Of a stretch of 64,000 nt of DNA, positions 1-64,000 are shown piece by piece. This stretch comes from Rhodopila globiformis. GTDB taxonomy: Bacteria; Pseudomonadota; Alphaproteobacteria; Acetobacterales; Acetobacteraceae. The first letter of the stretch is position 1. Each line of letters starts with the position of its first letter. Both the position numbers and the translations under genes were made by a program. Below the pieces are notes generated by a model. The model had not been told where the DNA came from. It did no database searches and was given only the letters and a program-made list of their open reading frames with translations. The DNA lies in the NCBI RefSeq assembly GCF_002937115.1, contig NZ_NHRY01000078.1:1-64000 (forward strand), written 5' to 3'.

Positions 1-2
1 CC

Positions 3-176
3 AATCGCCGCTCGCCGCGGACCTACGACCGCGACCTCTACAAGGCGCGCCATCTGATCGAAAATTTCTTCGCCAGGCTCAAGCAGTTCCGTGCCATCGC
101 AACCCGCTATGACAAGACTGCCCGCAACTTCCTCGCCGCGGTCCACCTCGCCGCCGCCGTCGTTTGGCTTAATTGA
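3..176 (+). CDS. IS5-family transposase, C-terminal end (partial)
   Basis: The window opens inside this gene; 57 codons to a TGA are visible. The reading shows the conserved end of IS5-family DDE transposases: a YKxRHxIENFF stretch carrying the catalytic glutamate (the E of IENFF), then LKQFR, ATRYDKT and a hydrophobic tail ending VVWLN. The 5' part, with the first two catalytic aspartates and the left terminal repeat, lies outside the window. Directly after the stop is GACGACACGCCCTAG (175-189), which resembles the outer end of elements of this family and probably marks the right end of the insertion sequence. Family assignment is firm from the C-terminal motif; subgroup is not determined. 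It borders a run of toxin-antitoxin genes, typical of accessory DNA. Confidence 0.85.
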   Translation, partial: NRRSPRTYDRDLYKARHLIENFFARLKQFRAIATRYDKTARNFLAAVHLAAAVVWLN

Positions 177-291
177 CGACACGCCCTAGTCGTCGCCCGG
201 CTGACGCAATCGCCGGGGCCAGCGACGCCCTCACAAGGCCGAAACGAAGGGCAACCTTGATGAAATGGGCTGAGAGACGGTTGGTCATCAT

Positions 292-927
292 CTATAACGT
301 GTGTCCCGATGTCGGATGCACATCAGCCGACGGCAATGTGCCGGTCCGAAGGAACTCCGCACACGTGTCGGCATGGACGATAGCTACGCGATGGTGGGCC
401 GCCCGATATACCTGCATGCGGCCAGGTTCGATAACGGCGACATTGGGGCTCTGGAAGTCCTTGAAATTGAAAGTTGCCAGAATATGCGCGCGGCCCGCAA
501 TGGCGGTATCAAGAACACGTCCGTCTTCATCGCCAGCACGTGGCGGGACGACAGACGGGTCGTAAGGGTTGTAGATCGGCATCGTGGCTTCCGCCGTCGA
601 GGCGACTCCGCCACCAAGCACGACATGTGGTGCGACCCCCGCTGGGCCGCGCCTGGACATAGTGCCGATGTTGGAGCAGAAGGCGGACGCATCGCCGGGT
701 CCGTAGCCAAGCTTTACGAGGACGTCCTCCAGGCGAGATAACATGGTGTGAGATACCACGACCTGAATGGCTCCTGCCGTGCAACGCCCGGCCTGAACCG
801 CCTCGACGATGGCTTGGGCGGCAGTTTGCCGCTCTGAGGGGCGGACTGAGGCACGCAGGTAACGAACCCATACGTTCAGATCAACGCAGAGCCGAATGAC
901 TCGATGGACGGGGAGATCAAGCTCCAC
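292..927 (-). CDS. PIN-domain protein, probable toxin of a toxin-antitoxin pair
   Basis: This 211-residue protein has the layout of PIN-domain ribonuclease toxins: an early acidic motif (CVDLNVWVRYLRA), and a late acidic cluster (EDGRVLDTAIAGRAHILATFNFKDF) matching the second half of the metal site. Such toxins cleave RNA. The start chosen is a GTG at 927 that overlaps the end of the upstream antitoxin-like gene by 11 bases, which implies translational coupling; an upstream ATG at 981 would force a longer overlap and an Arg-rich tail ahead of the domain. It is longer than small VapC proteins (about 130 aa) and fits the larger putative PIN toxin family. The domain call is good; RNA target and activity are unknown. 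Confidence 0.7.
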   Translation of the reverse strand: MELDLPVHRVIRLCVDLNVWVRYLRASVRPSERQTAAQAIVEAVQAGRCTAGAIQVVVSHTMLSRLEDVLVKLGYGPGDASAFCSNIGTMSRRGPAGVAPHVVLGGGVASTAEATMPIYNPYDPSVVPPRAGDEDGRVLDTAIAGRAHILATFNFKDFQSPNVAVIEPGRMQVYRAAHHRVAIVHADTCAEFLRTGTLPSADVHPTSGHTL

Positions 928-1276
928 GTTTGAGAGCGGCCTTCGTGAGACGGACCGCCTCTGCATCAAGCGCCTCATCACTCATACCGTCAGGCATAAG
1001 CTCTAGAGAATGCGGCGCCATCCGCTGGCAGGTCATCTCGAACTCCGCGTTGTTGAGTGCTCGCGCGACCTCGTTCAAGGCGGCCCTCCGCTGGTCCGGC
1101 GTGCCAAGGTTGTCCAATGCGTTCACGGAGGCGCGCGCTTCCCTTGGCAAGGCCATGAAAAAGCGAACCGCCTGCGCCGCGAGCTGCGCGGGCGAGCGGC
1201 TTTCCCTTCGCGCCTCCAAGGTGACGGCCTCGGCGACATCGTCGGATACCCATGCCGAAACGGCTCTGCCAGCCAT
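917..1276 (-). CDS. Probable antitoxin partner of the PIN protein
   Basis: A 119-residue protein beginning MAGRAVSAWVSDDVAEAV, the kind of short N-terminal segment seen in ribbon-helix-helix antitoxins, followed by a helical C-terminal half likely to bind the toxin. The ATG at 1276 is preceded by a strong GGAGGATGG ribosome site at 1281-1289, which decides the start over an upstream codon at 1324. It precedes and overlaps the PIN gene, the usual antitoxin-first order, so it probably represses its own operon and neutralises the PIN protein. I do not recognise the exact family; the assignment rests mainly on gene order, size and N-terminal pattern. Confidence 0.55.
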   Translation of the reverse strand: MAGRAVSAWVSDDVAEAVTLEARRESRSPAQLAAQAVRFFMALPREARASVNALDNLGTPDQRRAALNEVARALNNAEFEMTCQRMAPHSLELMPDGMSDEALDAEAVRLTKAALKRGA

Positions 1277-1752
1277 GTGTCCATCCTCCGAAAACTCAAG
1301 ACACTCTAGAGCCTGGAGCGGCAACTAGCAAGGTGGATATCGGATGATGTCGGTTACCAGGCACGCTGTGCGCTGAGGTCGAGGCGTCGATGCCGTTCGC
1401 CAGATGTAAGCCGAATCCCTCAGATCCATATTTAACGCGGAAGCACGCAACAAGATGGAGCAGCCGACCAATTCACCCCAGTCTAAGTTGCCCAGGACAA
1501 ATCGATCGCCAATCGGTTAGAACCCTGGTATATGGGGCGAATGGTGAACGGAGGATTGATACGGTATTATGGCTCAAATGCCCCCAACATGCGGCTCCCA
1601 GTTGTGGTAGACGTTCCTGTTGCTGCACCCGGTGGCCGCAATGGACTAGATTCGTGCTCCCGACGCGGCTCATGCAGATCCCGGTCGACCCGGCGGTCTA
1701 CGCCAGACGTCACCCGCGATAGCCGCAACGATGTCGGAGCGCCGTTCGGGAA
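1277..1752. other. Intergenic stretch between the TA pair and the Uma2 gene
   Basis: No convincing gene is present here. It contains the promoter side of the antitoxin gene and, at 1562-1587, one arm of a long-distance inverted repeat whose other arm lies at 2531-2556 on the far side of the Uma2 gene. Short open frames in this stretch have no start signals or recognisable content. Confidence 0.5.
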
Positions 1753-2556
1753 TCAGATGCCGGGCGGGGGGGCGCTTGGCTCCTCGGGGTCGTCGGGCCA
1801 CACAAGCATCGGCCGCGGGCGGAACTTGAGGCCAGCGTAGATGTCGGCCAGGGAGAACCGGACACCCAGCATCGGCAGGTCCAGCATCGCCTCCGGCCCA
1901 ATCAGCGGTTCCGGGTGTTCCATCCAGGCGCCATCCGGGCCGCGTCGGTGCATGAGCGCCTGGGGGGCGTAGGGGTCGATGAGGACAATCGCCTCGATTG
2001 AGGGGACCGCACGGAAGTCCTCGATCTTGGCGAGGAAGTCGAACTGGTCGCTGCCGCCGACATTGGATTTTGACAGCACCTCGAAGACGGCGCGGGGCTG
2101 GTCGGCCTCCATGCCGTCCTCGTCGGGTGCCCCGCATTCGACGCCGAAATCGGCCTGCCGACGGCGGTCGGCCGGCGTCGGAATCCGGATGAAGATGTCC
2201 GCAGTGAACGGCTGGCACCGCGATCCGGCCAAGGCCGCCTCAAGCAGCCGCAAGCCGTTCCGGACGATGCGGTCGTGGCGCCAAGTGGCCCCGGCCATCA
2301 ACCGGACGACGAAGCCGTCGATCAGCTCGAAGCGGCCCGCCTCGCGGGGTTGCGAGCGGACGAAGGCGTAGAACTCGGCGACCGTCACAAGAGGGCCGCG
2401 TGGGGCTTCGGACATGGCCACCTCCTTCCCGGACGCGGACTATACGACAGAACCCGCTGTGGCGAATAAGAAAGCCGTCCCGCCACGAACCTCCTGCCAA
2501 GTCCACATTACAGTTCAGGAAATGCCGAACTTGGGGGCATTTGAGCCATAATGCCG
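1562..2556. repeat. Inverted repeat pair (26 bp, one mismatch) bracketing the Uma2 gene
   Basis: The sequence at 1562-1587 (core ATTATGGCTCAAATGCCC) reappears as its reverse complement at 2531-2556; 22 positions are identical without a break and 25 of 26 match overall. The arms enclose 943 bp that hold only the Uma2 gene and its flanks. The arms may be ends of a small mobile unit or two independent copies of a dispersed repeat. No flanking target duplication is evident outside the arms, so mobility is not shown. Confidence 0.6.
1753..2415 (-). CDS. Uma2-family endonuclease (DUF820)
   Basis: A 220-residue protein of the Uma2 family, which has a PD-(D/E)XK nuclease fold. Visible family features are RFELIDGFVVRLMAG near residues 28-42, a conserved WRHDRIVRNG helix, and the core acidic/lysine segment ADFGVECG ... 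AVFEVLSKSN ... DQFDFLAKIEDF that supplies the catalytic residues. The ATG at 2415 has GGAGG at 2422-2426 upstream; the GTG at 2421 is less likely. Biological role is not established for this family; it is abundant in cyanobacteria and scattered elsewhere, often in mobile regions. Here it stands alone between inverted repeats in an accessory patch. Confidence 0.85.
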   Translation of the reverse strand: MSEAPRGPLVTVAEFYAFVRSQPREAGRFELIDGFVVRLMAGATWRHDRIVRNGLRLLEAALAGSRCQPFTADIFIRIPTPADRRRQADFGVECGAPDEDGMEADQPRAVFEVLSKSNVGGSDQFDFLAKIEDFRAVPSIEAIVLIDPYAPQALMHRRGPDGAWMEHPEPLIGPEAMLDLPMLGVRFSLADIYAGLKFRPRPMLVWPDDPEEPSAPPPGI

Positions 2557-3000
2557 GAGGCTCTTGTCGGCTTCCGGGGTGGACGGGTGAGGCGTCCCAC
2601 GGCCCCGAAATCCAACCAGAACCGTGTTGAAAAGGTCCACGACACTGCCCTGTCGGACGACGTGCGCCCCCGCTGCGGCAACAGCCCTGCTGCATTTGCG
2701 TTCATCTGCGGTTCCATTTCTGCTTTGGCGCAGCACGCACGCGTTGGAACATCCCTCCCGCCGCCACGCTGATTCAGGAACCGCAGATGAACGCAAATGG
2801 GCCGGTGGTGAACTGGACCTCCGAACGTGCTGTTGGCCGCGCGCCGATCGTTGCCAGGGCGCTCGGTTGCGGTTTTCAAGGCTCCTGCCGGGTTCCGGAT
2901 GGGCGGTGAAGCGTCTCACCACCCCGAAATCCAACAAGAGCCACTGCGGTTTGCTGCCGATCCGTCTATGATAGGCGGGACAACGCACGGGATACAGGCG
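2416..3000. other. Repeat-containing intergenic region upstream of a small ORF
   Basis: No gene is supported in this stretch. It holds the right arm of the Uma2-flanking repeat (2531-2556), a 23-bp perfect inverted repeat (2693-2715 and 2777-2799), and two imperfect direct copies of a segment containing CCCCGAAATCCAAC (ends near 2627 and 2932). Confidence 0.5.
2693..2799. repeat. 23-bp perfect inverted repeat with 61-nt spacer
   Basis: CATTTGCGTTCATCTGCGG begins the left arm (2693-2715) and the exact reverse complement of all 23 bases lies at 2777-2799. The spacer contains no gene. It could form a long hairpin or be two inverted copies of a dispersed repeat. There is no T-run, so a terminator is unlikely. 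Confidence 0.7.
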
Positions 3001-3216
3001 ATGACCGACAAGGAGACGCTGATCCGCCAGTACGCAGCCGGTGATCTTACCTGGCACGCGCTGCAGGAGCGTGGCTTCAACGACTACATCCAGGTTCTTG
3101 CCGCCCTTGGTGAACTCGGCCTGAGGCCGCCGATCGCCCCGATGACCGGCCCGAACCGCGCGGCGCGGGAGCGAGGGCGTGCCATGATCCGTGACGCCCT
3201 ACGGGCGCGGCCGTGA
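3001..3216 (+). CDS. Small conserved-looking protein of unknown function
   Basis: A 71-residue protein, starting at the ATG that opens MTDKETLIRQYAAGDLTW. It has a helical N-terminal half with a plausible helix-turn-helix-like pattern (ITWHALQERGFNDYIQV-type spacing), a central ELGLRPPIAPM segment and a basic C-terminus (RAARERGRAMIRDAL). Upstream in-frame codons to 2827 exist but fall in repeat DNA. It points toward the YhaV gene. Small proteins of this shape often sit beside PIN-type toxins in related genomes as I recall, so an orphan antitoxin is possible, but no partner is visible and I do not assign a function. Confidence 0.5.
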   Translation: MTDKETLIRQYAAGDLTWHALQERGFNDYIQVLAALGELGLRPPIAPMTGPNRAARERGRAMIRDALRARP

Positions 3217-3287
3217 GCGAAACATTCAGCCTTTGATCACCGATGAGCATCGACGACGTAACGACGCAGGGCCTCCGCGTTAGCCGC

Positions 3288-3782
3288 TCAACCTGGTTTC
3301 TCCGGATCAGCAACAGCCGATGCGAAGCGCGCCGCTGAGGCCTGCGCTTCCGCAAGCAAAGACGACCAGTCACCGGGAGGGTTGCCCCGCTTCAGCACGC
3401 CGGCAAACACCGCATAGGGATCGCTGGATGCACCGGCCTTGCGCAGCGTGTCGCGATCATTGACCCAGGCATACACGATGATCCGGGACGCGGAATCAAC
3501 CCGGTAGAACAGACGGAAGCGATTGGCGCCGAATTTCGCCCGGAACCAGTGCCGATGCGCGGGACCGAGCGTGTTGCCCTGGCGAAACGCCGGCGCAAGC
3601 GGATCGCGCGGGATCCGGTCCAGGACCATCGTCATCAGGGCCGGAAGTAGCTTGACATTGGCGTTTCCCGGCCAGTCTTTCGGGTTGGCCTGCCGGGCAC
3701 GCTCGGCTGCGGCCGTCAGTCCTTCAAGCTGGTCGAGAAACAGCGGCAGGGCGAACAGCGTCCAGCCATGGCGCTGGATCAC
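3288..3782 (-). CDS. yhaV: YhaV-family ribonuclease toxin
   Basis: A 164-residue protein closely matching YhaV toxins of the PrlF-YhaV system: MIQRHGWTLFALPLFLDQL at the start, the LLPALMTMVLDRIPRDP segment, and the RelE-like core HRHWFRAKFGANRFRLFYR followed by IVYAWVNDRDTLRKAG. YhaV degrades RNA and arrests growth unless bound by PrlF. The gene begins 3 bases after the prlF stop, so the two are one transcript. Length is close to the E. coli protein (about 154 aa). No damage to the reading frame is seen, so the system looks intact. Confidence 0.9.
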   Translation of the reverse strand: MIQRHGWTLFALPLFLDQLEGLTAAAERARQANPKDWPGNANVKLLPALMTMVLDRIPRDPLAPAFRQGNTLGPAHRHWFRAKFGANRFRLFYRVDSASRIIVYAWVNDRDTLRKAGASSDPYAVFAGVLKRGNPPGDWSSLLAEAQASAARFASAVADPEKPG

Positions 3783-3785
3783 GGC

Positions 3786-4106
3786 TTATAATCCGACGTC
3801 GCCCTCGATCGGGGCGTCCGGATCGACGTCGATGTCCCTGGTCAGGCGCTTGATCCGTCCGACGAGATCGGCGGGCAGCGGAACAATGGCCTCCGGCCGG
3901 GTTTTGATCTCGCGCGCCAGCAGTTCCAGGAACGGAGCGAGCGCGGGATCGGTGGCCGAGTCATCGGCGGCATGGACGGTGACGGCGCCATCTTCGATCC
4001 GGAACGCGATGCGGCTGCCATAACCCAGGCCAAGTGCTTTTCGAACGGCCTTCGGAACCGTGGTCTGGCCTTTAGCGGTGATGGTGCAGATTTCCTCGAT
4101 CGGCAT
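3786..4106 (-). CDS. prlF: PrlF-family antitoxin (SpoVT/AbrB swapped-hairpin)
   Basis: A 106-residue antitoxin whose N-terminus (ITAKGQTTVPKAVRKALGLGYGSRIAFRIEDG) is the classic swapped-hairpin DNA-binding domain of AbrB-like proteins; the acidic C-terminal half should wrap YhaV. The ATG at 4106 is preferred because it has GGAG about 8 bases upstream and starts directly before the AbrB fold, whereas the alternative at 4127 is a TTG. It probably autorepresses the prlF-yhaV operon from the 4107-4284 region, which it shares divergently with ilvD. Confidence 0.85.
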   Translation of the reverse strand: MPIEEICTITAKGQTTVPKAVRKALGLGYGSRIAFRIEDGAVTVHAADDSATDPALAPFLELLAREIKTRPEAIVPLPADLVGRIKRLTRDIDVDPDAPIEGDVGL

Positions 4107-4284
4107 GGCACTCTCCAGTCGTGCCAAATGTAAGGAATCTGCATTACCAATTCCAGCACTTTCCGGGCGCCTGTCATGCCGTCGGACGTTCCGCGACCGC
4201 TGGCAACTGGCCTGTCCCCGCCAACCGCGCTAGACACCCGGCTTCTCCGGCTGCACACGCCCCGCAAACACCAAGGACCCCGCC

Positions 4285-6138
4285 ATGCCTGCCTATCGCT
4301 CCCGCACCACCACCCACGGCCGCAACATGGCCGGCGCCCGCGGCCTGTGGCGCGCGACCGGCGTGAAGGACGGCGATTTCGGCAAGCCGATCATCGCGGT
4401 GGTGAACAGCTTCACCCAGTTCGTGCCGGGGCATGTGCATCTGAAGGACCTCGGCCAGCTGGTCGCGCGCGAGATCGAGGCGGCCGGCGGCATCGCCAAG
4501 GAATTCAACACCATCGCGATCGATGACGGCATCGCCATGGGGCATGACGGCATGCTGTACAGCCTGCCGTCGCGGGAACTGATCGCCGACAGCGTCGAGT
4601 ACATGGTCAACGCCCACTGCGCCGACGCCATGGTCTGCATCTCCAACTGCGACAAGATCACCCCCGGCATGCTGATGGCGGCGATGCGGCTGAACATCCC
4701 GGCGATCTTCGTCTCCGGCGGGCCGATGGAGGCGGGCAAGGTGGTGCATCGCGGCGAAACCCGCGCGGTGGACCTGATCGACGCCATGATCGCCGCCGCC
4801 GACGACACCGTCACGGATGCCGAGGTCGAAGTGATCGAGCGCTCCTCCTGCCCGACCTGCGGCTCCTGCTCGGGGATGTTCACCGCCAATTCGATGAACT
4901 GCCTGACCGAGGCTTTGGGCCTCAGCCTGCCGGGCAACGGCACGCTGGTCGCCACCCATGCCGACCGCAAGGGCCTGTTCCTGGAGGCGGGGCGGAAGAT
5001 CGTCGAGATCACCCGCCGCTACTATGAGACCGACGACCTCTCGGTCCTGCCGCGCAGCATCGCCACCTTCGCCGCGTTCGAGAACGCGATGACGCTGGAC
5101 ATCGCCATGGGCGGCTCCACCAACACCGTGCTGCACCTGTTGGCGGCGGCGAACGAGGGGCAGGTGCCGTTCACCATGCGCGACATCGACCGCCTGTCCC
5201 GCCGCGTGCCGGTGCTGTGCAAGGTGGCGCCGTCCGTGCCCGACGTGCATGTCGAGGACGTGCACGCCGCGGGCGGCATCATGGCGATCCTGGGCGAGCT
5301 GGAGCGGGTGGGGCTGATCGACACCTCGGTCTCCACCGTGCACGCCGAGACGCTGGCCGAGGCGCTGCAGCGCTGGGACATCAGCCGCACCCAGGACGAG
5401 GCGGTGAAGACCTTCTACCGCGCCGCGCCGGGCGGCGTGCCGACCACCGACGCCTTCTCCCAGTCCGCCCGCCACGGGTCGCTGGATGCTGATCGGCAGA
5501 CGGGGGTGATCCGGGAGGCGGCGCACGGGTTCTCGAAGGACGGCGGGCTGGCGGTGCTGTACGGCAACGTCGCCGAGGACGGCTGCATCGTGAAGACCGC
5601 CGGCGTCGATGCCAGCATCCTGGCCTTCGCCGGCCAGGCGCGGGTGTTCGAGAGCCAGGACGCGGCCGTCAGCGGCATCCTGGGCGGCGGGGTGAAGCCC
5701 GGCGACGTCGTGCTGATCCGCTACGAGGGGCCGCGCGGCGGGCCGGGGATGCAGGAGATGCTGTATCCGACCAGCTACCTGAAGTCGAAGGGCCTGGGCA
5801 AGGTGTGCGCCCTGGTCACCGATGGCCGGTTCTCGGGCGGCTCGTCCGGCCTGTGCATCGGCCATTGCTCCCCGGAAGCCGCCGAAGGCGGGGCGATCGG
5901 CCTGATCGAGGATGGCGACACCATCACCATCGACATCCCCAGCCGGACCATCCGGCTGGAGGTTTCCGATGACGTGCTGGCACGGCGCCGCGCGGCGATG
6001 GAGGCGAAGGGCGACGCCGCCTGGCAGCCGGTGGCGCGGCAGCGGCACGTGTCCTCGGCGCTGAAGGCCTATGCCGCGATGGCCACCAGCGCGGCCCGTG
6101 GCGCGGTGCGGGACGTGAGCGCGGTGCGGCGGCGGTAA
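4285..6138 (+). CDS. ilvD: Dihydroxy-acid dehydratase
   Basis: This 617-residue enzyme dehydrates 2,3-dihydroxy-isovalerate and the methylvalerate analogue to 2-keto acids in valine, leucine and isoleucine synthesis. It starts [26 protein letters not shown], the normal N-terminus of the long bacterial form. Iron-sulfur ligands are in SNCDKITPG and [17 protein letters not shown]; the metal/substrate region and [15 protein letters not shown] near the C-terminus are also intact. Length equals the E. coli type (616 aa). It stands alone, not in an ilv operon, and converges with the signalling gene downstream (41 bases apart). No leader peptide with a run of branched-chain codons is obvious upstream. 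Confidence 0.97.
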
Positions 6139-6178
6139 CCAGGCGAAGACCCGGGCCTGGCCGGCGACAGGCGCGGCA

Positions 6179-9100
6179 TCACGCGGCTGTCGGCGCGTCA
6201 GGCTTCGGCGCCGCTGTACGGGCGTGGCGAATCCGGTCGCCATCCCGCCGGTGGGGCAACCGCGCCGCAAGCTCACGCAGCAGCGCCCGGGCGTCGCACA
6301 GGTCCCTGGTGCCGAATCCTTCGGTGAACCAGGCATGGACCGGCGCGAGAACGTCGTAGGCCTCCCTGGTCCGGCCCCGGTCGCGCATGAAGCGCGCGTA
6401 GCTTGTCGCGGTGCGCAGTTCCCAGGACCTGGCCTGCTGGCGCCGCGCCCAGTCGAGCGAGGCACGGTAATCGCGCTCGGCAGCTTGAACATCGCCGGTT
6501 TGCACGCGAACTTCGCCCCTGATCCGGAGGATTTCGGCGATGTAGCTGCGCTCCTCCCAGCCCGGGCGCTCGACCTGCTGGATGGCGGCGTCGAGCAGGC
6601 GCAATGCCTCGTCCAGGCAGCCGAGGCGCGCCATGCCCTCGGCAAGGACGCTCCTGCAATAGGGAATGCCATTTCGGCCGCCGCCGGCCTCCCAGGCTGC
6701 CAGGCTCGTCCGGAGCAGGTCCGTTCCTTCGGCCGCTTCGTTCAGCCGGATCAGCACCATGCCGCGGAAAATGGGCGCGAGAATGCGGCAGAAGAAAGGC
6801 AGGCCCAGCTCTTCGCCCAGCCGCTCGCCTTCCATGGCGCGCGCAAGCGCCTGGTGGGGCTCGCGCAGATAGTTGAAGATCTGCGCGCCCGTCGCGGCCG
6901 TGAACGCGAGGTCGAACGGATGCCCGGTCTGGCGCGCGTGGGCCTCCTTGGCGGCGTTGATGCTGATCGCCTGGTCCGGATAGCCCAGGATCCAGGCCGC
7001 CTTGGACAGGTAATGCAGCGCGTGCGATTTCGGGTCGTGGTTGAGGACCTCGGCAAGATCCCTGTCCAGGCTCGTGTCGTACAGCGACAGCACCTGCTGT
7101 GCGTGATGCCGGCAGTCGACGAAATCCCCGGCCCAGAAGCAGCCAGTCAGCATGGCGTGGTGCCCCTGCATCAGCGTGTTCCTGTCCCGGTACAGTCCGG
7201 CGACGTCGAGCGTCTGCCTGGCCCAGTTCAGCGACTCGGCCACGCGGCCCGCGGACAGCACGTGCAGGAAGGTGCCCAGCAGGACCGGCAGCAACGCATC
7301 CATGCGGTCGAGAGACCGGGCAAGCACGAGCGCGGGAAAGACGCTGGCCCAGACTTCCTCGGCCTGCCAGCCCTTCAGCCGCATCCCGGCCGTGCCCAGC
7401 GCCGTGCGAAGATCCAGTTCCAGGCTGTCGCGTTCGCGGGAGGGCGCAATCGCGGCGATCAGCTCCAGCCCTCGGTTCAGGTGCTTCACGGCCTCCGTCA
7501 GGGCCATGCGCCGGATCGCCAGCCGCCCGGCCTTGTGCCAGAGCGGAACGGCCTGGCCGAAGCGCGCGGCCTCGGTGTAGTGATGCGCCAGCAACTCGGG
7601 GCCGGTCTGCCGGAGGTCGGGCAGGTGCTCCTCGAGCACGGTCGCGATCCTGGCATGCAAGGCCTGCTTCTGGCTTCTGAGCAGGGAGTCATAGGCGGCA
7701 TCCTGGACCAGGGCGTGCTTGAACCGGTAGACGGCAGCGGGCGGCGTGCCCTTGCAGGACGCCAGCCCTGACGCAACCAGCCGGTCGAGTGCCTCGTCGC
7801 GCTCGGCCTTCGCATGCGGCGCGACGGCCGCAACCAGCTCATAATCGAACTCGCGGCCGATCGCGGCGCCGACCTGGGCGATTTCCTTCATCGGCACGAA
7901 GCGGTCCAGCCGCGCCATCAGCGAGTCACGCAGCGTCGGCGGCACGCCCACCGCGATCGTGGCACCCGCGTGCCGGGAGCGGCTGCCGGCGTCACCGGGC
8001 GTCACCGTCTCCAGCACCGATTTCGTTACTTCCTCGATAAACAGCGGCACGCCATCGGCCCTGGCGAGGATCTGGTCCATCAGGTCGGGCGGCAAGGTGG
8101 TTCCGTGGCTGATACCCTCTATCAGCCGCACGCTCTGTGCCCTGGTCAGTTTTGGTAGAGTGATCGCCGTCACGTTGCCCCAGTTCAGCCAGTTGGACCG
8201 GAACCCGGGACGGTGCGTCAGGACGAGCAGCAGGGGAATCTGCGCCAGCCGGTGGACGAGCAGGTCGATCGAGCCCAGCGTGGTCGGATCGGCCCAGTGG
8301 ACATCCTCGATCAGCACGACCGTCGGTTGCCGGCGCGCGATGGCCTCCGTGACGTCGACCAGGACCCGCAACGTTTCGTCCTTGGCCTTCTGCGGCGTCA
8401 TCGTGACTTGCCCGTAGCGATGTTCGCACGGGATGGAGAGCATCGCGGCAATGAAGCCGGCGTCCGCCCGCGCGAGTCCGTACTGGCCCACCATCAGGCC
8501 CTCCAGCTTGTCGAGCCTGGCATCGGGCGTCTCGTTCCCGCGGAGCTTCAAGGCGCGCGCGAAGTTGTCGATGACCGGATGGTAGGCGCTGTTGACGCGG
8601 TGCGGCGAGCATTGCAGGCGCACGCTTTCGACCCGGTGCCGTTCAAGCCGGTCGCGCAGTTCCTTCAGGATGCGGCTCTTGCCGATGCCCGGTTCGCCGG
8701 ATAGCAGAACGGCCTGTCCCTCGCCGCCCTGCGCGAGGTCCCAGCGCTCCAGCAGCAATGCCAGTTCAGCCTCGCGGCCGATCAGGGGAGCCAGGGGGCC
8801 GGCGCGAATGCGGTCAAACCGGCTGCCGGGCCTGGCGGGACGCTCGACCGCCCAGGTCTCCAGGCTTTCGGCGTCGTCGCGGACGAGCGGGGCGTGCGTG
8901 CGGTAACAAAAGAGCCCGCCGGTGAGACGGCGCGTCGCCGTCGTGACCAGGACCGTGTCCGCGTCGGCGTGCGCGGCGAGGCGGGCGACGTAGGTGACGG
9001 TTTCGCCCAGGACGGCAGGCTCGCCGGGCGATCCGCCAATGACCACCAGACCCGAGGCAATGCCGATGCGGCGATGCAGGCCACCGGGCTGGCCCGTCCA

Positions 9101-9775
9101 GGGCTGGCTGGCCGGTCCGACCAGCGCCAGTCCGGCATGGATCGCCCGTTCCGCCTGGTGCTCATCGGCCTGCGGATAACCGAAATAGGCCAGCATGCCG
9201 TCGCTGAGCAGTTGCGCCACCGTGCCGCCGGCTGCGCGGACGATCTGCGCGCAGTGGGCATGGAAGACGGTGAGAAGGGCGTGCAGATCTTCAAGGTTTC
9301 GCCGGGCGGCGAGAAAGGCCGGGCCTGACAGCACGCACTGCAGCACGGTCAACTGGCGCCGTTCGGGCGCGGCCGGACGCTGTTCCGGCGCGGTTGTGGC
9401 ATCGCCGTCCTCGGGTTGCGCGGTCGGCGAGGCGCGCGTGACCCGCGCGGTGAACTTGTAGCCCGCACCCGGAGCGGTAACGATCAGGCTCGGGTGCCTG
9501 GGATCAGGTTCGATCTTTCGCCGCAGGCGCACCACCAGCATGTCGATGCTGCGGTCATATGGGTCGGCATCGCGTCCCGCCGTCGCGCTCAGCAGATCGT
9601 CGCGCGACAGGACCCGTCCGGGCCGATGCGCGAACTCCCGCAGCAGCCTGAATTCGCCGGGCGTAAGGGGAATCTCCGTCCCGGTCCGGCCGGTCAGGCT
9701 ATGGCCGGCGAGGTCGAGGTCGTACTCCAGGAACCGCAGGATCACGGGCACCGGTTCATCGTGCGGCTGATACAT
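6179..9775 (-). CDS. Winged-helix / class III cyclase-like / AAA ATPase / TPR signalling protein
   Basis: A 1198-residue multidomain protein. Residues 1-112 form an OmpR-type winged helix (EIPLTPGEFRLLREF ... DRSIDMLVVRLRRKIEP ... TAPGAGYKF) with no receiver domain. Residues 141-290 are a class III nucleotide cyclase fold, but the first metal-binding aspartate position (usual FxDxxGST) reads QCVLSGPA, and the usual substrate Asn region reads ETVTYVARL, so activity is doubtful. A P-loop, GEPGIGKS (360-367), and Walker B, VVLIEDVHWAD, mark a STAND-type ATPase; the remainder is helical TPR-like repeat. The ATG at 9775 is favoured over one at 9892 because it begins just before the winged helix. 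This looks like a transcription regulator that integrates ligand or protein binding, target unknown; the divergent beta-propeller gene is a candidate. Confidence 0.85.
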   Translation of the reverse strand: MYQPHDEPVPVILRFLEYDLDLAGHSLTGRTGTEIPLTPGEFRLLREFAHRPGRVLSRDDLLSATAGRDADPYDRSIDMLVVRLRRKIEPDPRHPSLIVTAPGAGYKFTARVTRASPTAQPEDGDATTAPEQRPAAPERRQLTVLQCVLSGPAFLAARRNLEDLHALLTVFHAHCAQIVRAAGGTVAQLLSDGMLAYFGYPQADEHQAERAIHAGLALVGPASQPWTGQPGGLHRRIGIASGLVVIGGSPGEPAVLGETVTYVARLAAHADADTVLVTTATRRLTGGLFCYRTHAPLVRDDAESLETWAVERPARPGSRFDRIRAGPLAPLIGREAELALLLERWDLAQGGEGQAVLLSGEPGIGKSRILKELRDRLERHRVESVRLQCSPHRVNSAYHPVIDNFARALKLRGNETPDARLDKLEGLMVGQYGLARADAGFIAAMLSIPCEHRYGQVTMTPQKAKDETLRVLVDVTEAIARRQPTVVLIEDVHWADPTTLGSIDLLVHRLAQIPLLLVLTHRPGFRSNWLNWGNVTAITLPKLTRAQSVRLIEGISHGTTLPPDLMDQILARADGVPLFIEEVTKSVLETVTPGDAGSRSRHAGATIAVGVPPTLRDSLMARLDRFVPMKEIAQVGAAIGREFDYELVAAVAPHAKAERDEALDRLVASGLASCKGTPPAAVYRFKHALVQDAAYDSLLRSQKQALHARIATVLEEHLPDLRQTGPELLAHHYTEAARFGQAVPLWHKAGRLAIRRMALTEAVKHLNRGLELIAAIAPSRERDSLELDLRTALGTAGMRLKGWQAEEVWASVFPALVLARSLDRMDALLPVLLGTFLHVLSAGRVAESLNWARQTLDVAGLYRDRNTLMQGHHAMLTGCFWAGDFVDCRHHAQQVLSLYDTSLDRDLAEVLNHDPKSHALHYLSKAAWILGYPDQAISINAAKEAHARQTGHPFDLAFTAATGAQIFNYLREPHQALARAMEGERLGEELGLPFFCRILAPIFRGMVLIRLNEAAEGTDLLRTSLAAWEAGGGRNGIPYCRSVLAEGMARLGCLDEALRLLDAAIQQVERPGWEERSYIAEILRIRGEVRVQTGDVQAAERDYRASLDWARRQQARSWELRTATSYARFMRDRGRTREAYDVLAPVHAWFTEGFGTRDLCDARALLRELAARLPHRRDGDRIRHARTAAPKPDAPTAA

Positions 9776-10327
9776 TGCGCTAGCGGCCCGGTTTGGCCCA
9801 AGCCAGGCCGGCAACGCCGGTGCCAGGCCATGACGGTACGAAACCGGCGGGTGCCGGGGTGCCCGGGACTCCTGGCTCGGATTCCCGAGCACCTCCGTTT
9901 CGTCCTGATCTTTTCGGAATCGTTATGACCGGTGCACGACGTGCGGGATCCATGCGCCGGGCAGGGGCGGCGTTCGCGGCGCGGGCACCGCGATGCTTTG
10001 CACGATCCGGCAGGCGGTTGCCCGGAATCCGCAAATATGTAGTCCAGATCACGCGTGCTGATCGACGGGGCATCGTGTCCTCCGCTGCACGTCCGCAGAT
10101 GATGGTCTCCCAGGTGGCGGCACTGTTACCGTCCGGTTACACGGCGATGATACACGATTTACAGCGTTCGCCTAATAAAGAGCCGGGTAGGAGCCAGTCC
10201 GCGCCTCCGGAACAGCCGGCGTATGCCGGCTCCGCCATGCGATCCCATAGAGCTTATGGGACGATGCCATCTGGTCAAATGATTTCTACTGCGACTCGAT
10301 GAGTTCAATTTCAGCGGGCAGAAAGCA
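9776..10327. promoter_or_regulatory. Divergent intergenic region with two small hairpins
   Basis: No gene is supported in these 552 bases. They separate two divergently oriented genes and must hold both promoters. Two perfect short palindromes lie near the beta-propeller gene: AGCCGGC-GTAT-GCCGGCT at 10214-10231 and CCCATA-GAGCT-TATGGG at 10244-10260. Either could be an operator or part of the 5' leader; neither has a T-run. I could not assign -35 and -10 boxes with confidence. Confidence 0.4.
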
Positions 10328-11404
10328 ATGGTAACAGATGTCACCTACCTGGGTCCGGCTGCAATGTTCCTGTCGCGGGTTTCCAGGATCTATTATACAT
10401 TGTCGCGTTCATTGTCGCCGGTTCATGGCATGGCATGGACGCTGCTCGTCCTCGCCGCCACCCTGCTCCTGCCGGGCAAGGCATGCGCCGGGCACACGGG
10501 CTATATCTTCGTCAGCCACGAGCAGAGCAACGACATTGCGGTCATTGATCCCCAGCAGGACTATCGCATCATCAAGTGGATCAGGACATCCCATCGGCCG
10601 CGGGAACTGAGGTTCCGCAAGGATCATCAACAGATATTGGTGGCCTGTGAGGAGGACGATGTCATCGACGTGGTCGATGTGGCGACACTCCAGGTTGCGG
10701 ATCACATTCCGACCGGGCCACATCCCGTCATGTTCGCGCTGAGCCAGGACGAGGATTTCATCTATGTTCCTGACAAGGCGAGATCGACGATCGACAAGAT
10801 CAGCGTCACGGACAAACTGATCGAACGTGAAATACCGACCGGGGCCGATCCCGAAGCCATCATTGCCGGCAGCGACGGAAAGACGTTGTATGTGACGTCC
10901 GCGGTGAACCACATGGTCCACGTGGTCGACCTGGAGGCCGCCGCGGTCACCGACAACATCCAGGTAGGCACGCATCCCGCGCGCCTGCTTGCGCCGCCGG
11001 GCAGTCACGGGCTGTGGGTTTCGAACCAGCTGTCCGGAGAGCTTTCCATCGTGGACCGCTCGACGAAGCTGGTGTCGGGCACGCTCGACCTGCACCTGCC
11101 GCATGCGCCGCCGGGCCGTCCCACGCCGGTTGGAATGACCACGACGCACGATGGCGCAACGGTCGTCGTGGCGCTGGGCCAGGCAAACGCCGTGGCGTTC
11201 ATCGATGCCAGGACGCTGGAAATCGAGGACTACTCACGCGCAGGTTTGTTTCCGTGGGCGGTCGCGTTCAGCGCGGACGACAGGCTGCTCTATGTCCTGA
11301 ACAGATCCAGCGACGATCTCACGATCGTTGACATGCTGGATCATGGAGCAGTTCGGTCCGTTGCCGTCGGTCCGAAGCCGTATGCGTTGCTGGTCGACGA
11401 ATAG
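10328..11404 (+). CDS. Secreted YVTN-type beta-propeller protein
   Basis: A protein of up to 358 residues with repeated blade motifs: YIFVSHEQSNDIAVID, ILVACEEDDVIDVVD, IYVPDKARSTIDKI, LYVTSAVNHMVHVVD, LWVSNQLSGELSIVD, VVVALGQANAVAFID and LYVLNRSSDDLTIVD, i.e. a seven-bladed propeller. A hydrophobic stretch LLVLAATLLLPGKACAG is a signal peptide ending near an Ala-Gly cleavage site. The start is uncertain: the ATG at 10328 gives a 34-residue extension, while the ATG at 10430 (MAWTLLVLAATLL) gives a conventional signal peptide. The pattern resembles the beta-propeller family linked to PQQ-dependent alcohol catabolism, but no PQQ dehydrogenase is nearby, so the role is open. Confidence 0.8.
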   Translation: MVTDVTYLGPAAMFLSRVSRIYYTLSRSLSPVHGMAWTLLVLAATLLLPGKACAGHTGYIFVSHEQSNDIAVIDPQQDYRIIKWIRTSHRPRELRFRKDHQQILVACEEDDVIDVVDVATLQVADHIPTGPHPVMFALSQDEDFIYVPDKARSTIDKISVTDKLIEREIPTGADPEAIIAGSDGKTLYVTSAVNHMVHVVDLEAAAVTDNIQVGTHPARLLAPPGSHGLWVSNQLSGELSIVDRSTKLVSGTLDLHLPHAPPGRPTPVGMTTTHDGATVVVALGQANAVAFIDARTLEIEDYSRAGLFPWAVAFSADDRLLYVLNRSSDDLTIVDMLDHGAVRSVAVGPKPYALLVDE

Positions 11405-11674
11405 CTTGCGCCCACCGGCGTCGCGGGCGTGTTCTCGGCAAGGGGCTTCACCATCCGGCGCCATGACGTGGCGCCGGCCGTGGCTCAAATCGCCGGCCGC
11501 GAATCCGGCTATCGATTTCTCCGCAACATGGTGATAGACAGCGGGACGGGCGTGGCCGCCACGGCCGCGTTTGTCGATACGCCCATTCAGCACCCGGCTC
11601 CTGACGGATGGTACACACCGAACCGTCTCCTCGATAACAGCCCTTTGTACGCTGACAGAAAAAAGGAGGATCAG

Positions 11675-11878
11675 ATGGCCGTAGCGAGTGTCACGAAAAT
11701 CACCGCCGCGTCCGCGGACGGCTTTGACGCCGCCGTGCGGGAAGGCCTGGAGCGCGCCAACAAGACGCTGCGCAACATCACCGGCCTGCATGTCATGGAA
11801 CAGAAGGCCAGTGTGAACAACGGCAAAATCAGCGAGTATCGCGTGACGATGGAAGTAACCTTCATCCTTGAGTCCTAG
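11675..11878 (+). CDS. Dodecin-family protein
   Basis: A 67-residue dodecin: VTKITAASADGFDAAVREGLERANKTLRNITG followed by GKISEYRVTMEVTFILES matches the beta-alpha-beta-beta fold that assembles into a hollow dodecamer, which in several bacteria stores flavin or coenzyme A. The ATG at 11675 has AAAGGAGGA directly upstream; a longer frame opening at 11429 has no such site. The tryptophan that stacks on flavin in characterised dodecins (position of xxWAEV) is glycine here (ITGLHV), so flavin binding of the classical kind is doubtful. The gene is monocistronic. Confidence 0.9.
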   Translation: MAVASVTKITAASADGFDAAVREGLERANKTLRNITGLHVMEQKASVNNGKISEYRVTMEVTFILES

Positions 11879-11891
11879 GTCCTGCCGCGGC

Positions 11892-11912
11892 GCCGGCGGC
11901 TGTTCCGCCGGC
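11892..11912 (+). terminator. Possible terminator hairpin after the dodecin gene
   Basis: GCCGGCGG-CTGTT-CCGCCGGC forms an 8-bp GC stem 13 bases after the stop codon. There is no following T-run, so it may only be a GC hairpin or a weak terminator. Confidence 0.35.
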
Positions 11913-12143
11913 ACCGCGCTCAGGAAGCAGGTCACGGGTGCTGAATGGGCCAATGCCGCGCCGGCTCTCCTGGCCGAAAGCCACGATGCCGGCAGCGGCC
12001 ACGAGGCTGACAGGGATCCACCGCCGGCACGACCGCCCCGGATGTCATGTGAATGCCACGCAGTTCAGGGGTGACAGCCCCGGTTCGGGCGGGCTAACAG
12101 GGCGCATACGCAACCCTCCCGCGGACAATCGGCTTTCAGGGAC

Positions 12144-13871
12144 ATGTCAGCCACGAAATACCCCTCGCTGGCCGCTGGTTGGCGCCTGCCGAATCTGTGG
12201 GACGCCATCGCGTTCACCTGCGTCATCGGCATCCTGGTGGCGTTCGGCCATGGCGCCGAGGGCACGCTGGTGCCGATCAGCCAGCCAGGGGCCATCGAGG
12301 TCTCGCTCGATCCGTCGCACCTGCCGGAATACGCGCTGCGCACGACGCTCCGCATGTTCGCCGCGCTGGCGGCGTCGCTGCTGTTCACCTTCACCTACGG
12401 CACTGCCGCCGCCAAGAGCCGCCGCGCCGCGCTGGTGCTGGTGCCGGTGCTGGACGTGCTGCAGTCGGTGCCGATCCTGGGGTTCCTGACGTTCACCGTG
12501 GTGTTCTTCATGAACCTGTTCCCCGGCAGGGTGCTGGGACTGGAACTGGCGGCGATCTTCGCGATCTTCACCAGCCAGGCGTGGAACATGGCGTTCAGCC
12601 TGTACCAGTCGCTCAAGACGGTCCCGGCCGATTTGTCGGAAGCCGCGGTCAGCTTCCACCTGACCGGCTGGCAGCGTTTCTGGCGGCTGGAGGTGCCGTT
12701 CGCCGTCCCCGGCCTGGTGTGGAACACCATGATGTCGATGTCCGGCGGCTGGTTCTTCGTCGTCGCCTCGGAAGCCGTCACCGTCGGCGCCCACAGCTGG
12801 AAGCTGCCCGGCATCGGTTCGTATGTCGCGCTGGCGCTGGAGCGGCGCAACATCGGCGCGGTCGCCTGGGCGATCCTGGCGATGCTGCTGGTGATCCTGG
12901 CCTATGACCAGTTGCTGTTCCGCCCGCTGGTTGCCTGGTCGTCGAAGTTCCGTTTCGAGACCACCGCCGGCGCCACTGCCGCCGATCCCTGGGTGCTGCG
13001 GCTGATCCGGCGCACACGGCTGCTGAAGCCGGGGGGCGAGGCGCTCGGTGACGCCGCCGCTTACCTCGGCGGGCTGCGGTTGTCGCTGGCGGGCCGCCCG
13101 CGGGCCGCGCGGGAAACCCGGCCGTCGTGGCTGATCGACGCCGCCTGGGGCGCGGTGCTGCTGGCGGTGCTGGCCTGGGCGGTCTGGCGCGTGGTGAGCT
13201 TCGTCTCCCAGGCGGTGAGCTGGACGGAAGTCGAGCACGTGGTGCTGCTCGGCCTGATCACGCTGCTGCGCGTGGTGGTGCTGATGATCCTGGCCAGCCT
13301 GGTCTGGGTGCCGATCGGCGTCTGGCTGGGGCTGCGGCCGGTGTGGGCACGGCGGGCGCAGCCGCTGGCGCAGTTCCTGGCGGCGTTCCCGGCCAACCTG
13401 CTGTTCCCGCCGTTCGTGCTGGCGATCGTGTATTTCCACCTCAGCCCGGATGTCTGGCTGACGCCGCTGATGGTGCTCGGCACGCAGTGGTACATCCTGT
13501 TCAACGTCGTCGCCGGCGCCGCGGCGTTTCCCGGCGACCTGAAGGAGGCGGCGGCGAATTTCCGCATCGGCGGCTGGCTGTGGTGGCGCAAGGTCATCAT
13601 TCCGGGGATCTTCCCGTACTACATCACCGGCGCGATCACCGCTTCGGGCGGGTCGTGGAACGCCGCGATCGTCGCCGAGGTGGCGTCCTGGGGCGACACC
13701 AGGCTGCAGGCGCACGGCCTGGGCGCCTACATTGCCGACGCGACCGACAAGGGCGACATGGCCAAGGTGGTGCTGGGCGTGGTGGTGATGTCGGCCTTCG
13801 TCGTGCTGTTCAACCGCCTGCTCTGGCGACCGATGTATGGTTACGCGCAGCGGCGCCTGACCCTGGCCTGA
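12144..13871 (+). CDS. ABC transporter permease with two fused permease domains (NitT/TauT type)
   Basis: A 575-residue inner-membrane protein with two BPD-type permease halves in one chain. Each half has the cytoplasmic EAA coupling loop: EAAVSFHLTGWQRFWRLEVPFAVP in the first half and EAAANFRIGGWLWWRKVIIPGIFP in the second, each flanked by about six hydrophobic helices (for example LVPVLDVLQSVPILGFLTF and LAQFLAAFPANLLFPPFVLAIVYF). Standard relatives have one such domain and dimerise. It is followed 11 bases later by its ATPase, forming one operon. No periplasmic binding protein is encoded alongside, so the substrate (nitrate, sulfonate, taurine-like or other) cannot be named. Confidence 0.88.
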   Translation: MSATKYPSLAAGWRLPNLWDAIAFTCVIGILVAFGHGAEGTLVPISQPGAIEVSLDPSHLPEYALRTTLRMFAALAASLLFTFTYGTAAAKSRRAALVLVPVLDVLQSVPILGFLTFTVVFFMNLFPGRVLGLELAAIFAIFTSQAWNMAFSLYQSLKTVPADLSEAAVSFHLTGWQRFWRLEVPFAVPGLVWNTMMSMSGGWFFVVASEAVTVGAHSWKLPGIGSYVALALERRNIGAVAWAILAMLLVILAYDQLLFRPLVAWSSKFRFETTAGATAADPWVLRLIRRTRLLKPGGEALGDAAAYLGGLRLSLAGRPRAARETRPSWLIDAAWGAVLLAVLAWAVWRVVSFVSQAVSWTEVEHVVLLGLITLLRVVVLMILASLVWVPIGVWLGLRPVWARRAQPLAQFLAAFPANLLFPPFVLAIVYFHLSPDVWLTPLMVLGTQWYILFNVVAGAAAFPGDLKEAAANFRIGGWLWWRKVIIPGIFPYYITGAITASGGSWNAAIVAEVASWGDTRLQAHGLGAYIADATDKGDMAKVVLGVVVMSAFVVLFNRLLWRPMYGYAQRRLTLA

Positions 13872-13882
13872 GGAGTTCAAGC

Positions 13883-15196
13883 ATGGATACCGCCGTCGAT
13901 CTCCGTCCCTGTCTGATTGACGTCAAGGGCTGCCGGCAGGCCTACCACAAGGACGCCTCCGCCGATCTGGTGGTGCTGGAGGACGTCAACCTGACCCTGC
14001 GCGAGGGCGAGATCGTCGCCCTGCTGGGCCGCTCCGGTTCCGGCAAGTCCACCCTGCTGCGCATCGTCTCGGGGCTGCTGAAGCCGACCGCCGGCAACGT
14101 CACGTGGCGCGGGCGGCCGGTGACCGGGCCGACCGACGGCGTGGCGATGGTGTTCCAGAGCTTCGCGCTGTTCCCCTGGCTGACGGTGCAGGAAAATGTC
14201 GAACTCGGCCTGGAAGCCCGCGGCGTGCCCCGCACCGAGCGCGAGCGCCGCGCCGAGGCGGCGATTGACATGATCGGCCTGGGCGGGTTCGAGAACGCCT
14301 ATCCGAAGGAGCTCTCGGGCGGCATGCGCCAGCGCGTCGGGCTGGCGCGGGCGCTGGTGGTGCATCCCGACCTGCTGCTGATGGACGAGCCGTTCAGCGC
14401 GCTGGATGTGCTGACCGCCGAGACGCTGCGCACCGACCTGATCGATTTGTGGGTGGACGGGCGGCTGCCGGTGAAGTCGGTGCTGATGGTGACGCACAAC
14501 ATCGAGGAAGCGGTACTGATGTGCGACCGCATCCTGGTGTTTTCCTCCAATCCCGGCCGGGTGGCGCACGAGCTGCGGGTGCCGTTCCCGCATCCGCGCA
14601 ACCGCCTGGACAAGGCGTTCCGGCAGGTGGTGGATGACATCTACGGCATCATGACCCGGCGCAAGCCGGTGGAGACGCGGGCGCCGACGGCGGCGCCGGT
14701 CTCGCCGCTGGCGATGCCGCTGCCGCGCGTCGGCACCAACGTGATGTCCGGCCTGATGGAGACGCTGGCGGCGGAGCCGTACAACGGCCGGGCCGATCTG
14801 CCGGCGCTGGCGGCGTCGCTGCAGTACGAGGTGGACGACCTGCTGCCGCTGGGCGAGATGCTGCAGCTGATGGGCTTTGCGCTGCTGGAGGAGGGCGACA
14901 TCCACCTGACCGAGCTGGGGCGGCGGTTCGTCGGGGCGGAGACGGACGAGCGCAAGCAGATCTTCGCCGAAACGCTGCGCCAGCACGTGCCGCTGGTGAA
15001 CATGATCCGGCAGGTGCTGGACGAGCGGTGGAATCACCGGGCCTCGGCGCTGCGGTTCCGGGAGGAACTGGAGGATCATATGTCGCCGGACTATGCGGCG
15101 GATACGCTGCGGACGGTGATCGGCTGGGGGCGGTATGCGGAGCTGTTCAGCTATGATGAGGAGGCGGAGCAGTTCAGTTTGGAGGATATCGAGTAG
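13883..15196 (+). CDS. ABC transporter ATP-binding protein with C-terminal AAA-associated domain
   Basis: A 437-residue protein. The first ~260 residues are a NitT/TauT-type ATPase: Walker A GRSGSGKST (49-57), Q-loop at MVFQSFALFPWLTV, signature LSGGMRQR, Walker B LLLMDEP and the H-loop MVTHNIEEAV. The remaining ~150 residues (NVMSGLMETLAAEPYNGRADLPALA ... YAELFSYDEEAEQFSLED) form an added domain of the type called AAA-associated C-terminal, with a winged-helix look, seen on a subset of these ATPases and possibly regulatory. The ATG at 13883 follows AGGAG; a longer frame starting upstream overlaps the permease gene and is not used. Confidence 0.9.
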   Translation: MDTAVDLRPCLIDVKGCRQAYHKDASADLVVLEDVNLTLREGEIVALLGRSGSGKSTLLRIVSGLLKPTAGNVTWRGRPVTGPTDGVAMVFQSFALFPWLTVQENVELGLEARGVPRTERERRAEAAIDMIGLGGFENAYPKELSGGMRQRVGLARALVVHPDLLLMDEPFSALDVLTAETLRTDLIDLWVDGRLPVKSVLMVTHNIEEAVLMCDRILVFSSNPGRVAHELRVPFPHPRNRLDKAFRQVVDDIYGIMTRRKPVETRAPTAAPVSPLAMPLPRVGTNVMSGLMETLAAEPYNGRADLPALAASLQYEVDDLLPLGEMLQLMGFALLEEGDIHLTELGRRFVGAETDERKQIFAETLRQHVPLVNMIRQVLDERWNHRASALRFREELEDHMSPDYAADTLRTVIGWGRYAELFSYDEEAEQFSLEDIE

Positions 15197-15214
15197 GGGC
15201 ATGGAGGATAACCC

Positions 15215-15493
15215 GTGCGCTATCCGATCGCGATTGAAATCGGCACCGGCGAGACGGCGTATGGCATTGTCGTGCCTGACCTGCCCGGCTGCTTCTCGGC
15301 TGGGGACACGCTGGATGAGGCCGTGGTTGGCGCTGGGGAGGCGGTTACGGGTTGGATCGAGGCGATGCCTGGCGCCGGCGGTGTGGTTCCTGCGGCGTCC
15401 GCAATGGCGGCGATACAGGGGGAGCCGGCGTATGCCGGATGGCTGTTTGACGTTGTTGTGGTGGAGCCAACCGACTACAGCGGTATCGGCTGA
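15215..15493 (+). CDS. HicB-like antitoxin, apparently without HicA
   Basis: A 92-residue protein with the HicB partially degraded RNase H-like fold: YPIAIEIGTGETAYGIVVPDLPGCFSAGDTLDEAVVGAGEAVTGWIE. It starts at a GTG (15215) with GGAGG at 15203-15207. The usual partner HicA (about 60 aa, normally just upstream) is not found: the preceding gene is the ABC ATPase, 18 bases away, and the downstream DNA is repeats. It may be a stand-alone HicB-like protein, which is common, or a remnant. No DNA-binding C-terminal extension is present. Confidence 0.75.
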   Translation: MRYPIAIEIGTGETAYGIVVPDLPGCFSAGDTLDEAVVGAGEAVTGWIEAMPGAGGVVPAASAMAAIQGEPAYAGWLFDVVVVEPTDYSGIG

Positions 15494-15625
15494 ATTCGGT
15501 CTGTTAACGGCCGATTAACCTCTCCGCGCTATTGCCGTTCGCGGTTGGCCCCTCATGATGGATTTCATGCTGAAGGGTGCGCATCGGCAGTTGGTATCGA
15601 CACCACGTCATGGTGGGCGAAGGCC

Positions 15626-15740
15626 CCATTGGCGTTGAAATAGGGCTGGCTGTTGCCTCCACCGTCATGGCCCGGCTTGTCCGGGCCACCTGTCGCGGCA
15701 CAGTGCTGGAATAGGTGGCCCGGACAAGCCGGGCCATGAC
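15626..15740. mobile_element. Partial copy (A) of the palindromic element, right end missing
   Basis: The left terminal repeat (CATTGGCGTTGAAATAG, one base different from the intact copies) at 15627-15643 is followed by the family's internal palindrome, arms 15664-15691 and 15713-15740, a perfect 28-bp inverted repeat. The 21-nt loop (15692-15712) is the reverse complement of the loop in the copies at 17.7 and 25.2 kb. The right terminal repeat is absent; a different tandem repeat follows. Just to the left, CGTCATGGTGGG (15606-15617) matches the palindrome arm into which the 25.2-kb copy is inserted. Confidence 0.75.
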
Positions 15741-15867
15741 GATGAGGACAGGCCACCTGTGCGTCCCAACCGACCTGCGGTCTGCTGTAGGTCGATGCGG
15801 ACACGCCGGGCCATGACGATGAGGACAGGCCGCCTGTGCGTCCCAATCGACCTGTGGTCTACTGTAG
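15728..15867. repeat. Two tandem copies of a 63-bp unit (77-bp period)
   Basis: The segment 15728-15790 is repeated at 15805-15867 with few differences. Each unit contains GCCATGACGATGAGGACAGG and ends with a motif GTCCCAACCGACCTGCGGTC or close variant. The terminal motif is found singly at several other places in the window (18919-18946, 19291-19318, 32912-32936, 59582-59606). No gene lies in 15494-15877. Confidence 0.75.
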
Positions 15868-15877
15868 CCGCCTTCCC

Positions 15878-16261
15878 TCACAGAGCCGACTGCACATCCG
15901 TCCGCGAAAAGTCGTTGCCAACGTATAGCAGCGGGCACTTGCGGGTTTGCGCCAGCACGAAGGCAAAGCAGTCGCCGTAGTTCAGGCCAGCCGGGTGAAC
16001 GCCCTTGCCCCATCGGTTGTAGGCATCCGCCACGCGCACGGAATCAGCTTCGATCAGCGGTATCACCTGCATGTCCGCGCCGGAAATGAGGCGGTCCATT
16101 TCTGCTGTCAGACCTTTCCGCGACGCTACGATCAAAGCCTCCGCCAAAGTGGCGGCTGAGATCATGATGTCGGTTTCAGCCGCCAGGACTTCGGCGCAGG
16201 CCGGACCGCGTGCTTCACCGGCGGCAATGGCGAACAAGGCGGAGGTATCGACAACGATCAA
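15878..16261 (-). CDS. vapC: VapC-type PIN toxin
   Basis: A 127-residue PIN-domain ribonuclease. The catalytic acids are visible in order: D5 in MIVVDTSALFAI, E41-type residue in SAATLAEALIV, and the paired acids of LNYGDCFAFVLA and VGNDFSRTDV. Its ATG overlaps the last 4 bases of the upstream antitoxin gene (ATGA arrangement), so the pair is translationally coupled. Length and motifs equal ordinary VapC proteins that cleave tRNA or rRNA. The frame is intact. Confidence 0.9.
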   Translation of the reverse strand: MIVVDTSALFAIAAGEARGPACAEVLAAETDIMISAATLAEALIVASRKGLTAEMDRLISGADMQVIPLIEADSVRVADAYNRWGKGVHPAGLNYGDCFAFVLAQTRKCPLLYVGNDFSRTDVQSAL

Positions 16262-16518
16262 TCTGGAAGCCCCTGATCGTCATACAGGAAATCCTGGCTG
16301 CGTGCCGCATCCTCGCCAGCCGTTGCGATCTTGGTACGTCCGCTTTGCATGATGTCGGCGAACAGCGCGCGCTTTTCAGCGGCTGTGGGCATGTGCCTGA
16401 CGCGTACCAGACGCATCACCGGCTGACCGTGCCGGGTCAGCACAATGTCCTCGCCGGCTTCGGCGCGGCGCACCAGTTCGGTCAGTTGCGCCTTTGCGTC
16501 GCTGATCGGGATATTCAT
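16258..16518 (-). CDS. Phd/YefM-type antitoxin
   Basis: An 86-residue antitoxin: MNIPISDAKAQLTELVRRAEAGEDIVLTRHGQPVMRLV is the Phd/YefM DNA-binding and dimerisation domain; the tail (KIATAGEDAARSQDFLYDDQGLPD) is the extended toxin-binding segment. The ATG at 16518 with GGAG upstream is chosen over a codon at 16548 because the family fold starts at the former. It pairs with the downstream VapC-type toxin and likely autoregulates. Confidence 0.88.
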   Translation of the reverse strand: MNIPISDAKAQLTELVRRAEAGEDIVLTRHGQPVMRLVRVRHMPTAAEKRALFADIMQSGRTKIATAGEDAARSQDFLYDDQGLPD

Positions 16519-16747
16519 GACAAGGTCTCCTATATTTTGGACTACCATGATGGTCCAATCTGATCAAGGGCTTGACGTGCCATCAAGAAGATCGGGGTGC
16601 GGTCAAACCCTTGCAGTGGAACTGAAAAGAAGGGTTGTCGCTGCCCGAAACAGTTCATCGTGCTGCTGAATTGGTCTGGTCTGCGGTCCAAGCTCGACCT
16701 GTTCTGGCTATTCACGGTGAAGCGCCGGCAGGCCGAGCCCGGCTTGT

Positions 16748-17188
16748 TCACGCGGGTCGGGAACGCCGTGCGGTTAGTCTTCCGAGCATCCGCCTGAAGC
16801 GCGAAGGGCGTTCCCCCGCCTCCCGCAGTGCCTGCTCATGGTTGGCTTTGACAATCCTGGTGTCCGGGTGATCCGGCCCAAGCCTGCGTTCCAGCCCGTC
16901 CGCCGCGCGCCGGGACAGCGGCAACGCTGTGGATGCATCGCCACTGCCCCGGAGGAAGCTGGCGGCAAGGTCCGGCAATGTTGCCGGATCCGCACTGTCC
17001 TGTTCCGGTGCGAAGCGCCCCGCCACCGCCTGCTGATGCGACGGCAGCAGGCGGCAGAGCGGCGAGACGGTGGGATCGCCAAACCCATACGGGAACGCCG
17101 CAAGGCGCGCCACGGCAGCGTCCCGAGCCTGGACGTCCTCGCCCTGGCCGCTGGTGAAGTCGTCGTACGGGAAGCCGGAAACGTCCAT
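16748..17188 (-). CDS. Hypothetical protein with a TPR-like C-terminal repeat
   Basis: A 146-residue frame. The N-terminal two thirds are not recognisable. Residues near 95-130 (ALPLSRRAADGLERRLGPDHPDTRIVKANHEQAL) match one unit of the kinesin-light-chain-like TPR repeats, in which GPDHPDT is typical. A single repeat in a short protein suggests a truncated remnant of a longer TPR protein. The opposite strand of this DNA is also open as an extension of the helix-hairpin-helix gene, but the TPR signature favours the minus strand. Expression is uncertain. Confidence 0.4.
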   Translation of the reverse strand: MDVSGFPYDDFTSGQGEDVQARDAAVARLAAFPYGFGDPTVSPLCRLLPSHQQAVAGRFAPEQDSADPATLPDLAASFLRGSGDASTALPLSRRAADGLERRLGPDHPDTRIVKANHEQALREAGERPSRFRRMLGRLTARRSRPA

Positions 17189-17332
17189 ACAAAGCCTGCA
17201 AGTCGATACGATACAAATATAGTGTCGAACTCCACTGGTGCGTCAGGCCGGCCTGACGCACAGGAAGATGACTCGACCTCCCACCCCCGCTGCCGCATGG
17301 AACCGCATCGCCTGACAGAAGGGTTATTCCTC

Positions 17333-17656
17333 ATGCGGATCAACAAACTCGGCCTGCTCGGCGCCCTGGGCTGCATGCTGGCACTGCCGGTCGCGGCGCA
17401 GACGACGCAGACGACTCCCACCAAGCCGTCACCCTCCATGGCGGCCGCCAGGCCCGCCCCGGCGGCTGCGCTGGTGGACATCAATTCCGCCGCCGAAGAC
17501 GATCTCGACAAGCTGCCCGGGATCGGCCCGGCCCGCGCCAAGGCGATCATCAAGGGGCGGCCCTACAAGGGCAAGGACGAACTGGTGACCCGGAAGATCC
17601 TGCCGCGGGGCGTGTACAACGGCATCAAGAACAAGATCATCGCCCGGCAAGGCTAA
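17333..17656 (+). CDS. Secreted helix-hairpin-helix protein (ComEA-like)
   Basis: A 107-residue protein. MRINKLGLLGALGCMLALPVAAQ is a signal peptide cleaved after VAAQ or nearby; a Pro/Ala-rich linker follows; then LVDINSAAEDDLDKLPGIGPARAKAIIKGRPYKGKDELVTRKILPRGVYNGIKNKII is a helix-hairpin-helix module as in ComEA and related DNA-binding proteins. GIGPARA is the hairpin. Such periplasmic proteins bind double-stranded DNA in competence systems, but stand-alone versions have unknown roles. The ATG at 17333 (with AGAAGGG upstream) is selected because it begins the signal peptide; the open frame runs further upstream without a start of this quality. Confidence 0.8.
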   Translation: MRINKLGLLGALGCMLALPVAAQTTQTTPTKPSPSMAAARPAPAAALVDINSAAEDDLDKLPGIGPARAKAIIKGRPYKGKDELVTRKILPRGVYNGIKNKIIARQG

Positions 17657-17697
17657 CGCCACCGGCGCGATCCGGCGGCGGCTGCAGCGCCGATGGT

Positions 17698-17875
17698 GGT
17701 GACCGCCGCATTGGCGTCAAAATAGGGCTGGCTGTTGCTTCTTCGTCATGGCCCGGCTCGTCCGGGCCACCTATTCCAGCACTGTGCCGCGACAGGTGGC
17801 CTGGACAAGCCGGGCCATGACGGAATGGCAAGCATCGTGCCGCCACGCTATTTTAACGCCAATGGGTGACCGCCG
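17698..17875. mobile_element. Palindromic MITE-like element, copy B, with 11-bp target duplication
   Basis: The element itself is 17709-17864 (156 bp). Terminal inverted repeats of 17 bp: CATTGGCGTCAAAATAG (17709-17725) and CTATTTTAACGCCAATG (17848-17864), one mismatch. The flanks are a perfect direct repeat, GGTGACCGCCG, at 17698-17708 and 17865-17875. Inside is an inverted repeat, arms 17745-17772 and 17794-17821 (two mismatches), loop 17773-17793. No coding capacity. The duplication and the terminal repeats together show an insertion by transposition, presumably mobilised by a transposase encoded elsewhere. Confidence 0.85.
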
Positions 17876-17955
17876 GGCTCTGGCATGGTAACGGCCAGGA
17901 CACTGCCGGTGCGGAACCATCCGTGCACGGCCATGCAGAAAGGATCGCGCACCCG

Positions 17956-18759
17956 ATGCAAGCCTGGAGGTTCAGGGCGGCGGTTGGCCTCATCGCCGGG
18001 CTGACGGCGGCGTTCGCTGCCTGCGCCGCCGTTCCCGAATACGTCGTCAGCGTGCAGAAAACCTATCCGCACGATCCGCTGGCCTTCACCGAGGGGCTAC
18101 TCTACCACAACGGTTTCCTGTACGAAAGCACTGGCCTGGAAGGGCACTCCTCGATCCGCAAAGTCGTCCTGGCCACCGGCAAGGTCGTGCAGGAGCGCGA
18201 CATCGACCCGCGCTACTTCGGCGAAGGCATCGTCATCTGGAAGAACCGGCTGATCGAGCTGACCTGGAAGTCCGAGATCGGCTTTGCCTACGACGCCCGC
18301 TCGTTCGCGCCGCTCTCCAGCTTCCATTACACCGGCCAGGGCTGGGCGCTGACACGGGACAGGACGCATATTTTCATGAGCGACGGCACCAGCGACCTGC
18401 GCGTGCTCGATCCCGGCAGCCTGAAGGAGACTAGCCGCATCCACGTGACCTGCGACGGGCGTCCGCTGCAGGCCATCAACGAACTGGAATGGGTCAACGG
18501 CGAGATCTACGCCAATATCTGGCAGACCAACGTGATTGCCCGGATCGATCCGGCAAGCGGTCATGTCGTTGGCCTGATTGATCTCAGCGACCTGGCAGCC
18601 TGGATCGGCGTCGGGCACCACGTGGATGTGCTGAACGGAATCGCCTACGACGCCAAGGGCAAGCGTCTGTTCGTTACTGGGAAGTTCTGGCCGAGCCTGT
18701 TCCAGATCGCCCTCATCCCCCGCACGGCGGCGAAGGACCTGTGCGGCAAGCTGCCCTGA
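17956..18759 (+). CDS. Glutaminyl-peptide cyclotransferase (plant-type, secreted)
   Basis: A 267-residue protein of the beta-propeller glutaminyl cyclase family, which converts N-terminal glutamine of peptides to pyroglutamate. Family hallmarks: YPHDPLAFTEGLLYHNGFLYESTGLEGHSSIRKV, GEGIVIWKNRLIELTWK, GWALTRDRTHIFMSDGTSDLRVLDP, NELEWVNGEIYANIWQTNVIARIDP and LNGIAYDAKGKRLFVTGKFWPSLFQI. The ATG at 17956 (MQAWRFRAAVGLIAGLTAAFAACA) gives a proper signal peptide; earlier codons belong to the repeat-flanking DNA. Acts in the periplasm. The preceding repeat element lies 91 bases upstream. Confidence 0.92.
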   Translation: MQAWRFRAAVGLIAGLTAAFAACAAVPEYVVSVQKTYPHDPLAFTEGLLYHNGFLYESTGLEGHSSIRKVVLATGKVVQERDIDPRYFGEGIVIWKNRLIELTWKSEIGFAYDARSFAPLSSFHYTGQGWALTRDRTHIFMSDGTSDLRVLDPGSLKETSRIHVTCDGRPLQAINELEWVNGEIYANIWQTNVIARIDPASGHVVGLIDLSDLAAWIGVGHHVDVLNGIAYDAKGKRLFVTGKFWPSLFQIALIPRTAAKDLCGKLP

Positions 18760-19293
18760 GTCGCCGGCGCGAAGCCTAACCGGCTCACAGAGCTACCCGC
18801 CTGTCACACGATGATGTTCCAGAGCGGCAGATGCCAATTCTTCGCCACCTGTGCCGTATCCTGCCCAGGCAGCCATTCGTGGGCCATATCGTCTTGTCGT
18901 GGCGCCATCCCGGCCGGGCTACAGCAGACCGCAGGTCGGTTGGGACACTGAGGCCCCCTGTCCTCATCGTCATGGCCCGGCTCGTCCCTACGCAATGCAC
19001 ACATCCTGGAAACGAGTCGGAAATGACCGTAAAATCAAGTGCTTGCCTGGGCGCCAAGAGCGTTCCCCCATCGTCATGGCCCGGCTTGTCCGGGCCACCT
19101 GTCGCGGCACAAGTGCTGGAATAGGTGGCCCGGACAAGCCGGGCCATGACGATGGGGGAACGCTGCGGCGGACCGTTTCCGAGATGTGTGCATCCCGTAG
19201 GGCTCGTCCGGGCCACCTATCGCGGCACATGTGCTGGAACAGGTGGCGCGGACGAGCCGGGCCATGACGATGAGGGGGCGCCGTCGCCCTGTC
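18760..19293. repeat. Nested palindromic repeat block between the cyclotransferase and SulP genes
   Basis: No gene is present. Contents: a dispersed-motif copy at 18919-18946; a perfect 42-bp inverted repeat, arms 19059-19100 and 19123-19164, around a 22-nt loop; an outer imperfect inverted repeat whose left part (ATGCACACATC near 18996 and GGAAACG) is mirrored at about 19175-19205; and a second palindrome of the same family, about 19201-19268, with loop 19219-19240. A further dispersed-motif copy, 19291-19318, runs into the end of the SulP gene. This is a stack of related repeats, not a CRISPR: spacing is irregular and units are inverted. Confidence 0.7.
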
Positions 19294-20967
19294 TCAATCG
19301 ACCTGCGTTCTGCTGTAACGCAGACCGCCTCGCTTGAACCACCGCACGGCATCCTCCACCGAGCGAAACACCTGCCCCGGGCCGATCGTCGCCAGCAGGC
19401 CGGTCCGTGCGGCGCTGTCATAGGCGCGCTCGGCCGACAGGCGAGCCAGGGCGACCTGGATGCCTTCGCTCCGCAGCCGCCCGATCGCCTGCAGCAGCAC
19501 GGTCGCGCCGGTGTAGTCGATACCGGTCACGCCGCTGGCCTCCAGCACCACCAGCCGGACCGGTGAGGGCGCACGCTCGATCGCCGCCGTCAACTGGTCG
19601 CGGATGAACGTGGCGTTGGTGAAATTCAGCGGCGCGGCGGCGGCGAACACCAGGATGCCCGGTTCGTGCTCCCCGGCCTCGCCGTGCGGCGGCCACCATA
19701 CCGTCGTGCCCGGGGCGCGGGCCAGTTCCTCGCACAGCGGGCGGGCGATGGCATAGGAACTCAGCAGCAACGACAGGATGATGCTTGCGAGCATGCCGGT
19801 CTCGATCGGCAGCAGCACCACCAGCGCGGCGCTGGCGGCGACCAGCCAGATTTCCGCTCCGCCGCTGCGGGCAATGGTCACCATCTCCTTCAGCCGGAAA
19901 ATCCGCACTGCGACCGCGATCAGGATCCCGCCCAGCGCCGCGTGTGGCACGAACGCCAGCAGCCCGCCTCCACCCAGCAGCAGCGCCGCGGCCAGGATCA
20001 CGGCGACGATCGAAACCAACTGCGAGCCTCCGCCCGCGGACACCACCACGGCGGTGCGCGGCGGGCTGGCGTTGACCGCGAAGCCGCCAATCAGGCCGGC
20101 GATGACGCAACCGGCGCCGACGCCGCCGAAGTCGCGGGCAACGTGGCGCGGGCCATCCGGGTGGGACGGGAAGGCGCGCAGCACGGCGGCGGTCTGCATC
20201 ATGCAGACCAGGGCCACGATCAGGGCCAGCGGGGCGATCCGCAGGACGTCGTCCGGCCTGGCCACCGGAACAGCCAGATGCGGCAGGGTGGCCGGCAGGG
20301 TGCCCAGGACGTCGACGCCATGCCGGTCCAGGTGCAGCAGGGCGGTCGCGCCGGCCACCGCGACCAGCGCCAGCAGCGCCCCGGGCAGGTGCTTCGCCCG
20401 GCGCTCGGTTGCCTGCGTGGCGGCCAGCACGAACAGGCCGATGGCCAGCGCGAAGGGGTTGGTGTCGGGCAGGCGCTGGATGATCTGGAGGGCCTGTGCC
20501 GCGATCGGGCTGTGCACGTCGGGCAGGCCAAGCACCGAGGGCATCTGGCCGACGATAATGTGGACAGCGATGCCGGCCATGAAGCCGGTGGTGACCGGGA
20601 TGGACAGCAGGTCGGCCACCCAGCCCGCGCGCAGCAAGGCGGCGCCGATCAGTACGGCCCCGACCATGATCGAGAGCAACGTCGCCAGCCCCGCGTAATC
20701 CGCGGACCCCGGGGCAGCGAGCAGGGCCAGCGAACTGGCGAAGATCGGCGCGATGGTGGAGTCGGCGCCGGCCGACAAATAGCGGTTGGTGCCGAACACG
20801 GCGAAGCCGATGGCGCCGGCCGCGAACGCGAACAGGCCGGCCTCGGGCGGCATGCCGGCAAGCCGGGCGGTGGCGAGTTGTTCAGGAATGGCGATCGCGG
20901 CGAGCAGCAGGCCGGCCATGGCATCCCGCGGCACACCGCTCAAGAGGTTTCGCGCCTGTTTCAGCAC
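19294..20967 (-). CDS. SulP-family anion transporter with STAS domain
   Basis: A 557-residue inner-membrane transporter of the SulP/SLC26 family. It opens with LLSGVPRDAMAGLLLAAIAIPEQLATARLAGMPPEAGLFAF, the family's TM1-TM3 signature, has about 11-12 hydrophobic helices, and ends with a cytoplasmic STAS domain (LVVLEASGVTGIDYTGATVLLQAIGRL). Substrates in the family include sulfate, bicarbonate and other anions; none is indicated here. The start is the GTG at 20967, because upstream in-frame sequence to 21336 is Arg/Pro-rich and overlaps a palindrome; this choice is uncertain. The last eight codons and the stop (RYSRTQVD) are supplied by the dispersed repeat motif at 19291-19318. Confidence 0.87.
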   Translation of the reverse strand: MLKQARNLLSGVPRDAMAGLLLAAIAIPEQLATARLAGMPPEAGLFAFAAGAIGFAVFGTNRYLSAGADSTIAPIFASSLALLAAPGSADYAGLATLLSIMVGAVLIGAALLRAGWVADLLSIPVTTGFMAGIAVHIIVGQMPSVLGLPDVHSPIAAQALQIIQRLPDTNPFALAIGLFVLAATQATERRAKHLPGALLALVAVAGATALLHLDRHGVDVLGTLPATLPHLAVPVARPDDVLRIAPLALIVALVCMMQTAAVLRAFPSHPDGPRHVARDFGGVGAGCVIAGLIGGFAVNASPPRTAVVVSAGGGSQLVSIVAVILAAALLLGGGGLLAFVPHAALGGILIAVAVRIFRLKEMVTIARSGGAEIWLVAASAALVVLLPIETGMLASIILSLLLSSYAIARPLCEELARAPGTTVWWPPHGEAGEHEPGILVFAAAAPLNFTNATFIRDQLTAAIERAPSPVRLVVLEASGVTGIDYTGATVLLQAIGRLRSEGIQVALARLSAERAYDSAARTGLLATIGPGQVFRSVEDAVRWFKRGGLRYSRTQVD

Positions 20968-21453
20968 CGGATGGTTCCCGCCTGGTCGTTGCAGGCGCGC
21001 AGGATAGGCCAGCCCGGACGGCGTTGGGTGTGATTTTGTGGCCCTGCGGGCAATTTCCCCGCGTGGCCACCGGAGCAGGCCCAGCGGACGGGGCGGCGTC
21101 CTGCGGCGCGGCGCGCGCAAGCTCGGCCGGGTCGATACCAGGGAGTCGGTCAAACCCCTGCCGCCCGGCCCATGCGGCAGCGAACCGCGGATGGATCGGC
21201 ACGCCGCTTTGGGAGCCGGGATCTGCCACCCCGTGACGGTGGCCCTGCGGCCGCCATGACGGGGTGGCACCGGCTTTCCCCATTTTTCGTGATGGCCGCG
21301 CGGCCAGGGGGACCGCTGGCGAACCAGTTGCCGCAAATAGGGGTATCACTGGTATTTGAATTCTGGCCTGCCCCAATCCACTCCGAATTTGATCGTTGTC
21401 AATGTCTTATCCGCCGGGTCGTCAACAGTGCATCGACAAACCTCAGATGCGAC
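20968..21453. promoter_or_regulatory. Divergent intergenic region with a REP-like palindrome
   Basis: These 486 bases separate the divergent SulP and AraC-type genes. The only clear structure is the palindrome at 21224-21269: arms TGCCACCCCGT and ACGGGGTGGCA (11 bp, perfect) with an inner GGTGGC/GCCGCC pairing. The arm resembles the palindrome into which element copy C is inserted. Open frames on either strand here lack recognisable content. Confidence 0.5.
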
Positions 21454-22395
21454 ATGCCAATGCCGTGGGCTCAAATCCAGGACTGCGCGGATGTGGATGA
21501 AGTCCGTTCTGTGACCGGACCGGTCGTGAGCGAGTACTTTGCCGCGAGCGGCGGGCCGTTCCACGTGCGCCTGGTTTCGGTTGCCCTGCACTGCCTTCGG
21601 CTGGACTGCGCGACCGAAACACTCCCGCGCTCACTTTTCCTCGAAATGCACGATCGCGTTGGCATTGGCTTTTCCGCCAGTAACAACTTTCCGATGAAGC
21701 ATCAGGGCGCGGAATTGCTGGCCAATGAGATCTCCATGATGTCTCCAGGAGGGACGCTGTGGCATACCACGACCGGCCCGGGCGATTGGTTTACCATGGC
21801 ATTGCCCGAGGATGATTTCGCCGAGGCTGGGTCCACGCTCGTCGGCCGGGACATCATGGCGTGCACGCCGTCCCTGGTCGCCAGGGTAGCGCCGTCGTCA
21901 CTGGCAAGGTTGCAATCCCTTTATGCCGCTGCGGTACGGGCTGCGGAAAGCGCGCCCGAAATCATCGCCCATCCCGCCGCCGCGCGCGCACTGGAAACCA
22001 CGCTGATCGAAGCCATGCTCGAATGCCTTGCCCAGGGTGACATGCGATACGACAGCGCAAGCCGGCGGCGCCACGCCACCATCATTGGACGGCTGGGTCA
22101 ACTCGAAGAGGCCAATCGTGGCCGCCCGCTCTTTCTGGCCGACGTCTGTCGAAGCCTGCGGGTCAGTCAGCGCAGCCTCCACCAGATCTGCCAGGAATAT
22201 CTCGGTGTCGGTCCCAAGCGCTATCTCTTGTTGCGCCGGCTTCGCCTGGCCTATCGCGAACTGGAAACGGCTTCCCGCAGCGAGACGACGGTCACGGAGG
22301 TTGCCACCAAGTACGGGTTCTGGGAGCTCGGCCGCTTCGCCGTTGCCTACCGGGAAACATTCGGTGAATCACCTTCAGCCACGCTCGCGCGATAA
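21454..22395 (+). CDS. AraC-family transcriptional regulator
   Basis: A 313-residue regulator. The C-terminal third holds both AraC helix-turn-helix motifs: FLADVCRSLRVSQRSLHQICQEYLGVGPKRYLLLRRLRLAYREL, then TTVTEVATKYGFWELGRFAVAYRETFGESPSATL, where GFWELGRF-AYRETFGESP is the family signature. The N-terminal part (VRSVTGPVVSEYFAASGGPFHVRLV) is the ligand or sensing domain. The start is the ATG at 21454; the open frame runs upstream to 21172 without a plausible start. A related gene lies 166 bases downstream on the same strand. Targets unknown. Confidence 0.88.
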   Translation: MPMPWAQIQDCADVDEVRSVTGPVVSEYFAASGGPFHVRLVSVALHCLRLDCATETLPRSLFLEMHDRVGIGFSASNNFPMKHQGAELLANEISMMSPGGTLWHTTTGPGDWFTMALPEDDFAEAGSTLVGRDIMACTPSLVARVAPSSLARLQSLYAAAVRAAESAPEIIAHPAAARALETTLIEAMLECLAQGDMRYDSASRRRHATIIGRLGQLEEANRGRPLFLADVCRSLRVSQRSLHQICQEYLGVGPKRYLLLRRLRLAYRELETASRSETTVTEVATKYGFWELGRFAVAYRETFGESPSATLAR

Positions 22396-22561
22396 AGCCG
22401 TCGACATCCGTTGGATGCACGCCAGTAAAATCTTGCGGCAGCCGGAGAATTCTCGGTTTCCGCATAGACAAGCGCAGCTTCCGACTGTGAATTTCAGGAC
22501 AATCCGCCACTCCTGAAACGGCCATGGTGTCGTTGGACACTTTGCGACACGGAGATGACGA

Positions 22562-23479
22562 ATGCTGAACTGCGGTTCGTCGACATTTGCCGATGCCGAG
22601 GACTACGAAGCGGCTCTGCCGTTTGATGCCGATCTTCTTTTGTTGCAACCCGGCCACTTCCTCTCGCGCCTCACCTGGATAAACCTGCCCCGGTTGGGCT
22701 TGCTGCGCGGGCAGGAGTCGCTGTCCCGGGTCGCCCGCGTGTCGCTGCCGCTGCACCGGATTTTCGTGATTTTTCCAATGGACCGCGCCTCACCATTGAT
22801 CTGCGACGGCGTCTCCGTGCCGTGGGGCGACATCATGCTTCGCGGCCCTGGCGAACGCTTCTGGCAACGAACCGCGGCCGCCAGCGTCTGGGGCGCTATC
22901 TCGCTGACACGCTCCTGCCTGGTTTCGTATGGCCGCACGCTCATTGGCCGCAGCTTCTCACCACCATCCTATGGTCAGGTGCTGCGGCTCGCTGCGGGCG
23001 ATCGGGAGGACCTGCTGCGCTTGCACAGCCATGCGGCACGCCTGGCCGAAACCGGACCGGAGCGTCTCGCACGACCCGAAATTGTTCGAGCGCTCGAGCA
23101 CGACGTCATCGCTGCTCTCGTGACGGCGATCGCGGACGCTGATCCGCGACAGGGTGTGACGGATGGGTGTCATTGTTGCGGGCTCCTGGTACGACTGGCG
23201 GACGTGATCGCCACTTCCCCGCATCACGTGCCGTCGATCCCGCAGTTCTGCCGCGCCACCGGCGTGTCGGAGCGGATGCTGCGGACCTGCTGCCTGAATC
23301 TGCTGGGCATCAGCCCCGCCCGCTACATAAGCCTGCGCCAACGCAAACACCTGCGCCACGCGTGGCAGCCCACTCAGGAACCTGCCGGAAAGGTGGAGGC
23401 AACGGGCGCCTGCCGCTCCCACCGCGGCGCCACGGCGACCGGCAGGCCTCCGGTATGGCGGCCGTGCATGAGGGCCTGA
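22562..23479 (+). CDS. AraC-like regulator lacking the second helix-turn-helix
   Basis: A 305-residue paralogue of the preceding gene. It retains one helix-turn-helix (SIPQFCRATGVSERMLRTCCLNLLGISPARYISLRQRKHLRHAW) but then runs into Gly/Arg/Pro-rich sequence (ATGACRSHRGATATGRPPVWRPC) with no GFxxxGRF-YRxxFGxxPS motif. I looked for the missing helix in the other two frames of 23380-23490 and did not find it, so this looks like loss or replacement of the 3' end and not a simple frameshift. The ATG at 22562 has GGAGATGACGA just upstream. DNA binding may be impaired; it could act as a dimer partner. Confidence 0.7.
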   Translation: MLNCGSSTFADAEDYEAALPFDADLLLLQPGHFLSRLTWINLPRLGLLRGQESLSRVARVSLPLHRIFVIFPMDRASPLICDGVSVPWGDIMLRGPGERFWQRTAAASVWGAISLTRSCLVSYGRTLIGRSFSPPSYGQVLRLAAGDREDLLRLHSHAARLAETGPERLARPEIVRALEHDVIAALVTAIADADPRQGVTDGCHCCGLLVRLADVIATSPHHVPSIPQFCRATGVSERMLRTCCLNLLGISPARYISLRQRKHLRHAWQPTQEPAGKVEATGACRSHRGATATGRPPVWRPCMRA

Positions 23480-23691
23480 TTCAGACCGGTTGAAAAACGT
23501 TGTCGCGGCGCTGAAATCGCTCTGGTTTGCTGGTGCGCGCAGGCCTTCCGATCGAGTCCGCCGCAGGTCAGGCATCGGTGCGGATCTGGTTTCCGCTCAA
23601 CCCGGGAAGCATCCTGGCCGGTCAGCGACGGGATGCTCCGGAACCCGGAACTTGCGGGCGGTCGCGTTTCCGCGCGTGCCCCGGGCCGACG

Positions 23692-23949
23692 CTATTGCGG
23701 CGCCTCCTTCTTGGCGGCGGCGGCGGCCATCAGGGTATCGAAACATGGCGCGGAAAGTTGCGAGACATGCGCCTTCATGCAGGCCTTGATGCGTCCCTGG
23801 CCCGGCGGCACCCCCGGGCAAAGCCGATCGATGTCGTTGCCGCAGGCCTCGGCAATCTGCAAGCCGCTCGGTGCTGCCGGCGGCTGCGCGAAACCGGGCT
23901 TCGCCAGCAGCAGGATTGCGATGGCGATACCCGTCATCAGCTTGGTCAT
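23692..23949 (-). CDS. Small secreted cysteine-rich repeat protein
   Basis: An 85-residue protein: signal peptide MTKLMTGIAIAILLLAKPGFAQ, then one cysteine-rich module (ACGNDIDRLCPGVPPGQGRIKACMKAHVSQLSAPCFDTLM) with four cysteines in the C-x8-C-x13-C-x12-C style of the GLG1-type cysteine-rich repeat. The ATG at 23949 begins the signal peptide; the longer frame to 24072 overlaps the upstream gene. It is 40 bases downstream of a gene encoding the same module fused to OmpA and is very likely cotranscribed with it. Periplasmic, function unknown. Confidence 0.75.
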   Translation of the reverse strand: MTKLMTGIAIAILLLAKPGFAQPPAAPSGLQIAEACGNDIDRLCPGVPPGQGRIKACMKAHVSQLSAPCFDTLMAAAAAKKEAPQ

Positions 23950-23989
23950 TCGTGTCCTCCGTTGCTCAACCGGCCATGTCATTCCGCTG

Positions 23990-24589
23990 CTACAGCGGAT
24001 GCAGCGACAGCTCCACCCGGCGGTTCTCGGCGCGTCCTTCGGGCGTGGCATTCGAGGCGATCGGATCGGCATCGCCGAAGCCCTTCGCCGCGATGAGGTT
24101 GGGCCTGACTCCCTGCGAGATCAGGAAGTGCATGACCTCATCGGCCCTCCGTTGTGATAGGACAACATTGGACGGAATGCCCTGCGCCGCCAGTTCCGGG
24201 CCAATCGGCGTGCTGTCGGTGAAACCGCTCACATACAGCATGTGCTCCTGCGTCGGCGCGAGTTTGCGCGCGATCCCGGCGATGGCCGCCTTGCCGGCGT
24301 CGGACAGTTGCCATCCCCCCGGCGGAAACAGCATGTCGCTTTTCAGCGTGTACAGGACCGAGAGCGCGCTCATCAGCGTATCGAAACAGGACGCCGAGAG
24401 CTGCGACATGTGTTTCTTCATGCAGGCCTTGAGGCGCCCGCCGCCTGGCGCCACGCCGGGACAGAACCGATCGACGTCGCCTGCACAGGCCCGTGTGATC
24501 TGCTTGCCGCTCGGCACCGGCTCCTGCGCGACGGCAATCGTCGCGAACGACAGGATCAGGACGGAAAGCCCGAAGCCACGTTTCAACAT
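23990..24589 (-). CDS. Cysteine-rich repeat fused to an OmpA-type peptidoglycan-binding domain
   Basis: A 199-residue secreted protein. Signal peptide MLKRGFGLSVLILSFATIAVAQ; residues about 27-75 are the four-cysteine module (ACAGDVDRFCPGVAPGGGRLKACMKKHMSQLSASCFDTLM); residues about 80-195 are an OmpA/MotB-like domain (LSDAGKAAIAGIARKL ... LYVSGFTDSTPIG ... LSQRRADEVMHFLISQGVRPNLIAAKGFGDADPIASNATPEGRAENRRVEL), with the TDS, LSxRRA and NRRVE motifs that bind peptidoglycan. The ATG at 24589 has GGAAAG upstream. The fusion would anchor the cysteine module to the cell wall. Partner domains and the tandem small paralogue suggest a periplasmic complex, role unknown. Confidence 0.82.
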   Translation of the reverse strand: MLKRGFGLSVLILSFATIAVAQEPVPSGKQITRACAGDVDRFCPGVAPGGGRLKACMKKHMSQLSASCFDTLMSALSVLYTLKSDMLFPPGGWQLSDAGKAAIAGIARKLAPTQEHMLYVSGFTDSTPIGPELAAQGIPSNVVLSQRRADEVMHFLISQGVRPNLIAAKGFGDADPIASNATPEGRAENRRVELSLHPL

Positions 24590-25466
24590 CGCATTCTTTC
24601 CTTACCCGCGAAATCCGTCCGTCCCGGTCCCGGTGCCACGGCGATGCGGTTGCTTCGACGCATCGCCGCACCCGGACGAGCGCGGCTTCCGGCGGACGCG
24701 ATGGATGCTGCTGCCGTAATATTACATACTGACAGCGGACGGGTGGGGCCCATCAGACTGGCCACGGCGCGGCCAATGCCGGCCTGGCAGATCCGCTGCC
24801 AGACACGCCAGATGGTTACGCCTGCGACGGCTGAGGCCGTTGCACCGTTGCGGTGGAGTTTTGGCACGTCCCGGTCCTGTATCCGCCGATTTCTTGTCTG
24901 GAGAACCGCTGAGCGGCCGCCCGTCGTGCCAGGATGCCTCGCCAGGCGTTCCATTGCTGTGCAAATTCGGCATATACAACGCGAAAATGGCACCCCCGGA
25001 AGCCGAAGACTTCCGGGGGTGGCGCGTCACGATGGCGGGCGCCAGGGTGCAGGCAAAGCGGCGACCGGATGCCGAAGCGAGACGGGTATTCCAGAGACGG
25101 CCTGTCTTCATCGTCATGGCCCGCCTGTTCGCATCGGCGCTACCAAGGGCCCAAGCCAGGATAACTGACCCACCGGAGCCAGCGCACCGGGCCTTGCCTT
25201 TCTCCGTCATGGTGGGCCTGCTCCCCATTGGCGTTAAAATAGGGCTGGCTGTTGCCTCCTGGTCATGGCCCGGCTTGTCCGGGCCACCTATTCCAGCACT
25301 GTGCCGCGACAGGTGGCCCGGACAAGCCGGGCCATGACGGAATGGCAAGCATCGTGCCGCCGCCACGCTATTTTAACGCCAATGGGGCCTGCTCCCACCA
25401 TGACGGGGAGGCACCGACCTTGCCCATTTCCATCCATTGTGGCGGCCGTGACGACAGGGCGGCGCC
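24590..25466. other. Long intergenic region with repeats, including element copy C
   Basis: No gene is supported in 877 bases. Open frames on the minus strand (for example 24583-24993) have no recognisable motif and run into the cysteine-rich gene. The stretch holds the promoter of the cysteine-rich operon at its left, and from about 25200 a short palindrome carrying the inserted element copy C. The TRAP operon ends at 25467. Confidence 0.5.
25214..25396. mobile_element. Palindromic MITE-like element, copy C, with 12-bp target duplication
   Basis: The element is 25226-25384 (159 bp), with perfect 17-bp terminal inverted repeats CATTGGCGTTAAAATAG (25226-25242) and its complement (25368-25384). 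Flanks are a perfect direct repeat, GGGCCTGCTCCC, at 25214-25225 and 25385-25396. Internal palindrome: perfect 28-bp arms at 25262-25289 and 25311-25338, loop 25290-25310 in the same orientation as copy B. Removing the element and one duplication restores a 13-bp-arm palindrome, CCGTCATGGTGGG / CCCACCATGACGG (25204-25216 and 25394-25406). Confidence 0.88.
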
Positions 25467-27341
25467 TCAGCTCAGGAACCCGGTGGAAATCCACGGCACG
25501 GCGGCGATCACCACCAACCCGAACACCAGCGCGACCATATACCCCATGATCGGCTTCAGCCCCAGGTCCGGCTTGATCCGGCTGACGGCGCAGGCCGAGT
25601 AGTAGCCGACGCCGAACGGCGGCGAGAACAGCCCCACGCCCATCGCCAGCACCACGACGATCGCGTAGTGCACCTCGTTGATCCCCACCGAGCGGGCGAT
25701 CGGGAACAGCAGCGGGCCGAACAGGACGACCGCCGGGATGCCCTCCAGCACGCTGCCCAGCACCACGAACGCCAGGATCGACACCGCCAGGAAGCTGGCC
25801 TTGCCGCCCGGCATCGATGCCATCGCCGTCGCCAGCGCGTGTGAAAAGCCCGACTGCGTCAGCGCCCAGGACATCCCGGTGGCGGCGCCGATGATGATCA
25901 GGATCGCCCCCGACAGCGCCGCCGTCTCCACCAGCATCGGCATCAGCCGCCGCCAGTCGAACCGCCGGTAGACCAGCAGGCCGACCAGCACGGTATAGAC
26001 CACGCCGATGGTCGAGACCTCGGTCGCCGTCGTCGCGCCGCTGATCACGGCGTAGCGGATGACGAACGGCAGCAGCAGCCCGGGCAGCGCCACCAGGAAG
26101 GTGCGGCCGATCTGCGCCCAGGAGGCTCGGCGGTGGGTGGCGTCAGACGGCTTGCCCCGCAGCCGCCAGCGCATCACGCCGCACAGCATCAGGCCGAGCA
26201 CCAGGCCCGGCAGCAACCCGCCGGTGAACAGCGCGGCGATCGACACGCCGGTGACCGAGCCGATGGTGATCAGCACCAGCGACGGCGGGATCGTCTCGGT
26301 CTGCGCGCCGGTCGCCGCCAGCAGCGCCAGCAATTCGCCCGGCGCGGCGCCGCGTTCCTTCATTTCCGGGAACAGCACCGGCGCGATCGCCGCCATGTCG
26401 GCCGCCTTCGAACCGGAAATGCCAGAGACCAGGTACATTGCGCCAATCAGCACATAGGACAGGCCGCCGCGCACATGCCCCAGCAGGCTGACCAGGAACC
26501 CCACCAGCGCCCGGGCGATACCGGTCATCTCCATCAGCAGGCCCAGGATGACGAACAGCGGCACCGCCAGCAGGATCAGTTGCGACATGCCCTCGTCCAT
26601 GCGCCCGACCAGCACCTGGTCCGGCACGGTGGTGGTCAGCGTCAGGTAGCCGTAGGTGGCCAGACCGAAGGCAAAGGCGATCGGCACCCCGGCCAGCACC
26701 ATGGCGCCCACCAGGCCGACGAAGAAGACCAGCAGGTTGATGTTGCCCAGGTGGTGCAGCAACGGCTGCGCGGCATAGAACACCGCGCCGATGGCGACGA
26801 TCGCGCCGATGCCGGCGGCGACCATGCGCAGGCTGCCGACGGTCGCCAGCCGCAGCAGCGCCACCAGCAGCATCAGCGTCGCGCCGACGGGGAAGGCGGC
26901 CGCCGCCCAGGCGCCGGAGATTTCCAGCGCCGGCGTGGTGATGAAGCCCTCGTCCTGCGCGAATTCCAGCCCGGGCAGGATCATCAGCGCCAGGAAGGCC
27001 AGCGGCACCGCCATCGCCAGCACGTCCAGGAAGGCGCGGGTCGAGGGCTTGGCGCGGACGACCAGCGCGGTCATGCGCATGTGCTCATTCCGCCGCAGCG
27101 CGACGACCGAGCCGAGCATCGCCAGCCAGAGGAACAGGATCGACGCCAGTTCGTCCGACCAGATCAGCGGCGCGTTGAACACGTAGCGGGCGAGGACGCC
27201 GGCGAACAGCACCACCAGTTCCGCGACGACCAGCAGCGCGGCCGGCACTTCGACCAGGTGCCCGATGACCCGGTCCGCCAGGATGACCCAGCGCGCGCTC
27301 TCGCGGCGCGGGGCTGATTCGGAAAGGGCCATGGTGCTCAT
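25467..27341 (-). CDS. TRAP transporter, fused small and large permease subunits (DctQ-DctM)
   Basis: A 624-residue membrane protein. Residues about 20-180 are the four-helix DctQ subunit (FAGVLARYVFNAPLIWSDELASILFLWLAMLGS). After a short connector, residues about 200-620 are the DctM permease of about 12 helices, with GVPIAFAFGLA, ...VPLFVILGLLMEMTGIARALV, SGISGSKAADMAAIAPVLFPEM and the closing VGLFSPPFGVGYYSACAVSRI. These transporters use a sodium gradient and a periplasmic binding protein to import organic acids. Its ATG overlaps the binding-protein stop by 4 bases. Last gene of a six-gene operon. Confidence 0.93.
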   Translation of the reverse strand: MSTMALSESAPRRESARWVILADRVIGHLVEVPAALLVVAELVVLFAGVLARYVFNAPLIWSDELASILFLWLAMLGSVVALRRNEHMRMTALVVRAKPSTRAFLDVLAMAVPLAFLALMILPGLEFAQDEGFITTPALEISGAWAAAAFPVGATLMLLVALLRLATVGSLRMVAAGIGAIVAIGAVFYAAQPLLHHLGNINLLVFFVGLVGAMVLAGVPIAFAFGLATYGYLTLTTTVPDQVLVGRMDEGMSQLILLAVPLFVILGLLMEMTGIARALVGFLVSLLGHVRGGLSYVLIGAMYLVSGISGSKAADMAAIAPVLFPEMKERGAAPGELLALLAATGAQTETIPPSLVLITIGSVTGVSIAALFTGGLLPGLVLGLMLCGVMRWRLRGKPSDATHRRASWAQIGRTFLVALPGLLLPFVIRYAVISGATTATEVSTIGVVYTVLVGLLVYRRFDWRRLMPMLVETAALSGAILIIIGAATGMSWALTQSGFSHALATAMASMPGGKASFLAVSILAFVVLGSVLEGIPAVVLFGPLLFPIARSVGINEVHYAIVVVLAMGVGLFSPPFGVGYYSACAVSRIKPDLGLKPIMGYMVALVFGLVVIAAVPWISTGFLS

Positions 27342-28354
27342 GCCAACCTCCCCGAGGTCTGCTCCAGCAGGCCCCAGGCCTCGGCACCATACTTGGCCTT
27401 CCAGTCGGGGTAGAAGCTGGTTTTCGCCAGGGCGTCGCGGAAGGCGGCCCTGTCCACCTCGTTGAATTTCAGGCCCTTGGCCGTCAGGGTCTGGCGCAGG
27501 CTGACGCTGAGCCTGGCGATGTCGGCGCGCTGGTCCATCGCCGACTTGTCGAACTCGCGGGTGACGATGGCGCGGACATCCGCCGGCAGCCTGGCCCAGG
27601 CGCGGCGGTTGCCCAGCAGGCAGTAGCCGTCCCAGACATGGCTGGTGAGGGAGCAGTATTTCTGCACCTCATACAGCCGCGTGGTGGCGATGATGGCGAG
27701 CGGGTTTTCCTGCCCCTCCACCACCTTGGTCTGCAGCGCCGAATACACCTCGCTGAAATTGATCGGCGTCGGCCCGGCGCCCAGCGCCTGGAACAGCGAC
27801 GTCAGCATCGGCGCCGGCGGCACGCGCAGCTTCAGGCCCTTCAGGTCCGCCGGGGTGACAATCGGCTTCGTCGAGGTGGTGACCTGGCGGAAGCCGTTGT
27901 CCATCAGCTTGCAGACCTGCACCAGGCCCGCCTTGCCGATTTGCGTGCGGACGTAGTCGCCAAGCCCGCCGTCCACCGCTTTCCAGACAGCGTCGTAGTC
28001 CGGGAAGGCAAAGCCCGTGCTGAGGATGCCGGCAACCGGCACCAGCGTCGCCAGGATCGCGTTGGACAGGTTGAACATCTCGACCCCGCCCAGGCGCACC
28101 TGCGACAGCAGGTCGGTATCGGAGCCAAGCTGGTTGGCCGGGAACAGCTTGATCTCGAGCCGGCCGGACGTCGCCTGGCGGATGCGGTCGATCGCTTCCT
28201 GGTCGCGGATGTTGATCGGGTGCGTCGGGTCCTGGCCGGTGGCGAGCTTGTAGCTGAACTCGGCCGCGGACCCGGGCCGCGTCAGGACGCCGACAAGCGG
28301 CAGCGCGGCGGCCGAGGCGAGCAGGCCGCGGCGGGTGACGTGTGTGGCCTTCAT
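27338..28354 (-). CDS. TRAP transporter substrate-binding protein (DctP family)
   Basis: A 338-residue periplasmic solute-binding protein. The N-terminus MKATHVTRRGLLASAAALPLVGVLTRPGSA has a twin-arginine-like motif. The mature part has DctP features: SGRLEIKLFPANQLGSDTDLLSQVRLGGVEMFNLS and the conserved LKGLKLRVPPAPMLTSLFQALGAGPTPINFSEVYSALQTKVVEGQENPLAII, where the Arg of LRVP contacts a carboxylate in this family. Ligand is therefore likely an organic or sugar acid. It lies between the dehydrogenase gene and the fused permease, in one operon. Confidence 0.93.
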   Translation of the reverse strand: MKATHVTRRGLLASAAALPLVGVLTRPGSAAEFSYKLATGQDPTHPINIRDQEAIDRIRQATSGRLEIKLFPANQLGSDTDLLSQVRLGGVEMFNLSNAILATLVPVAGILSTGFAFPDYDAVWKAVDGGLGDYVRTQIGKAGLVQVCKLMDNGFRQVTTSTKPIVTPADLKGLKLRVPPAPMLTSLFQALGAGPTPINFSEVYSALQTKVVEGQENPLAIIATTRLYEVQKYCSLTSHVWDGYCLLGNRRAWARLPADVRAIVTREFDKSAMDQRADIARLSVSLRQTLTAKGLKFNEVDRAAFRDALAKTSFYPDWKAKYGAEAWGLLEQTSGRLA

Positions 28355-28380
28355 TGGTGTTTCCCCTGTCTCGTCCGGCT

Positions 28381-29259
28381 TCAGCCGATGAAGTTGAGTC
28401 TGCGATAGCTACGAATTACCTGGCTGTCATCCGCGGCGCCCTCGCCACGGCCGGAGGCGGCGAGGAAAAGCTGGTGCGCCAGCCCCGCCATCGGCAGCGC
28501 CGCCCTGGCGTCGCGGCCCGCCTGCATGACGATGCCCAGGTCCTTGACGAAGATGTCGATGGCGCTGGTGACGATGGGGTCCGCTTCCAGCATGCGCGGC
28601 CCGCGGTCGCCCAGCATCCAGCTGGCCGCCGAGGAGCCGCCCATCACCTCCAGCAGCATGCGGCCATCGACGCCGAGCTTTTCCGCCAGCGCCAGCCCCT
28701 CGGCGGCGACGGCGATGTGCGCGCCGCAGAGCAACTGGTTGACGGTCTTGACCACGGCACCCTGGCCCGGCGTGTCGCCGACATGGAAGATGCGCTGGCC
28801 GAGCGCGGCGAACACCGGGCGGACGGCGGCGAACACGTCGTCCGGCGCGGCGGCCATGATGGTGAGTTTCGCCGCGGTGGCGCCGGCGACGCCGCCGGAG
28901 ACCGGGGCATCGACGAAGCGCCGCCCGGTGGCGAGCACCTTTTCAGCGATCGCCGCGACAGCGGCGGGCGGGCAGGTGGCCATCAGCACGACGATACCCT
29001 CCGGCGGCAGCGCGTTCAGGGCGCCGCCGGCGAACAGCGCGGCCTCGGCCTGGGCGGCATCGACCACCATCAGCAGCAGGGCGTCGGCATCCTCGGCGGC
29101 CGTGGCGGCGGTGTGGCAAGCAATGCCGCCGGCCGCTGCCAGCGCTTCGCAGGCGGCGGGCCGCACGTCGGTGCCGCGCACGGCGAAGCCGGCGGCGAGC
29201 AGCGCCCGCGTCATCGGTTGGCCCATGGCGCCGAGGCCGACGAATGCGATCGTCTTCAT
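28381..29259 (-). CDS. Beta-hydroxyacid dehydrogenase (3-hydroxyisobutyrate dehydrogenase family)
   Basis: A 292-residue NAD(P)-dependent dehydrogenase. Nucleotide-binding motif FVGLGAMGQPM at the N-terminus; substrate motif DAPVSGGVAGATAAKLTIM; catalytic lysine in QGAVVKTVNQLL; helical C-terminal domain. Members oxidise 3-hydroxyisobutyrate, tartronate semialdehyde reduction, L-threonate and similar substrates. The ATG at 29259 overlaps the transketolase stop (ATGA), confirming the operon. Which substrate is used is not determined by sequence reading; a sugar-acid or tetronate would fit the transketolase and TRAP neighbours. Confidence 0.9.
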   Translation of the reverse strand: MKTIAFVGLGAMGQPMTRALLAAGFAVRGTDVRPAACEALAAAGGIACHTAATAAEDADALLLMVVDAAQAEAALFAGGALNALPPEGIVVLMATCPPAAVAAIAEKVLATGRRFVDAPVSGGVAGATAAKLTIMAAAPDDVFAAVRPVFAALGQRIFHVGDTPGQGAVVKTVNQLLCGAHIAVAAEGLALAEKLGVDGRMLLEVMGGSSAASWMLGDRGPRMLEADPIVTSAIDIFVKDLGIVMQAGRDARAALPMAGLAHQLFLAASGRGEGAADDSQVIRSYRRLNFIG

Positions 29260-30248
29260 CACAGCCAGCCTTTCAGCGTCGCCGCCATCGCCGGGGCGGA
29301 GAGGCCGTAGCGGTCGTGCAGCGTCGGCAACGCACCGGCGTCGAGGAACTGGTCCGGCAGGGCGACCTGGCGGAAGCGGGGGGCAATGCCGTTCCGCAGC
29401 AGCGTGGCCGCGACCGCCTCGCCGAGGCCGCCGACGACGGAGTGGTTTTCCGCCACCACGACCGGACGGCCGGCGCGTGCCGCCTGGGCGCGGATGGTGG
29501 CCTCGTCCAATGGCTTGATCGTCGGCACGTGCAGCACGGCCGCCTCGATCCGGTCCCGGCGCAGCAGGTCCGCGGTTTCCAGCGCGCGCATGGTCATCAG
29601 GCCGGTGGAGACGATCAGCACGTCGGCGCCGTCGCGCAGCAGCGCCGCCTTGCCGAGTTCGAACTTGTAGTCGTACTCGTCCAGCACCAGGGGCACGGCG
29701 CCGCGCAGCAGCCGCATGTACACCGGCCCCTGGTGCGCGGCGATGGCCGGCACCGCCTGCTCGATGTCCAGCGCGTCGCACGGATCGACGATGGTCAGGT
29801 TCGGCATGCCGCGGAAGATCGCCAGGTCCTCGGTGGCCTGGTGGCTCGGGCCGTAGCCGGTGGTCAGGCCGGGCAGGGCGCAGACGATCTTGACGTTCAG
29901 GGCCTCCTCGGCGATCCCGAGGCAGATGAAGTCGTAGGCGCGGCGGGAGGCGAACACGGCATAGGTGGTGGCGAACGGGGTGAACCCCTCGCGCGCCAGG
30001 CCGGCGGCGGCGCCCATCAGCAGCTGCTCGGCCATGCCCATCTGGTAGAACCGGTCGGGATGCGCCTGGGCGAAGATGTGCAGGTCGGTGTATTTGCTCA
30101 GGTCCGCGGTCATGCCGACGATGTCGGGCCGCTGCGCCGCCAGCGCCGCCAAAGCGTGGCCGAACGGGGCGGGTTTCGTCTTCTGGCCCTCGCCGGCGAT
30201 CGAGGCGATCATCGCCGAGGTGGTCAGGCGCGGTTTCGTGGCGCTCAT
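29259..30248 (-). CDS. Transketolase, C-terminal (Pyr plus C-terminal) subunit of a split enzyme
   Basis: A 329-residue protein equal to the second half of transketolase: pyrimidine-binding domain with TADLSKYTDLHIFAQAHPDRFYQMGMAEQLLMGAAAGLAREGFTPFATTYAVF, then the C-terminal domain (PVVVAENHSVVGGLGEAVAATL). The glutamate of GMAEQ activates thiamine diphosphate. Its start overlaps the end of the gene for the first half by 4 bases. Split transketolases appear in dedicated sugar-catabolic operons, for example in D-apiose degradation, as distinct from the single-chain pentose phosphate enzyme. The ATG at 30248 is chosen for the overlap. Confidence 0.92.
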   Translation of the reverse strand: MSATKPRLTTSAMIASIAGEGQKTKPAPFGHALAALAAQRPDIVGMTADLSKYTDLHIFAQAHPDRFYQMGMAEQLLMGAAAGLAREGFTPFATTYAVFASRRAYDFICLGIAEEALNVKIVCALPGLTTGYGPSHQATEDLAIFRGMPNLTIVDPCDALDIEQAVPAIAAHQGPVYMRLLRGAVPLVLDEYDYKFELGKAALLRDGADVLIVSTGLMTMRALETADLLRRDRIEAAVLHVPTIKPLDEATIRAQAARAGRPVVVAENHSVVGGLGEAVAATLLRNGIAPRFRQVALPDQFLDAGALPTLHDRYGLSAPAMAATLKGWL

Positions 30249-31090
30249 TGGGTTGCCTCCTCCCGGTCCAGGATCGCCAGGGCCTGCTGCCATTCCTGCG
30301 GCTCGACGCGCAGGAAGTGGTTGCGCTCGCGGGCTTCCAGGAACGGGATGCCCCTGGCCATGCGGGTATCGAAAATGATCACGCGCGGACGCGGCTCGGC
30401 CAACCCGCGCGCGGTGTCGAAGGCGGCGCGCACGGCGGCGATGTCGTTGCCGTTGACACGCTGGGCGTGCCAGCCGAACGCCTCCCATTTCGGCGCCAGC
30501 GGTTCGGCGCACAGCATCGACGTGGATGGGCCGTCGGCCTGCTGGTTGTTGAAGTCGACCAGGCAGATCAGGTTGTCCAGCTTCCAGTGCGCCGCCGACA
30601 TCGCCGCTTCCCAGGTGGCGCCTTCCCCAAGCTCGCCGTCGGACATCATATTATAGACGAAGGCGCCGGAGCGCTTGCGCTTCAGGCCGAGGCTCATGCC
30701 GACGGCGATGCCAAGCCCCTGGCCGAGCGAGCCGCCGCTGATCTCCATCCCCGGCGTGTAGGCGGCCATGCCGGACATCGGCAGGCGGCTGTCATCGATG
30801 CCGTAGGTTTCCAGCTCGTCGCGCGGGATGACGCCGGCCTCGATCAGCGCCGCATACATGGCGATGGCGTAGTGGCCGACGGAGAGCAGAAAGCGGTCGC
30901 GGCCTTCCCAGTCTGGCTCCTCCGGGCGGTAGGCCAGGGCGTGGAAATACGCCACCGCCAGTACGTCTGCGATGCCGAGCGCCTGGGCGATGTAGCCCTG
31001 GCCCTGGACCTCGCCCATGCGCAGAGCGTTGCGGCGGATGTTGCGGGCGCGCTCGGCCAGCGTCGGCGCGTTCGGACGGTCGGTTGCCAT
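30245..31090 (-). CDS. Transketolase, N-terminal (PP) subunit of a split enzyme
   Basis: A 281-residue protein equal to the thiamine diphosphate pyrophosphate-binding half of transketolase: LALGIADVLAVAYFHAL-type helix, GHYAIAMYAALIEAG, MEISGGSLGQGLGIAVGMSLGLK, and the cofactor/metal motif SDGELGEGATWEAAMSAAHWKLDNLICLVDFNNQQADG. Functions only with the partner encoded next. It transfers two-carbon units between sugars. It follows the SDR gene by 15 bases. No sugar kinase is in the operon, so either phosphorylation is done elsewhere or the substrate is unphosphorylated. Confidence 0.92.
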   Translation of the reverse strand: MATDRPNAPTLAERARNIRRNALRMGEVQGQGYIAQALGIADVLAVAYFHALAYRPEEPDWEGRDRFLLSVGHYAIAMYAALIEAGVIPRDELETYGIDDSRLPMSGMAAYTPGMEISGGSLGQGLGIAVGMSLGLKRKRSGAFVYNMMSDGELGEGATWEAAMSAAHWKLDNLICLVDFNNQQADGPSTSMLCAEPLAPKWEAFGWHAQRVNGNDIAAVRAAFDTARGLAEPRPRVIIFDTRMARGIPFLEARERNHFLRVEPQEWQQALAILDREEATQ

Positions 31091-31105
31091 GGGTTTCCCC
31101 TCCGG

Positions 31106-31855
31106 TCAGTGGATGTGCATGCCGCCATTGACGTCGATCTCCGCGCCCGTGATGTAGGACGAGAGATCCGAGGCGAGGAACAGGAAGGCGCCGGCGACGT
31201 CGTTCGCCTCGCCCAGGCGGTCGAGCGGGATGCCTTTGCGGATGTCCAGCTTCATCTCCGGGGTCAGCTTGCCGCCGGTGATGTCGGTCTGGATCAGGCC
31301 GGGGCAGACGGAATTGACCCGGATGCCATCGGCACCAAGCTCGCGCGCCATCGCCTTGGCGAGGCCGAGGACGCCGGCCTTGGCGGCGGAATAGTGCGGC
31401 CCGCCGAAGATGCCGCCGCCGCGCTGGGCGGACACCGACGACATGCAGGCGATCGAGCCGGACTTCCGCTGGCGCATGTGCGGCACCACCGCCTGGCTCA
31501 GGTTCAGCACGTCGTCGAGGTTGACGGCGATGATGCGCTGCCAGTCGGCCGGCGTGATCTCCTGGAATTTCACCGGCTGGGTGACGCCGGCGTTGTTGAC
31601 CAGGATGTCGATCCGGCCGGTCTCCGCCAGGGTGCGGCCGATGGCGTCGCGGCAGGCCTCGGGGCTGGTGACGTCGCAGGCGAAGCCGAGATGGTTCGGC
31701 CCGATGGACGCGGCGGCGTCCTTTGCTGCGGCTTCTTGCAGGTCGAGGATAACGACACGGGCGCCGTGCGTGGCGAACAGGCGGGCGGTGGCCAGGCCGA
31801 TGCCGCGGGGGCTGGCAGCCCCGGAAATGACGGCGACGCGGTCCTGCAGCAGCAT
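31106..31855 (-). CDS. SDR-family NAD(P)-dependent oxidoreductase
   Basis: A 249-residue classical short-chain dehydrogenase: cofactor motif ISGAASPRGIGLATARLF, NNAG at the NILVNNAGVT-type position, catalytic Ser in SSVSAQRGG and Tyr-x3-Lys in HYSAAKAGVLGLAKAMA, and the terminal GAEIDVNGGMHIH. The ATG at 31855 follows GGAGGAAACC; an earlier codon at 31930 would place the start in the regulator's control region. It is the first gene of the catabolic operon and probably oxidises or reduces the imported sugar or polyol. Confidence 0.92.
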   Translation of the reverse strand: MLLQDRVAVISGAASPRGIGLATARLFATHGARVVILDLQEAAAKDAAASIGPNHLGFACDVTSPEACRDAIGRTLAETGRIDILVNNAGVTQPVKFQEITPADWQRIIAVNLDDVLNLSQAVVPHMRQRKSGSIACMSSVSAQRGGGIFGGPHYSAAKAGVLGLAKAMARELGADGIRVNSVCPGLIQTDITGGKLTPEMKLDIRKGIPLDRLGEANDVAGAFLFLASDLSSYITGAEIDVNGGMHIH

Positions 31856-31935
31856 GGTTTCCTCCGGAACGCTTTGGATGGGGATTCTACTGGACGGTAT
31901 TTCGATGAGTGACAAACGCGAAATTTGCACCTATT

Positions 31936-31952
31936 GATGAATTCAGTTCATC
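31936..31952. promoter_or_regulatory. Palindrome in the LysR/SDR divergent region, candidate operator
   Basis: GATGAA-TTCAG-TTCATC is a perfect 6-bp inverted repeat and contains the T-N11-A pattern (T31938, A31950) typical of LysR-family sites. It lies 9 bases upstream of the LysR start codon and about 80 bases upstream of the SDR start, in a 106-base divergent gap. Binding here could control both directions. Confidence 0.55.
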
Positions 31953-31961
31953 GATTTTGCC

Positions 31962-32888
31962 ATGAAGCAGTTGCCATTGACCGGACTCCGCGCCTTCGAG
32001 GCGGCCGCGCGCACCGGTTCGTTCCGCGCCGCCGCCGACCTCATCGGCGTGACGCCGAGCGCGGTCAGCCACGCCATCCGCTCGCTGGAATACGCGCTGC
32101 AGACCTCGCTGTTCTTCCGCGAAGGGCGGAAAGTCGGCCTGACCGCGCAGGGCGACGTGCTGCTGCGGCACGTGCAGCTTGGGTTCGAGGAACTGATCCG
32201 CGGCATTGCCGCCGTTTCCGGCCAGAACCGCATGCTGTTGCGGCTGCACTGCGCGCCGAGCTTCGCCGCGCAGTGGCTGGTGCCGCGGCTGCCGCGGCTG
32301 CTGGCCGACACCGCGGGGCTGGAGGTGCGGGTGGCGGCGAGCGTGAACTTCTCCCGCTTCCGCGCCGACGAGTTCGACGTCGACATCGTCTATGGCGCCG
32401 ACGTGGCGGAGCGCTACGCCCACAGCCGGCATCCGCGCCTGGTGGTGCTGCCGCTGGGCGAGGAAACCGTCACCCCGCTGTGCTGTCCCGCGCTCGCGGC
32501 ACGCATCCGCACGCCGCGCGACCTGCTGGGGGAGACGCTGATCGAAAGCGATAACAAGGGCGTGCGCTGGCCCGCTTGGTTCGCCGCCAACGGCCTGCCG
32601 CCGCCGGAGCCGCATGGGCCGCGCTTCGACCGCAGCTTCCTGTCGATCAGCGCGGCAGCGGACGGGCTGGGGGTGGCGCTGGAATCGACCCGGTTGGCGG
32701 AGCGGGAACTGGCGAGCGGGCGTCTGATGCGGCCGCTGCCGGCAGCGCGGGATGTCGCTTATGTCGGCCACTTCCTGACGTTCCCATATGCCGAGCGCTA
32801 CCGGCTGGAACTGCTGGTGCTGACGGGGTGGCTCGCGGCCGAGCTTGGGATCAGCCTGGACCTGGGGAATGCCGGCAGCGGCGGATAG
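31962..32888 (+). CDS. LysR-family regulator of the catabolic operon (GcvA-like)
   Basis: A 308-residue LysR regulator. The N-terminal helix-turn-helix reads LTGLRAFEAAARTGSFRAAADLIGVTPSAVSHAIRSLEYALQTSLFFREGRKVGLTAQG; the rest is a periplasmic-binding-like effector domain (LRLHCAPSFAAQWLVPRLPRLLADTAGLEVRVAA). It is most like GcvA/AmpR-type members. It is transcribed away from the SDR-transketolase-TRAP operon, the standard arrangement for a local activator. Effector not known; probably the imported acid or a derived sugar. Confidence 0.92.
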   Translation: MKQLPLTGLRAFEAAARTGSFRAAADLIGVTPSAVSHAIRSLEYALQTSLFFREGRKVGLTAQGDVLLRHVQLGFEELIRGIAAVSGQNRMLLRLHCAPSFAAQWLVPRLPRLLADTAGLEVRVAASVNFSRFRADEFDVDIVYGADVAERYAHSRHPRLVVLPLGEETVTPLCCPALAARIRTPRDLLGETLIESDNKGVRWPAWFAANGLPPPEPHGPRFDRSFLSISAAADGLGVALESTRLAERELASGRLMRPLPAARDVAYVGHFLTFPYAERYRLELLVLTGWLAAELGISLDLGNAGSGG

Positions 32889-32911
32889 GGTTGTGGCCAG
32901 GAGCCGCGCTG

Positions 32912-32936
32912 CGGCAAACCGCAGGCAGGTTGAGAC
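32912..32936 (+). repeat. Single copy of the dispersed AAACCGCAGGCAGGTTGAGAC-type motif
   Basis: This copy reads CGGCAAACCGCAGGCAGG followed by TTGAGAC, and is followed about 20 bases later by TTCATCGTCATGGCC, the same pairing seen at 18919 and 59582. It lies in the 212-base gap between the LysR and GNAT genes, which holds no gene. Confidence 0.5.
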
Positions 32937-33100
32937 GTGGCGACGGCGCGCCTTCATCGTCATGGCCGCCGAATGGCAGTCGTCTACGCCCTACGATGCT
33001 GGTTCCGGGAAAGGCGTGGATGGCGGCCTGTGCCCGCCATGACGCCAGGGCGGCCGCCGGGACCATGCGAGGCAGCAAGCCCATGACCGGAGAGACTGGC

Positions 33101-34102
33101 ATGACGGCAATATCCAACTGGCCCATCCGCCAGGGCCGTGACACCGACGGCCCCGGCATCATCGCCCTGATCGCCTCCTGCTGGGCCCGCTATCCCGGCA
33201 TCCGCATGGACGTGGACGGCGAAATGCCGGAACTTCATACCCTTGCGACCTATTATTCACAGCAGGACGGAGCCCTCTGGATCGCCGGGACCGACAGCCG
33301 CGTCGCCGGCATGATCGCCACCCGGCCGCTGGACAGCGGCACCTGGGAAATCTGCCGGGTCTACGTGGACCCCGCATTGCACGGCGCCGGCCTCGGCCAT
33401 GCCCTGCTTGACCATGCCGAACGCCACGCCATCGCCGCCGGCGCGCAATGCCTCACGCTCTGGAGCGACACGCGCTTCGGCCGCGCCCACCGATTCTACG
33501 AAAAGCGTTCCTACCTTCGCCACGGCCCGGTGCGGGTGCTGGCCGACATCTCCAATTCCTTGGAGTTCGGTTATGCAAAGCCGGTCAACGGCCTGGAATT
33601 GTTGGATATTGCCGCGGCAACGGCCGCCGCGGCCCGGCTGGCCGACATCCTCGTCGCCTGCGTCCAAACCAGCGCGTCACTGGAATTCCTGCCGCCTCTG
33701 GCCGCCGGCAAGGCGCGCGCCTTCTGGCACCAGATCGCCGCCGATGTCGGCGCCGGCCGCCGCGCCCTGGCGGTCGGCTGGCGTGATGGCGTGCTGCTGG
33801 CGGCCGGCCTGCTGGACCTGGCAACGCCCGAGACCCAGCGGCACCGCGCCATCGTGCGCCTGGTGATGGTCCACCCCGAGGCCCGCCGCGCCGGCCTGGG
33901 CCGCCAGGTCCTGCGCCGCCTGGAGCAGGCGGCCGTTGCCCACGGCCGCACGCTTCTGACCCTGGAAACCCGGGCCGGCGACCCGGAGGAGCCGTTCTTT
34001 CAGGCGGAAGGCTGGACCGAGGCCGGGCGCATCCCCGACGCCATCAGCGGCGCCGAGGCTTCGGCGCACGCCGCGGTCGTCTTCTGGAAGCGCGCCGGCT
34101 GA
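33101..34102 (+). CDS. Protein with two tandem GNAT acetyltransferase domains
   Basis: A 333-residue protein. The first GNAT domain covers about 1-165: ICRVYVDPALHGAGLGHALLDHAERHAIAAGAQCLTLWSDTRFGRAHRFYEKRSYLRHGP, where GAGLGHAL is the acetyl-CoA pyrophosphate loop. The second covers about 190-333: IVRLVMVHPEARRAGLGRQVLRRLEQAAVAHGRTLLTLETRAGDPEEPFFQAEGWTEAG. Both appear to have intact cofactor loops. The ATG at 33101 has GGAG at 33089-33092; an alternative ATG at 33083 exists. Substrate unknown. It converges with the IclR gene, 6 bases apart. Confidence 0.88.
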   Translation: MTAISNWPIRQGRDTDGPGIIALIASCWARYPGIRMDVDGEMPELHTLATYYSQQDGALWIAGTDSRVAGMIATRPLDSGTWEICRVYVDPALHGAGLGHALLDHAERHAIAAGAQCLTLWSDTRFGRAHRFYEKRSYLRHGPVRVLADISNSLEFGYAKPVNGLELLDIAAATAAAARLADILVACVQTSASLEFLPPLAAGKARAFWHQIAADVGAGRRALAVGWRDGVLLAAGLLDLATPETQRHRAIVRLVMVHPEARRAGLGRQVLRRLEQAAVAHGRTLLTLETRAGDPEEPFFQAEGWTEAGRIPDAISGAEASAHAAVVFWKRAG

Positions 34103-34108
34103 GGCGGC

Positions 34109-35056
34109 TCAGCGCAGGATCGAATGCGGCCGGGCGTAGGTCATCATCCTGGCGCCCATCGCCCATTTCGACGTGCTGTTCGGATCCTCCTGCAACAGCG
34201 CGTCCTGCACCGGCTTGCCGACGGCCCCCAGTTCCATCGACAGCTTCGCCGCCGCATCCATCACCTGCGGCAGCACCGCCCGCGGCCGCGGCGGGCGCAT
34301 CCGCATCGACGGCGAGCTGATGTGCAGCACCGCCACCACCGCCCCGGTGGCGTCGCGCACCGGCGCGGCGATCCCGACGGCGCCGGCGACGACTTCGTCC
34401 GAGGTGATCAGGTAGCCGCGGGTGCGGATGCGCTGCAGGTCCGCGGCGATCCAGGTAGAGTCGATCCGGGTCGCGGGCGTGAAGCGGTTCAGCCGCTGGG
34501 CCAGCAACTGGGTCTGCACCGGCTCCGGCGCGAACGCCAGCAGCAGGCGGCTGCTGCCGGCGTGCAGCGGGCCGCGCTTGCCCACTTCGGTGTACATGCG
34601 GATGGCCGGATCGGTCTGGTAGATCGCGACCGTCTCGCTTTCCATCCCGTCGCGTACCCGGAGATAGACATTCTCCCCCGTCGCCTTGCCCAGCGCCGCC
34701 ATGATCGGCATGGCCGTCGCGGCCAGCGCGCCCTGGTCCGCCGCCGCCCGACCCAGCGCGCTCCAGCGCGCCCCCAGGCGCCAGAGGCCGCGCGCCTCGT
34801 CCTGGATGGTGAAGCCGCGTGCCTTTAAAGTACGCAGCAAGCGAAACGCCGCCGTGCGTGTGCAACCGGCGTTTTCCGCCAGCGCCGCCAGCGAGGCCGG
34901 CCCGAGACGCGACAGCGCCTCCAGCAGGTCGAGCGTACGATCGACGGCGGCGATGTTGTAATCCCGGGACCGGCCGGGAGGAAATGGATCATGGGCAGGG
35001 GGCGCGGCTTTGAGCTTGGTCTTGGTGGTGGTCGTGCTGCTCTTGGCTGTCCCCAT
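34109..35056 (-). CDS. IclR-family transcriptional regulator
   Basis: A 315-residue regulator. After a Lys/Thr-rich N-terminal tail of about 30 residues (MGTAKSSTTTTKTKLKAAPP), the winged helix reads IAAVDRTLDLLEALSRLGPASLAALAENAGCTRTAAFRLLRTLKARGFTIQD; the effector domain follows, with GSSRLLLAFAPEPV and RGYLITSDEVVAGAVGIAAPVRDATGAVVAVLHIS, the usual IclR ligand pocket region. ATG at 35056 with GAGGGA upstream. No adjacent catabolic operon on its side, so its targets are elsewhere. Confidence 0.92.
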   Translation of the reverse strand: MGTAKSSTTTTKTKLKAAPPAHDPFPPGRSRDYNIAAVDRTLDLLEALSRLGPASLAALAENAGCTRTAAFRLLRTLKARGFTIQDEARGLWRLGARWSALGRAAADQGALAATAMPIMAALGKATGENVYLRVRDGMESETVAIYQTDPAIRMYTEVGKRGPLHAGSSRLLLAFAPEPVQTQLLAQRLNRFTPATRIDSTWIAADLQRIRTRGYLITSDEVVAGAVGIAAPVRDATGAVVAVLHISSPSMRMRPPRPRAVLPQVMDAAAKLSMELGAVGKPVQDALLQEDPNSTSKWAMGARMMTYARPHSILR

Positions 35057-35388
35057 TGTCCGGTCCCTCTACTTTTAGGTGGTGCACGGCGTTGTGGCAC
35101 ACGTTTGATACGCCAAACTGTTTAAACCGGCACCAAAAATACTTGTTGGTAGATTTGCATTCCAAAAAGTTGCAGTCAAAGGGCTTGCTGCATAGGAGCT
35201 ATGCAATCCGTCCAAAACCGTGCACTATATTGCATATGGTTGCGGCGCACGCGGCTGGCTCGCGTCGGCAGGGGGGTGCTGCCGGTTTGGGCACCAGTCC
35301 CACCTTCGTCGCTTGTCGCGCCGCCTCGCCTGCGCTAAAGCGCCGCGTTCAGGTCGCCGCGAACGCGATTCGGGGCGCGCAGACTTAT
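35057..35388. promoter_or_regulatory. Region between the IclR gene and tRNA-Leu
   Basis: No gene is supported. AT-richer than its surroundings near 35100-35240, as expected for promoters of the IclR gene (leftward) and the tRNA (rightward). One small palindrome, TGCATA-GGAGC-TATGCA, lies at 35189-35205 and is repeated in part by ATTGCATAT near 35230. It may be an operator. Confidence 0.4.
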
Positions 35389-35473
35389 GCGGGCGTGGTG
35401 AAACTGGTAGACACGCCAGATTTAGGTTCTGGTGGCGAAAGCCGTGGGGGTTCAAGTCCCTTCGCCCGCACCA
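35389..35473 (+). tRNA. tRNA-Leu (anticodon UAG)
   Basis: The 7-bp acceptor stem GCGGGCG pairs with CGCCCGC; the anticodon stem CCAGA/TCTGG encloses the loop TTTAGGT with anticodon TAG, reading CUN-type leucine codons. A long variable arm (GGCGAAAGCC region) marks a class II tRNA. The T-arm is GGGGGTTCAAGTCCC and CCA is encoded at 35471-35473. It stands just upstream of tig. Confidence 0.95.
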
Positions 35474-35561
35474 GGCGCTGTTGACGTCACGCAGCGGCGA
35501 CGGGCCGGCAAGGCCCGCACATTCGGTTGAACAGGATTTTTTGGTAGGATTGGCTGGCACA

Positions 35562-36938
35562 ATGCAGGTTACCGAGACGCTCTCCGACGGGCTGAAGCGT
35601 GGCTACACCGTGGTTCTCCCCGTCGCCGATCTGGACGCTCGCCGGACCGAGCGCCTGGCCTCGATCAGCAAGTCGGTGCGTCTCCCCGGCTTCCGGCCAG
35701 GCAAGGTGCCGATGCCGATCATCCGCCAGCGCTTCGGCAAGGACGTGTCGGCCGAGGTGCTGCAGGAGTCGGTGAACGAGGCGACCCAGCAGGTGCTGAG
35801 CGAGCGTGGCCTGCGCCCGGTGCGGACGCCGAAGGTCGACATGGTCACGGAAAACCCCATCGCGCTGGCCACCGACCTGGAATTCAAGCTCGAGATGGAG
35901 CTGATGCCGGACGTCACCATGCCGGATTTCAGCACCATCCAGCTGACCCGCTACAAGGCCGAGATGCCATCCGACGCGGTGGACAAGGCGCTGCAGCAGA
36001 TCGCCAAGTACAATCGTACGCTGGAACCGCTGTCCGCGGAGACGCTGGAGGCCCGCGGCAACGGCGCCGTGACTGGCGAGATCGTTACCATCGACTTCGA
36101 GGGCAAGATCGACGGCGTGCCGTTCGAAGGCGGCAAGGGCACCGACATGCAGGTGGAACTCGGCGGCGACGGGTTCATCCCGGGCTTTGCCGAGCAGCTT
36201 GAAGGCGCCCGGCCGGGCGAGGCGCGCGTGCTGAACGTCACCTTCCCCGAGAACTACGGCAAGGCGGACCTGGCCGGCAAGCCCGCCACCTTCGACGTCA
36301 CGGTCAAGCAGGTCAGCAGCCAGGCCATCCCGGCGATCGACGACGAGCTGGCCAAGAAAGTCGGCGCCGGTACCCTGGACGCGGTGAAGGAAATCATTGT
36401 CGCCCGCCAGCGGGAGGAGATCGATTCCGCCTCCCGCCTGCGGCTGAAGAAGGAACTGCTGGACGCGCTGGCCGGCATGGTTTCGTTCCCGGTGCCGGAC
36501 TCCCTGGCGAACCAGGAATTCGACCAGATCTGGCGGCAGTTCGAGCAGGCCCGCAAGGCCGGCACCGAGGACGAGGACGACAAGAACAAGGATGAGGAGA
36601 CCCTCAAGGCCGAGTACCGGGCCATCGCCGAGCGCCGCATCCGCCTGGGCCTGCTGCTGGCCGAGATCGCGCGGCAGAACAACATCGCCGTCACCGAGCA
36701 GGAAGTGACCCGCGGCATCATCCAACGCGCGATGCAGTACCCGGGGCAGGAATCGCAGATGATGGAGCTGTACCGCAAGTACCCGCACCTGACGGACAGC
36801 GTGCGTGGCCCGCTGCTGGAGGACAAGACCGTCGATTTCATCCTGGAGCTGGCGAAGGTGACCGACGCCACCGTCACGATGGAGGAGCTGATGCAGGAGC
36901 CGCCGGAGGCGCCGAAGACGGAGTCATCGGCGGCATAA
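35562..36938 (+). CDS. tig: Trigger factor, ribosome-associated chaperone
   Basis: A 458-residue trigger factor that binds the ribosome exit tunnel and folds nascent chains. Domain order: ribosome-binding N-terminal domain with the tail motif GFRPGKVPMPIIRQRFG (signature GFRxGKxP), FKBP-type peptidyl-prolyl isomerase domain (VTIDFEGKIDGVPFEGGKGTDMQVELGGDGFIPGFAEQLEGARPGE), and a long helical C-terminal chaperone domain. The ATG at 35562 starts MQVTETLSDGLKRGYTV, the normal N-terminus; the open frame extends upstream through the tRNA and is ignored. It heads the conserved tig-clpP-clpX-lon cluster. Confidence 0.97.
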   Translation: MQVTETLSDGLKRGYTVVLPVADLDARRTERLASISKSVRLPGFRPGKVPMPIIRQRFGKDVSAEVLQESVNEATQQVLSERGLRPVRTPKVDMVTENPIALATDLEFKLEMELMPDVTMPDFSTIQLTRYKAEMPSDAVDKALQQIAKYNRTLEPLSAETLEARGNGAVTGEIVTIDFEGKIDGVPFEGGKGTDMQVELGGDGFIPGFAEQLEGARPGEARVLNVTFPENYGKADLAGKPATFDVTVKQVSSQAIPAIDDELAKKVGAGTLDAVKEIIVARQREEIDSASRLRLKKELLDALAGMVSFPVPDSLANQEFDQIWRQFEQARKAGTEDEDDKNKDEETLKAEYRAIAERRIRLGLLLAEIARQNNIAVTEQEVTRGIIQRAMQYPGQESQMMELYRKYPHLTDSVRGPLLEDKTVDFILELAKVTDATVTMEELMQEPPEAPKTESSAA

Positions 36939-37053
36939 GCGCCACATCGTGCTGATTTGCCGCTGGCCATCTGGCCGGGTGGCTGGACTTCCGGCGGCAG
37001 GCACATATTTATGAATGGCTTCTGGCTCGACCCTCTGCAACCTCTAGGTGATT

Positions 37054-37704
37054 ATGATGCGGGACCGCGATCCTGTTGAAATTTATGGCAATTCCCTGGT
37101 TCCCATGGTGGTCGAGCAGACCGCGCGGGGGGAGCGGGCGTTCGACATCTACTCGCGCCTGCTGAAGGAGCGGATCATCTTCCTCACCGGCGCGGTGTAT
37201 GACCAGGTCAGCGCGCTGATCTGCGCCCAGTTGCTGTTCCTGGAGTCGGAAAACCCATCAAAAGATATTTCCTTCTATATCAACAGCCCGGGCGGCGTGG
37301 TGTCCGCCGGCTTGGCGATCTACGACACCATGCAGTACATCCGCAGCCCGGTCAGCACGGTCTGCATCGGCCAGGCCGCCTCGATGGGCAGTCTGCTGCT
37401 GACCGCCGGCGCCAAAGGCAAGCGCTTCGCCCTGCCGAACGCGCGCGTCATGGTGCACCAGCCCTCCGGCGGCGCCCAGGGCCAGGCGACGGACATCGAA
37501 ATCCAGGCGAGGGAAATTCTTACCCTCCGCAAACGGCTGAATGAAATTTACGTTCGTCACACCGGCCAGCCGATCGAGGCGATTGAACGGAAGCTGGAGC
37601 GTGATACCTATATGTCGGCTGAGGAAAGCCGGGACTTCGGTCTGGTGGACGAGGTGGTTGACCGCCGTCCGCCGGTCGAATCTGCCGAGCCTTCCAAGAG
37701 CTGA
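37054..37704 (+). CDS. clpP: ATP-dependent Clp protease proteolytic subunit
   Basis: A 216-residue serine peptidase forming the barrel chamber that works with ClpX and ClpA. Catalytic triad visible: Ser110 in [11 protein letters not shown], His135 in VMVHQPSGG, Asp184 in ERDTYMS. It lies 115 bases after tig and is followed by its own terminator hairpin. Starts at 37054 and 37057 are both in frame after AGGTG (37046-37050); the GTG at 37048 is less likely. Confidence 0.97.
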
Positions 37705-37726
37705 GGCCTATCTCCATTCCAGATAT

Positions 37727-37757
37727 CCGAGGCAGGGGCTTCCTGCCTCGGAATTTT
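37727..37757 (+). terminator. Rho-independent terminator after clpP
   Basis: CCGAGGCAGG-GGCTT-CCTGCCTCGG (10-bp perfect stem) followed by AATTTT, 22 bases after the clpP stop. It separates clpP from clpX, so clpX probably has its own promoter in 37758-37909. Confidence 0.8.
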
Positions 37758-37909
37758 CCCTTTCAGTCAATTCATTGTGGTTTGTGCGGCAGAGTTCGCC
37801 GTATGCTTTCCAGCGTTGTAAGGGATGGGCTGTTCGCGGTTCTTGTCCCTGCCGCGTATAGGGAGTTATGCTTCCCCATTGTGCCCCTGTGTCCGGGGGA
37901 GGAGTGCGC

Positions 37910-39163
<1,254 letters not shown>

Positions 39164-39337
39164 TCCCGACAGCAACCCGGAAACCCGGCTCTCGGTGGAG
39201 CGATCACGGATTTCAAGGGCTTGCGACAATCTTTCCTGCGGCCATATCGGCCGCATGAGATTGCGACAGGCCCATGAATGCGTCGTCCGTGCCGCTGCCG
39301 GGCGGATAACGCTGACTGTCCATCAAGGAGGTCATGA

Positions 39338-41785
<2,448 letters not shown>

Positions 41786-41790
41786 ACATG

Positions 41791-41824
41791 AACGGCCCGC
41801 TGAACCACTTCAGCGGGCCGTTTT
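41791..41824 (+). terminator. Rho-independent terminator after lon
   Basis: A 14-bp perfect stem, AACGGCCCGCTGAA with its complement, around the loop CCAC and ending in TTTT. It starts 5 bases past the lon stop codon, so hup downstream must have its own promoter. Confidence 0.92.
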
Positions 41825-41949
41825 CCCCAGAAATCCGTGGTTCCCAGCATTGACGCGGTTAAAACCCGGCAAGTAGTGTCCGCCGGCTTTCTCCGGACAT
41901 GTTGTTCGGGACTTCGATTCGTGACTATGGATATGAGAGGGGCCACGCC

Positions 41950-42222
41950 GTGAACAAAATGGACCTCATTGCAGCGGTCGCTGACGGGACAGACCTCTCG
42001 CGTGCGAAGGCAGGTGAAGTCGTCGATTCCGTGTTCGGCGCGATTATCGATGCGCTGAAGAAGAAGGAAGAAGTCCGGCTGGTTGGCTTCGGCACGTTCG
42101 TCGCGGCCACGCGTAAAGCCAGCACGGGCCGCAATCCGCGAACCGGCGAAGAGATGGAAATTCCCGAATCGACCACCGTGCGCTTCAAGGCCGGCAAGGG
42201 CCTGAAGGACTCGGTGGGCTGA
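41950..42222 (+). CDS. hup: DNA-binding protein HU
   Basis: A 90-residue HU-family histone-like protein. The chain VNKMDLIAAVADGTDLSRAKAGEVVDSVFGAIIDALKKKEEVRLVGFGTFVAATRKASTGRNPRTGEEMEIPESTTVRFKAGKGLKDSVG shows the dimerisation helices, the GFGTF turn and the GRNPRTGEEM DNA-contact arm. The GTG at 41950 is chosen because HU proteins normally start MNK and GAGAGGGG lies upstream; ATG at 41899 and 41959 are the alternatives. Bends DNA and compacts the nucleoid. Between lon and tRNA-Val, a common arrangement in alphaproteobacteria. Confidence 0.95.
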   Translation: MNKMDLIAAVADGTDLSRAKAGEVVDSVFGAIIDALKKKEEVRLVGFGTFVAATRKASTGRNPRTGEEMEIPESTTVRFKAGKGLKDSVG

Positions 42223-42264
42223 GACGGGCAAGGGGGGGTGCTTTCGGGCGCCTCCCGCCTCCAG

Positions 42265-42339
42265 GGGCGGTTAGCTCAGCGGTAGAGCGTCTCGTTTACA
42301 CCGAGAGGGTCGGCGGTTCAAATCCGTCACCGCCCACCA
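42265..42339 (+). tRNA. tRNA-Val (anticodon UAC)
   Basis: Acceptor GGGCGGT/ACCGCCC; D-arm TAGCTCAGCGGTAGAGC; anticodon stem TCTCG/CGAGA with loop TTTACAC, anticodon TAC; T-arm CGGCGGTTCAAATCCGTC; CCA encoded. It lies 42 bases after hup. Confidence 0.95.
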
Positions 42340-42573
42340 GGGTTCCAGACCTACCGTTGCCTTGAAGCAGTCCGTCTACTGGCAACTTTTCTCCCAATTG
42401 GCTTCCTGTACGCCGTTGGCGATGAAAGCCGCCAGGGGTCGAGGCCGCGCTTGTGGCTCCTGTCGCCACACAGGCCAGAACGCGCAAGCCGACCGAATCT
42501 CCGTTCGTAACATGCCGCTGACACGAAGTGGACCGGCTCTCCGCCCAAGTGGCGGCCTTGGGCTCCTGTGGTT

Positions 42574-42954
42574 CTAATCCCATCGGTCCTTTGACCAGTT
42601 ACGCACCTCCACGCTCCCGTCCGCACGCACCTCCACCAGCAGGTTGATCAGGCTGTCCTGGCATTCAACAGTGTCAAGCGCCAAGCCAGACAAACGGCAT
42701 TGCTCGTCGGCCGCTACCGTTGGCACGATTATGATCAGCCCATTGTGTACCTCAAGCTGGGCATAGATCCGAAGGAAGTCACGGCGATTGTTGGTGACGA
42801 TGATGTAGTCGCGTTCAGCCGCCAACATGGCCAAAACCCGGTCGTCAGCGCCTTCCCGATTAAGCCAGGCGACGTGCATTGCGACATAGCCACGCTCTTT
42901 GGCCGTGCCAGCCAAATAGGGCGACAGACACTCATCAATCAGGATGGGGTCCAT
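42574..42954 (-). CDS. DUF5615-type PIN-like protein, probable toxin
   Basis: A 126-residue protein with the short PIN-like fold: MDPILIDECLSPYLAGTAKERGYVAMHVAWLNREGADDRVLAMLAAERDYIIVTNNRRDFLRIYAQLEVHNGLIIIVP. The early IDECLSP, the central GADDRVLAMLA and the later VTNNRRDF are the three conserved acid clusters of DUF5615. It follows the DUF433 gene and its ATG at 42954 overlaps that gene's stop by one base, so the two are coupled. Together they form a recognised putative toxin-antitoxin pair; activity has not been shown for this copy. It sits between two tRNA genes. Confidence 0.85.
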   Translation of the reverse strand: MDPILIDECLSPYLAGTAKERGYVAMHVAWLNREGADDRVLAMLAAERDYIIVTNNRRDFLRIYAQLEVHNGLIIIVPTVAADEQCRLSGLALDTVECQDSLINLLVEVRADGSVEVRNWSKDRWD

Positions 42955-43208
42955 CACGCCGCAGCCGGATGGTCCCGCCAGCCTGGCCCGATCGTCTCCT
43001 CAGCCCACGCGATGGCCGCCTCGATCCCGTCGAGAGGCAGGGAGGGGTAGTGATTGAAGATGTCCACGCGGCTGTATCCTGCCCGCAGATGCACCAGGAT
43101 CATCTCCACCGGGATTCGCGTGCCGCGAATCGTCGGTACCCCGCCCATGATCTCGGGATTGCAGACAATCTCCGCCGGGAGGCTCCGCTTCTTTGCGTGC
43201 AGAATCAT
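42954..43208 (-). CDS. DUF433-type protein, probable antitoxin
   Basis: An 84-residue DUF433 protein: IVCNPEIMGGVPTIRGTRIPVEMILVHLRAGYSRVDIFNHYPSLPLDGIEAAIAWAEE. The GTRIPVEMIL and LxxGYSxxDIxxxYPxL motifs are diagnostic; the fold is a winged helix that likely binds DNA at its own promoter. First gene of the two-gene unit with the DUF5615 protein. Its promoter must lie in the 106 bases before the tRNA-Asp gene. Confidence 0.88.
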   Translation of the reverse strand: MILHAKKRSLPAEIVCNPEIMGGVPTIRGTRIPVEMILVHLRAGYSRVDIFNHYPSLPLDGIEAAIAWAEETIGPGWRDHPAAA

Positions 43209-43314
43209 GACCGGTGGCTCCTTTCCCCAATATATACCCGCCAGTCGCGCGATTTCCAGCCAAACGCCCTTGACGCCCTACGCCGCCCGGCATACACGCA
43301 GCGCCACACGATGC

Positions 43315-43391
43315 GCGGGTGTAGCTCAGTCGGTTAGAGCGCCGGCCTGTCACGCCGGAGGTCGCGGGTTCGAGCCCCGTCACTCGCGCCA
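43315..43391 (+). tRNA. tRNA-Asp (anticodon GUC)
   Basis: Acceptor GCGGGTG paired with CACTCGC (one G-T wobble); D-arm TAGCTCAGTCGGTTAGAGC; anticodon stem CCGGC/GCCGG with loop CTGTCAC, anticodon GTC; T-arm CGCGGGTTCGAGCCCCGTC; CCA encoded. It lies 260 bases before nuoA. Confidence 0.95.
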
Positions 43392-43453
43392 TCATCTCAT
43401 TCCCCACCGCACATGCCGAAAGCCCGGGCTGCCCTGACGGCCCGCTGTGCCGT

Positions 43454-43480
43454 GCGGATTTGTTGTGAATCCGCTTCTTC
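43454..43480 (+). terminator. Probable terminator between tRNA-Asp and the nuo operon
   Basis: GCGGATT-TGTTGTG-AATCCGC, a 7-bp perfect stem followed by TTCTTCTT. It lies 62 bases after the tRNA and would stop tRNA transcription ahead of the nuo promoter. Confidence 0.6.
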
Positions 43481-43650
43481 TTGCGCGCTCGTCATCTTCC
43501 GGTGCAGGTTTTGTTACCTTAGCCTATGGCCCTCGCCGCGCGTTCGCGTTAAGAGCCTTGCGCAACTGCGGAACCGGACAAGCCCACGCGAGACGCGCGC
43601 GGCGCGGCCGGTTCTGCGGTCGCGTCCAAAGAGCAAGTGCGGATCAATCA

Positions 43651-44016
43651 ATGCAACCTGTCCTGTTCGGGTATCTGCCCATCCTCGTCTTCCTGGTGAT
43701 TGCCGGCGTTATTGCCGTCGCCATGGTGGGTGGGTCATTGATCGCCGCCCGCCAGAAGCCATATGCCGAGAAGCTTTCGGCCTACGAGTGTGGGTTTGAG
43801 CCCTTCGACGATGCGCGCCGGCGGTTTGACGTGCGGTATTACCTCGTCGCGATTCTCTTCATCATCTTCGATCTGGAGGTCGCGTTCCTCTTTCCCTGGG
43901 CCGTCGCCCTGAAGGGAATCGGCGCCTTCGGCTTCTGGTCGATGATGGCGTTCCTGGGCGTCCTCACCGTGGGCTTCATCTACGAGTGGTGCAAAGGCGC
44001 CCTGGAGTGGGAGTGA
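43651..44016 (+). CDS. nuoA: NADH-quinone oxidoreductase subunit A
   Basis: A 121-residue membrane subunit of complex I, three helices. Conserved loop [44 protein letters not shown], where the Cys of ECGFEP lies in the loop that moves between active and deactive states. The ATG at 43651 begins [13 protein letters not shown]; upstream in-frame sequence to 43447 is not used. First gene of the 14-gene nuo operon, whose promoter should lie in 43481-43650. Confidence 0.97.
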
Positions 44017-44020
44017 CAGC

Positions 44021-44575
44021 ATGAGCGACGCAACCGTACTGGCCTGGAACCGCGACCATCTGCCGCCCGGCCCGGAGCAGGATGCCGTCATCAAGGGCAT
44101 CACCGGCGAGATGGCCGACAAGGGCTTCCTGGTGGCGAATATCGACAAGGTGGTGAACTGGGCACGCACCGGCAGCCTGTGGCCGATGACCTTCGGGTTG
44201 GCCTGCTGCGCGATCGAAATGATCCACGCCTACATGCCGCGCTATGACCTCGACCGGCTCGGCATGATCCCGCGCGCCTCGCCGCGGCAGAGCGACGTGA
44301 TGATCGTCGCCGGCACGCTGACCAACAAAATGGCGCCGGCGCTGCGCAAGGTGTACGACCAGATGCCGGAGCCGCGCTGGGTGATCAGCATGGGCAGCTG
44401 CGCCAACGGCGGCGGCTACTACCACTATTCCTATTCCGTGGTGCGCGGCTGCGACCGGGTCGTGCCGGTCGACGTCTACGTCCCCGGCTGCCCGCCCACC
44501 GCCGAGGCGCTGGTTTACGGAATCATGCAGTTACAGAAAAAGATCCGCCGCACAGGGACAATTCTCCGTGGCTGA
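44021..44575 (+). CDS. nuoB: NADH-quinone oxidoreductase subunit B
   Basis: A 184-residue peripheral-arm subunit that holds cluster N2, the last iron-sulfur centre before quinone. Ligands: adjacent Cys62 and Cys63 (LACCAIEM), Cys127 (GSCANGGG) and Cys157 ([10 protein letters not shown]). The N-terminal extension of about 40 residues is usual in alphaproteobacteria. It starts 4 bases after nuoA and overlaps nuoC by 8 bases. Confidence 0.98.
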
Positions 44576-45224
44576 CGCAGAAACGAAAACCGAGGCCGCT
44601 CCGCCGCCACCCTCGCCGCTGGAACAACTCGGCCAGGCGGTCGCAACGATTCGCGGCATCGCCGGCTGGCGCATCGAGCGCGATGAACTGATTGCCACAG
44701 CAGACCGCGACTCGCTGCTGGCGGTGATGCTGACGCTGCGCGACGACCCGCGCTTCGCCTTCGAGCAGGTGATGGACATCTGCGGCGTCGATTGGCTGGA
44801 GCGGGCCGAGCGGTTCGACGTGGTCTACAACCTGCTGTCGGTTTCGCTGAACCACCGCCTGCGGGTGATCGTCACCACCGACGAGAAGGCGCCGGTGCCG
44901 TCTGTCCATACTGTCTGGCCAGCCGCGACGTGGTGGGAGCGCGAATGCTGGGACCTGTTCGGCGTCGTGTTCTCGGGCCAGCCGGACCTGCGCCGGATCC
45001 TGACCGACTACGGCTTCGAAGGCCACCCGCTGCGCAAGGACTTCCCGCTGACCGGCTATGTCGAGGTCCGCTACGACGAGGAGCGCAAGCAGGTCGTCTA
45101 TGAGCCGGTCAAGCTGACCCAGGACTGGCGCAGCTTCGACTTCCTCTCCCCGTGGGAGGGCGTGACCACCTTGCCGGGCGACGAGAAGGTTTACACCGAG
45201 CGCTCCGAGCAGGCGAAAGGCTAA
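44568..45224 (+). CDS. nuoC: NADH-quinone oxidoreductase subunit C
   Basis: A 218-residue peripheral subunit that packs against NuoD. Conserved stretch [80 protein letters not shown] is the 30-kDa subunit signature. GTG start at 44568, inside the end of nuoB. NuoC is separate from NuoD here, unlike the fused E. coli form, as expected for alphaproteobacteria. Confidence 0.97.
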
Positions 45225-45228
45225 GGCA

Positions 45229-46431
45229 ATGAGCGAAGCGACCGGCACGACGCCCGCGATCGTCGAGATCGACAGTCATTCGATCAATTTCGGCCCGCAG
45301 CACCCCGCGGCGCACGGCGTGCTGCGCCTGATCCTGGAAATGGACGGCGAGATCATCGAACGCGCGGACCCGCATATCGGCCTGCTGCACCGCGGCACCG
45401 AGAAGCTGATGGAATACCGCACGTATCTACAGTCCGTGCCGTATTTCGACCGCCTCGACTACGTTTCGCCGATGTCCGAGGAGCACACCTACGCGCTTGC
45501 GGTGGAAAAGCTGCTCGGCATCACCGCGCCGGACCGCGCGCAGTGGATTCGCGTGTTGTTCGCCGAGATCACCCGGGTGCTGAACCACCTGCTGAACCTG
45601 ACGACCTACGCGCTCGACGTCGGCGCCATCACCCCGAGCCTGTGGGGGTTCGAGGAACGCGAAAAGCTGATGGAGTTCTACGAGGCGGCCTCCGGCGCAC
45701 GGCTGCACTCCAACTACTTCCGTCCGGGCGGCGTGGCGCGCGACCTGCCGGCCGGCCTGACCGACCGCATCCACGGGTGGAGCGAAACGTTCCCGAAGTT
45801 TATCGACGACCTGGAGGAACTGCTCACCGCCAACCGCATCTGGAAGCAGCGCACTGTCGATATCGGCGTGTTTACGGCCGAGCAGGCGCTGGCCTGGGGC
45901 TTTGCCGGCCCGCCGCTGCGCGCCTCCGGCGTGCCGTGGGACCTGCGCCGCTCGCAGCCGTACGACAAGTATAACGAGGTCGACTTCCAGGTTCCCGTCG
46001 GCCGCAACGGCGACTGCTACGACCGCTACCTGATCCGCATGTATGAGATGCGGGAGAGCGTGAAGATCATCCGCCAGTGCCTGCCGAAGATGCAGCCCGG
46101 GCCGGTGAAGGTGCAGGACCGCAAATTCTCGCCGCCGACGCGCGCCGAGATGAAGCGCTCGATGGAGGCGCTGATCCATCACTTCAAGCTGTTCACCGAA
46201 GGCTTCCACGTGCCGGCCGGCACGACATACACCGCGACGGAAAGCCCGAAGGGCGAGTTCGGCGTCTATCTGGTTGCCGACGGCACCAACCGGCCGTATC
46301 GTTGCAAGATCCGTCCAACCGGATTCGGCTTCCTCCAGGCAACCGATGCGATAGCCAAACGGCATATGCTGGCTGATATCACGGCGATCATCGGATCGAT
46401 GGATATCGTGTTCGGCGAAATCGACAGGTAG
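45229..46431 (+). CDS. nuoD: NADH-quinone oxidoreductase subunit D
   Basis: A 400-residue 49-kDa subunit forming the quinone-binding cavity with NuoB. Features: [23 protein letters not shown] near the start, the HRGTEKL motif, and a C-terminal [28 protein letters not shown] segment. The His of GPQHPAAHG lines the quinone site. Four bases after nuoC. The chain is related to hydrogenase large subunits but lacks their metal cysteines, as usual. Confidence 0.98.
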
Positions 46432-46434
46432 ACC

Positions 46435-47076
46435 ATGACGACAACCAATAGTTCGGAAACGTTCCGGCAACCGGACAGCTTCGCTTTCGATGCGGAAAGC
46501 GAGGCTGAAATCGCGCAGGTCATCACCAAGTACCCCGCCGGCAAGCAGGCGAGCGCGGTGATTCCGGCGCTGTACGTGGCGCAGCGGCAGATGCAGCGGC
46601 AGACCGGCAGCGCCTGGGTGCCGGTCAAGGCGATGGACGCGGTGGCGGCGCGGTTGGGCATGGCGCCGATCCGCGTCTATGAAGTCGCCACCTTCTACTT
46701 CATGTTCAACACAAAGCCGATCGGCAAGTATCACCTGCAGGTGTGCACCACCACGCCGTGCTGGCTGCGCGGCTCCGACCAGATCGTCCAGGCCTGCTGC
46801 CAGGAAACCGGCATCAAGCATTTCGGCGAAACCAGCGCGGACGGAATGTTCACCATGACCGAGGTCGAATGCCTCGGCGCCTGCGTGAACGCGCCCATCC
46901 TGCAGGTTGACGATGATTACTATGAAGATATGGATGCGGAGAAGGTGAAGGACCTGCTGGCCGCGCTGCGCCGCGGTGAGCGTCCGGCGCCGGGCTCCAT
47001 GACCGGACGCCAGACATCGGCTCCCGAAGGTGGCCCGAATACGTTGACCACGCTGCGCTTCGCGCCGGAGGGTTGA
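46435..47076 (+). CDS. nuoE: NADH-quinone oxidoreductase subunit E
   Basis: A 213-residue thioredoxin-like [2Fe-2S] subunit (cluster N1a). Four ligands: Cys104 and Cys109 (VCTTTPCWL), Cys146 and Cys150 (ECLGAC). The C-terminal tail of about 40 residues after KVKDLLAALRRGE is Pro/Gly-rich and of low conservation. Forms the NADH-dehydrogenase module with NuoF and NuoG. Its stop directly abuts the nuoF ATG. Confidence 0.97.
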   Translation: MTTTNSSETFRQPDSFAFDAESEAEIAQVITKYPAGKQASAVIPALYVAQRQMQRQTGSAWVPVKAMDAVAARLGMAPIRVYEVATFYFMFNTKPIGKYHLQVCTTTPCWLRGSDQIVQACCQETGIKHFGETSADGMFTMTEVECLGACVNAPILQVDDDYYEDMDAEKVKDLLAALRRGERPAPGSMTGRQTSAPEGGPNTLTTLRFAPEG

Positions 47077-48369
<1,293 letters not shown>

Positions 48370-48430
48370 GACTATAAGCTGTTGCGCAATAATCAAGGAC
48401 GTCCGGCGGACGAACAGGAGGATGCCCGTT

Positions 48431-48634
48431 ATGGATGACATACGTCCAGACCCGCGGCTCATCATCGAGAAGGGCGGATACACCCTTGATCGTGGCGGTA
48501 GAACGCGGCCTCCTGCGCGCCGGCCCGACCAGGAACCATGCCGGCCGGCAACGGGCGGCCCTACGCTGCCGCCGCTCAAGCCTGCCTCTACGTCGCCAGC
48601 CGCTCATTCCGGATCGAACAACAAGCATGGCTAA
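48431..48634 (+). CDS. Candidate small ORF between nuoF and nuoG
   Basis: A 67-codon frame from the ATG at 48431, which has AGGAGG at 48415-48420 with about 10 bases spacing, to a TAA that overlaps the nuoG start by 8 bases. The product would be basic and Pro-rich after an N-terminal MDDIRPDPRLIIEKGGYTLD. Ribosome-site spacing and the overlap with nuoG look like translational coupling. I recognise no family; it may be a leader that helps nuoG translation, or a chance frame. A second ATG at 48422 is too close to the ribosome site. Confidence 0.4.
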   Translation: MDDIRPDPRLIIEKGGYTLDRGGRTRPPARRPDQEPCRPATGGPTLPPLKPASTSPAAHSGSNNKHG

Positions 48635-50684
48635 AGTCACCATCGACGGCATCACGGTCGACGTCGCCAACGGCTCGACCATCCTCCAGGCCGCGGAGCA
48701 GGCGGGCGTGGAAATCCCGCGCTTCTGCTACCACGAGCGCCTGTCCATCGCCGGCAACTGCCGCATGTGCCTGGTGGAGGTCGAGAAGGCGCCACCCAAG
48801 CCGATTGCCTCCTGCGGCTACCCGGTGGCCGACGGCATGGTCGTGCACACCGACACGCCGATGGTCCGCAACGCCCGCCGCGGCGTGATGGAATTCCTGC
48901 TGATCAACCACCCGCTGGACTGCCCGATTTGCGACCAGGGCGGCGAGTGCGACCTGCAGGACCAGGCGCTTGGCTACGGCATGGACCACTCGCGCTACGC
49001 CGAGAACAAGCGCGCCGTGCCGGACAAGAACCTCGGCCCGCTGGTGAAGACCTCGATGAACCGCTGCATCCACTGCACGCGCTGCATCCGCTTCATCACC
49101 GAGATCGCCGGCGTGCCCGACCTCGGCGCCACCGCCCGCGGCGAGCACATGGAAGTCGGCACCTATGTGGAAAAGGCGCTCGGCTCGGAACTATCCGGCA
49201 ACATCATCGACCTGTGCCCCGTCGGCGCGCTGACCTCGAAGCCGTATGCCTTCGTCGCCCGCCCGTGGGAACTGGCGAAGACCGACAGCATCGACGTGCT
49301 GGACGCCGTCGGTTGCAACATCCGCATCGACTCCCGCGGCCCGGAAGTGCTGCGCATCCTGCCGCGCATCAATGAGGACGTGAACGAGGAGTGGCTGGGC
49401 GACAAGTCCCGCTTCGCCGTCGATGGCCTGAAGCGCCGCCGCCTGGATCGTCCGTGGGTGCGCGAGAACGGCAAGCTGCGCGCCGCCACATGGGACGAGG
49501 CCTTCGCCACCATCGCCGCCAAGCTCAAGCCGCTCGCCGGCCACAAGATCGGCGCCATCGCCGGCGACCTGTGCGACGCCGAGAGCATGCTGGCGCTGAA
49601 GGACCTGATGGACAGCCTGGGCTCGGTCAACCTCGACTGCCGGCAGGACGGCGCCCGGCTTGACCCGGCGCGGCGGGATTTCTACTGCTTCAACACCTCG
49701 ATCGCCGGGATCGAGGAAGCCGACGCGCTGCTGATCGTCGGGTCGAACCCGCGCAAGGAAGCGCCGGTGCTGAACGCGCGCATCCGCAAGGCGTGGCTCC
49801 ACAGCGGCATGCCCATCGGCGTCATCGGCCCGGACACCGACCTGACCTACGCGGTGACGCAACTCGGCATGCGGCCGGTGGTGCTGAGCAACCTGGTGCA
49901 TGATACGCACCCGTTCATCAAGGTGCTGCAGGAGGCGAAAAAGCCGATGATCATCGTCGGGCAGGGCGCGCTGGCGCGGCCCGACGGCAATTCCGTGCTG
50001 GCCGCGGCCTGGCAACTGGCGGCGCATGTCGGCGCGCTGACGCCGGAATGGCACGGCTTCAACGTGCTGCACACCGCGGCGGCCCGCGTCGGCGCGCTGG
50101 ACCTGGGCTTCGTCCCGGGGCCGAACGGCAAGGGCATGAACGCGATGCTGGGCGACGGGGTGGATTTCCTCTGGCTGCTCGGCGCCGACTCGGTCGATCC
50201 GGCGCGCATCGGCGACAACACCTTCGTGGTCTACCAAGGCCACCACGGCGACGTCGGCGCGCACCGGGCGGACGTGATCCTGCCCGGCGCGGCCTACACG
50301 GAAAAGTCCGGCACCTACGTCAACACCGAGGGCCGGGTGCAGCGCGGCCTTCGCGCGGTGTACCCGCCCGGCGAGGCGCGCGAGGACTGGACGATCCTGC
50401 GCGCGTTCAGCGCCGTCCTCGGCAGGACGCTGCCGTACGACACCATCGAGGCGCTGCGCGCCCGGCTGGAGCAGGTCAACCCGGTGTTCGGCCGCGTCGG
50501 CCACCTGCCGCGCTTCGGCTGCTCGGACCAGGCTGGCCCGACCGGCGACATCACCGCGCTGTCGGACGCGCCGTTCGTCGCGGCGGTGACCAACTACTAC
50601 CAGACCGACCCGATCAGCCGGGCCAGTCCCACCATGGCCGCCTGCGTGGCGGCGCAGACGACCCCGGCGCTGGCGGCGGAGTAG
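48627..50684 (+). CDS. nuoG: NADH-quinone oxidoreductase subunit G
   Basis: A 685-residue subunit carrying several iron-sulfur clusters on an inactive molybdopterin-enzyme fold. [2Fe-2S] ligands Cys34, Cys45, Cys48 and Cys63; N5-type ligands His95, Cys99, Cys102 and Cys108 ([15 protein letters not shown]); N4 ligands in [12 protein letters not shown] and a later Cys (DLCPVGAL). The C-terminal half keeps the oxidoreductase fold. ATG at 48627 ([13 protein letters not shown]) is the family start; an open frame to 48435 upstream is not used. Confidence 0.98.
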
Positions 50685-50688
50685 GCGG

Positions 50689-51699
50689 ATGTACGAGTTC
50701 TTCCACGACACCAACCTCGGCCTGGTCCTGCTGACCGTGGGCGAGTGCCTGGCCCTGCTGGTGCCGCTGCTGATCGCCGTCGCCTACCTGACCTACGCCG
50801 AGCGCAAGGTCCTGGCGGCGATCCAGTTGCGCAAGGGGCCGAACGTGGTCGGGCCGTTCGGCCTGCTGCAGCCGTTCGCCGACGCGCTGAAGATGCTGAC
50901 GAAGGAGACCATCATCCCGTCGGGATCGAACCGCGTCCTGTTCCTGCTCGCGCCGATGCTGACCTTTCTGCTGGCGATGCTGGCCTGGGCCGTCATCCCG
51001 GTGAACGCGGGCTGGGTGGCGGCGGACATCAACGTCGGCATCCTGTACCTGTTCGCGATCTCCTCGCTCGGCGTGTACGGCATCATCATCGCCGGCTGGG
51101 CGTCGAACTCGAAATACGCCTTCCTGGGCGCGCTGCGCTCGGCGGCGCAAATGGTCAGCTACGAGGTCTCGATGGGCTTCGTGCTGGTCAGCGTGCTGCT
51201 GTGCGTCGGCTCGCTGAACCTGTCCGATATTGTGCTGGCGCAGCGGCATATCTGGTTCTGCATCCCGCTGCTGCCGATGTTCGTCATCTTCTTCGTCTCG
51301 GCGCTGGCGGAGACCAACCGCTCGCCGTTCGACCTGCCGGAGGGGGAGTCGGAAATCGTCGCCGGGTTCTTCGTCGAATATTCGTCCATGAGCTTCGGGC
51401 TGTTCTTCCTCGGCGAATACGCGAACATGATCCTCATGAGCGCGATGACCTCTATCCTGTTCCTGGGTGGCTGGCTCGGCCCGTTCGGCTTGCTGCCGCA
51501 GCTTGGGCCGCTGTGGCTGATCCTGAAGATCTGCGTCCTGCTGTTCCTGTTCATCTGGATCCGGGGCACCATGCCACGCTACCGCTACGACCAGCTGATG
51601 CGGTTGGGCTGGAAGGTGTTCCTGCCGTTTTCATTGCTGTGGCTGGTGCTGACCGCCGGTGCGCTGCTGGCCTTCGGATGGCTGCCGAATGTCGCGTGA
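50689..51699 (+). CDS. nuoH: NADH-quinone oxidoreductase subunit H
   Basis: A 336-residue membrane subunit at the junction with the peripheral arm, eight helices. Signatures: [38 protein letters not shown], which forms part of the quinone entrance, and [28 protein letters not shown], the conserved acidic loop. Four bases after nuoG and 38 bases before nuoI. Confidence 0.98.
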
Positions 51700-51737
51700 C
51701 CCGGACCTGCACCTGACCCCGTCGGCGGAGGCCTGAC

Positions 51738-52226
51738 ATGGCATTTATCGACCGCACAGCGCGCAGCCTGCTGCTTGGCGAGTTGCTCGCCGGGCTGGGC
51801 CTGACCCTGCGCTACTTCTTCAAGCAGAAGGCCACCATCAACTACCCCTATGAGAAGGGGCCAATCAGCCCGCGGTTCAAAGGGGAGCACGCGCTGCGGC
51901 GCTACCCGAACGGCGAGGAACGCTGCATCGCCTGCAAGCTGTGCGAGGCGATCTGCCCGGCGCAGGCGATCACCATCGAGGCGGAGCCCCGCAGCGACGG
52001 CTCGCGGCGCACCACGCGCTATGACATCGACATGACCAAGTGCATCTACTGCGGCCTGTGCGAGGAAGCCTGCCCGGTGGATGCCATCGTCGAGGGCCCG
52101 AACTTCGAGTTCGCCACCGAGACGCGCGAGGAACTGCTCTACAACAAGGACAAGCTGCTGGCGAACGGCGACCGTTGGGAACCCGAGATCGCCCGCCGGC
52201 TGGAACTGGACGCGCCCTACCGATGA
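51738..52226 (+). CDS. nuoI: NADH-quinone oxidoreductase subunit I
   Basis: A 162-residue ferredoxin-like subunit with two [4Fe-4S] clusters (N6a, N6b). Ligands: Cys63, Cys66, Cys69, Cys73 ([16 protein letters not shown]) and Cys102, Cys105, Cys108, Cys112 ([16 protein letters not shown]). Its stop overlaps the nuoJ start (ATGA). Start ATG at 51738 after a GGAGG-type site. Confidence 0.98.
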
Positions 52227-52924
52227 TCACCCAGATCCTGTTCTATCTGTTCGCCGTGGTCCTGCTGGGTTCGGCGGCGGCGGTGGTCAGTGCCCGCAAT
52301 CCGGTGCACTCGGTGCTGTTCCTGATCCTGGCGTTCTTCAACGCCGCGGCGCTGTTCCTGATCGCCGGGGCCGAGTTCCTGGCGATGATCCTGGTCATCG
52401 TCTACGTCGGCGCCGTCGCGGTGCTGTTCCTGTTCGTGGTGATGATGCTGGACGTGGACTTCGCCGAGTTGCGAAGCGGCTTCCAGCGCTATCTGCCGGT
52501 TGGCGCCACGGTCGGCGCGGTACTGCTGATCGAGCTTGGCCTGGTGCTGAGCGGCTGGACCTTCGCGACGGACTCCGCGCACCTGCGCATGTCGCCGGCG
52601 CCGGTGGGAATGTCGAACACCGAGGCGCTGGGGCGGATCCTCTACACCGACTACGTCTTCCTGTTCCAGATCGCCGGCCTGATCCTGCTGGTGGCGATGA
52701 TCGGCGCGATCGTGCTGACGTTGCGGCGGCGCAAGACCTCGCGGCACCAGATCATCCGCGTGCAGACCGAGCGCGCGGTGACCGAGACGCTGGAGATGAT
52801 CCCGGCGCCGCTGGGCGCGGGGGTGGCGTCGATGGGCGGCTACCGGCGCCCCAAGGTGGCCGAGCCCGAGCCGGTCGTGGCGGAAGAGGCCGAGGCGGAG
52901 GGGCACGGCCATGGGCACCATTAG
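52223..52924 (+). CDS. nuoJ: NADH-quinone oxidoreductase subunit J
   Basis: A 233-residue membrane subunit, five helices (for example [72 protein letters not shown]). The C-terminal tail ([23 protein letters not shown]) is acidic and ends in alternating Gly-His, a small oddity. The usual 4-base overlap with nuoI shows coupling. A repeat-bearing gap of 222 bases follows before nuoK. Confidence 0.97.
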
Positions 52925-52972
52925 GAACGCCGTGGCGCCCGGCAACGTAGCGTTGGCGCCGCGCGCTGTGCC

Positions 52973-53116
52973 CTCTCCGTCATGGCCGGGCGTGTCCCGG
53001 CCATCCACCCCCCACCGTCGCAGCGCGCATGGCGGCGTAAGTTCTTCGCCCCATCCTCATGGCCACCCAACCGTCGAAGCGCAGATGGCCGGGACAGGCT
53101 CGGCCATGACGGAGAG
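52973..53116. repeat. Palindromic repeat in the nuoJ-nuoK gap
   Basis: Arms 52973-53005 and 53084-53116 are inverted repeats of 33 bp with two mismatches; the arm starts CTCTCCGTCATGGCCGGGC. The spacer is 78 nt. The CCGTCATGGCC core is the same as in the MITE-like palindromes elsewhere in the window. The gap holds no gene. It is transcribed with the nuo operon, so it may form an RNA hairpin. Confidence 0.75.
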
Positions 53117-53146
53117 CGCCCGTCCAACCCTCGGGAGAAAACGTCC

Positions 53147-53458
53147 ATGATGGCCGTCGGCCTCGGACACTACCTGACTGTGTCCGCCATCCTGCTCGTC
53201 CTGGGCATTTTCGGCATCTTCCTCAACCGCAAGAACATCATCATCATTCTGATGTCGATCGAGCTCATCCTGCTCGCGGTCAACCTGAACTTCGTCGCTT
53301 TCTCCGCCGCGCTGAACGACATGGCCGGGCAGGTGATGGCCATGCTGGTGCTGACCGTCGCGGCGGCCGAGGCGGCGATCGGCCTGGCGATCGTGGTGAT
53401 CTACTTCCGCAACCGCGGATCGATCCAGGTTGAAGACGTCAACCTGATGAAGGGCTGA
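53147..53458 (+). CDS. nuoK: NADH-quinone oxidoreductase subunit K
   Basis: A 103-residue three-helix membrane subunit: [53 protein letters not shown], with the conserved Glu of [10 protein letters not shown] in the proton path, then [23 protein letters not shown] with the second conserved Glu. ATG at 53147 or 53150; GGGAGAAAA upstream fits the former. It follows the repeat-bearing gap. Confidence 0.97.
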
Positions 53459-53460
53459 CC

Positions 53461-55389
53461 ATGCTGTATGCTCTCGCCGTCTTCACGCCGCTGGCCGGCG
53501 CCATGGTTTCCGGCCTGCTCGGCCGCATCATCGGCGACAAGGCCGCCATGGGCGCTTCCGTCCTCGGCATGATCGTCGCCGCCATCTGCGGCCCGCTGGC
53601 CTTCTTCCAGATCACCGCCGGCAATCCGCCGGGTCTGCTCGACATCGGCTCCTGGATCGAGTCCGGCCGGTTCCACGTGGACTGGGCGCTGCGCTACGAC
53701 ACCCTGTCCGCCGTCATGGTGGCGATGGTGACGTTCGTGTCGATGCTGATCCACGTCTATTCCATCGGCTACATGGGCCACGACGCCCGGCCGCGGTATC
53801 GCTTCTTCGCCTACCTGTCGCTGTTCAGCTTCGCCATGCTGATGCTGGTCACGGCCGACAACCTGGCGCAGCTGTTCTTCGGCTGGGAAGGCGTCGGCCT
53901 GTGCTCCTACCTGCTGATTGGCTACTGGTATGACCGCCCGAGCGCCTGCGCCGCGGCGATCAAGGCGTTCATCGTCAACCGCATGGCGGACCTGCCGTTC
54001 GCCGTCGGCCTGGCGCTGATCTTCTTCAAGTTCGGCTCGATCGAGTTCGCCACGATCTTCCCGGCTGTGCCGCAGCACCTGCACGACACCTACACGCTGT
54101 TCGGCACAACCTTCCCGGCGCTGGAGGTCATCGCCTTCCTGCTGTTCATCGGCGCCATGGGCAAGTCGGCGCAGCTTGGCTTCCATGTCTGGCTGCCGGA
54201 CGCGATGGAGGGCCCGACGCCGGTCTCCGCCCTGATCCATGCCGCGACGATGGTGACCGCGGGCGTGTTCCTGGTGGCGCGGATGTCGCCGCTGATGGAG
54301 TATACGCCCTATGCGCTGGGCTTCGTCACCTTTATCGGCGCCTCCACCGCGCTGTTCGCCGCGACCATCGGCTGCACGCAGTTCGACATCAAGCGGGTGA
54401 TCGCCTACTCGACCTGCTCGCAGCTTGGCTACATGTTCGCCGCGGCCGGTGTCGGCGTGTACCAGGCGTCGATCTTCCACCTGATCACGCATGCCTTCTT
54501 CAAGGCGCTGCTGTTCCTGTCCGCCGGCTCGGTGATCCACGCCATGTCGGACGAGCAGGACATGCGCAAGATGGGCGGGCTGGCGCGCAAGATCCCGATC
54601 ACCGCGGCGGTGATGTGGATCGGCAACCTGGCGCTGGCCGGCATTCCGCCGTTCGCTGGCTACTACTCGAAGGACGCCATCATCTCCGCCACCTACGCCG
54701 CCGGCACGCCAATCGGCTATTACGGCTTCTTCTGCACCGTGGCGGCCGCGGCGCTGACCGCGTTCTACTCCTGGCGGCTGCTGTTCATGACCTTCCACGG
54801 CAAGGCACGTGCCGATCACCATACGATGGAGCACGTGCATGAGAGCCCGTGGGTGATGCTGGTGCCGCTGATCCTCCTGGCCACCGGCGCCGTCGTCGCC
54901 GGCTACCTGCTGTCCGGATGGTTCATCGGCGCCGGCTGGCAGCACTTCTGGAACGGCTCGATCTACAACGGCGCGCACAACGACGTGCTGGCGCGGATCG
55001 AGGAAAACCCCATCTGGGTCGATTACATCCCGCTGGTCGTCGGCCTTGCCGGCATCGCCGTGGCGTTCGTGATGTATATCCTGAACCCGCTGCTGCCGGT
55101 GCGCCTGTCGCAGACCTTCAGCGGCCCGTACCGCTTCGTCTTCAACAAGTGGTATTTCGACGAACTGTTCGACGCCATCCTGGTGCAGCCGTCGATCCGC
55201 CTGGCCCGCATCTTCTGGCAGACGGGCGACGCCACCATCATCGACGGCGTGCCCAACGGCCTGGCCGAACTGACCGTCGACGGCTCCCGCCAGGCGGTCA
55301 AGATCCAGACCGGCTCGCTGGCCGTCTATGCCTTCGTCATGCTGATCGGCGTCGTCGTGCTGATCGGTGTCTTCATGCTGAGCCGGTGA
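53461..55389 (+). CDS. nuoL: NADH-quinone oxidoreductase subunit L
   Basis: A 642-residue antiporter-like proton-pumping subunit, about 16 helices. Conserved TM5-TM8 elements: [19 protein letters not shown] (key Glu), [60 protein letters not shown] (key Lys) and [24 protein letters not shown]. The C-terminal lateral helix is present. Two bases after nuoK. Confidence 0.98.
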
Positions 55390-55402
55390 GGATTTGCCTG
55401 CC

Positions 55403-56926
55403 ATGACCAATGCCGCCGGTTTCCCGATCCTGTCGCTGATCACCTGGCTGCCGCTCGTCGGCTGCGTGATCATCATGATGGTCCGGGGCGACGAGGAGAC
55501 CATCGCCTCCAACGCCCGCTGGGCCGCGCTGTGGACCAGCCTGATCGTTCTTGCGCTGTCGCTGGTGCTGTGGGTGCTGTTCGACCAGTCCGACCCCGGC
55601 TTCCAGTTCAACGAGAGCGTCTCGTGGCTGCCCGAGTACAAAGTCGGCTACAAGATGGGCGTCGACGGCATTTCCGTGCTGTTCGTCCTGCTCTCGACCC
55701 TGCTGACGCCGATCTGCATCCTGTCGGCGTGGGACGTGATCAAGGTCAAGGTGAGGGAGTTCATGCTGAGCTTCCTGATCCTGGAGACCATGATGGTGGG
55801 CATGTTCTGCGCCACCGACTTCGTGCTGTTCTACATGTTCTTCGAGGGCGTGCTGATCCCGATGTACCTGATCATCGGCATCTGGGGCGGCCCGCGGCGC
55901 GTGTATTCGGCGGTGAAATTCTTTCTCTACACGTTGACCGGCTCGGTGCTGATGCTGCTGGCGCTGATCGCCATGTGGGTCCACGCCGGCACCACCGACA
56001 TCGTCACGCTGCTGCACACGCCCTTCCCGGCGAGCATGCAGACCTGGCTGTTCCTGGCATTCTTTGCCTCGTTCGCGGTGAAGGTGCCGATGTGGCCGGT
56101 GCACACCTGGTTGCCGGACGCGCACGTCGAGGCGCCGACGGCGGGATCGGTGATCCTGGCGGGCGTGCTGCTGAAGATGGGCGGCTACGGGTTTCTGCGC
56201 TTCTCGATCCCGATGCTGCCTGACGCCTCGACCCATTTCGCGCCGTTCATGTTCGCCCTGTCGGTGGTGGCGGTGATCTACACCTCCCTGGTCGCGCTGG
56301 CGCAGGAGGACATGAAGAAGCTGATCGCCTATTCCTCGGTCGCGCACATGGGCGTGGTGACCATCGGCATGTTCACCTTCAACTTCCAGGGCATCGCCGG
56401 CTCGATCTTCCAGATGCTGTCGCACGGCATCGTCTCCAGCGCGCTGTTCCTGATCGTCGGCGTCGTGTACGACCGCATCCATACGCGTGAGATTGCCCGC
56501 TACGGCGGCCTGGGCGACCGGATGCCGAGCTATGCGCTGGTGTTCATGCTGTTCACCATGGCCTCGGTCGGCTTGCCGGGCACCTCGGGCTTCGTGGGCG
56601 AATTCCTGGTGATCATCGGCGCGCTGCAGGTGAATTTCTGGCTCGCCCTGCTGGGCGGCATGGGGATGATCCTGGGCGCGGCGTACATGCTGTGGCTGTA
56701 CCGCCGGGTGATCTTCGGCCGGATCACGCACGCCGATCTGCGCAGCATCCTGGACCTCAGCCCGCGTGAGTGGGCGGTGTTCGCGCCGCTGATGGTGCTG
56801 ACGCTGTGGATGGGCGTGTATCCGTCCAGCTTCACCAGCTACTTCGATGCGAGCGTGGGGGCGATGGTGCAGCACCATACCGCCGCGCTCGCCACCACCA
56901 CCAAGCTTGCCGGGATGGTGCACTGA
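55403..56926 (+). CDS. nuoM: NADH-quinone oxidoreductase subunit M
   Basis: A 507-residue antiporter-like proton-pumping subunit. Visible: [22 protein letters not shown] (key Glu), [40 protein letters not shown] (key Lys), [27 protein letters not shown] and [19 protein letters not shown] at 55403 follows nuoL by 13 bases; a TTG at 55394 is also possible. Its TGA overlaps the nuoN ATG. Confidence 0.98.
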
Positions 56927-58350
56927 TGACCAACTGGACTTTGGCACTTCCCGAGATCGTCCTGGCCGTCCTCGGCCTGGGGATCCTGCTGGTCGGCGTG
57001 CTGCGCAAGCAGGACAGCACGCTGCTGTGCACCATGTTCACCCTGGGCGCGCTGCTGATCACCGCGCTGCTGGTGCTGACCCGCTCGACCGGGTTCGCGT
57101 TCCACGGGCAGATGGTGAAGGACGCGTTCAGTGGCTTCAACCAGATCCTGATCCTGTCGGGCGCGGCGCTGTCGATCATCCTGGCGCTGGACTGGAACCG
57201 CGCGCAGGGCATTGCCCGGTTCGAGTTCCCGGTGCTGATCCTGTTCTCCAGCGTCGGCATGATGGTGATGGCGGCGGCGTCGAACCTGATGACGCTGTAC
57301 CTGGGGCTGGAGCTTCAGTCGCTGGCGCTGTACGTGCTGGCGGCGTTCGCCCGGGATGACCTGCGGTCGTCAGAAGCCGGGCTGAAGTACTTCGTGCTCA
57401 GCGGCCTGGCTTCCGGCCTGCTGCTGTATGGCATTTCGCTGGTCTATGGCTTCTCCGGCACCATGGACCTGATGGCGCTGCGTGACCTTCTGGCGCACCC
57501 GGCGAACGCCACGGCCGGTTTGGTCGTCGGCATCGTGTTCGTGCTGGTGGGGCTGGCGTTCAAGGTCTCGGCGGTGCCGTTCCATATGTGGACGCCGGAC
57601 GTCTATGAGGGCGCGCCGACGCCGGTGACGGTGTTCTTCTCCACCGCGCCGAAGGTGGCAGCGATGGCGCTGCTGCTGCGGGTGATGGGGACGTCGTTCG
57701 CCTCCTTGGTCGGGGCGTGGCAGCTTCTGGTGATCATCGTCTCGATCGCGTCGATGATCCTGGGCGCGCTGGCGGCGATCGGGCAGTCCAACATCAAGCG
57801 GCTGATGGCGTATTCGTCCATCGGCCACATGGGCTACGCGCTGATCGGCCTGGCCGTCGGCACGGCGGCGGGGGTGCGCGGCACGCTGGTCTATATGGTG
57901 ATCTACGTGTTCATGACCGCCGGCGCGTTCGGCTGCATCCTGGCGATGCGGCGCCAGGGCAAGGCGGTGGAGCAGGTTTCCGACCTGTCCGGCCTGGCGT
58001 CGAACGATCCTTTCATGGCGATGGCGATGGCGGTGTTCATGTTCAGCCTGGCCGGCATCCCGCTGATGTCGGGCTTCTTCGCCAAGCTGTACATCTTCCT
58101 GGCCTCGGTGCAGGCCGGGCTGTGGACGCTGGCCATCATCGGCGTGCTGACCAGCGTGGTGAGCGCGTTCTACTACATCCGCGTCGTCAAAGTGATGTAC
58201 TTCGATCCGGCGGGGGAACGCTTCGACCCGCGGCCGGCGTCGCTGACCGTGGTGGTGGCGGCGACCGGCCTGTTCACTGCGTTCTTCTTCCTGTTCCCGG
58301 CGCCGATTGTCGCCGCGGCGCAGTCGGCCGCGGGGGTGCTGTTCCACTGA
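56926..58350 (+). CDS. nuoN: NADH-quinone oxidoreductase subunit N
   Basis: A 474-residue antiporter-like subunit and the last gene of the operon. Conserved pieces: LYLGLELQSLALYVLAAF (key Glu), SEAGLKYFVLSGLASGLLLYGISLVYG, VSAVPFHMWTPDVYEGAPTPVTVFFSTAPKVAAMALLLRV (key Lys), SNIKRLMAYSSIGHMGYALIGL and AGIPLMSGFFAKLYIF. Start overlaps the nuoM stop by one base. The operon ends here; the birA gene often found next in related genomes is replaced by an unrecognised gene. Confidence 0.98.
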   Translation: MTNWTLALPEIVLAVLGLGILLVGVLRKQDSTLLCTMFTLGALLITALLVLTRSTGFAFHGQMVKDAFSGFNQILILSGAALSIILALDWNRAQGIARFEFPVLILFSSVGMMVMAAASNLMTLYLGLELQSLALYVLAAFARDDLRSSEAGLKYFVLSGLASGLLLYGISLVYGFSGTMDLMALRDLLAHPANATAGLVVGIVFVLVGLAFKVSAVPFHMWTPDVYEGAPTPVTVFFSTAPKVAAMALLLRVMGTSFASLVGAWQLLVIIVSIASMILGALAAIGQSNIKRLMAYSSIGHMGYALIGLAVGTAAGVRGTLVYMVIYVFMTAGAFGCILAMRRQGKAVEQVSDLSGLASNDPFMAMAMAVFMFSLAGIPLMSGFFAKLYIFLASVQAGLWTLAIIGVLTSVVSAFYYIRVVKVMYFDPAGERFDPRPASLTVVVAATGLFTAFFFLFPAPIVAAAQSAAGVLFH

Positions 58351-58422
58351 GGGAGCGTTCCCAGGCGGTTGCAGACGATACGACTTCCTTTACCATGCGG
58401 CGAACCGGAGAAGGTTCGCTGC

Positions 58423-59544
58423 ATGGATAGTGATCCGACCGAAGCTGCCGCGCTGGACGACCGCGCGCTGGTGCTGCACTTCGAAAGCGTCGGCGACAAT
58501 TGCGAGCTTGGACTGGTGCAGCGCCTGGCGGGAGCCGAACCGCTCGGCCTGCTGCGCTTCGCCGGCGCGCCGCTGCGGCACGTGCTGCGTGCCCTGGATG
58601 CGCGGTTCGAGGGGATCGACGATCCTTGCCATATCCGTGTCCAGGCGGAAAACGGCGAGTATATGGTCAAGCTGACCAAGTACGACTTCTACTACCACGC
58701 GCATGTCGAAATCGGCGACATGACCCCCGAGGCGGTTCATCGCCAGCAATGCCGCACGGTCGGCTTTCTGGCGCGGAAGCTGATCGAGGACCTGGAAACC
58801 CCGACGAAAATCCTGGTGTTCCGTCAGAACGAACCGGTTTCCGCCGGCGACCTGCTGGACCTGCGCATCGCACTGTCGGCGTATGGCCCGGGCATTCTGC
58901 TGTGGGTGCGGGAAGCCTGCCCGGGGCATCCGCCCGGTACGGTGGACGTCGCCGACGAGCGCCTGTTCATCGGCCACGTGCGCCGCCTCGCGCCGCGGGA
59001 GCACGTGCCGGACCTGAACATGGGACCCTGGATGACGGTGCTGCGGCGGGCCTACGCGCTGTCGTTGCTGCCGGGCCCCGCACGCTTCGCCGCCGCCCGG
59101 GCGGCGGCTGCGCGGCTGGCACGGACCGATCTGGCCTTCGGGCTGGAGGGGAACGCCAAACCAGCGCTGGGCTATGGCTGGTCAGGGCCGGAGGCCGGCT
59201 ACCAATGGTCGATTGGCGAGCGCAGCCTGCTGATGCTGGATCATCCGGGTGAGGCTGCCGAATACTGGCTGGAGATGGATATCATTCCTTTCGTCAGGCC
59301 GCCGCTGCTGCCGGCGCAACGGCTCGACGTGATCGTCGGCGGGACGTTGGTGCATAGTTTCGATCCGGCGCCGCGGGGAAGGGTGGGCTGCGTGGTGCCG
59401 GGGCATCTGGTCGGTGGCCGGGACAGGATCGAGATCGTTCTGGATCATCCGCATGCCGCGAGCCCCCTGCTGGTCGCCGGCAAGAAGGACGATCGGCGCC
59501 TGGCGGTCGCATTCTCGACGCTGGCGCTGGTGGGGTGCGGGTGA
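58423..59544 (+). CDS. Unrecognised two-part protein downstream of nuoN
   Basis: A 373-residue protein I cannot assign. The N-terminal ~200 residues contain LVLHFESVGDNCELGLVQRLAGAEPLGLLRFAGAPLRHVLRALDARFEG and DLETPTKILVFRQNEPVSAGDLLDLRIAL, a layout seen in Acetobacteraceae proteins as I recall, possibly an enzyme of the papain-like DUF1796 type. The C-terminal part (ALGYGWSGPEAGYQWSIGERSLLMLDHPGEAAEYWLEMDIIPFVRPPLLPAQRLDVIVGGTLVHSF) looks like a beta-sandwich module. No signal peptide or membrane segment. ATG at 58423 with GGAGAAGG upstream. A role in surface polysaccharide work is a guess only. Confidence 0.6.
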   Translation: MDSDPTEAAALDDRALVLHFESVGDNCELGLVQRLAGAEPLGLLRFAGAPLRHVLRALDARFEGIDDPCHIRVQAENGEYMVKLTKYDFYYHAHVEIGDMTPEAVHRQQCRTVGFLARKLIEDLETPTKILVFRQNEPVSAGDLLDLRIALSAYGPGILLWVREACPGHPPGTVDVADERLFIGHVRRLAPREHVPDLNMGPWMTVLRRAYALSLLPGPARFAAARAAAARLARTDLAFGLEGNAKPALGYGWSGPEAGYQWSIGERSLLMLDHPGEAAEYWLEMDIIPFVRPPLLPAQRLDVIVGGTLVHSFDPAPRGRVGCVVPGHLVGGRDRIEIVLDHPHAASPLLVAGKKDDRRLAVAFSTLALVGCG

Positions 59545-60044
59545 TCTGCACGGCAGCAAGCGCCGGCCGGTGGGAACAGGTGAGCAGACCGCACGTTGGT
59601 TGAGACAGGGCGGCGGCGCTCCTCCATTGTCACGGCCCTGCTCGTCCGCATAGGCGCCAACATAGCGGCGCATGTTGCCTAACCGTTATGGCCCGGAGAG
59701 GCGGGTTATGACAACAGGCAACGCCTGGTTTGAAAGCCGGTTGGTATAACATCGACTCTGCGCTCCGCTCTGCGAACTCTGCGTTGAATCGCGGTGGTTG
59801 GGGCGCCACATGCGTTTCGGGCTGGGCGGGTCACCGGCCACGCCGATCTTTGTTGCGGCACCGCATTTTTCAACGCAGAGATCGCCGAGCGGAGCGCAGA
59901 GCGCGCAGAGAAGGGACATCGGCGGCCTGCGGTCGCGATGCCCGCTGCGCCTGTTCTTTGGGGATAAGCAGGTTCTGCAAGCCGAACAACCCAATGTCCG
60001 GGTTTCCTCGAAACGGTAAAGTAAGGGTGCTTGGCGGGAACGCC
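59545..60044. other. Repeat-bearing intergenic region before the Wadjet genes
   Basis: No gene is supported in 500 bases. It has a dispersed-motif copy at 59582-59606 (AGACCGCACGTTGGTTGAGAC core) and a CTCTGCG-rich inverted repeat at 59756-59901. The Wadjet operon runs leftward and ends at 60045; short open frames are spurious. Confidence 0.5.
59756..59901. repeat. Inverted repeat of CTCTGCG-type dispersed sequence
   Basis: CTCTGCGCTCCGCTCTGCG at 59756 continues to ACTCTGCGTTGAA (59788); the reverse complement with two mismatches lies at 59869-59901. An extra CGCGCAGAG extends the right arm. Such CTCTGCG-rich repeats are widely dispersed in some high-GC bacteria, by my recollection. Confidence 0.65.
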
Positions 60045-61244
60045 TCAGCCGGTGGCCAAAGCTTCCAGTTTGTGGGTGAACCATCCGAACGAGATCCGTT
60101 CCTGCTCCAGCCGCACACGGTCGCCGTGCAGGCCGGCCTTGAGCTCTTCGAACAAGGCGTTCTCGGGTTCCGTCAGGCGTTGGAGTGGCAGGGGGAACGG
60201 GTCTTGCTCGTGCCCCCACAACGGCCGGTGCGCCAGCAGCGTGGCGCGGTCCATCAGGAATGACTGCACGTGCGGAAACGTCGCCCGCAGCCGATCGAGG
60301 ATGGCGAAGCCGTGGGTGTCGATATCGCCCCAGTAACAGATCGATTTCGTTCTTAACCATTCCGCCTCGGCCAGGCGGTCCAGGCCGTAGCCCAGGCCGA
60401 AGATAACGATGGCGTCAGGGGTTTCCGAAAAGGCCAGGCCGTTGATTTCGTTTTCCGTAATGAAGACCCGCCGGAGCGGGAGATCCAGCCTGGCGAATTC
60501 ATCCGCCCGGATCGTCAGGTCGGACAGGCCGCTGATCCGGATCGCGGGATCCAGCGCCCGGAACCGCAGCAGGACCGGCTTCGTCGCCAAGCCGTAACGC
60601 TGTTCGAACAGGCGCGGCGGGAACTGCGGATCGACAGCCTCGGGCGGCAGCACCCGGTCCAGCAGGTCCGACAGCAAGCCTTTCCTCGCCTCGATGAACT
60701 TGCTGTCCACGCCTGCGATATCCAGTTGCCGCAAGTAAAGCCCGGCACGCGGGTGGTCGCGGAACCAGGCCAGGATGGCGATGATGCGGTCCCAGTCAGC
60801 GGCATGCTCCAGCGCCGTCATCGGATGCCGGGAGAGCCAGTCCGACAGCACCGGGAAGTGCGTCAGCATGGCGTCCGCCAGCGCGGAAAACCGTTTCGCC
60901 TCCTGCCCCTTGCCAATAAGCCGGATGGCATCCGCCTCGGTCGGCACCGCAACGCGCGCCGGCACCCGGTTGCGGCCGAGTTGGCGGTGGTTGATCTCGG
61001 TCCATTCGATGTCGTAGCCGTGGCCCTGCGCGGCCTTGCTGCCGTGCTCCAGCGCCCGGATCCATTTGCGCACGTCGTCGAAACGGTCCGCCAGGTCGCG
61101 CGTGTCTGGCCTGCGGAAACGGGGCGCGTAGGGAAACACCGCCGTGCCGCTCCGCCGGGCGCCGAGGATAGTGCCGCGGTCCCACAGCCGCTGGACATCG
61201 GCGCGGATATCGGCCGGCGTCGTCCAGCCGGCGTCCGGCTTCAT
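60045..61244 (-). CDS. jetD: Wadjet system nuclease subunit JetD (DUF3322/DUF2220)
   Basis: A 399-residue protein with the JetD layout: N-terminal DUF3322-like part (TPADIRADVQRLWDRGTILGARRSGTAVFPYAPRFRRPDTRDLADRFDDVRKWIRALEHGS), a central helical part, and a C-terminal Toprim-type domain (DUF2220) with acidic motifs FITENEINGLAFSE and CYWGDIDTHGFAILDRLRATFP (Glu and DxD). JetD is the nuclease that cleaves circular DNA trapped by the JetABC condensin-like complex. Its ATG overlaps the end of jetC by 4 bases. The E and DxD residues are present, so activity is plausible. Confidence 0.9.
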   Translation of the reverse strand: MKPDAGWTTPADIRADVQRLWDRGTILGARRSGTAVFPYAPRFRRPDTRDLADRFDDVRKWIRALEHGSKAAQGHGYDIEWTEINHRQLGRNRVPARVAVPTEADAIRLIGKGQEAKRFSALADAMLTHFPVLSDWLSRHPMTALEHAADWDRIIAILAWFRDHPRAGLYLRQLDIAGVDSKFIEARKGLLSDLLDRVLPPEAVDPQFPPRLFEQRYGLATKPVLLRFRALDPAIRISGLSDLTIRADEFARLDLPLRRVFITENEINGLAFSETPDAIVIFGLGYGLDRLAEAEWLRTKSICYWGDIDTHGFAILDRLRATFPHVQSFLMDRATLLAHRPLWGHEQDPFPLPLQRLTEPENALFEELKAGLHGDRVRLEQERISFGWFTHKLEALATG

Positions 61245-64000
61245 GCGCTGCGGGCTGCGCGTTCCGCCCGGTATTCCTCGATGGTGAGGTTGCGCAGCAT
61301 CGACAGCCGGCCGTCCTGGTTGTGCACGAAACCGACGTTGGCGACGTAGGGCTCGATGATGTGGATCTTCTGCAGCGGCGTCACGACGAGAAGTTGCAGG
61401 TTCATGCGGCGGAACAGTTCCAGGCCGTACTGGGCCGATTCATCCGACCCACGCCCGAACGCCTCGTCGATCACCACGAAGCGGAACGATCGCGCATTGC
61501 TGCCGCTGGCATCCAGGCCGAACTGGTAGGCCAGGCTGGCGGCCAGCACCGTGTACGCCAGCTTTTCCTTCTGCCCGCCGGATTTGCCGCCGGAATCGGT
61601 ATAGTGTTCATGCTCCCGGTCATCCTCGCGCCAGCGTTCCGAGGCCGAGAACGTGAACCAGTTGCGCATGTCGGTCACCTTCAGCGTCCAGCGGCGGTCG
61701 AGCTCGGCGCTGCCCTCGCGGCCGCGGAAGCGTTCGATGATGCGGCGCACCTGGAGGAACTTCGCTTCCGAATACGCCTCGTCCTCCGATCCGGTCAGGC
61801 TGCCTTCGGTGCAGGCGCGCAGGTCCTGCTGGAATTCGCGGATCTCCGCGTCGGGACTCGGTTCCGCCTCCAGCACGATGTAGCGGCCGGGGTTGTAGTC
61901 GATGGCGCGCAGCGAGTGGTTGATGCTGCCGATACGCTCGCGCACCGTCTGCCGCTCGCGGTTGAGCTGCGACTGGAAGTTGGCGACCTCGCGGATGGTG
62001 TTTTCATTGAGAAGGTCCTTGAACCGCGCCTCGAACCGCGGCAGGTCGTCCGAGGCCAGGCGGTCCAGCATCGCGCGATACTCGCCCGCGGCGGCGACGC
62101 TGGCGTCGGACTCGCGGGTGTCCAGCGGATACTGGTGGTTGTAGGCCTCCATCGCCTTGACGATGCGTTCCGCCAGCCGCTTGATCTTCTGGTCCTCGGT
62201 GTCGATCCGCCCCTGCAACCAGTCGCGCATGTCGCGCTCGCGGTTGTCGCAGGATTCCACGGTCAATGCCTGGGTGCCCAGCGCTTCCGTCCGCATCGCC
62301 TCGATGCGCGGGAAATCGCGCGAGCGCGCCTCGGGCGACGCGGCGGCCAGCACGGTGTCGCAGTCCGCCTGCTGCGCCCGAGCCTGCGACTGCCGTTCCT
62401 CGGTGCGTGCCTGCGCCGCCTGGTCCGTGGCCAGGTCGGTTTCGGTCTGTCCAAGCGCTGCTTCCAGCGCCGTCAGTTGCGCCTGCAACGTCCGTAGCAG
62501 GTCGGAGCCTTCCTCCAGTTGCCGCCGCTCGCGTTCCAGCCGCTCGATTTCCGCCGCCAGCGGGCGCCAGTCCAGGTCGCGGAAATTGTCGAACAAGCTG
62601 AGCTTCTGCAGCGTGCCCAGCCGCGCCTGGATCTCCTTGCGCTGCCGTTCCAGCTTCGCGATCGCCTCCGCCATGCCGTGCGCGCGCTGCGCGATGTCGC
62701 GCGCCTGCTTGTCCAGCGCGGCGATCTTGTCCTCGTTCGACCAGCCCAGCACGTAGCGCGAGCGGTCGTCGATACGATGCCGATCGTCTTTTTCGTGACG
62801 TTCGTTACCACCTTTGGTCTGGCCAGAGCGGGTGACGGCCTGGCGTTCGCGGCGGAACTGATCCAGCGTGTCGCAGCAGGCGTAATCGAACCGGCGGGCG
62901 GCTTCGGCCTCCAGCCAGGGGTAGAACGCGCCGTCCGGCTTGATGGCGATCTTGCGCACCAACGACGCGGGATGCAGGTCCACCGTCCCGGCCGCGGCGC
63001 GGTCGCGGACGCGGTAATACACCAGGCGTTCGCCCAGGTGCGTGCGGTCCACCCAGGCGGCGACTTGCGCGTAATGTTCGTCCGCCACCAGGATCGACAG
63101 GCCGAAATTGTGCAGCAGGCGCTCGATCGCGCCTTCCCAGTCCTTTTCCTCCGGCCGCACCTGGATCAGTTCGCCGATGAAGGGCAGGGCGTCCCCGGGT
63201 AGCTTCAGGGCGCGGCAGAGGTTCTCCCGCAGGTCCAGCATGCGGCGCGGGATGTTGGAGCGGCGCTGCCGCAACGACTCCAGTTCCGCCGCCAGTTCGT
63301 CGTGCTGCGTCATCAGGTCGCGGAACGTGACGCTGCTTTCGGTCAGCGCGTTCTGCGTCTCGGCCTGGCGGTTTTCGGCCGTGGTCTGCTCGGCTTCCAG
63401 CGCGCGGCGGTTGGCGAGGAACGTGTCGGCGTCCGTTGCGGCATCCAGGCCCAGTTCGGTTGTTAACTGTTCGTACTGGCCCGCGCGGCGGATGCGCTGC
63501 TGCTTCTCGCCTTCCCGCGCCGCGATCTCCTGCTTCAGCCGCTCAATGCGGTCGCCGCCGTTCTCGGCGATTGCCTGCCGGATGGTGTCGCGTTCGCTGC
63601 GCTGCCGGCCGCGCTGTTCCAGCAGGGCGGCAATGCGGGCGCCGAGCCGTGCCAGGTCCGCGGCAATGTTCGCCAGGCGCTTGTCCAGCAGCGCGGATTT
63701 CTGCGCCGCGAACCATGGGCGCAGGGCGTCGCGGCAGGCGCGCAGGCCTTCCACCTCGGCCGTCACCGCCGTGTGGGAGTCGCAATCGGCCAGCAGCGGC
63801 GTCAGGCGGGCGATCTGGTCCTTGGCCTTCAGCACTGCCTCATGCGCGCGGGTGAGGTTGTCGAAATGGCCGATCAGGGCGTCGATGCGGGGGGCGACGG
63901 GGAAGGCTTCCAGCATGTGCTCGCGCACGAATTCCGTCAGGTTGCCGACGGATTTCATCGACACCGTCTGGTAGAACAGGTCCATCGCCTGCTCGGCCTC
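61241..64000 (-). CDS. jetC: Wadjet system SMC-like ATPase JetC (5' end beyond the window)
   Basis: The open frame runs off the right edge; 919 codons are visible and the ATG at 63985 is internal. It starts in the middle of the N-terminal head (LFYQTVSMKSVGNLTEFVREHMLEAFPV), continues through two long coiled-coil arms with a hinge-like part, and ends with the second head half: YTDSGGKSGGQKEKLAYTVLAASLAYQF (ABC signature-like) and SFRFVVIDEAFGRGSDESAQYGLELFRRMNLQLLVVTPLQKIHIIEPYVANVGFVHN (Walker B, D-loop). This is the MukB/SbcC-like motor of the Wadjet complex. The Walker A and jetA/jetB should lie just right of the window. Its stop overlaps jetD. Confidence 0.9.
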   Translation of the reverse strand, partial: EAEQAMDLFYQTVSMKSVGNLTEFVREHMLEAFPVAPRIDALIGHFDNLTRAHEAVLKAKDQIARLTPLLADCDSHTAVTAEVEGLRACRDALRPWFAAQKSALLDKRLANIAADLARLGARIAALLEQRGRQRSERDTIRQAIAENGGDRIERLKQEIAAREGEKQQRIRRAGQYEQLTTELGLDAATDADTFLANRRALEAEQTTAENRQAETQNALTESSVTFRDLMTQHDELAAELESLRQRRSNIPRRMLDLRENLCRALKLPGDALPFIGELIQVRPEEKDWEGAIERLLHNFGLSILVADEHYAQVAAWVDRTHLGERLVYYRVRDRAAAGTVDLHPASLVRKIAIKPDGAFYPWLEAEAARRFDYACCDTLDQFRRERQAVTRSGQTKGGNERHEKDDRHRIDDRSRYVLGWSNEDKIAALDKQARDIAQRAHGMAEAIAKLERQRKEIQARLGTLQKLSLFDNFRDLDWRPLAAEIERLERERRQLEEGSDLLRTLQAQLTALEAALGQTETDLATDQAAQARTEERQSQARAQQADCDTVLAAASPEARSRDFPRIEAMRTEALGTQALTVESCDNRERDMRDWLQGRIDTEDQKIKRLAERIVKAMEAYNHQYPLDTRESDASVAAAGEYRAMLDRLASDDLPRFEARFKDLLNENTIREVANFQSQLNRERQTVRERIGSINHSLRAIDYNPGRYIVLEAEPSPDAEIREFQQDLRACTEGSLTGSEDEAYSEAKFLQVRRIIERFRGREGSAELDRRWTLKVTDMRNWFTFSASERWREDDREHEHYTDSGGKSGGQKEKLAYTVLAASLAYQFGLDASGSNARSFRFVVIDEAFGRGSDESAQYGLELFRRMNLQLLVVTPLQKIHIIEPYVANVGFVHNQDGRLSMLRNLTIEEYRAERAARSA

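Follow-up and report, generated by a model that had tools for sequence, protein, structure and literature searches.

The 156-bp palindromic element at positions 17709-17864 of the window (the whole stretch analysed, 64,000 nucleotides of Rhodopila globiformis, C78:1-64000 of the 7.25-Mb draft genome G000 in 278 contigs) is, judged from its sequence, very probably a MITE that has the 17-bp ends of an IS4-family insertion sequence (IS) on either side of an inverted pair of CGTC-tagged REPs, and which an IS4 DDE transposase would mobilise in trans. Copies of this element usually carry a REP pair and often sit in the middle of a REP, which suggests a way in which REPs could spread without the enzyme normally credited with their movement. 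The relevant features of the window are the following.

15606-15626, plus strand: left part of the REP entered by the third copy, ending GGGCGAAGGCCC
15627-15741, plus strand: truncated third copy, which has left end CATTGGCGTTGAAATAG and the REP pair inside but lacks a right end
17698-17708, no strand: left target duplication GGTGACCGCCG, 11 bp, read directly and the same as 17865-17875; with 2/9 stem pairs the site is not a REP hairpin
17709-17864, no strand: family-1 MITE, 156 bp, the main element and one of 61 paired family-1 elements among the matches listed
17709-17725, plus strand: left 17-bp terminal inverted repeat, CATTGGCGTCAAAATAG
17744-17770, plus strand: first internal CGTC-tagged REP, CGTCATGGCCCGG-CTCGT-CCGGGCCAC, read from the sequence; passes the hairpin test in plus orientation
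17796-17822, minus strand: second internal REP, inverted, with a mismatch inside, read from the sequence; fails the strict hairpin test
17848-17864, minus strand: right 17-bp terminal inverted repeat, reverse complement of CATTGGCGTTAAAATAG
17865-17875, no strand: right target duplication GGTGACCGCCG, read directly
25205-25225, plus strand: left part of the REP entered by the second copy, beginning CGTCATGGTGGGC and ending with the duplication GGGCCTGCTCCC (25214-25225); 8/9 stem pairs around the axis of the rejoined site
25226-25384, no strand: second MITE copy, 159 bp, with perfect 17-bp ends and the 12-bp duplication GGGCCTGCTCCC
25385-25405, plus strand: duplication on the right (25385-25396), with the right-hand remainder of the REP entered by the second copy

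The 17-bp ends CATTGGCGTTAAAATAG are common to 17709-17864 and 25226-25384 and identify them as copies of one MITE. The original prediction had described the terminal repeats of the first element with their single mismatch, its 11-bp duplication on both sides and a second copy with a 12-bp duplication, all of which are present in the DNA. A window scan for CAT...ATG inverted pairs 80-600 bp apart, bordered by a 10-13 bp duplication with at most 2 mismatches, returned these two elements and no others. Absent from the original prediction were the third copy, which has its left end only and lies inside a REP, and the nature of the interior, an inverted REP pair. The element at 17709-17864 is strongly palindromic, with a DNA fold of -57.4 kcal/mol (z = -10.47) that none of 200 shuffles equalled. 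Both full copies are intergenic as judged by eye from the open reading frames, mechanical frames overlapping both. The window also has free-standing REP pairs that resemble the MITE cargo and are devoid of 17-bp ends, at 19083-19163 and 19201-19281.

The genome-wide search for the 17-bp end, the tabulation of duplications and the hunt for a full-length IS that had been proposed at the outset were all productive. The 17-mer has 80 + 75 = 155 genome matches at up to 2 mismatches and the reversed pattern 0 + 0, so that its recurrence is not due to chance. The stretches around the listed matches were joined into 499 kb with no base in conflict; about the first 100 of these 155 matches, and of the 116 end matches of a second family described below, were covered, and both family sizes are lower bounds. 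Family 1 comprises at least 61 paired elements, mostly of 150-170 bp, with longer forms of which many are near 260 and 380 bp. Among the matches listed, 28 of the 61 pairs have a perfect duplication (24 of 12 bp, 4 of 11 bp) and 13 have one mismatch, at unrelated sites, a pattern that supports the transposed non-autonomous unit that had been predicted. Being short, repeated and equipped with terminal inverted repeats and target duplications, these elements have the attributes of MITEs. The copy at 25226 has 10 other full-length copies at 97-99% identity.

Copies lacking duplications had been named as evidence that would speak against transposition. Such copies were found in part: 20 of the 61 pairs among the matches listed have no clear duplication, which counts against the main explanation, while the other 41 have a perfect or one-mismatch repeat. 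Several of the unclear pairs show the target motif in a different version on each side, for instance GGGCCTGCGCCC and GGGCGCAGGCCC on C278, the pattern that recombination between copies would give; others are decayed or wrongly paired. Four doubtful rows were left in the counts (C260:133175, of 75 bp, C200:1217, C251:28238 and C264:16066). The spacer between the internal REPs can point either way with respect to the asymmetric ends: of 34 family-1 copies of 150-162 bp, 19 have one orientation and 14 the other (1 not scored), and both full window copies belong to the second group.

The end was found at no more than 1 mismatch in 7 of 40 genomes searched, including that of R. globiformis itself. 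In the congener G020 it bounds a full-length IS (L157 1501-2859) whose ends CATAGGCGTTAAAATAG and CATAGGCGTTAAAATAA lie 1359 bp apart with one 368-aa frame between them. Compared with the MITE 17-mer, position 4 is A for T at one end, and the other end also differs at its last base. The 368-aa protein matches DDE_Tnp_1 (1e-14) and NCBIfam transpos_IS4_1 (5.7e-33), the latter with 114.4 bits, 0.6 bits under the cut-off of 115. Transposases of the IS4 family carry the signature Y-(2)-R-(3)-E-(6)-K in their DDE catalytic domain. D119, D174 and E315 as well as Y308-R311-E315-K322 are invariant in six relatives, and the G020 IS has the DDE domain with this YREK signature. A congener IS with matching ends that encodes an apparent IS4-family transposase supports the earlier suggestion of an IS4-type source. 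R. globiformis itself has a truncated IS copy (C55:48847); its one end is the identical 17-mer, adjoining GGGCCTGCGCCC, and it shows 70% identity across transposase residues 312-364; a weak transposase fragment is found on C218 too. The MITE therefore shares its ends with an autonomous element through the G020 IS and this truncated copy. Two observations count against the main explanation: no exact duplication was found around the G020 IS, whose flanks are GGGTCTGCGCCC and GGGCCTTCGCCC, and the flanks of its 68% identical relative L204 are inverted instead of direct. At both C278:16795-16953 in G000 and L204 2939-4301 the flanks are reverse complements of each other and not direct repeats, which inversion or recombination between copies could produce.

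In a scan of named genomes, 80 out of 205 relatives were kept, and 33 of the 80 have matching ends with an 8-13 bp duplication at a score of at least 22, compared with 0 of 66 displaced decoys. Many of their targets, not all, are of the GGG...CCC kind. When ends of at least 14/16 and an exact 9-13 bp duplication are required, 24 relatives remain, 8 of which show at least 7/9 stem pairs around the target axis. IS4-family duplications range from 10 to 12 bp; the exact repeats of the 24 relatives are of 10, 11 or 12 bp and those of the MITE of 11 or 12 bp. One relative with 60% identity, L225, combines the MITE-like end CATAGGCGTTAAAATAC with a 12-bp duplication that contains a single mismatch. 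A search of solved structures with the transposase alignment gave 0 matches. A simple internal deletion of the IS was rejected as the origin of the common MITE form, whose interior has the ends alone in common with the IS; one shortened IS-like unit occurs at L200 1651-2312.

Inside, the MITEs typically carry two CGTC-tagged REPs inverted relative to each other. In a strict hairpin test, REPs in both orientations were detected in 46 of the 61 family-1 elements among the matches listed (0 of 1220 shuffles), one REP in 11 and none in 4; the 15 elements without both count against the main explanation. In the copy at 17709 the first REP passes and the second, which has a mismatch, fails. According to the available text of the survey from which the definition was taken (PMC3733652), CGTC REP dimers have a CGTC tag, a stem of 8-9 bp starting from AT, a loop of 4 or 5 nucleotides and a head-to-head arrangement. 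Cargo and targets conform to it with a CGTC or TGTC tag, an 8-9 bp stem from AT, a 4-5 nt loop and the head-to-head dimer. Among 33 genus genomes, 6 contain the end followed after 8-42 bases by GTCATG, with 81 cases in R. globiformis, 52 in G008, 7 in G020, 4 in G021 and 1 each in G018 and G042 (reversed control 0). Of nine congener elements tested, 4 pass the hairpin test on both sides, 2 on one side and 3 on none. The four are all those tested from G008, which has the same design as family 1 with diverged REPs; the others are from G020 and G021, whose look-alike palindromes are less perfect.

REPs are also where the elements land. The preferred 12-mer target, GGGC-N4-GCCC, is the centre of a CGTC REP, with its 4-nt loop and the adjoining four bases of either stem arm, and is exact in 19 of the 41 family-1 insertions whose duplication has at most 1 mismatch among the matches listed. 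With up to 2 mismatches allowed, 27 of 49 listed insertions are at a REP axis, defined by at least 7/9 stem pairs; in the window this score is reached by 12 of 486 GG-N8-CC sites and by 0.33% of all positions. The axis was scored with each element's own duplication length, and a 12-bp axis throughout likewise gives 27 of 49. The other 22, among them 17709 with its 2/9 pairs, are off any clear REP axis and count against the main explanation. Uninterrupted ATGGYGGGC-N4-GCCCRCCAT sites number 81 in the genome (reversed control 0). In predicted RNA folds the REP arms pair across the insertion in 24/24 family-1 and 13/13 family-2 cases, largely because of the geometry and of the selection of cases, all of which have a REP target and are no longer than 300 bp. 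This retention of the hairpin is a possible reason, not a proof, for the tolerance of insertions into REPs.

A mechanism can be proposed on these grounds. The MITE ends would be bound by an IS4-family DDE transposase acting in trans, which would excise the unit in a cut-and-paste reaction and insert it at staggered cuts with a spacing of 12 bp or, in some cases, 11 bp. Its preferred landing site would be GGGC-N4-GCCC at the axis of a REP hairpin, with other GG...CC-like sites, such as 17698-17708, used too. Since one palindrome is here inserted at the symmetry axis of another, the REP arms could go on pairing outside the new, longer hairpin, and this preservation of the hairpin may matter in the cell. 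A second family with the sister ends CATAGGCGCTAACTTA would act alike, with 11-bp cuts at REPs that have 5-nt loops.

This family 2 was found through the end CATNNGCGCTAACNTA, which has 50 + 66 matches at up to 1 mismatch (control 3 + 1). It comprises at least 42 pairs, with 170-179 bp as the commonest length class, called more loosely than family 1 with up to 5 mismatches per end. Among the matches listed, duplications of the 42 pairs are perfect over 11 bp in 16 and over 12 bp in 2, have one mismatch in 6 and more in 18; some of the last, such as C245:12221 and C148:1054, are probably chance pairs, and C264:16066 is counted in both families. The 24 listed targets with at most 1 mismatch include 8 at CGGCTYGTCCG and 6 at GGGACACGCCC. 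At up to 2 mismatches, 15 of 28 listed insertions are at a REP axis (at least 7/9 stem pairs), compared with 9 of 515 GG-N7-CC sites in the window, and 29 of the 42 listed elements have REPs in both orientations. Cargo types, nested elements included, distribute among the listed family-1 matches as A 51, B 7, both 1 and other 2, and among those of family 2 as B 19, A 10, both 3 and other 10; un-nested family-2 elements with type A cargo are found at C210:8435 and C213:9305. The family-2 end with CGTCATG occurs in 1 of 385 class genomes, that of R. globiformis; this sample included 4 other genomes from its taxonomic family but none from its genus. At 59649-59665 of the window there is a family-2-like end, CATAGGCGCCAACATAG, that stands alone.

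The two families nest mutually. On C263 a 348-bp family-1 unit contains a family-2 unit of 178 bp that has an 11-bp duplication (remainder 159 bp), and on C265 a 349-bp family-2 unit contains a family-1 unit of 159 bp that has a 12-bp duplication (remainder 178 bp). Two further nestings, on C251 and C66, are less exact. The strong idea that each family serves as landing pad for the other was rejected: family-2 ends surround 8 of 61 family-1 sites and 137 of 1500 random points, family-1 ends 2 of 42 family-2 sites and 84 of 1500 random points, with no enrichment, these points not being a neutral background because the 499 kb were chosen for such ends. Most family-1 targets are outside any recognisable family-2 unit. 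The claim is therefore limited to the exact nested cases.

It is quite possible, at somewhat less than an even chance, that these are ordinary IS4-family MITEs whose REP content is accidental, one founder having trapped a REP pair and then been amplified, and that the targeting reflects a GGG...CCC preference meeting abundant GC-rich palindromes. The GGG...CCC-like preference in many of the 33 clean-ended IS relatives fits this possibility, as do the 8 of 24 cleanest relatives alone that lie at an extended palindrome, the 22 of 49 listed insertions outside REPs and the nesting without enrichment. Against it, two end families carry REP pairs with both cargo types found between both ends, G008 has the same design with diverged REPs (both present in 4/4 tested), and 27 of 49 listed insertions at a REP axis is well above the 12 of 486 background.

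A fossil family, whose transposase is gone and whose copies survive as relics maintained or reshuffled through recombination, is rather unlikely. Homologues of the transposase at E <= 1e-20 are present in 9 of 33 genus genomes; the R. globiformis assembly has no homologue at this threshold and no intact matching transposase, an absence that counts against the main explanation and, with the hybrid or decayed flanks in 20 of the 61 listed pairs, agrees with a fossil state. However, the 97-99% identity of the 10 full-length copies to that at 25226, together with the 28 perfect duplications among the matches listed, points to fairly recent movement, and the assembly is a draft in 278 contigs, from which a multi-copy IS may therefore be missing.

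That the units are REPINs or BIMEs moved by a RAYT (REP-associated tyrosine transposase), their shared ends being merely conserved flanks, is highly improbable: the REP-pair interior is as in REPINs and REP pairs without 17-bp ends do occur in the window, but no RAYT was found in R. globiformis or G008, which have more of these elements than any other genome, and the 11/12-bp duplications lie outside 17-bp ends that match those of an IS4-family IS. The RAYT search (PF01797) gave 0 matches in the R. globiformis genome with a control search that matched in 5 of 14 genomes; a RAYT origin was rejected for this genome, which does not show the RAYT gene by which REPIN/REPtron systems are defined. 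RAYT is present in 5 of 33 genus genomes, the G020 gene having an in-frame stop.

The MITE interpretation places the window element close to IS4-family insertion sequences (the NCBIfam transpos_IS4_1 group), with their YREK DDE transposase, CAT-initial ends, 10-12 bp duplications and GGG...CCC-like targets; it differs from them in having a REP pair instead of a transposase gene. IS231 is similar in target choice. As far as the available accounts go, REPINs and RAYT REPtrons likewise have an inverted REP pair as a mobile non-autonomous unit, whereas here the ends are of DDE type with duplications and no RAYT was found in the genome. Insertion of an IS4-family element into REPs at the palindrome axis is already known, according to the accessible text on ISRm22 of Sinorhizobium meliloti, all copies of which are so placed (PMC1525189). 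ISRm22 differs in being a full-length IS with 6-bp direct repeats and no REP cargo, and that text describes no MITE (PMC1525189). For the CGTC REPs of alpha-Proteobacteria, the consulted part of the 2013 survey reports no dedicated transposase and leaves their mover open; it already notes that some REP dimers lie inside longer palindromes, in H. neapolitanus and A. variabilis, while the dimers described here lie between IS4-type ends with 11/12-bp duplications (PMC3733652). In the open-licence literature no paper was found on CGTC REP pairs as cargo of REP-targeting IS4-type MITEs, nor on nested MITEs, IS231 targets or the combination of IS4, MITE and REP.

A broader reading is offered tentatively, as just short of an even chance: that in these Acetobacteraceae IS4-family DDE transposases, not RAYTs, spread CGTC REP pairs; that one REP pair can replace another as cargo between IS4-type ends; that the transposases aim at the REP hairpin axis, the REP being both passenger and landing pad; and that the two sister families of MITEs, one specific for 12 bp and the other for 11 bp, nest mutually, each such insertion lengthening a hairpin and not breaking it. 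CGTC REP pairs enclosed by IS4-family ends and bordered by exact duplications, in a genome that yielded no RAYT, provide a concrete candidate for the mover of CGTC REPs, and make this answer testable. The entry of a palindromic unit at the axis of an existing palindrome also suggests a low-damage strategy.

A possible third end family, CATAGGCGCTACAGCAGACC..., is found at C34:4829 and C200:14425 of G000 with 11-bp duplications in two mixed pairs, and pieces of it recur at 18913-18977 and 15721-15867 of the window. The very start of the contig (window 24-164) codes for a 57-aa DDE_Tnp_1 fragment, and genome-wide 27 of 48 matches to PF01609 are such equal-scoring 57-aa fragments at contig ends, showing that another multi-copy IS breaks this assembly.
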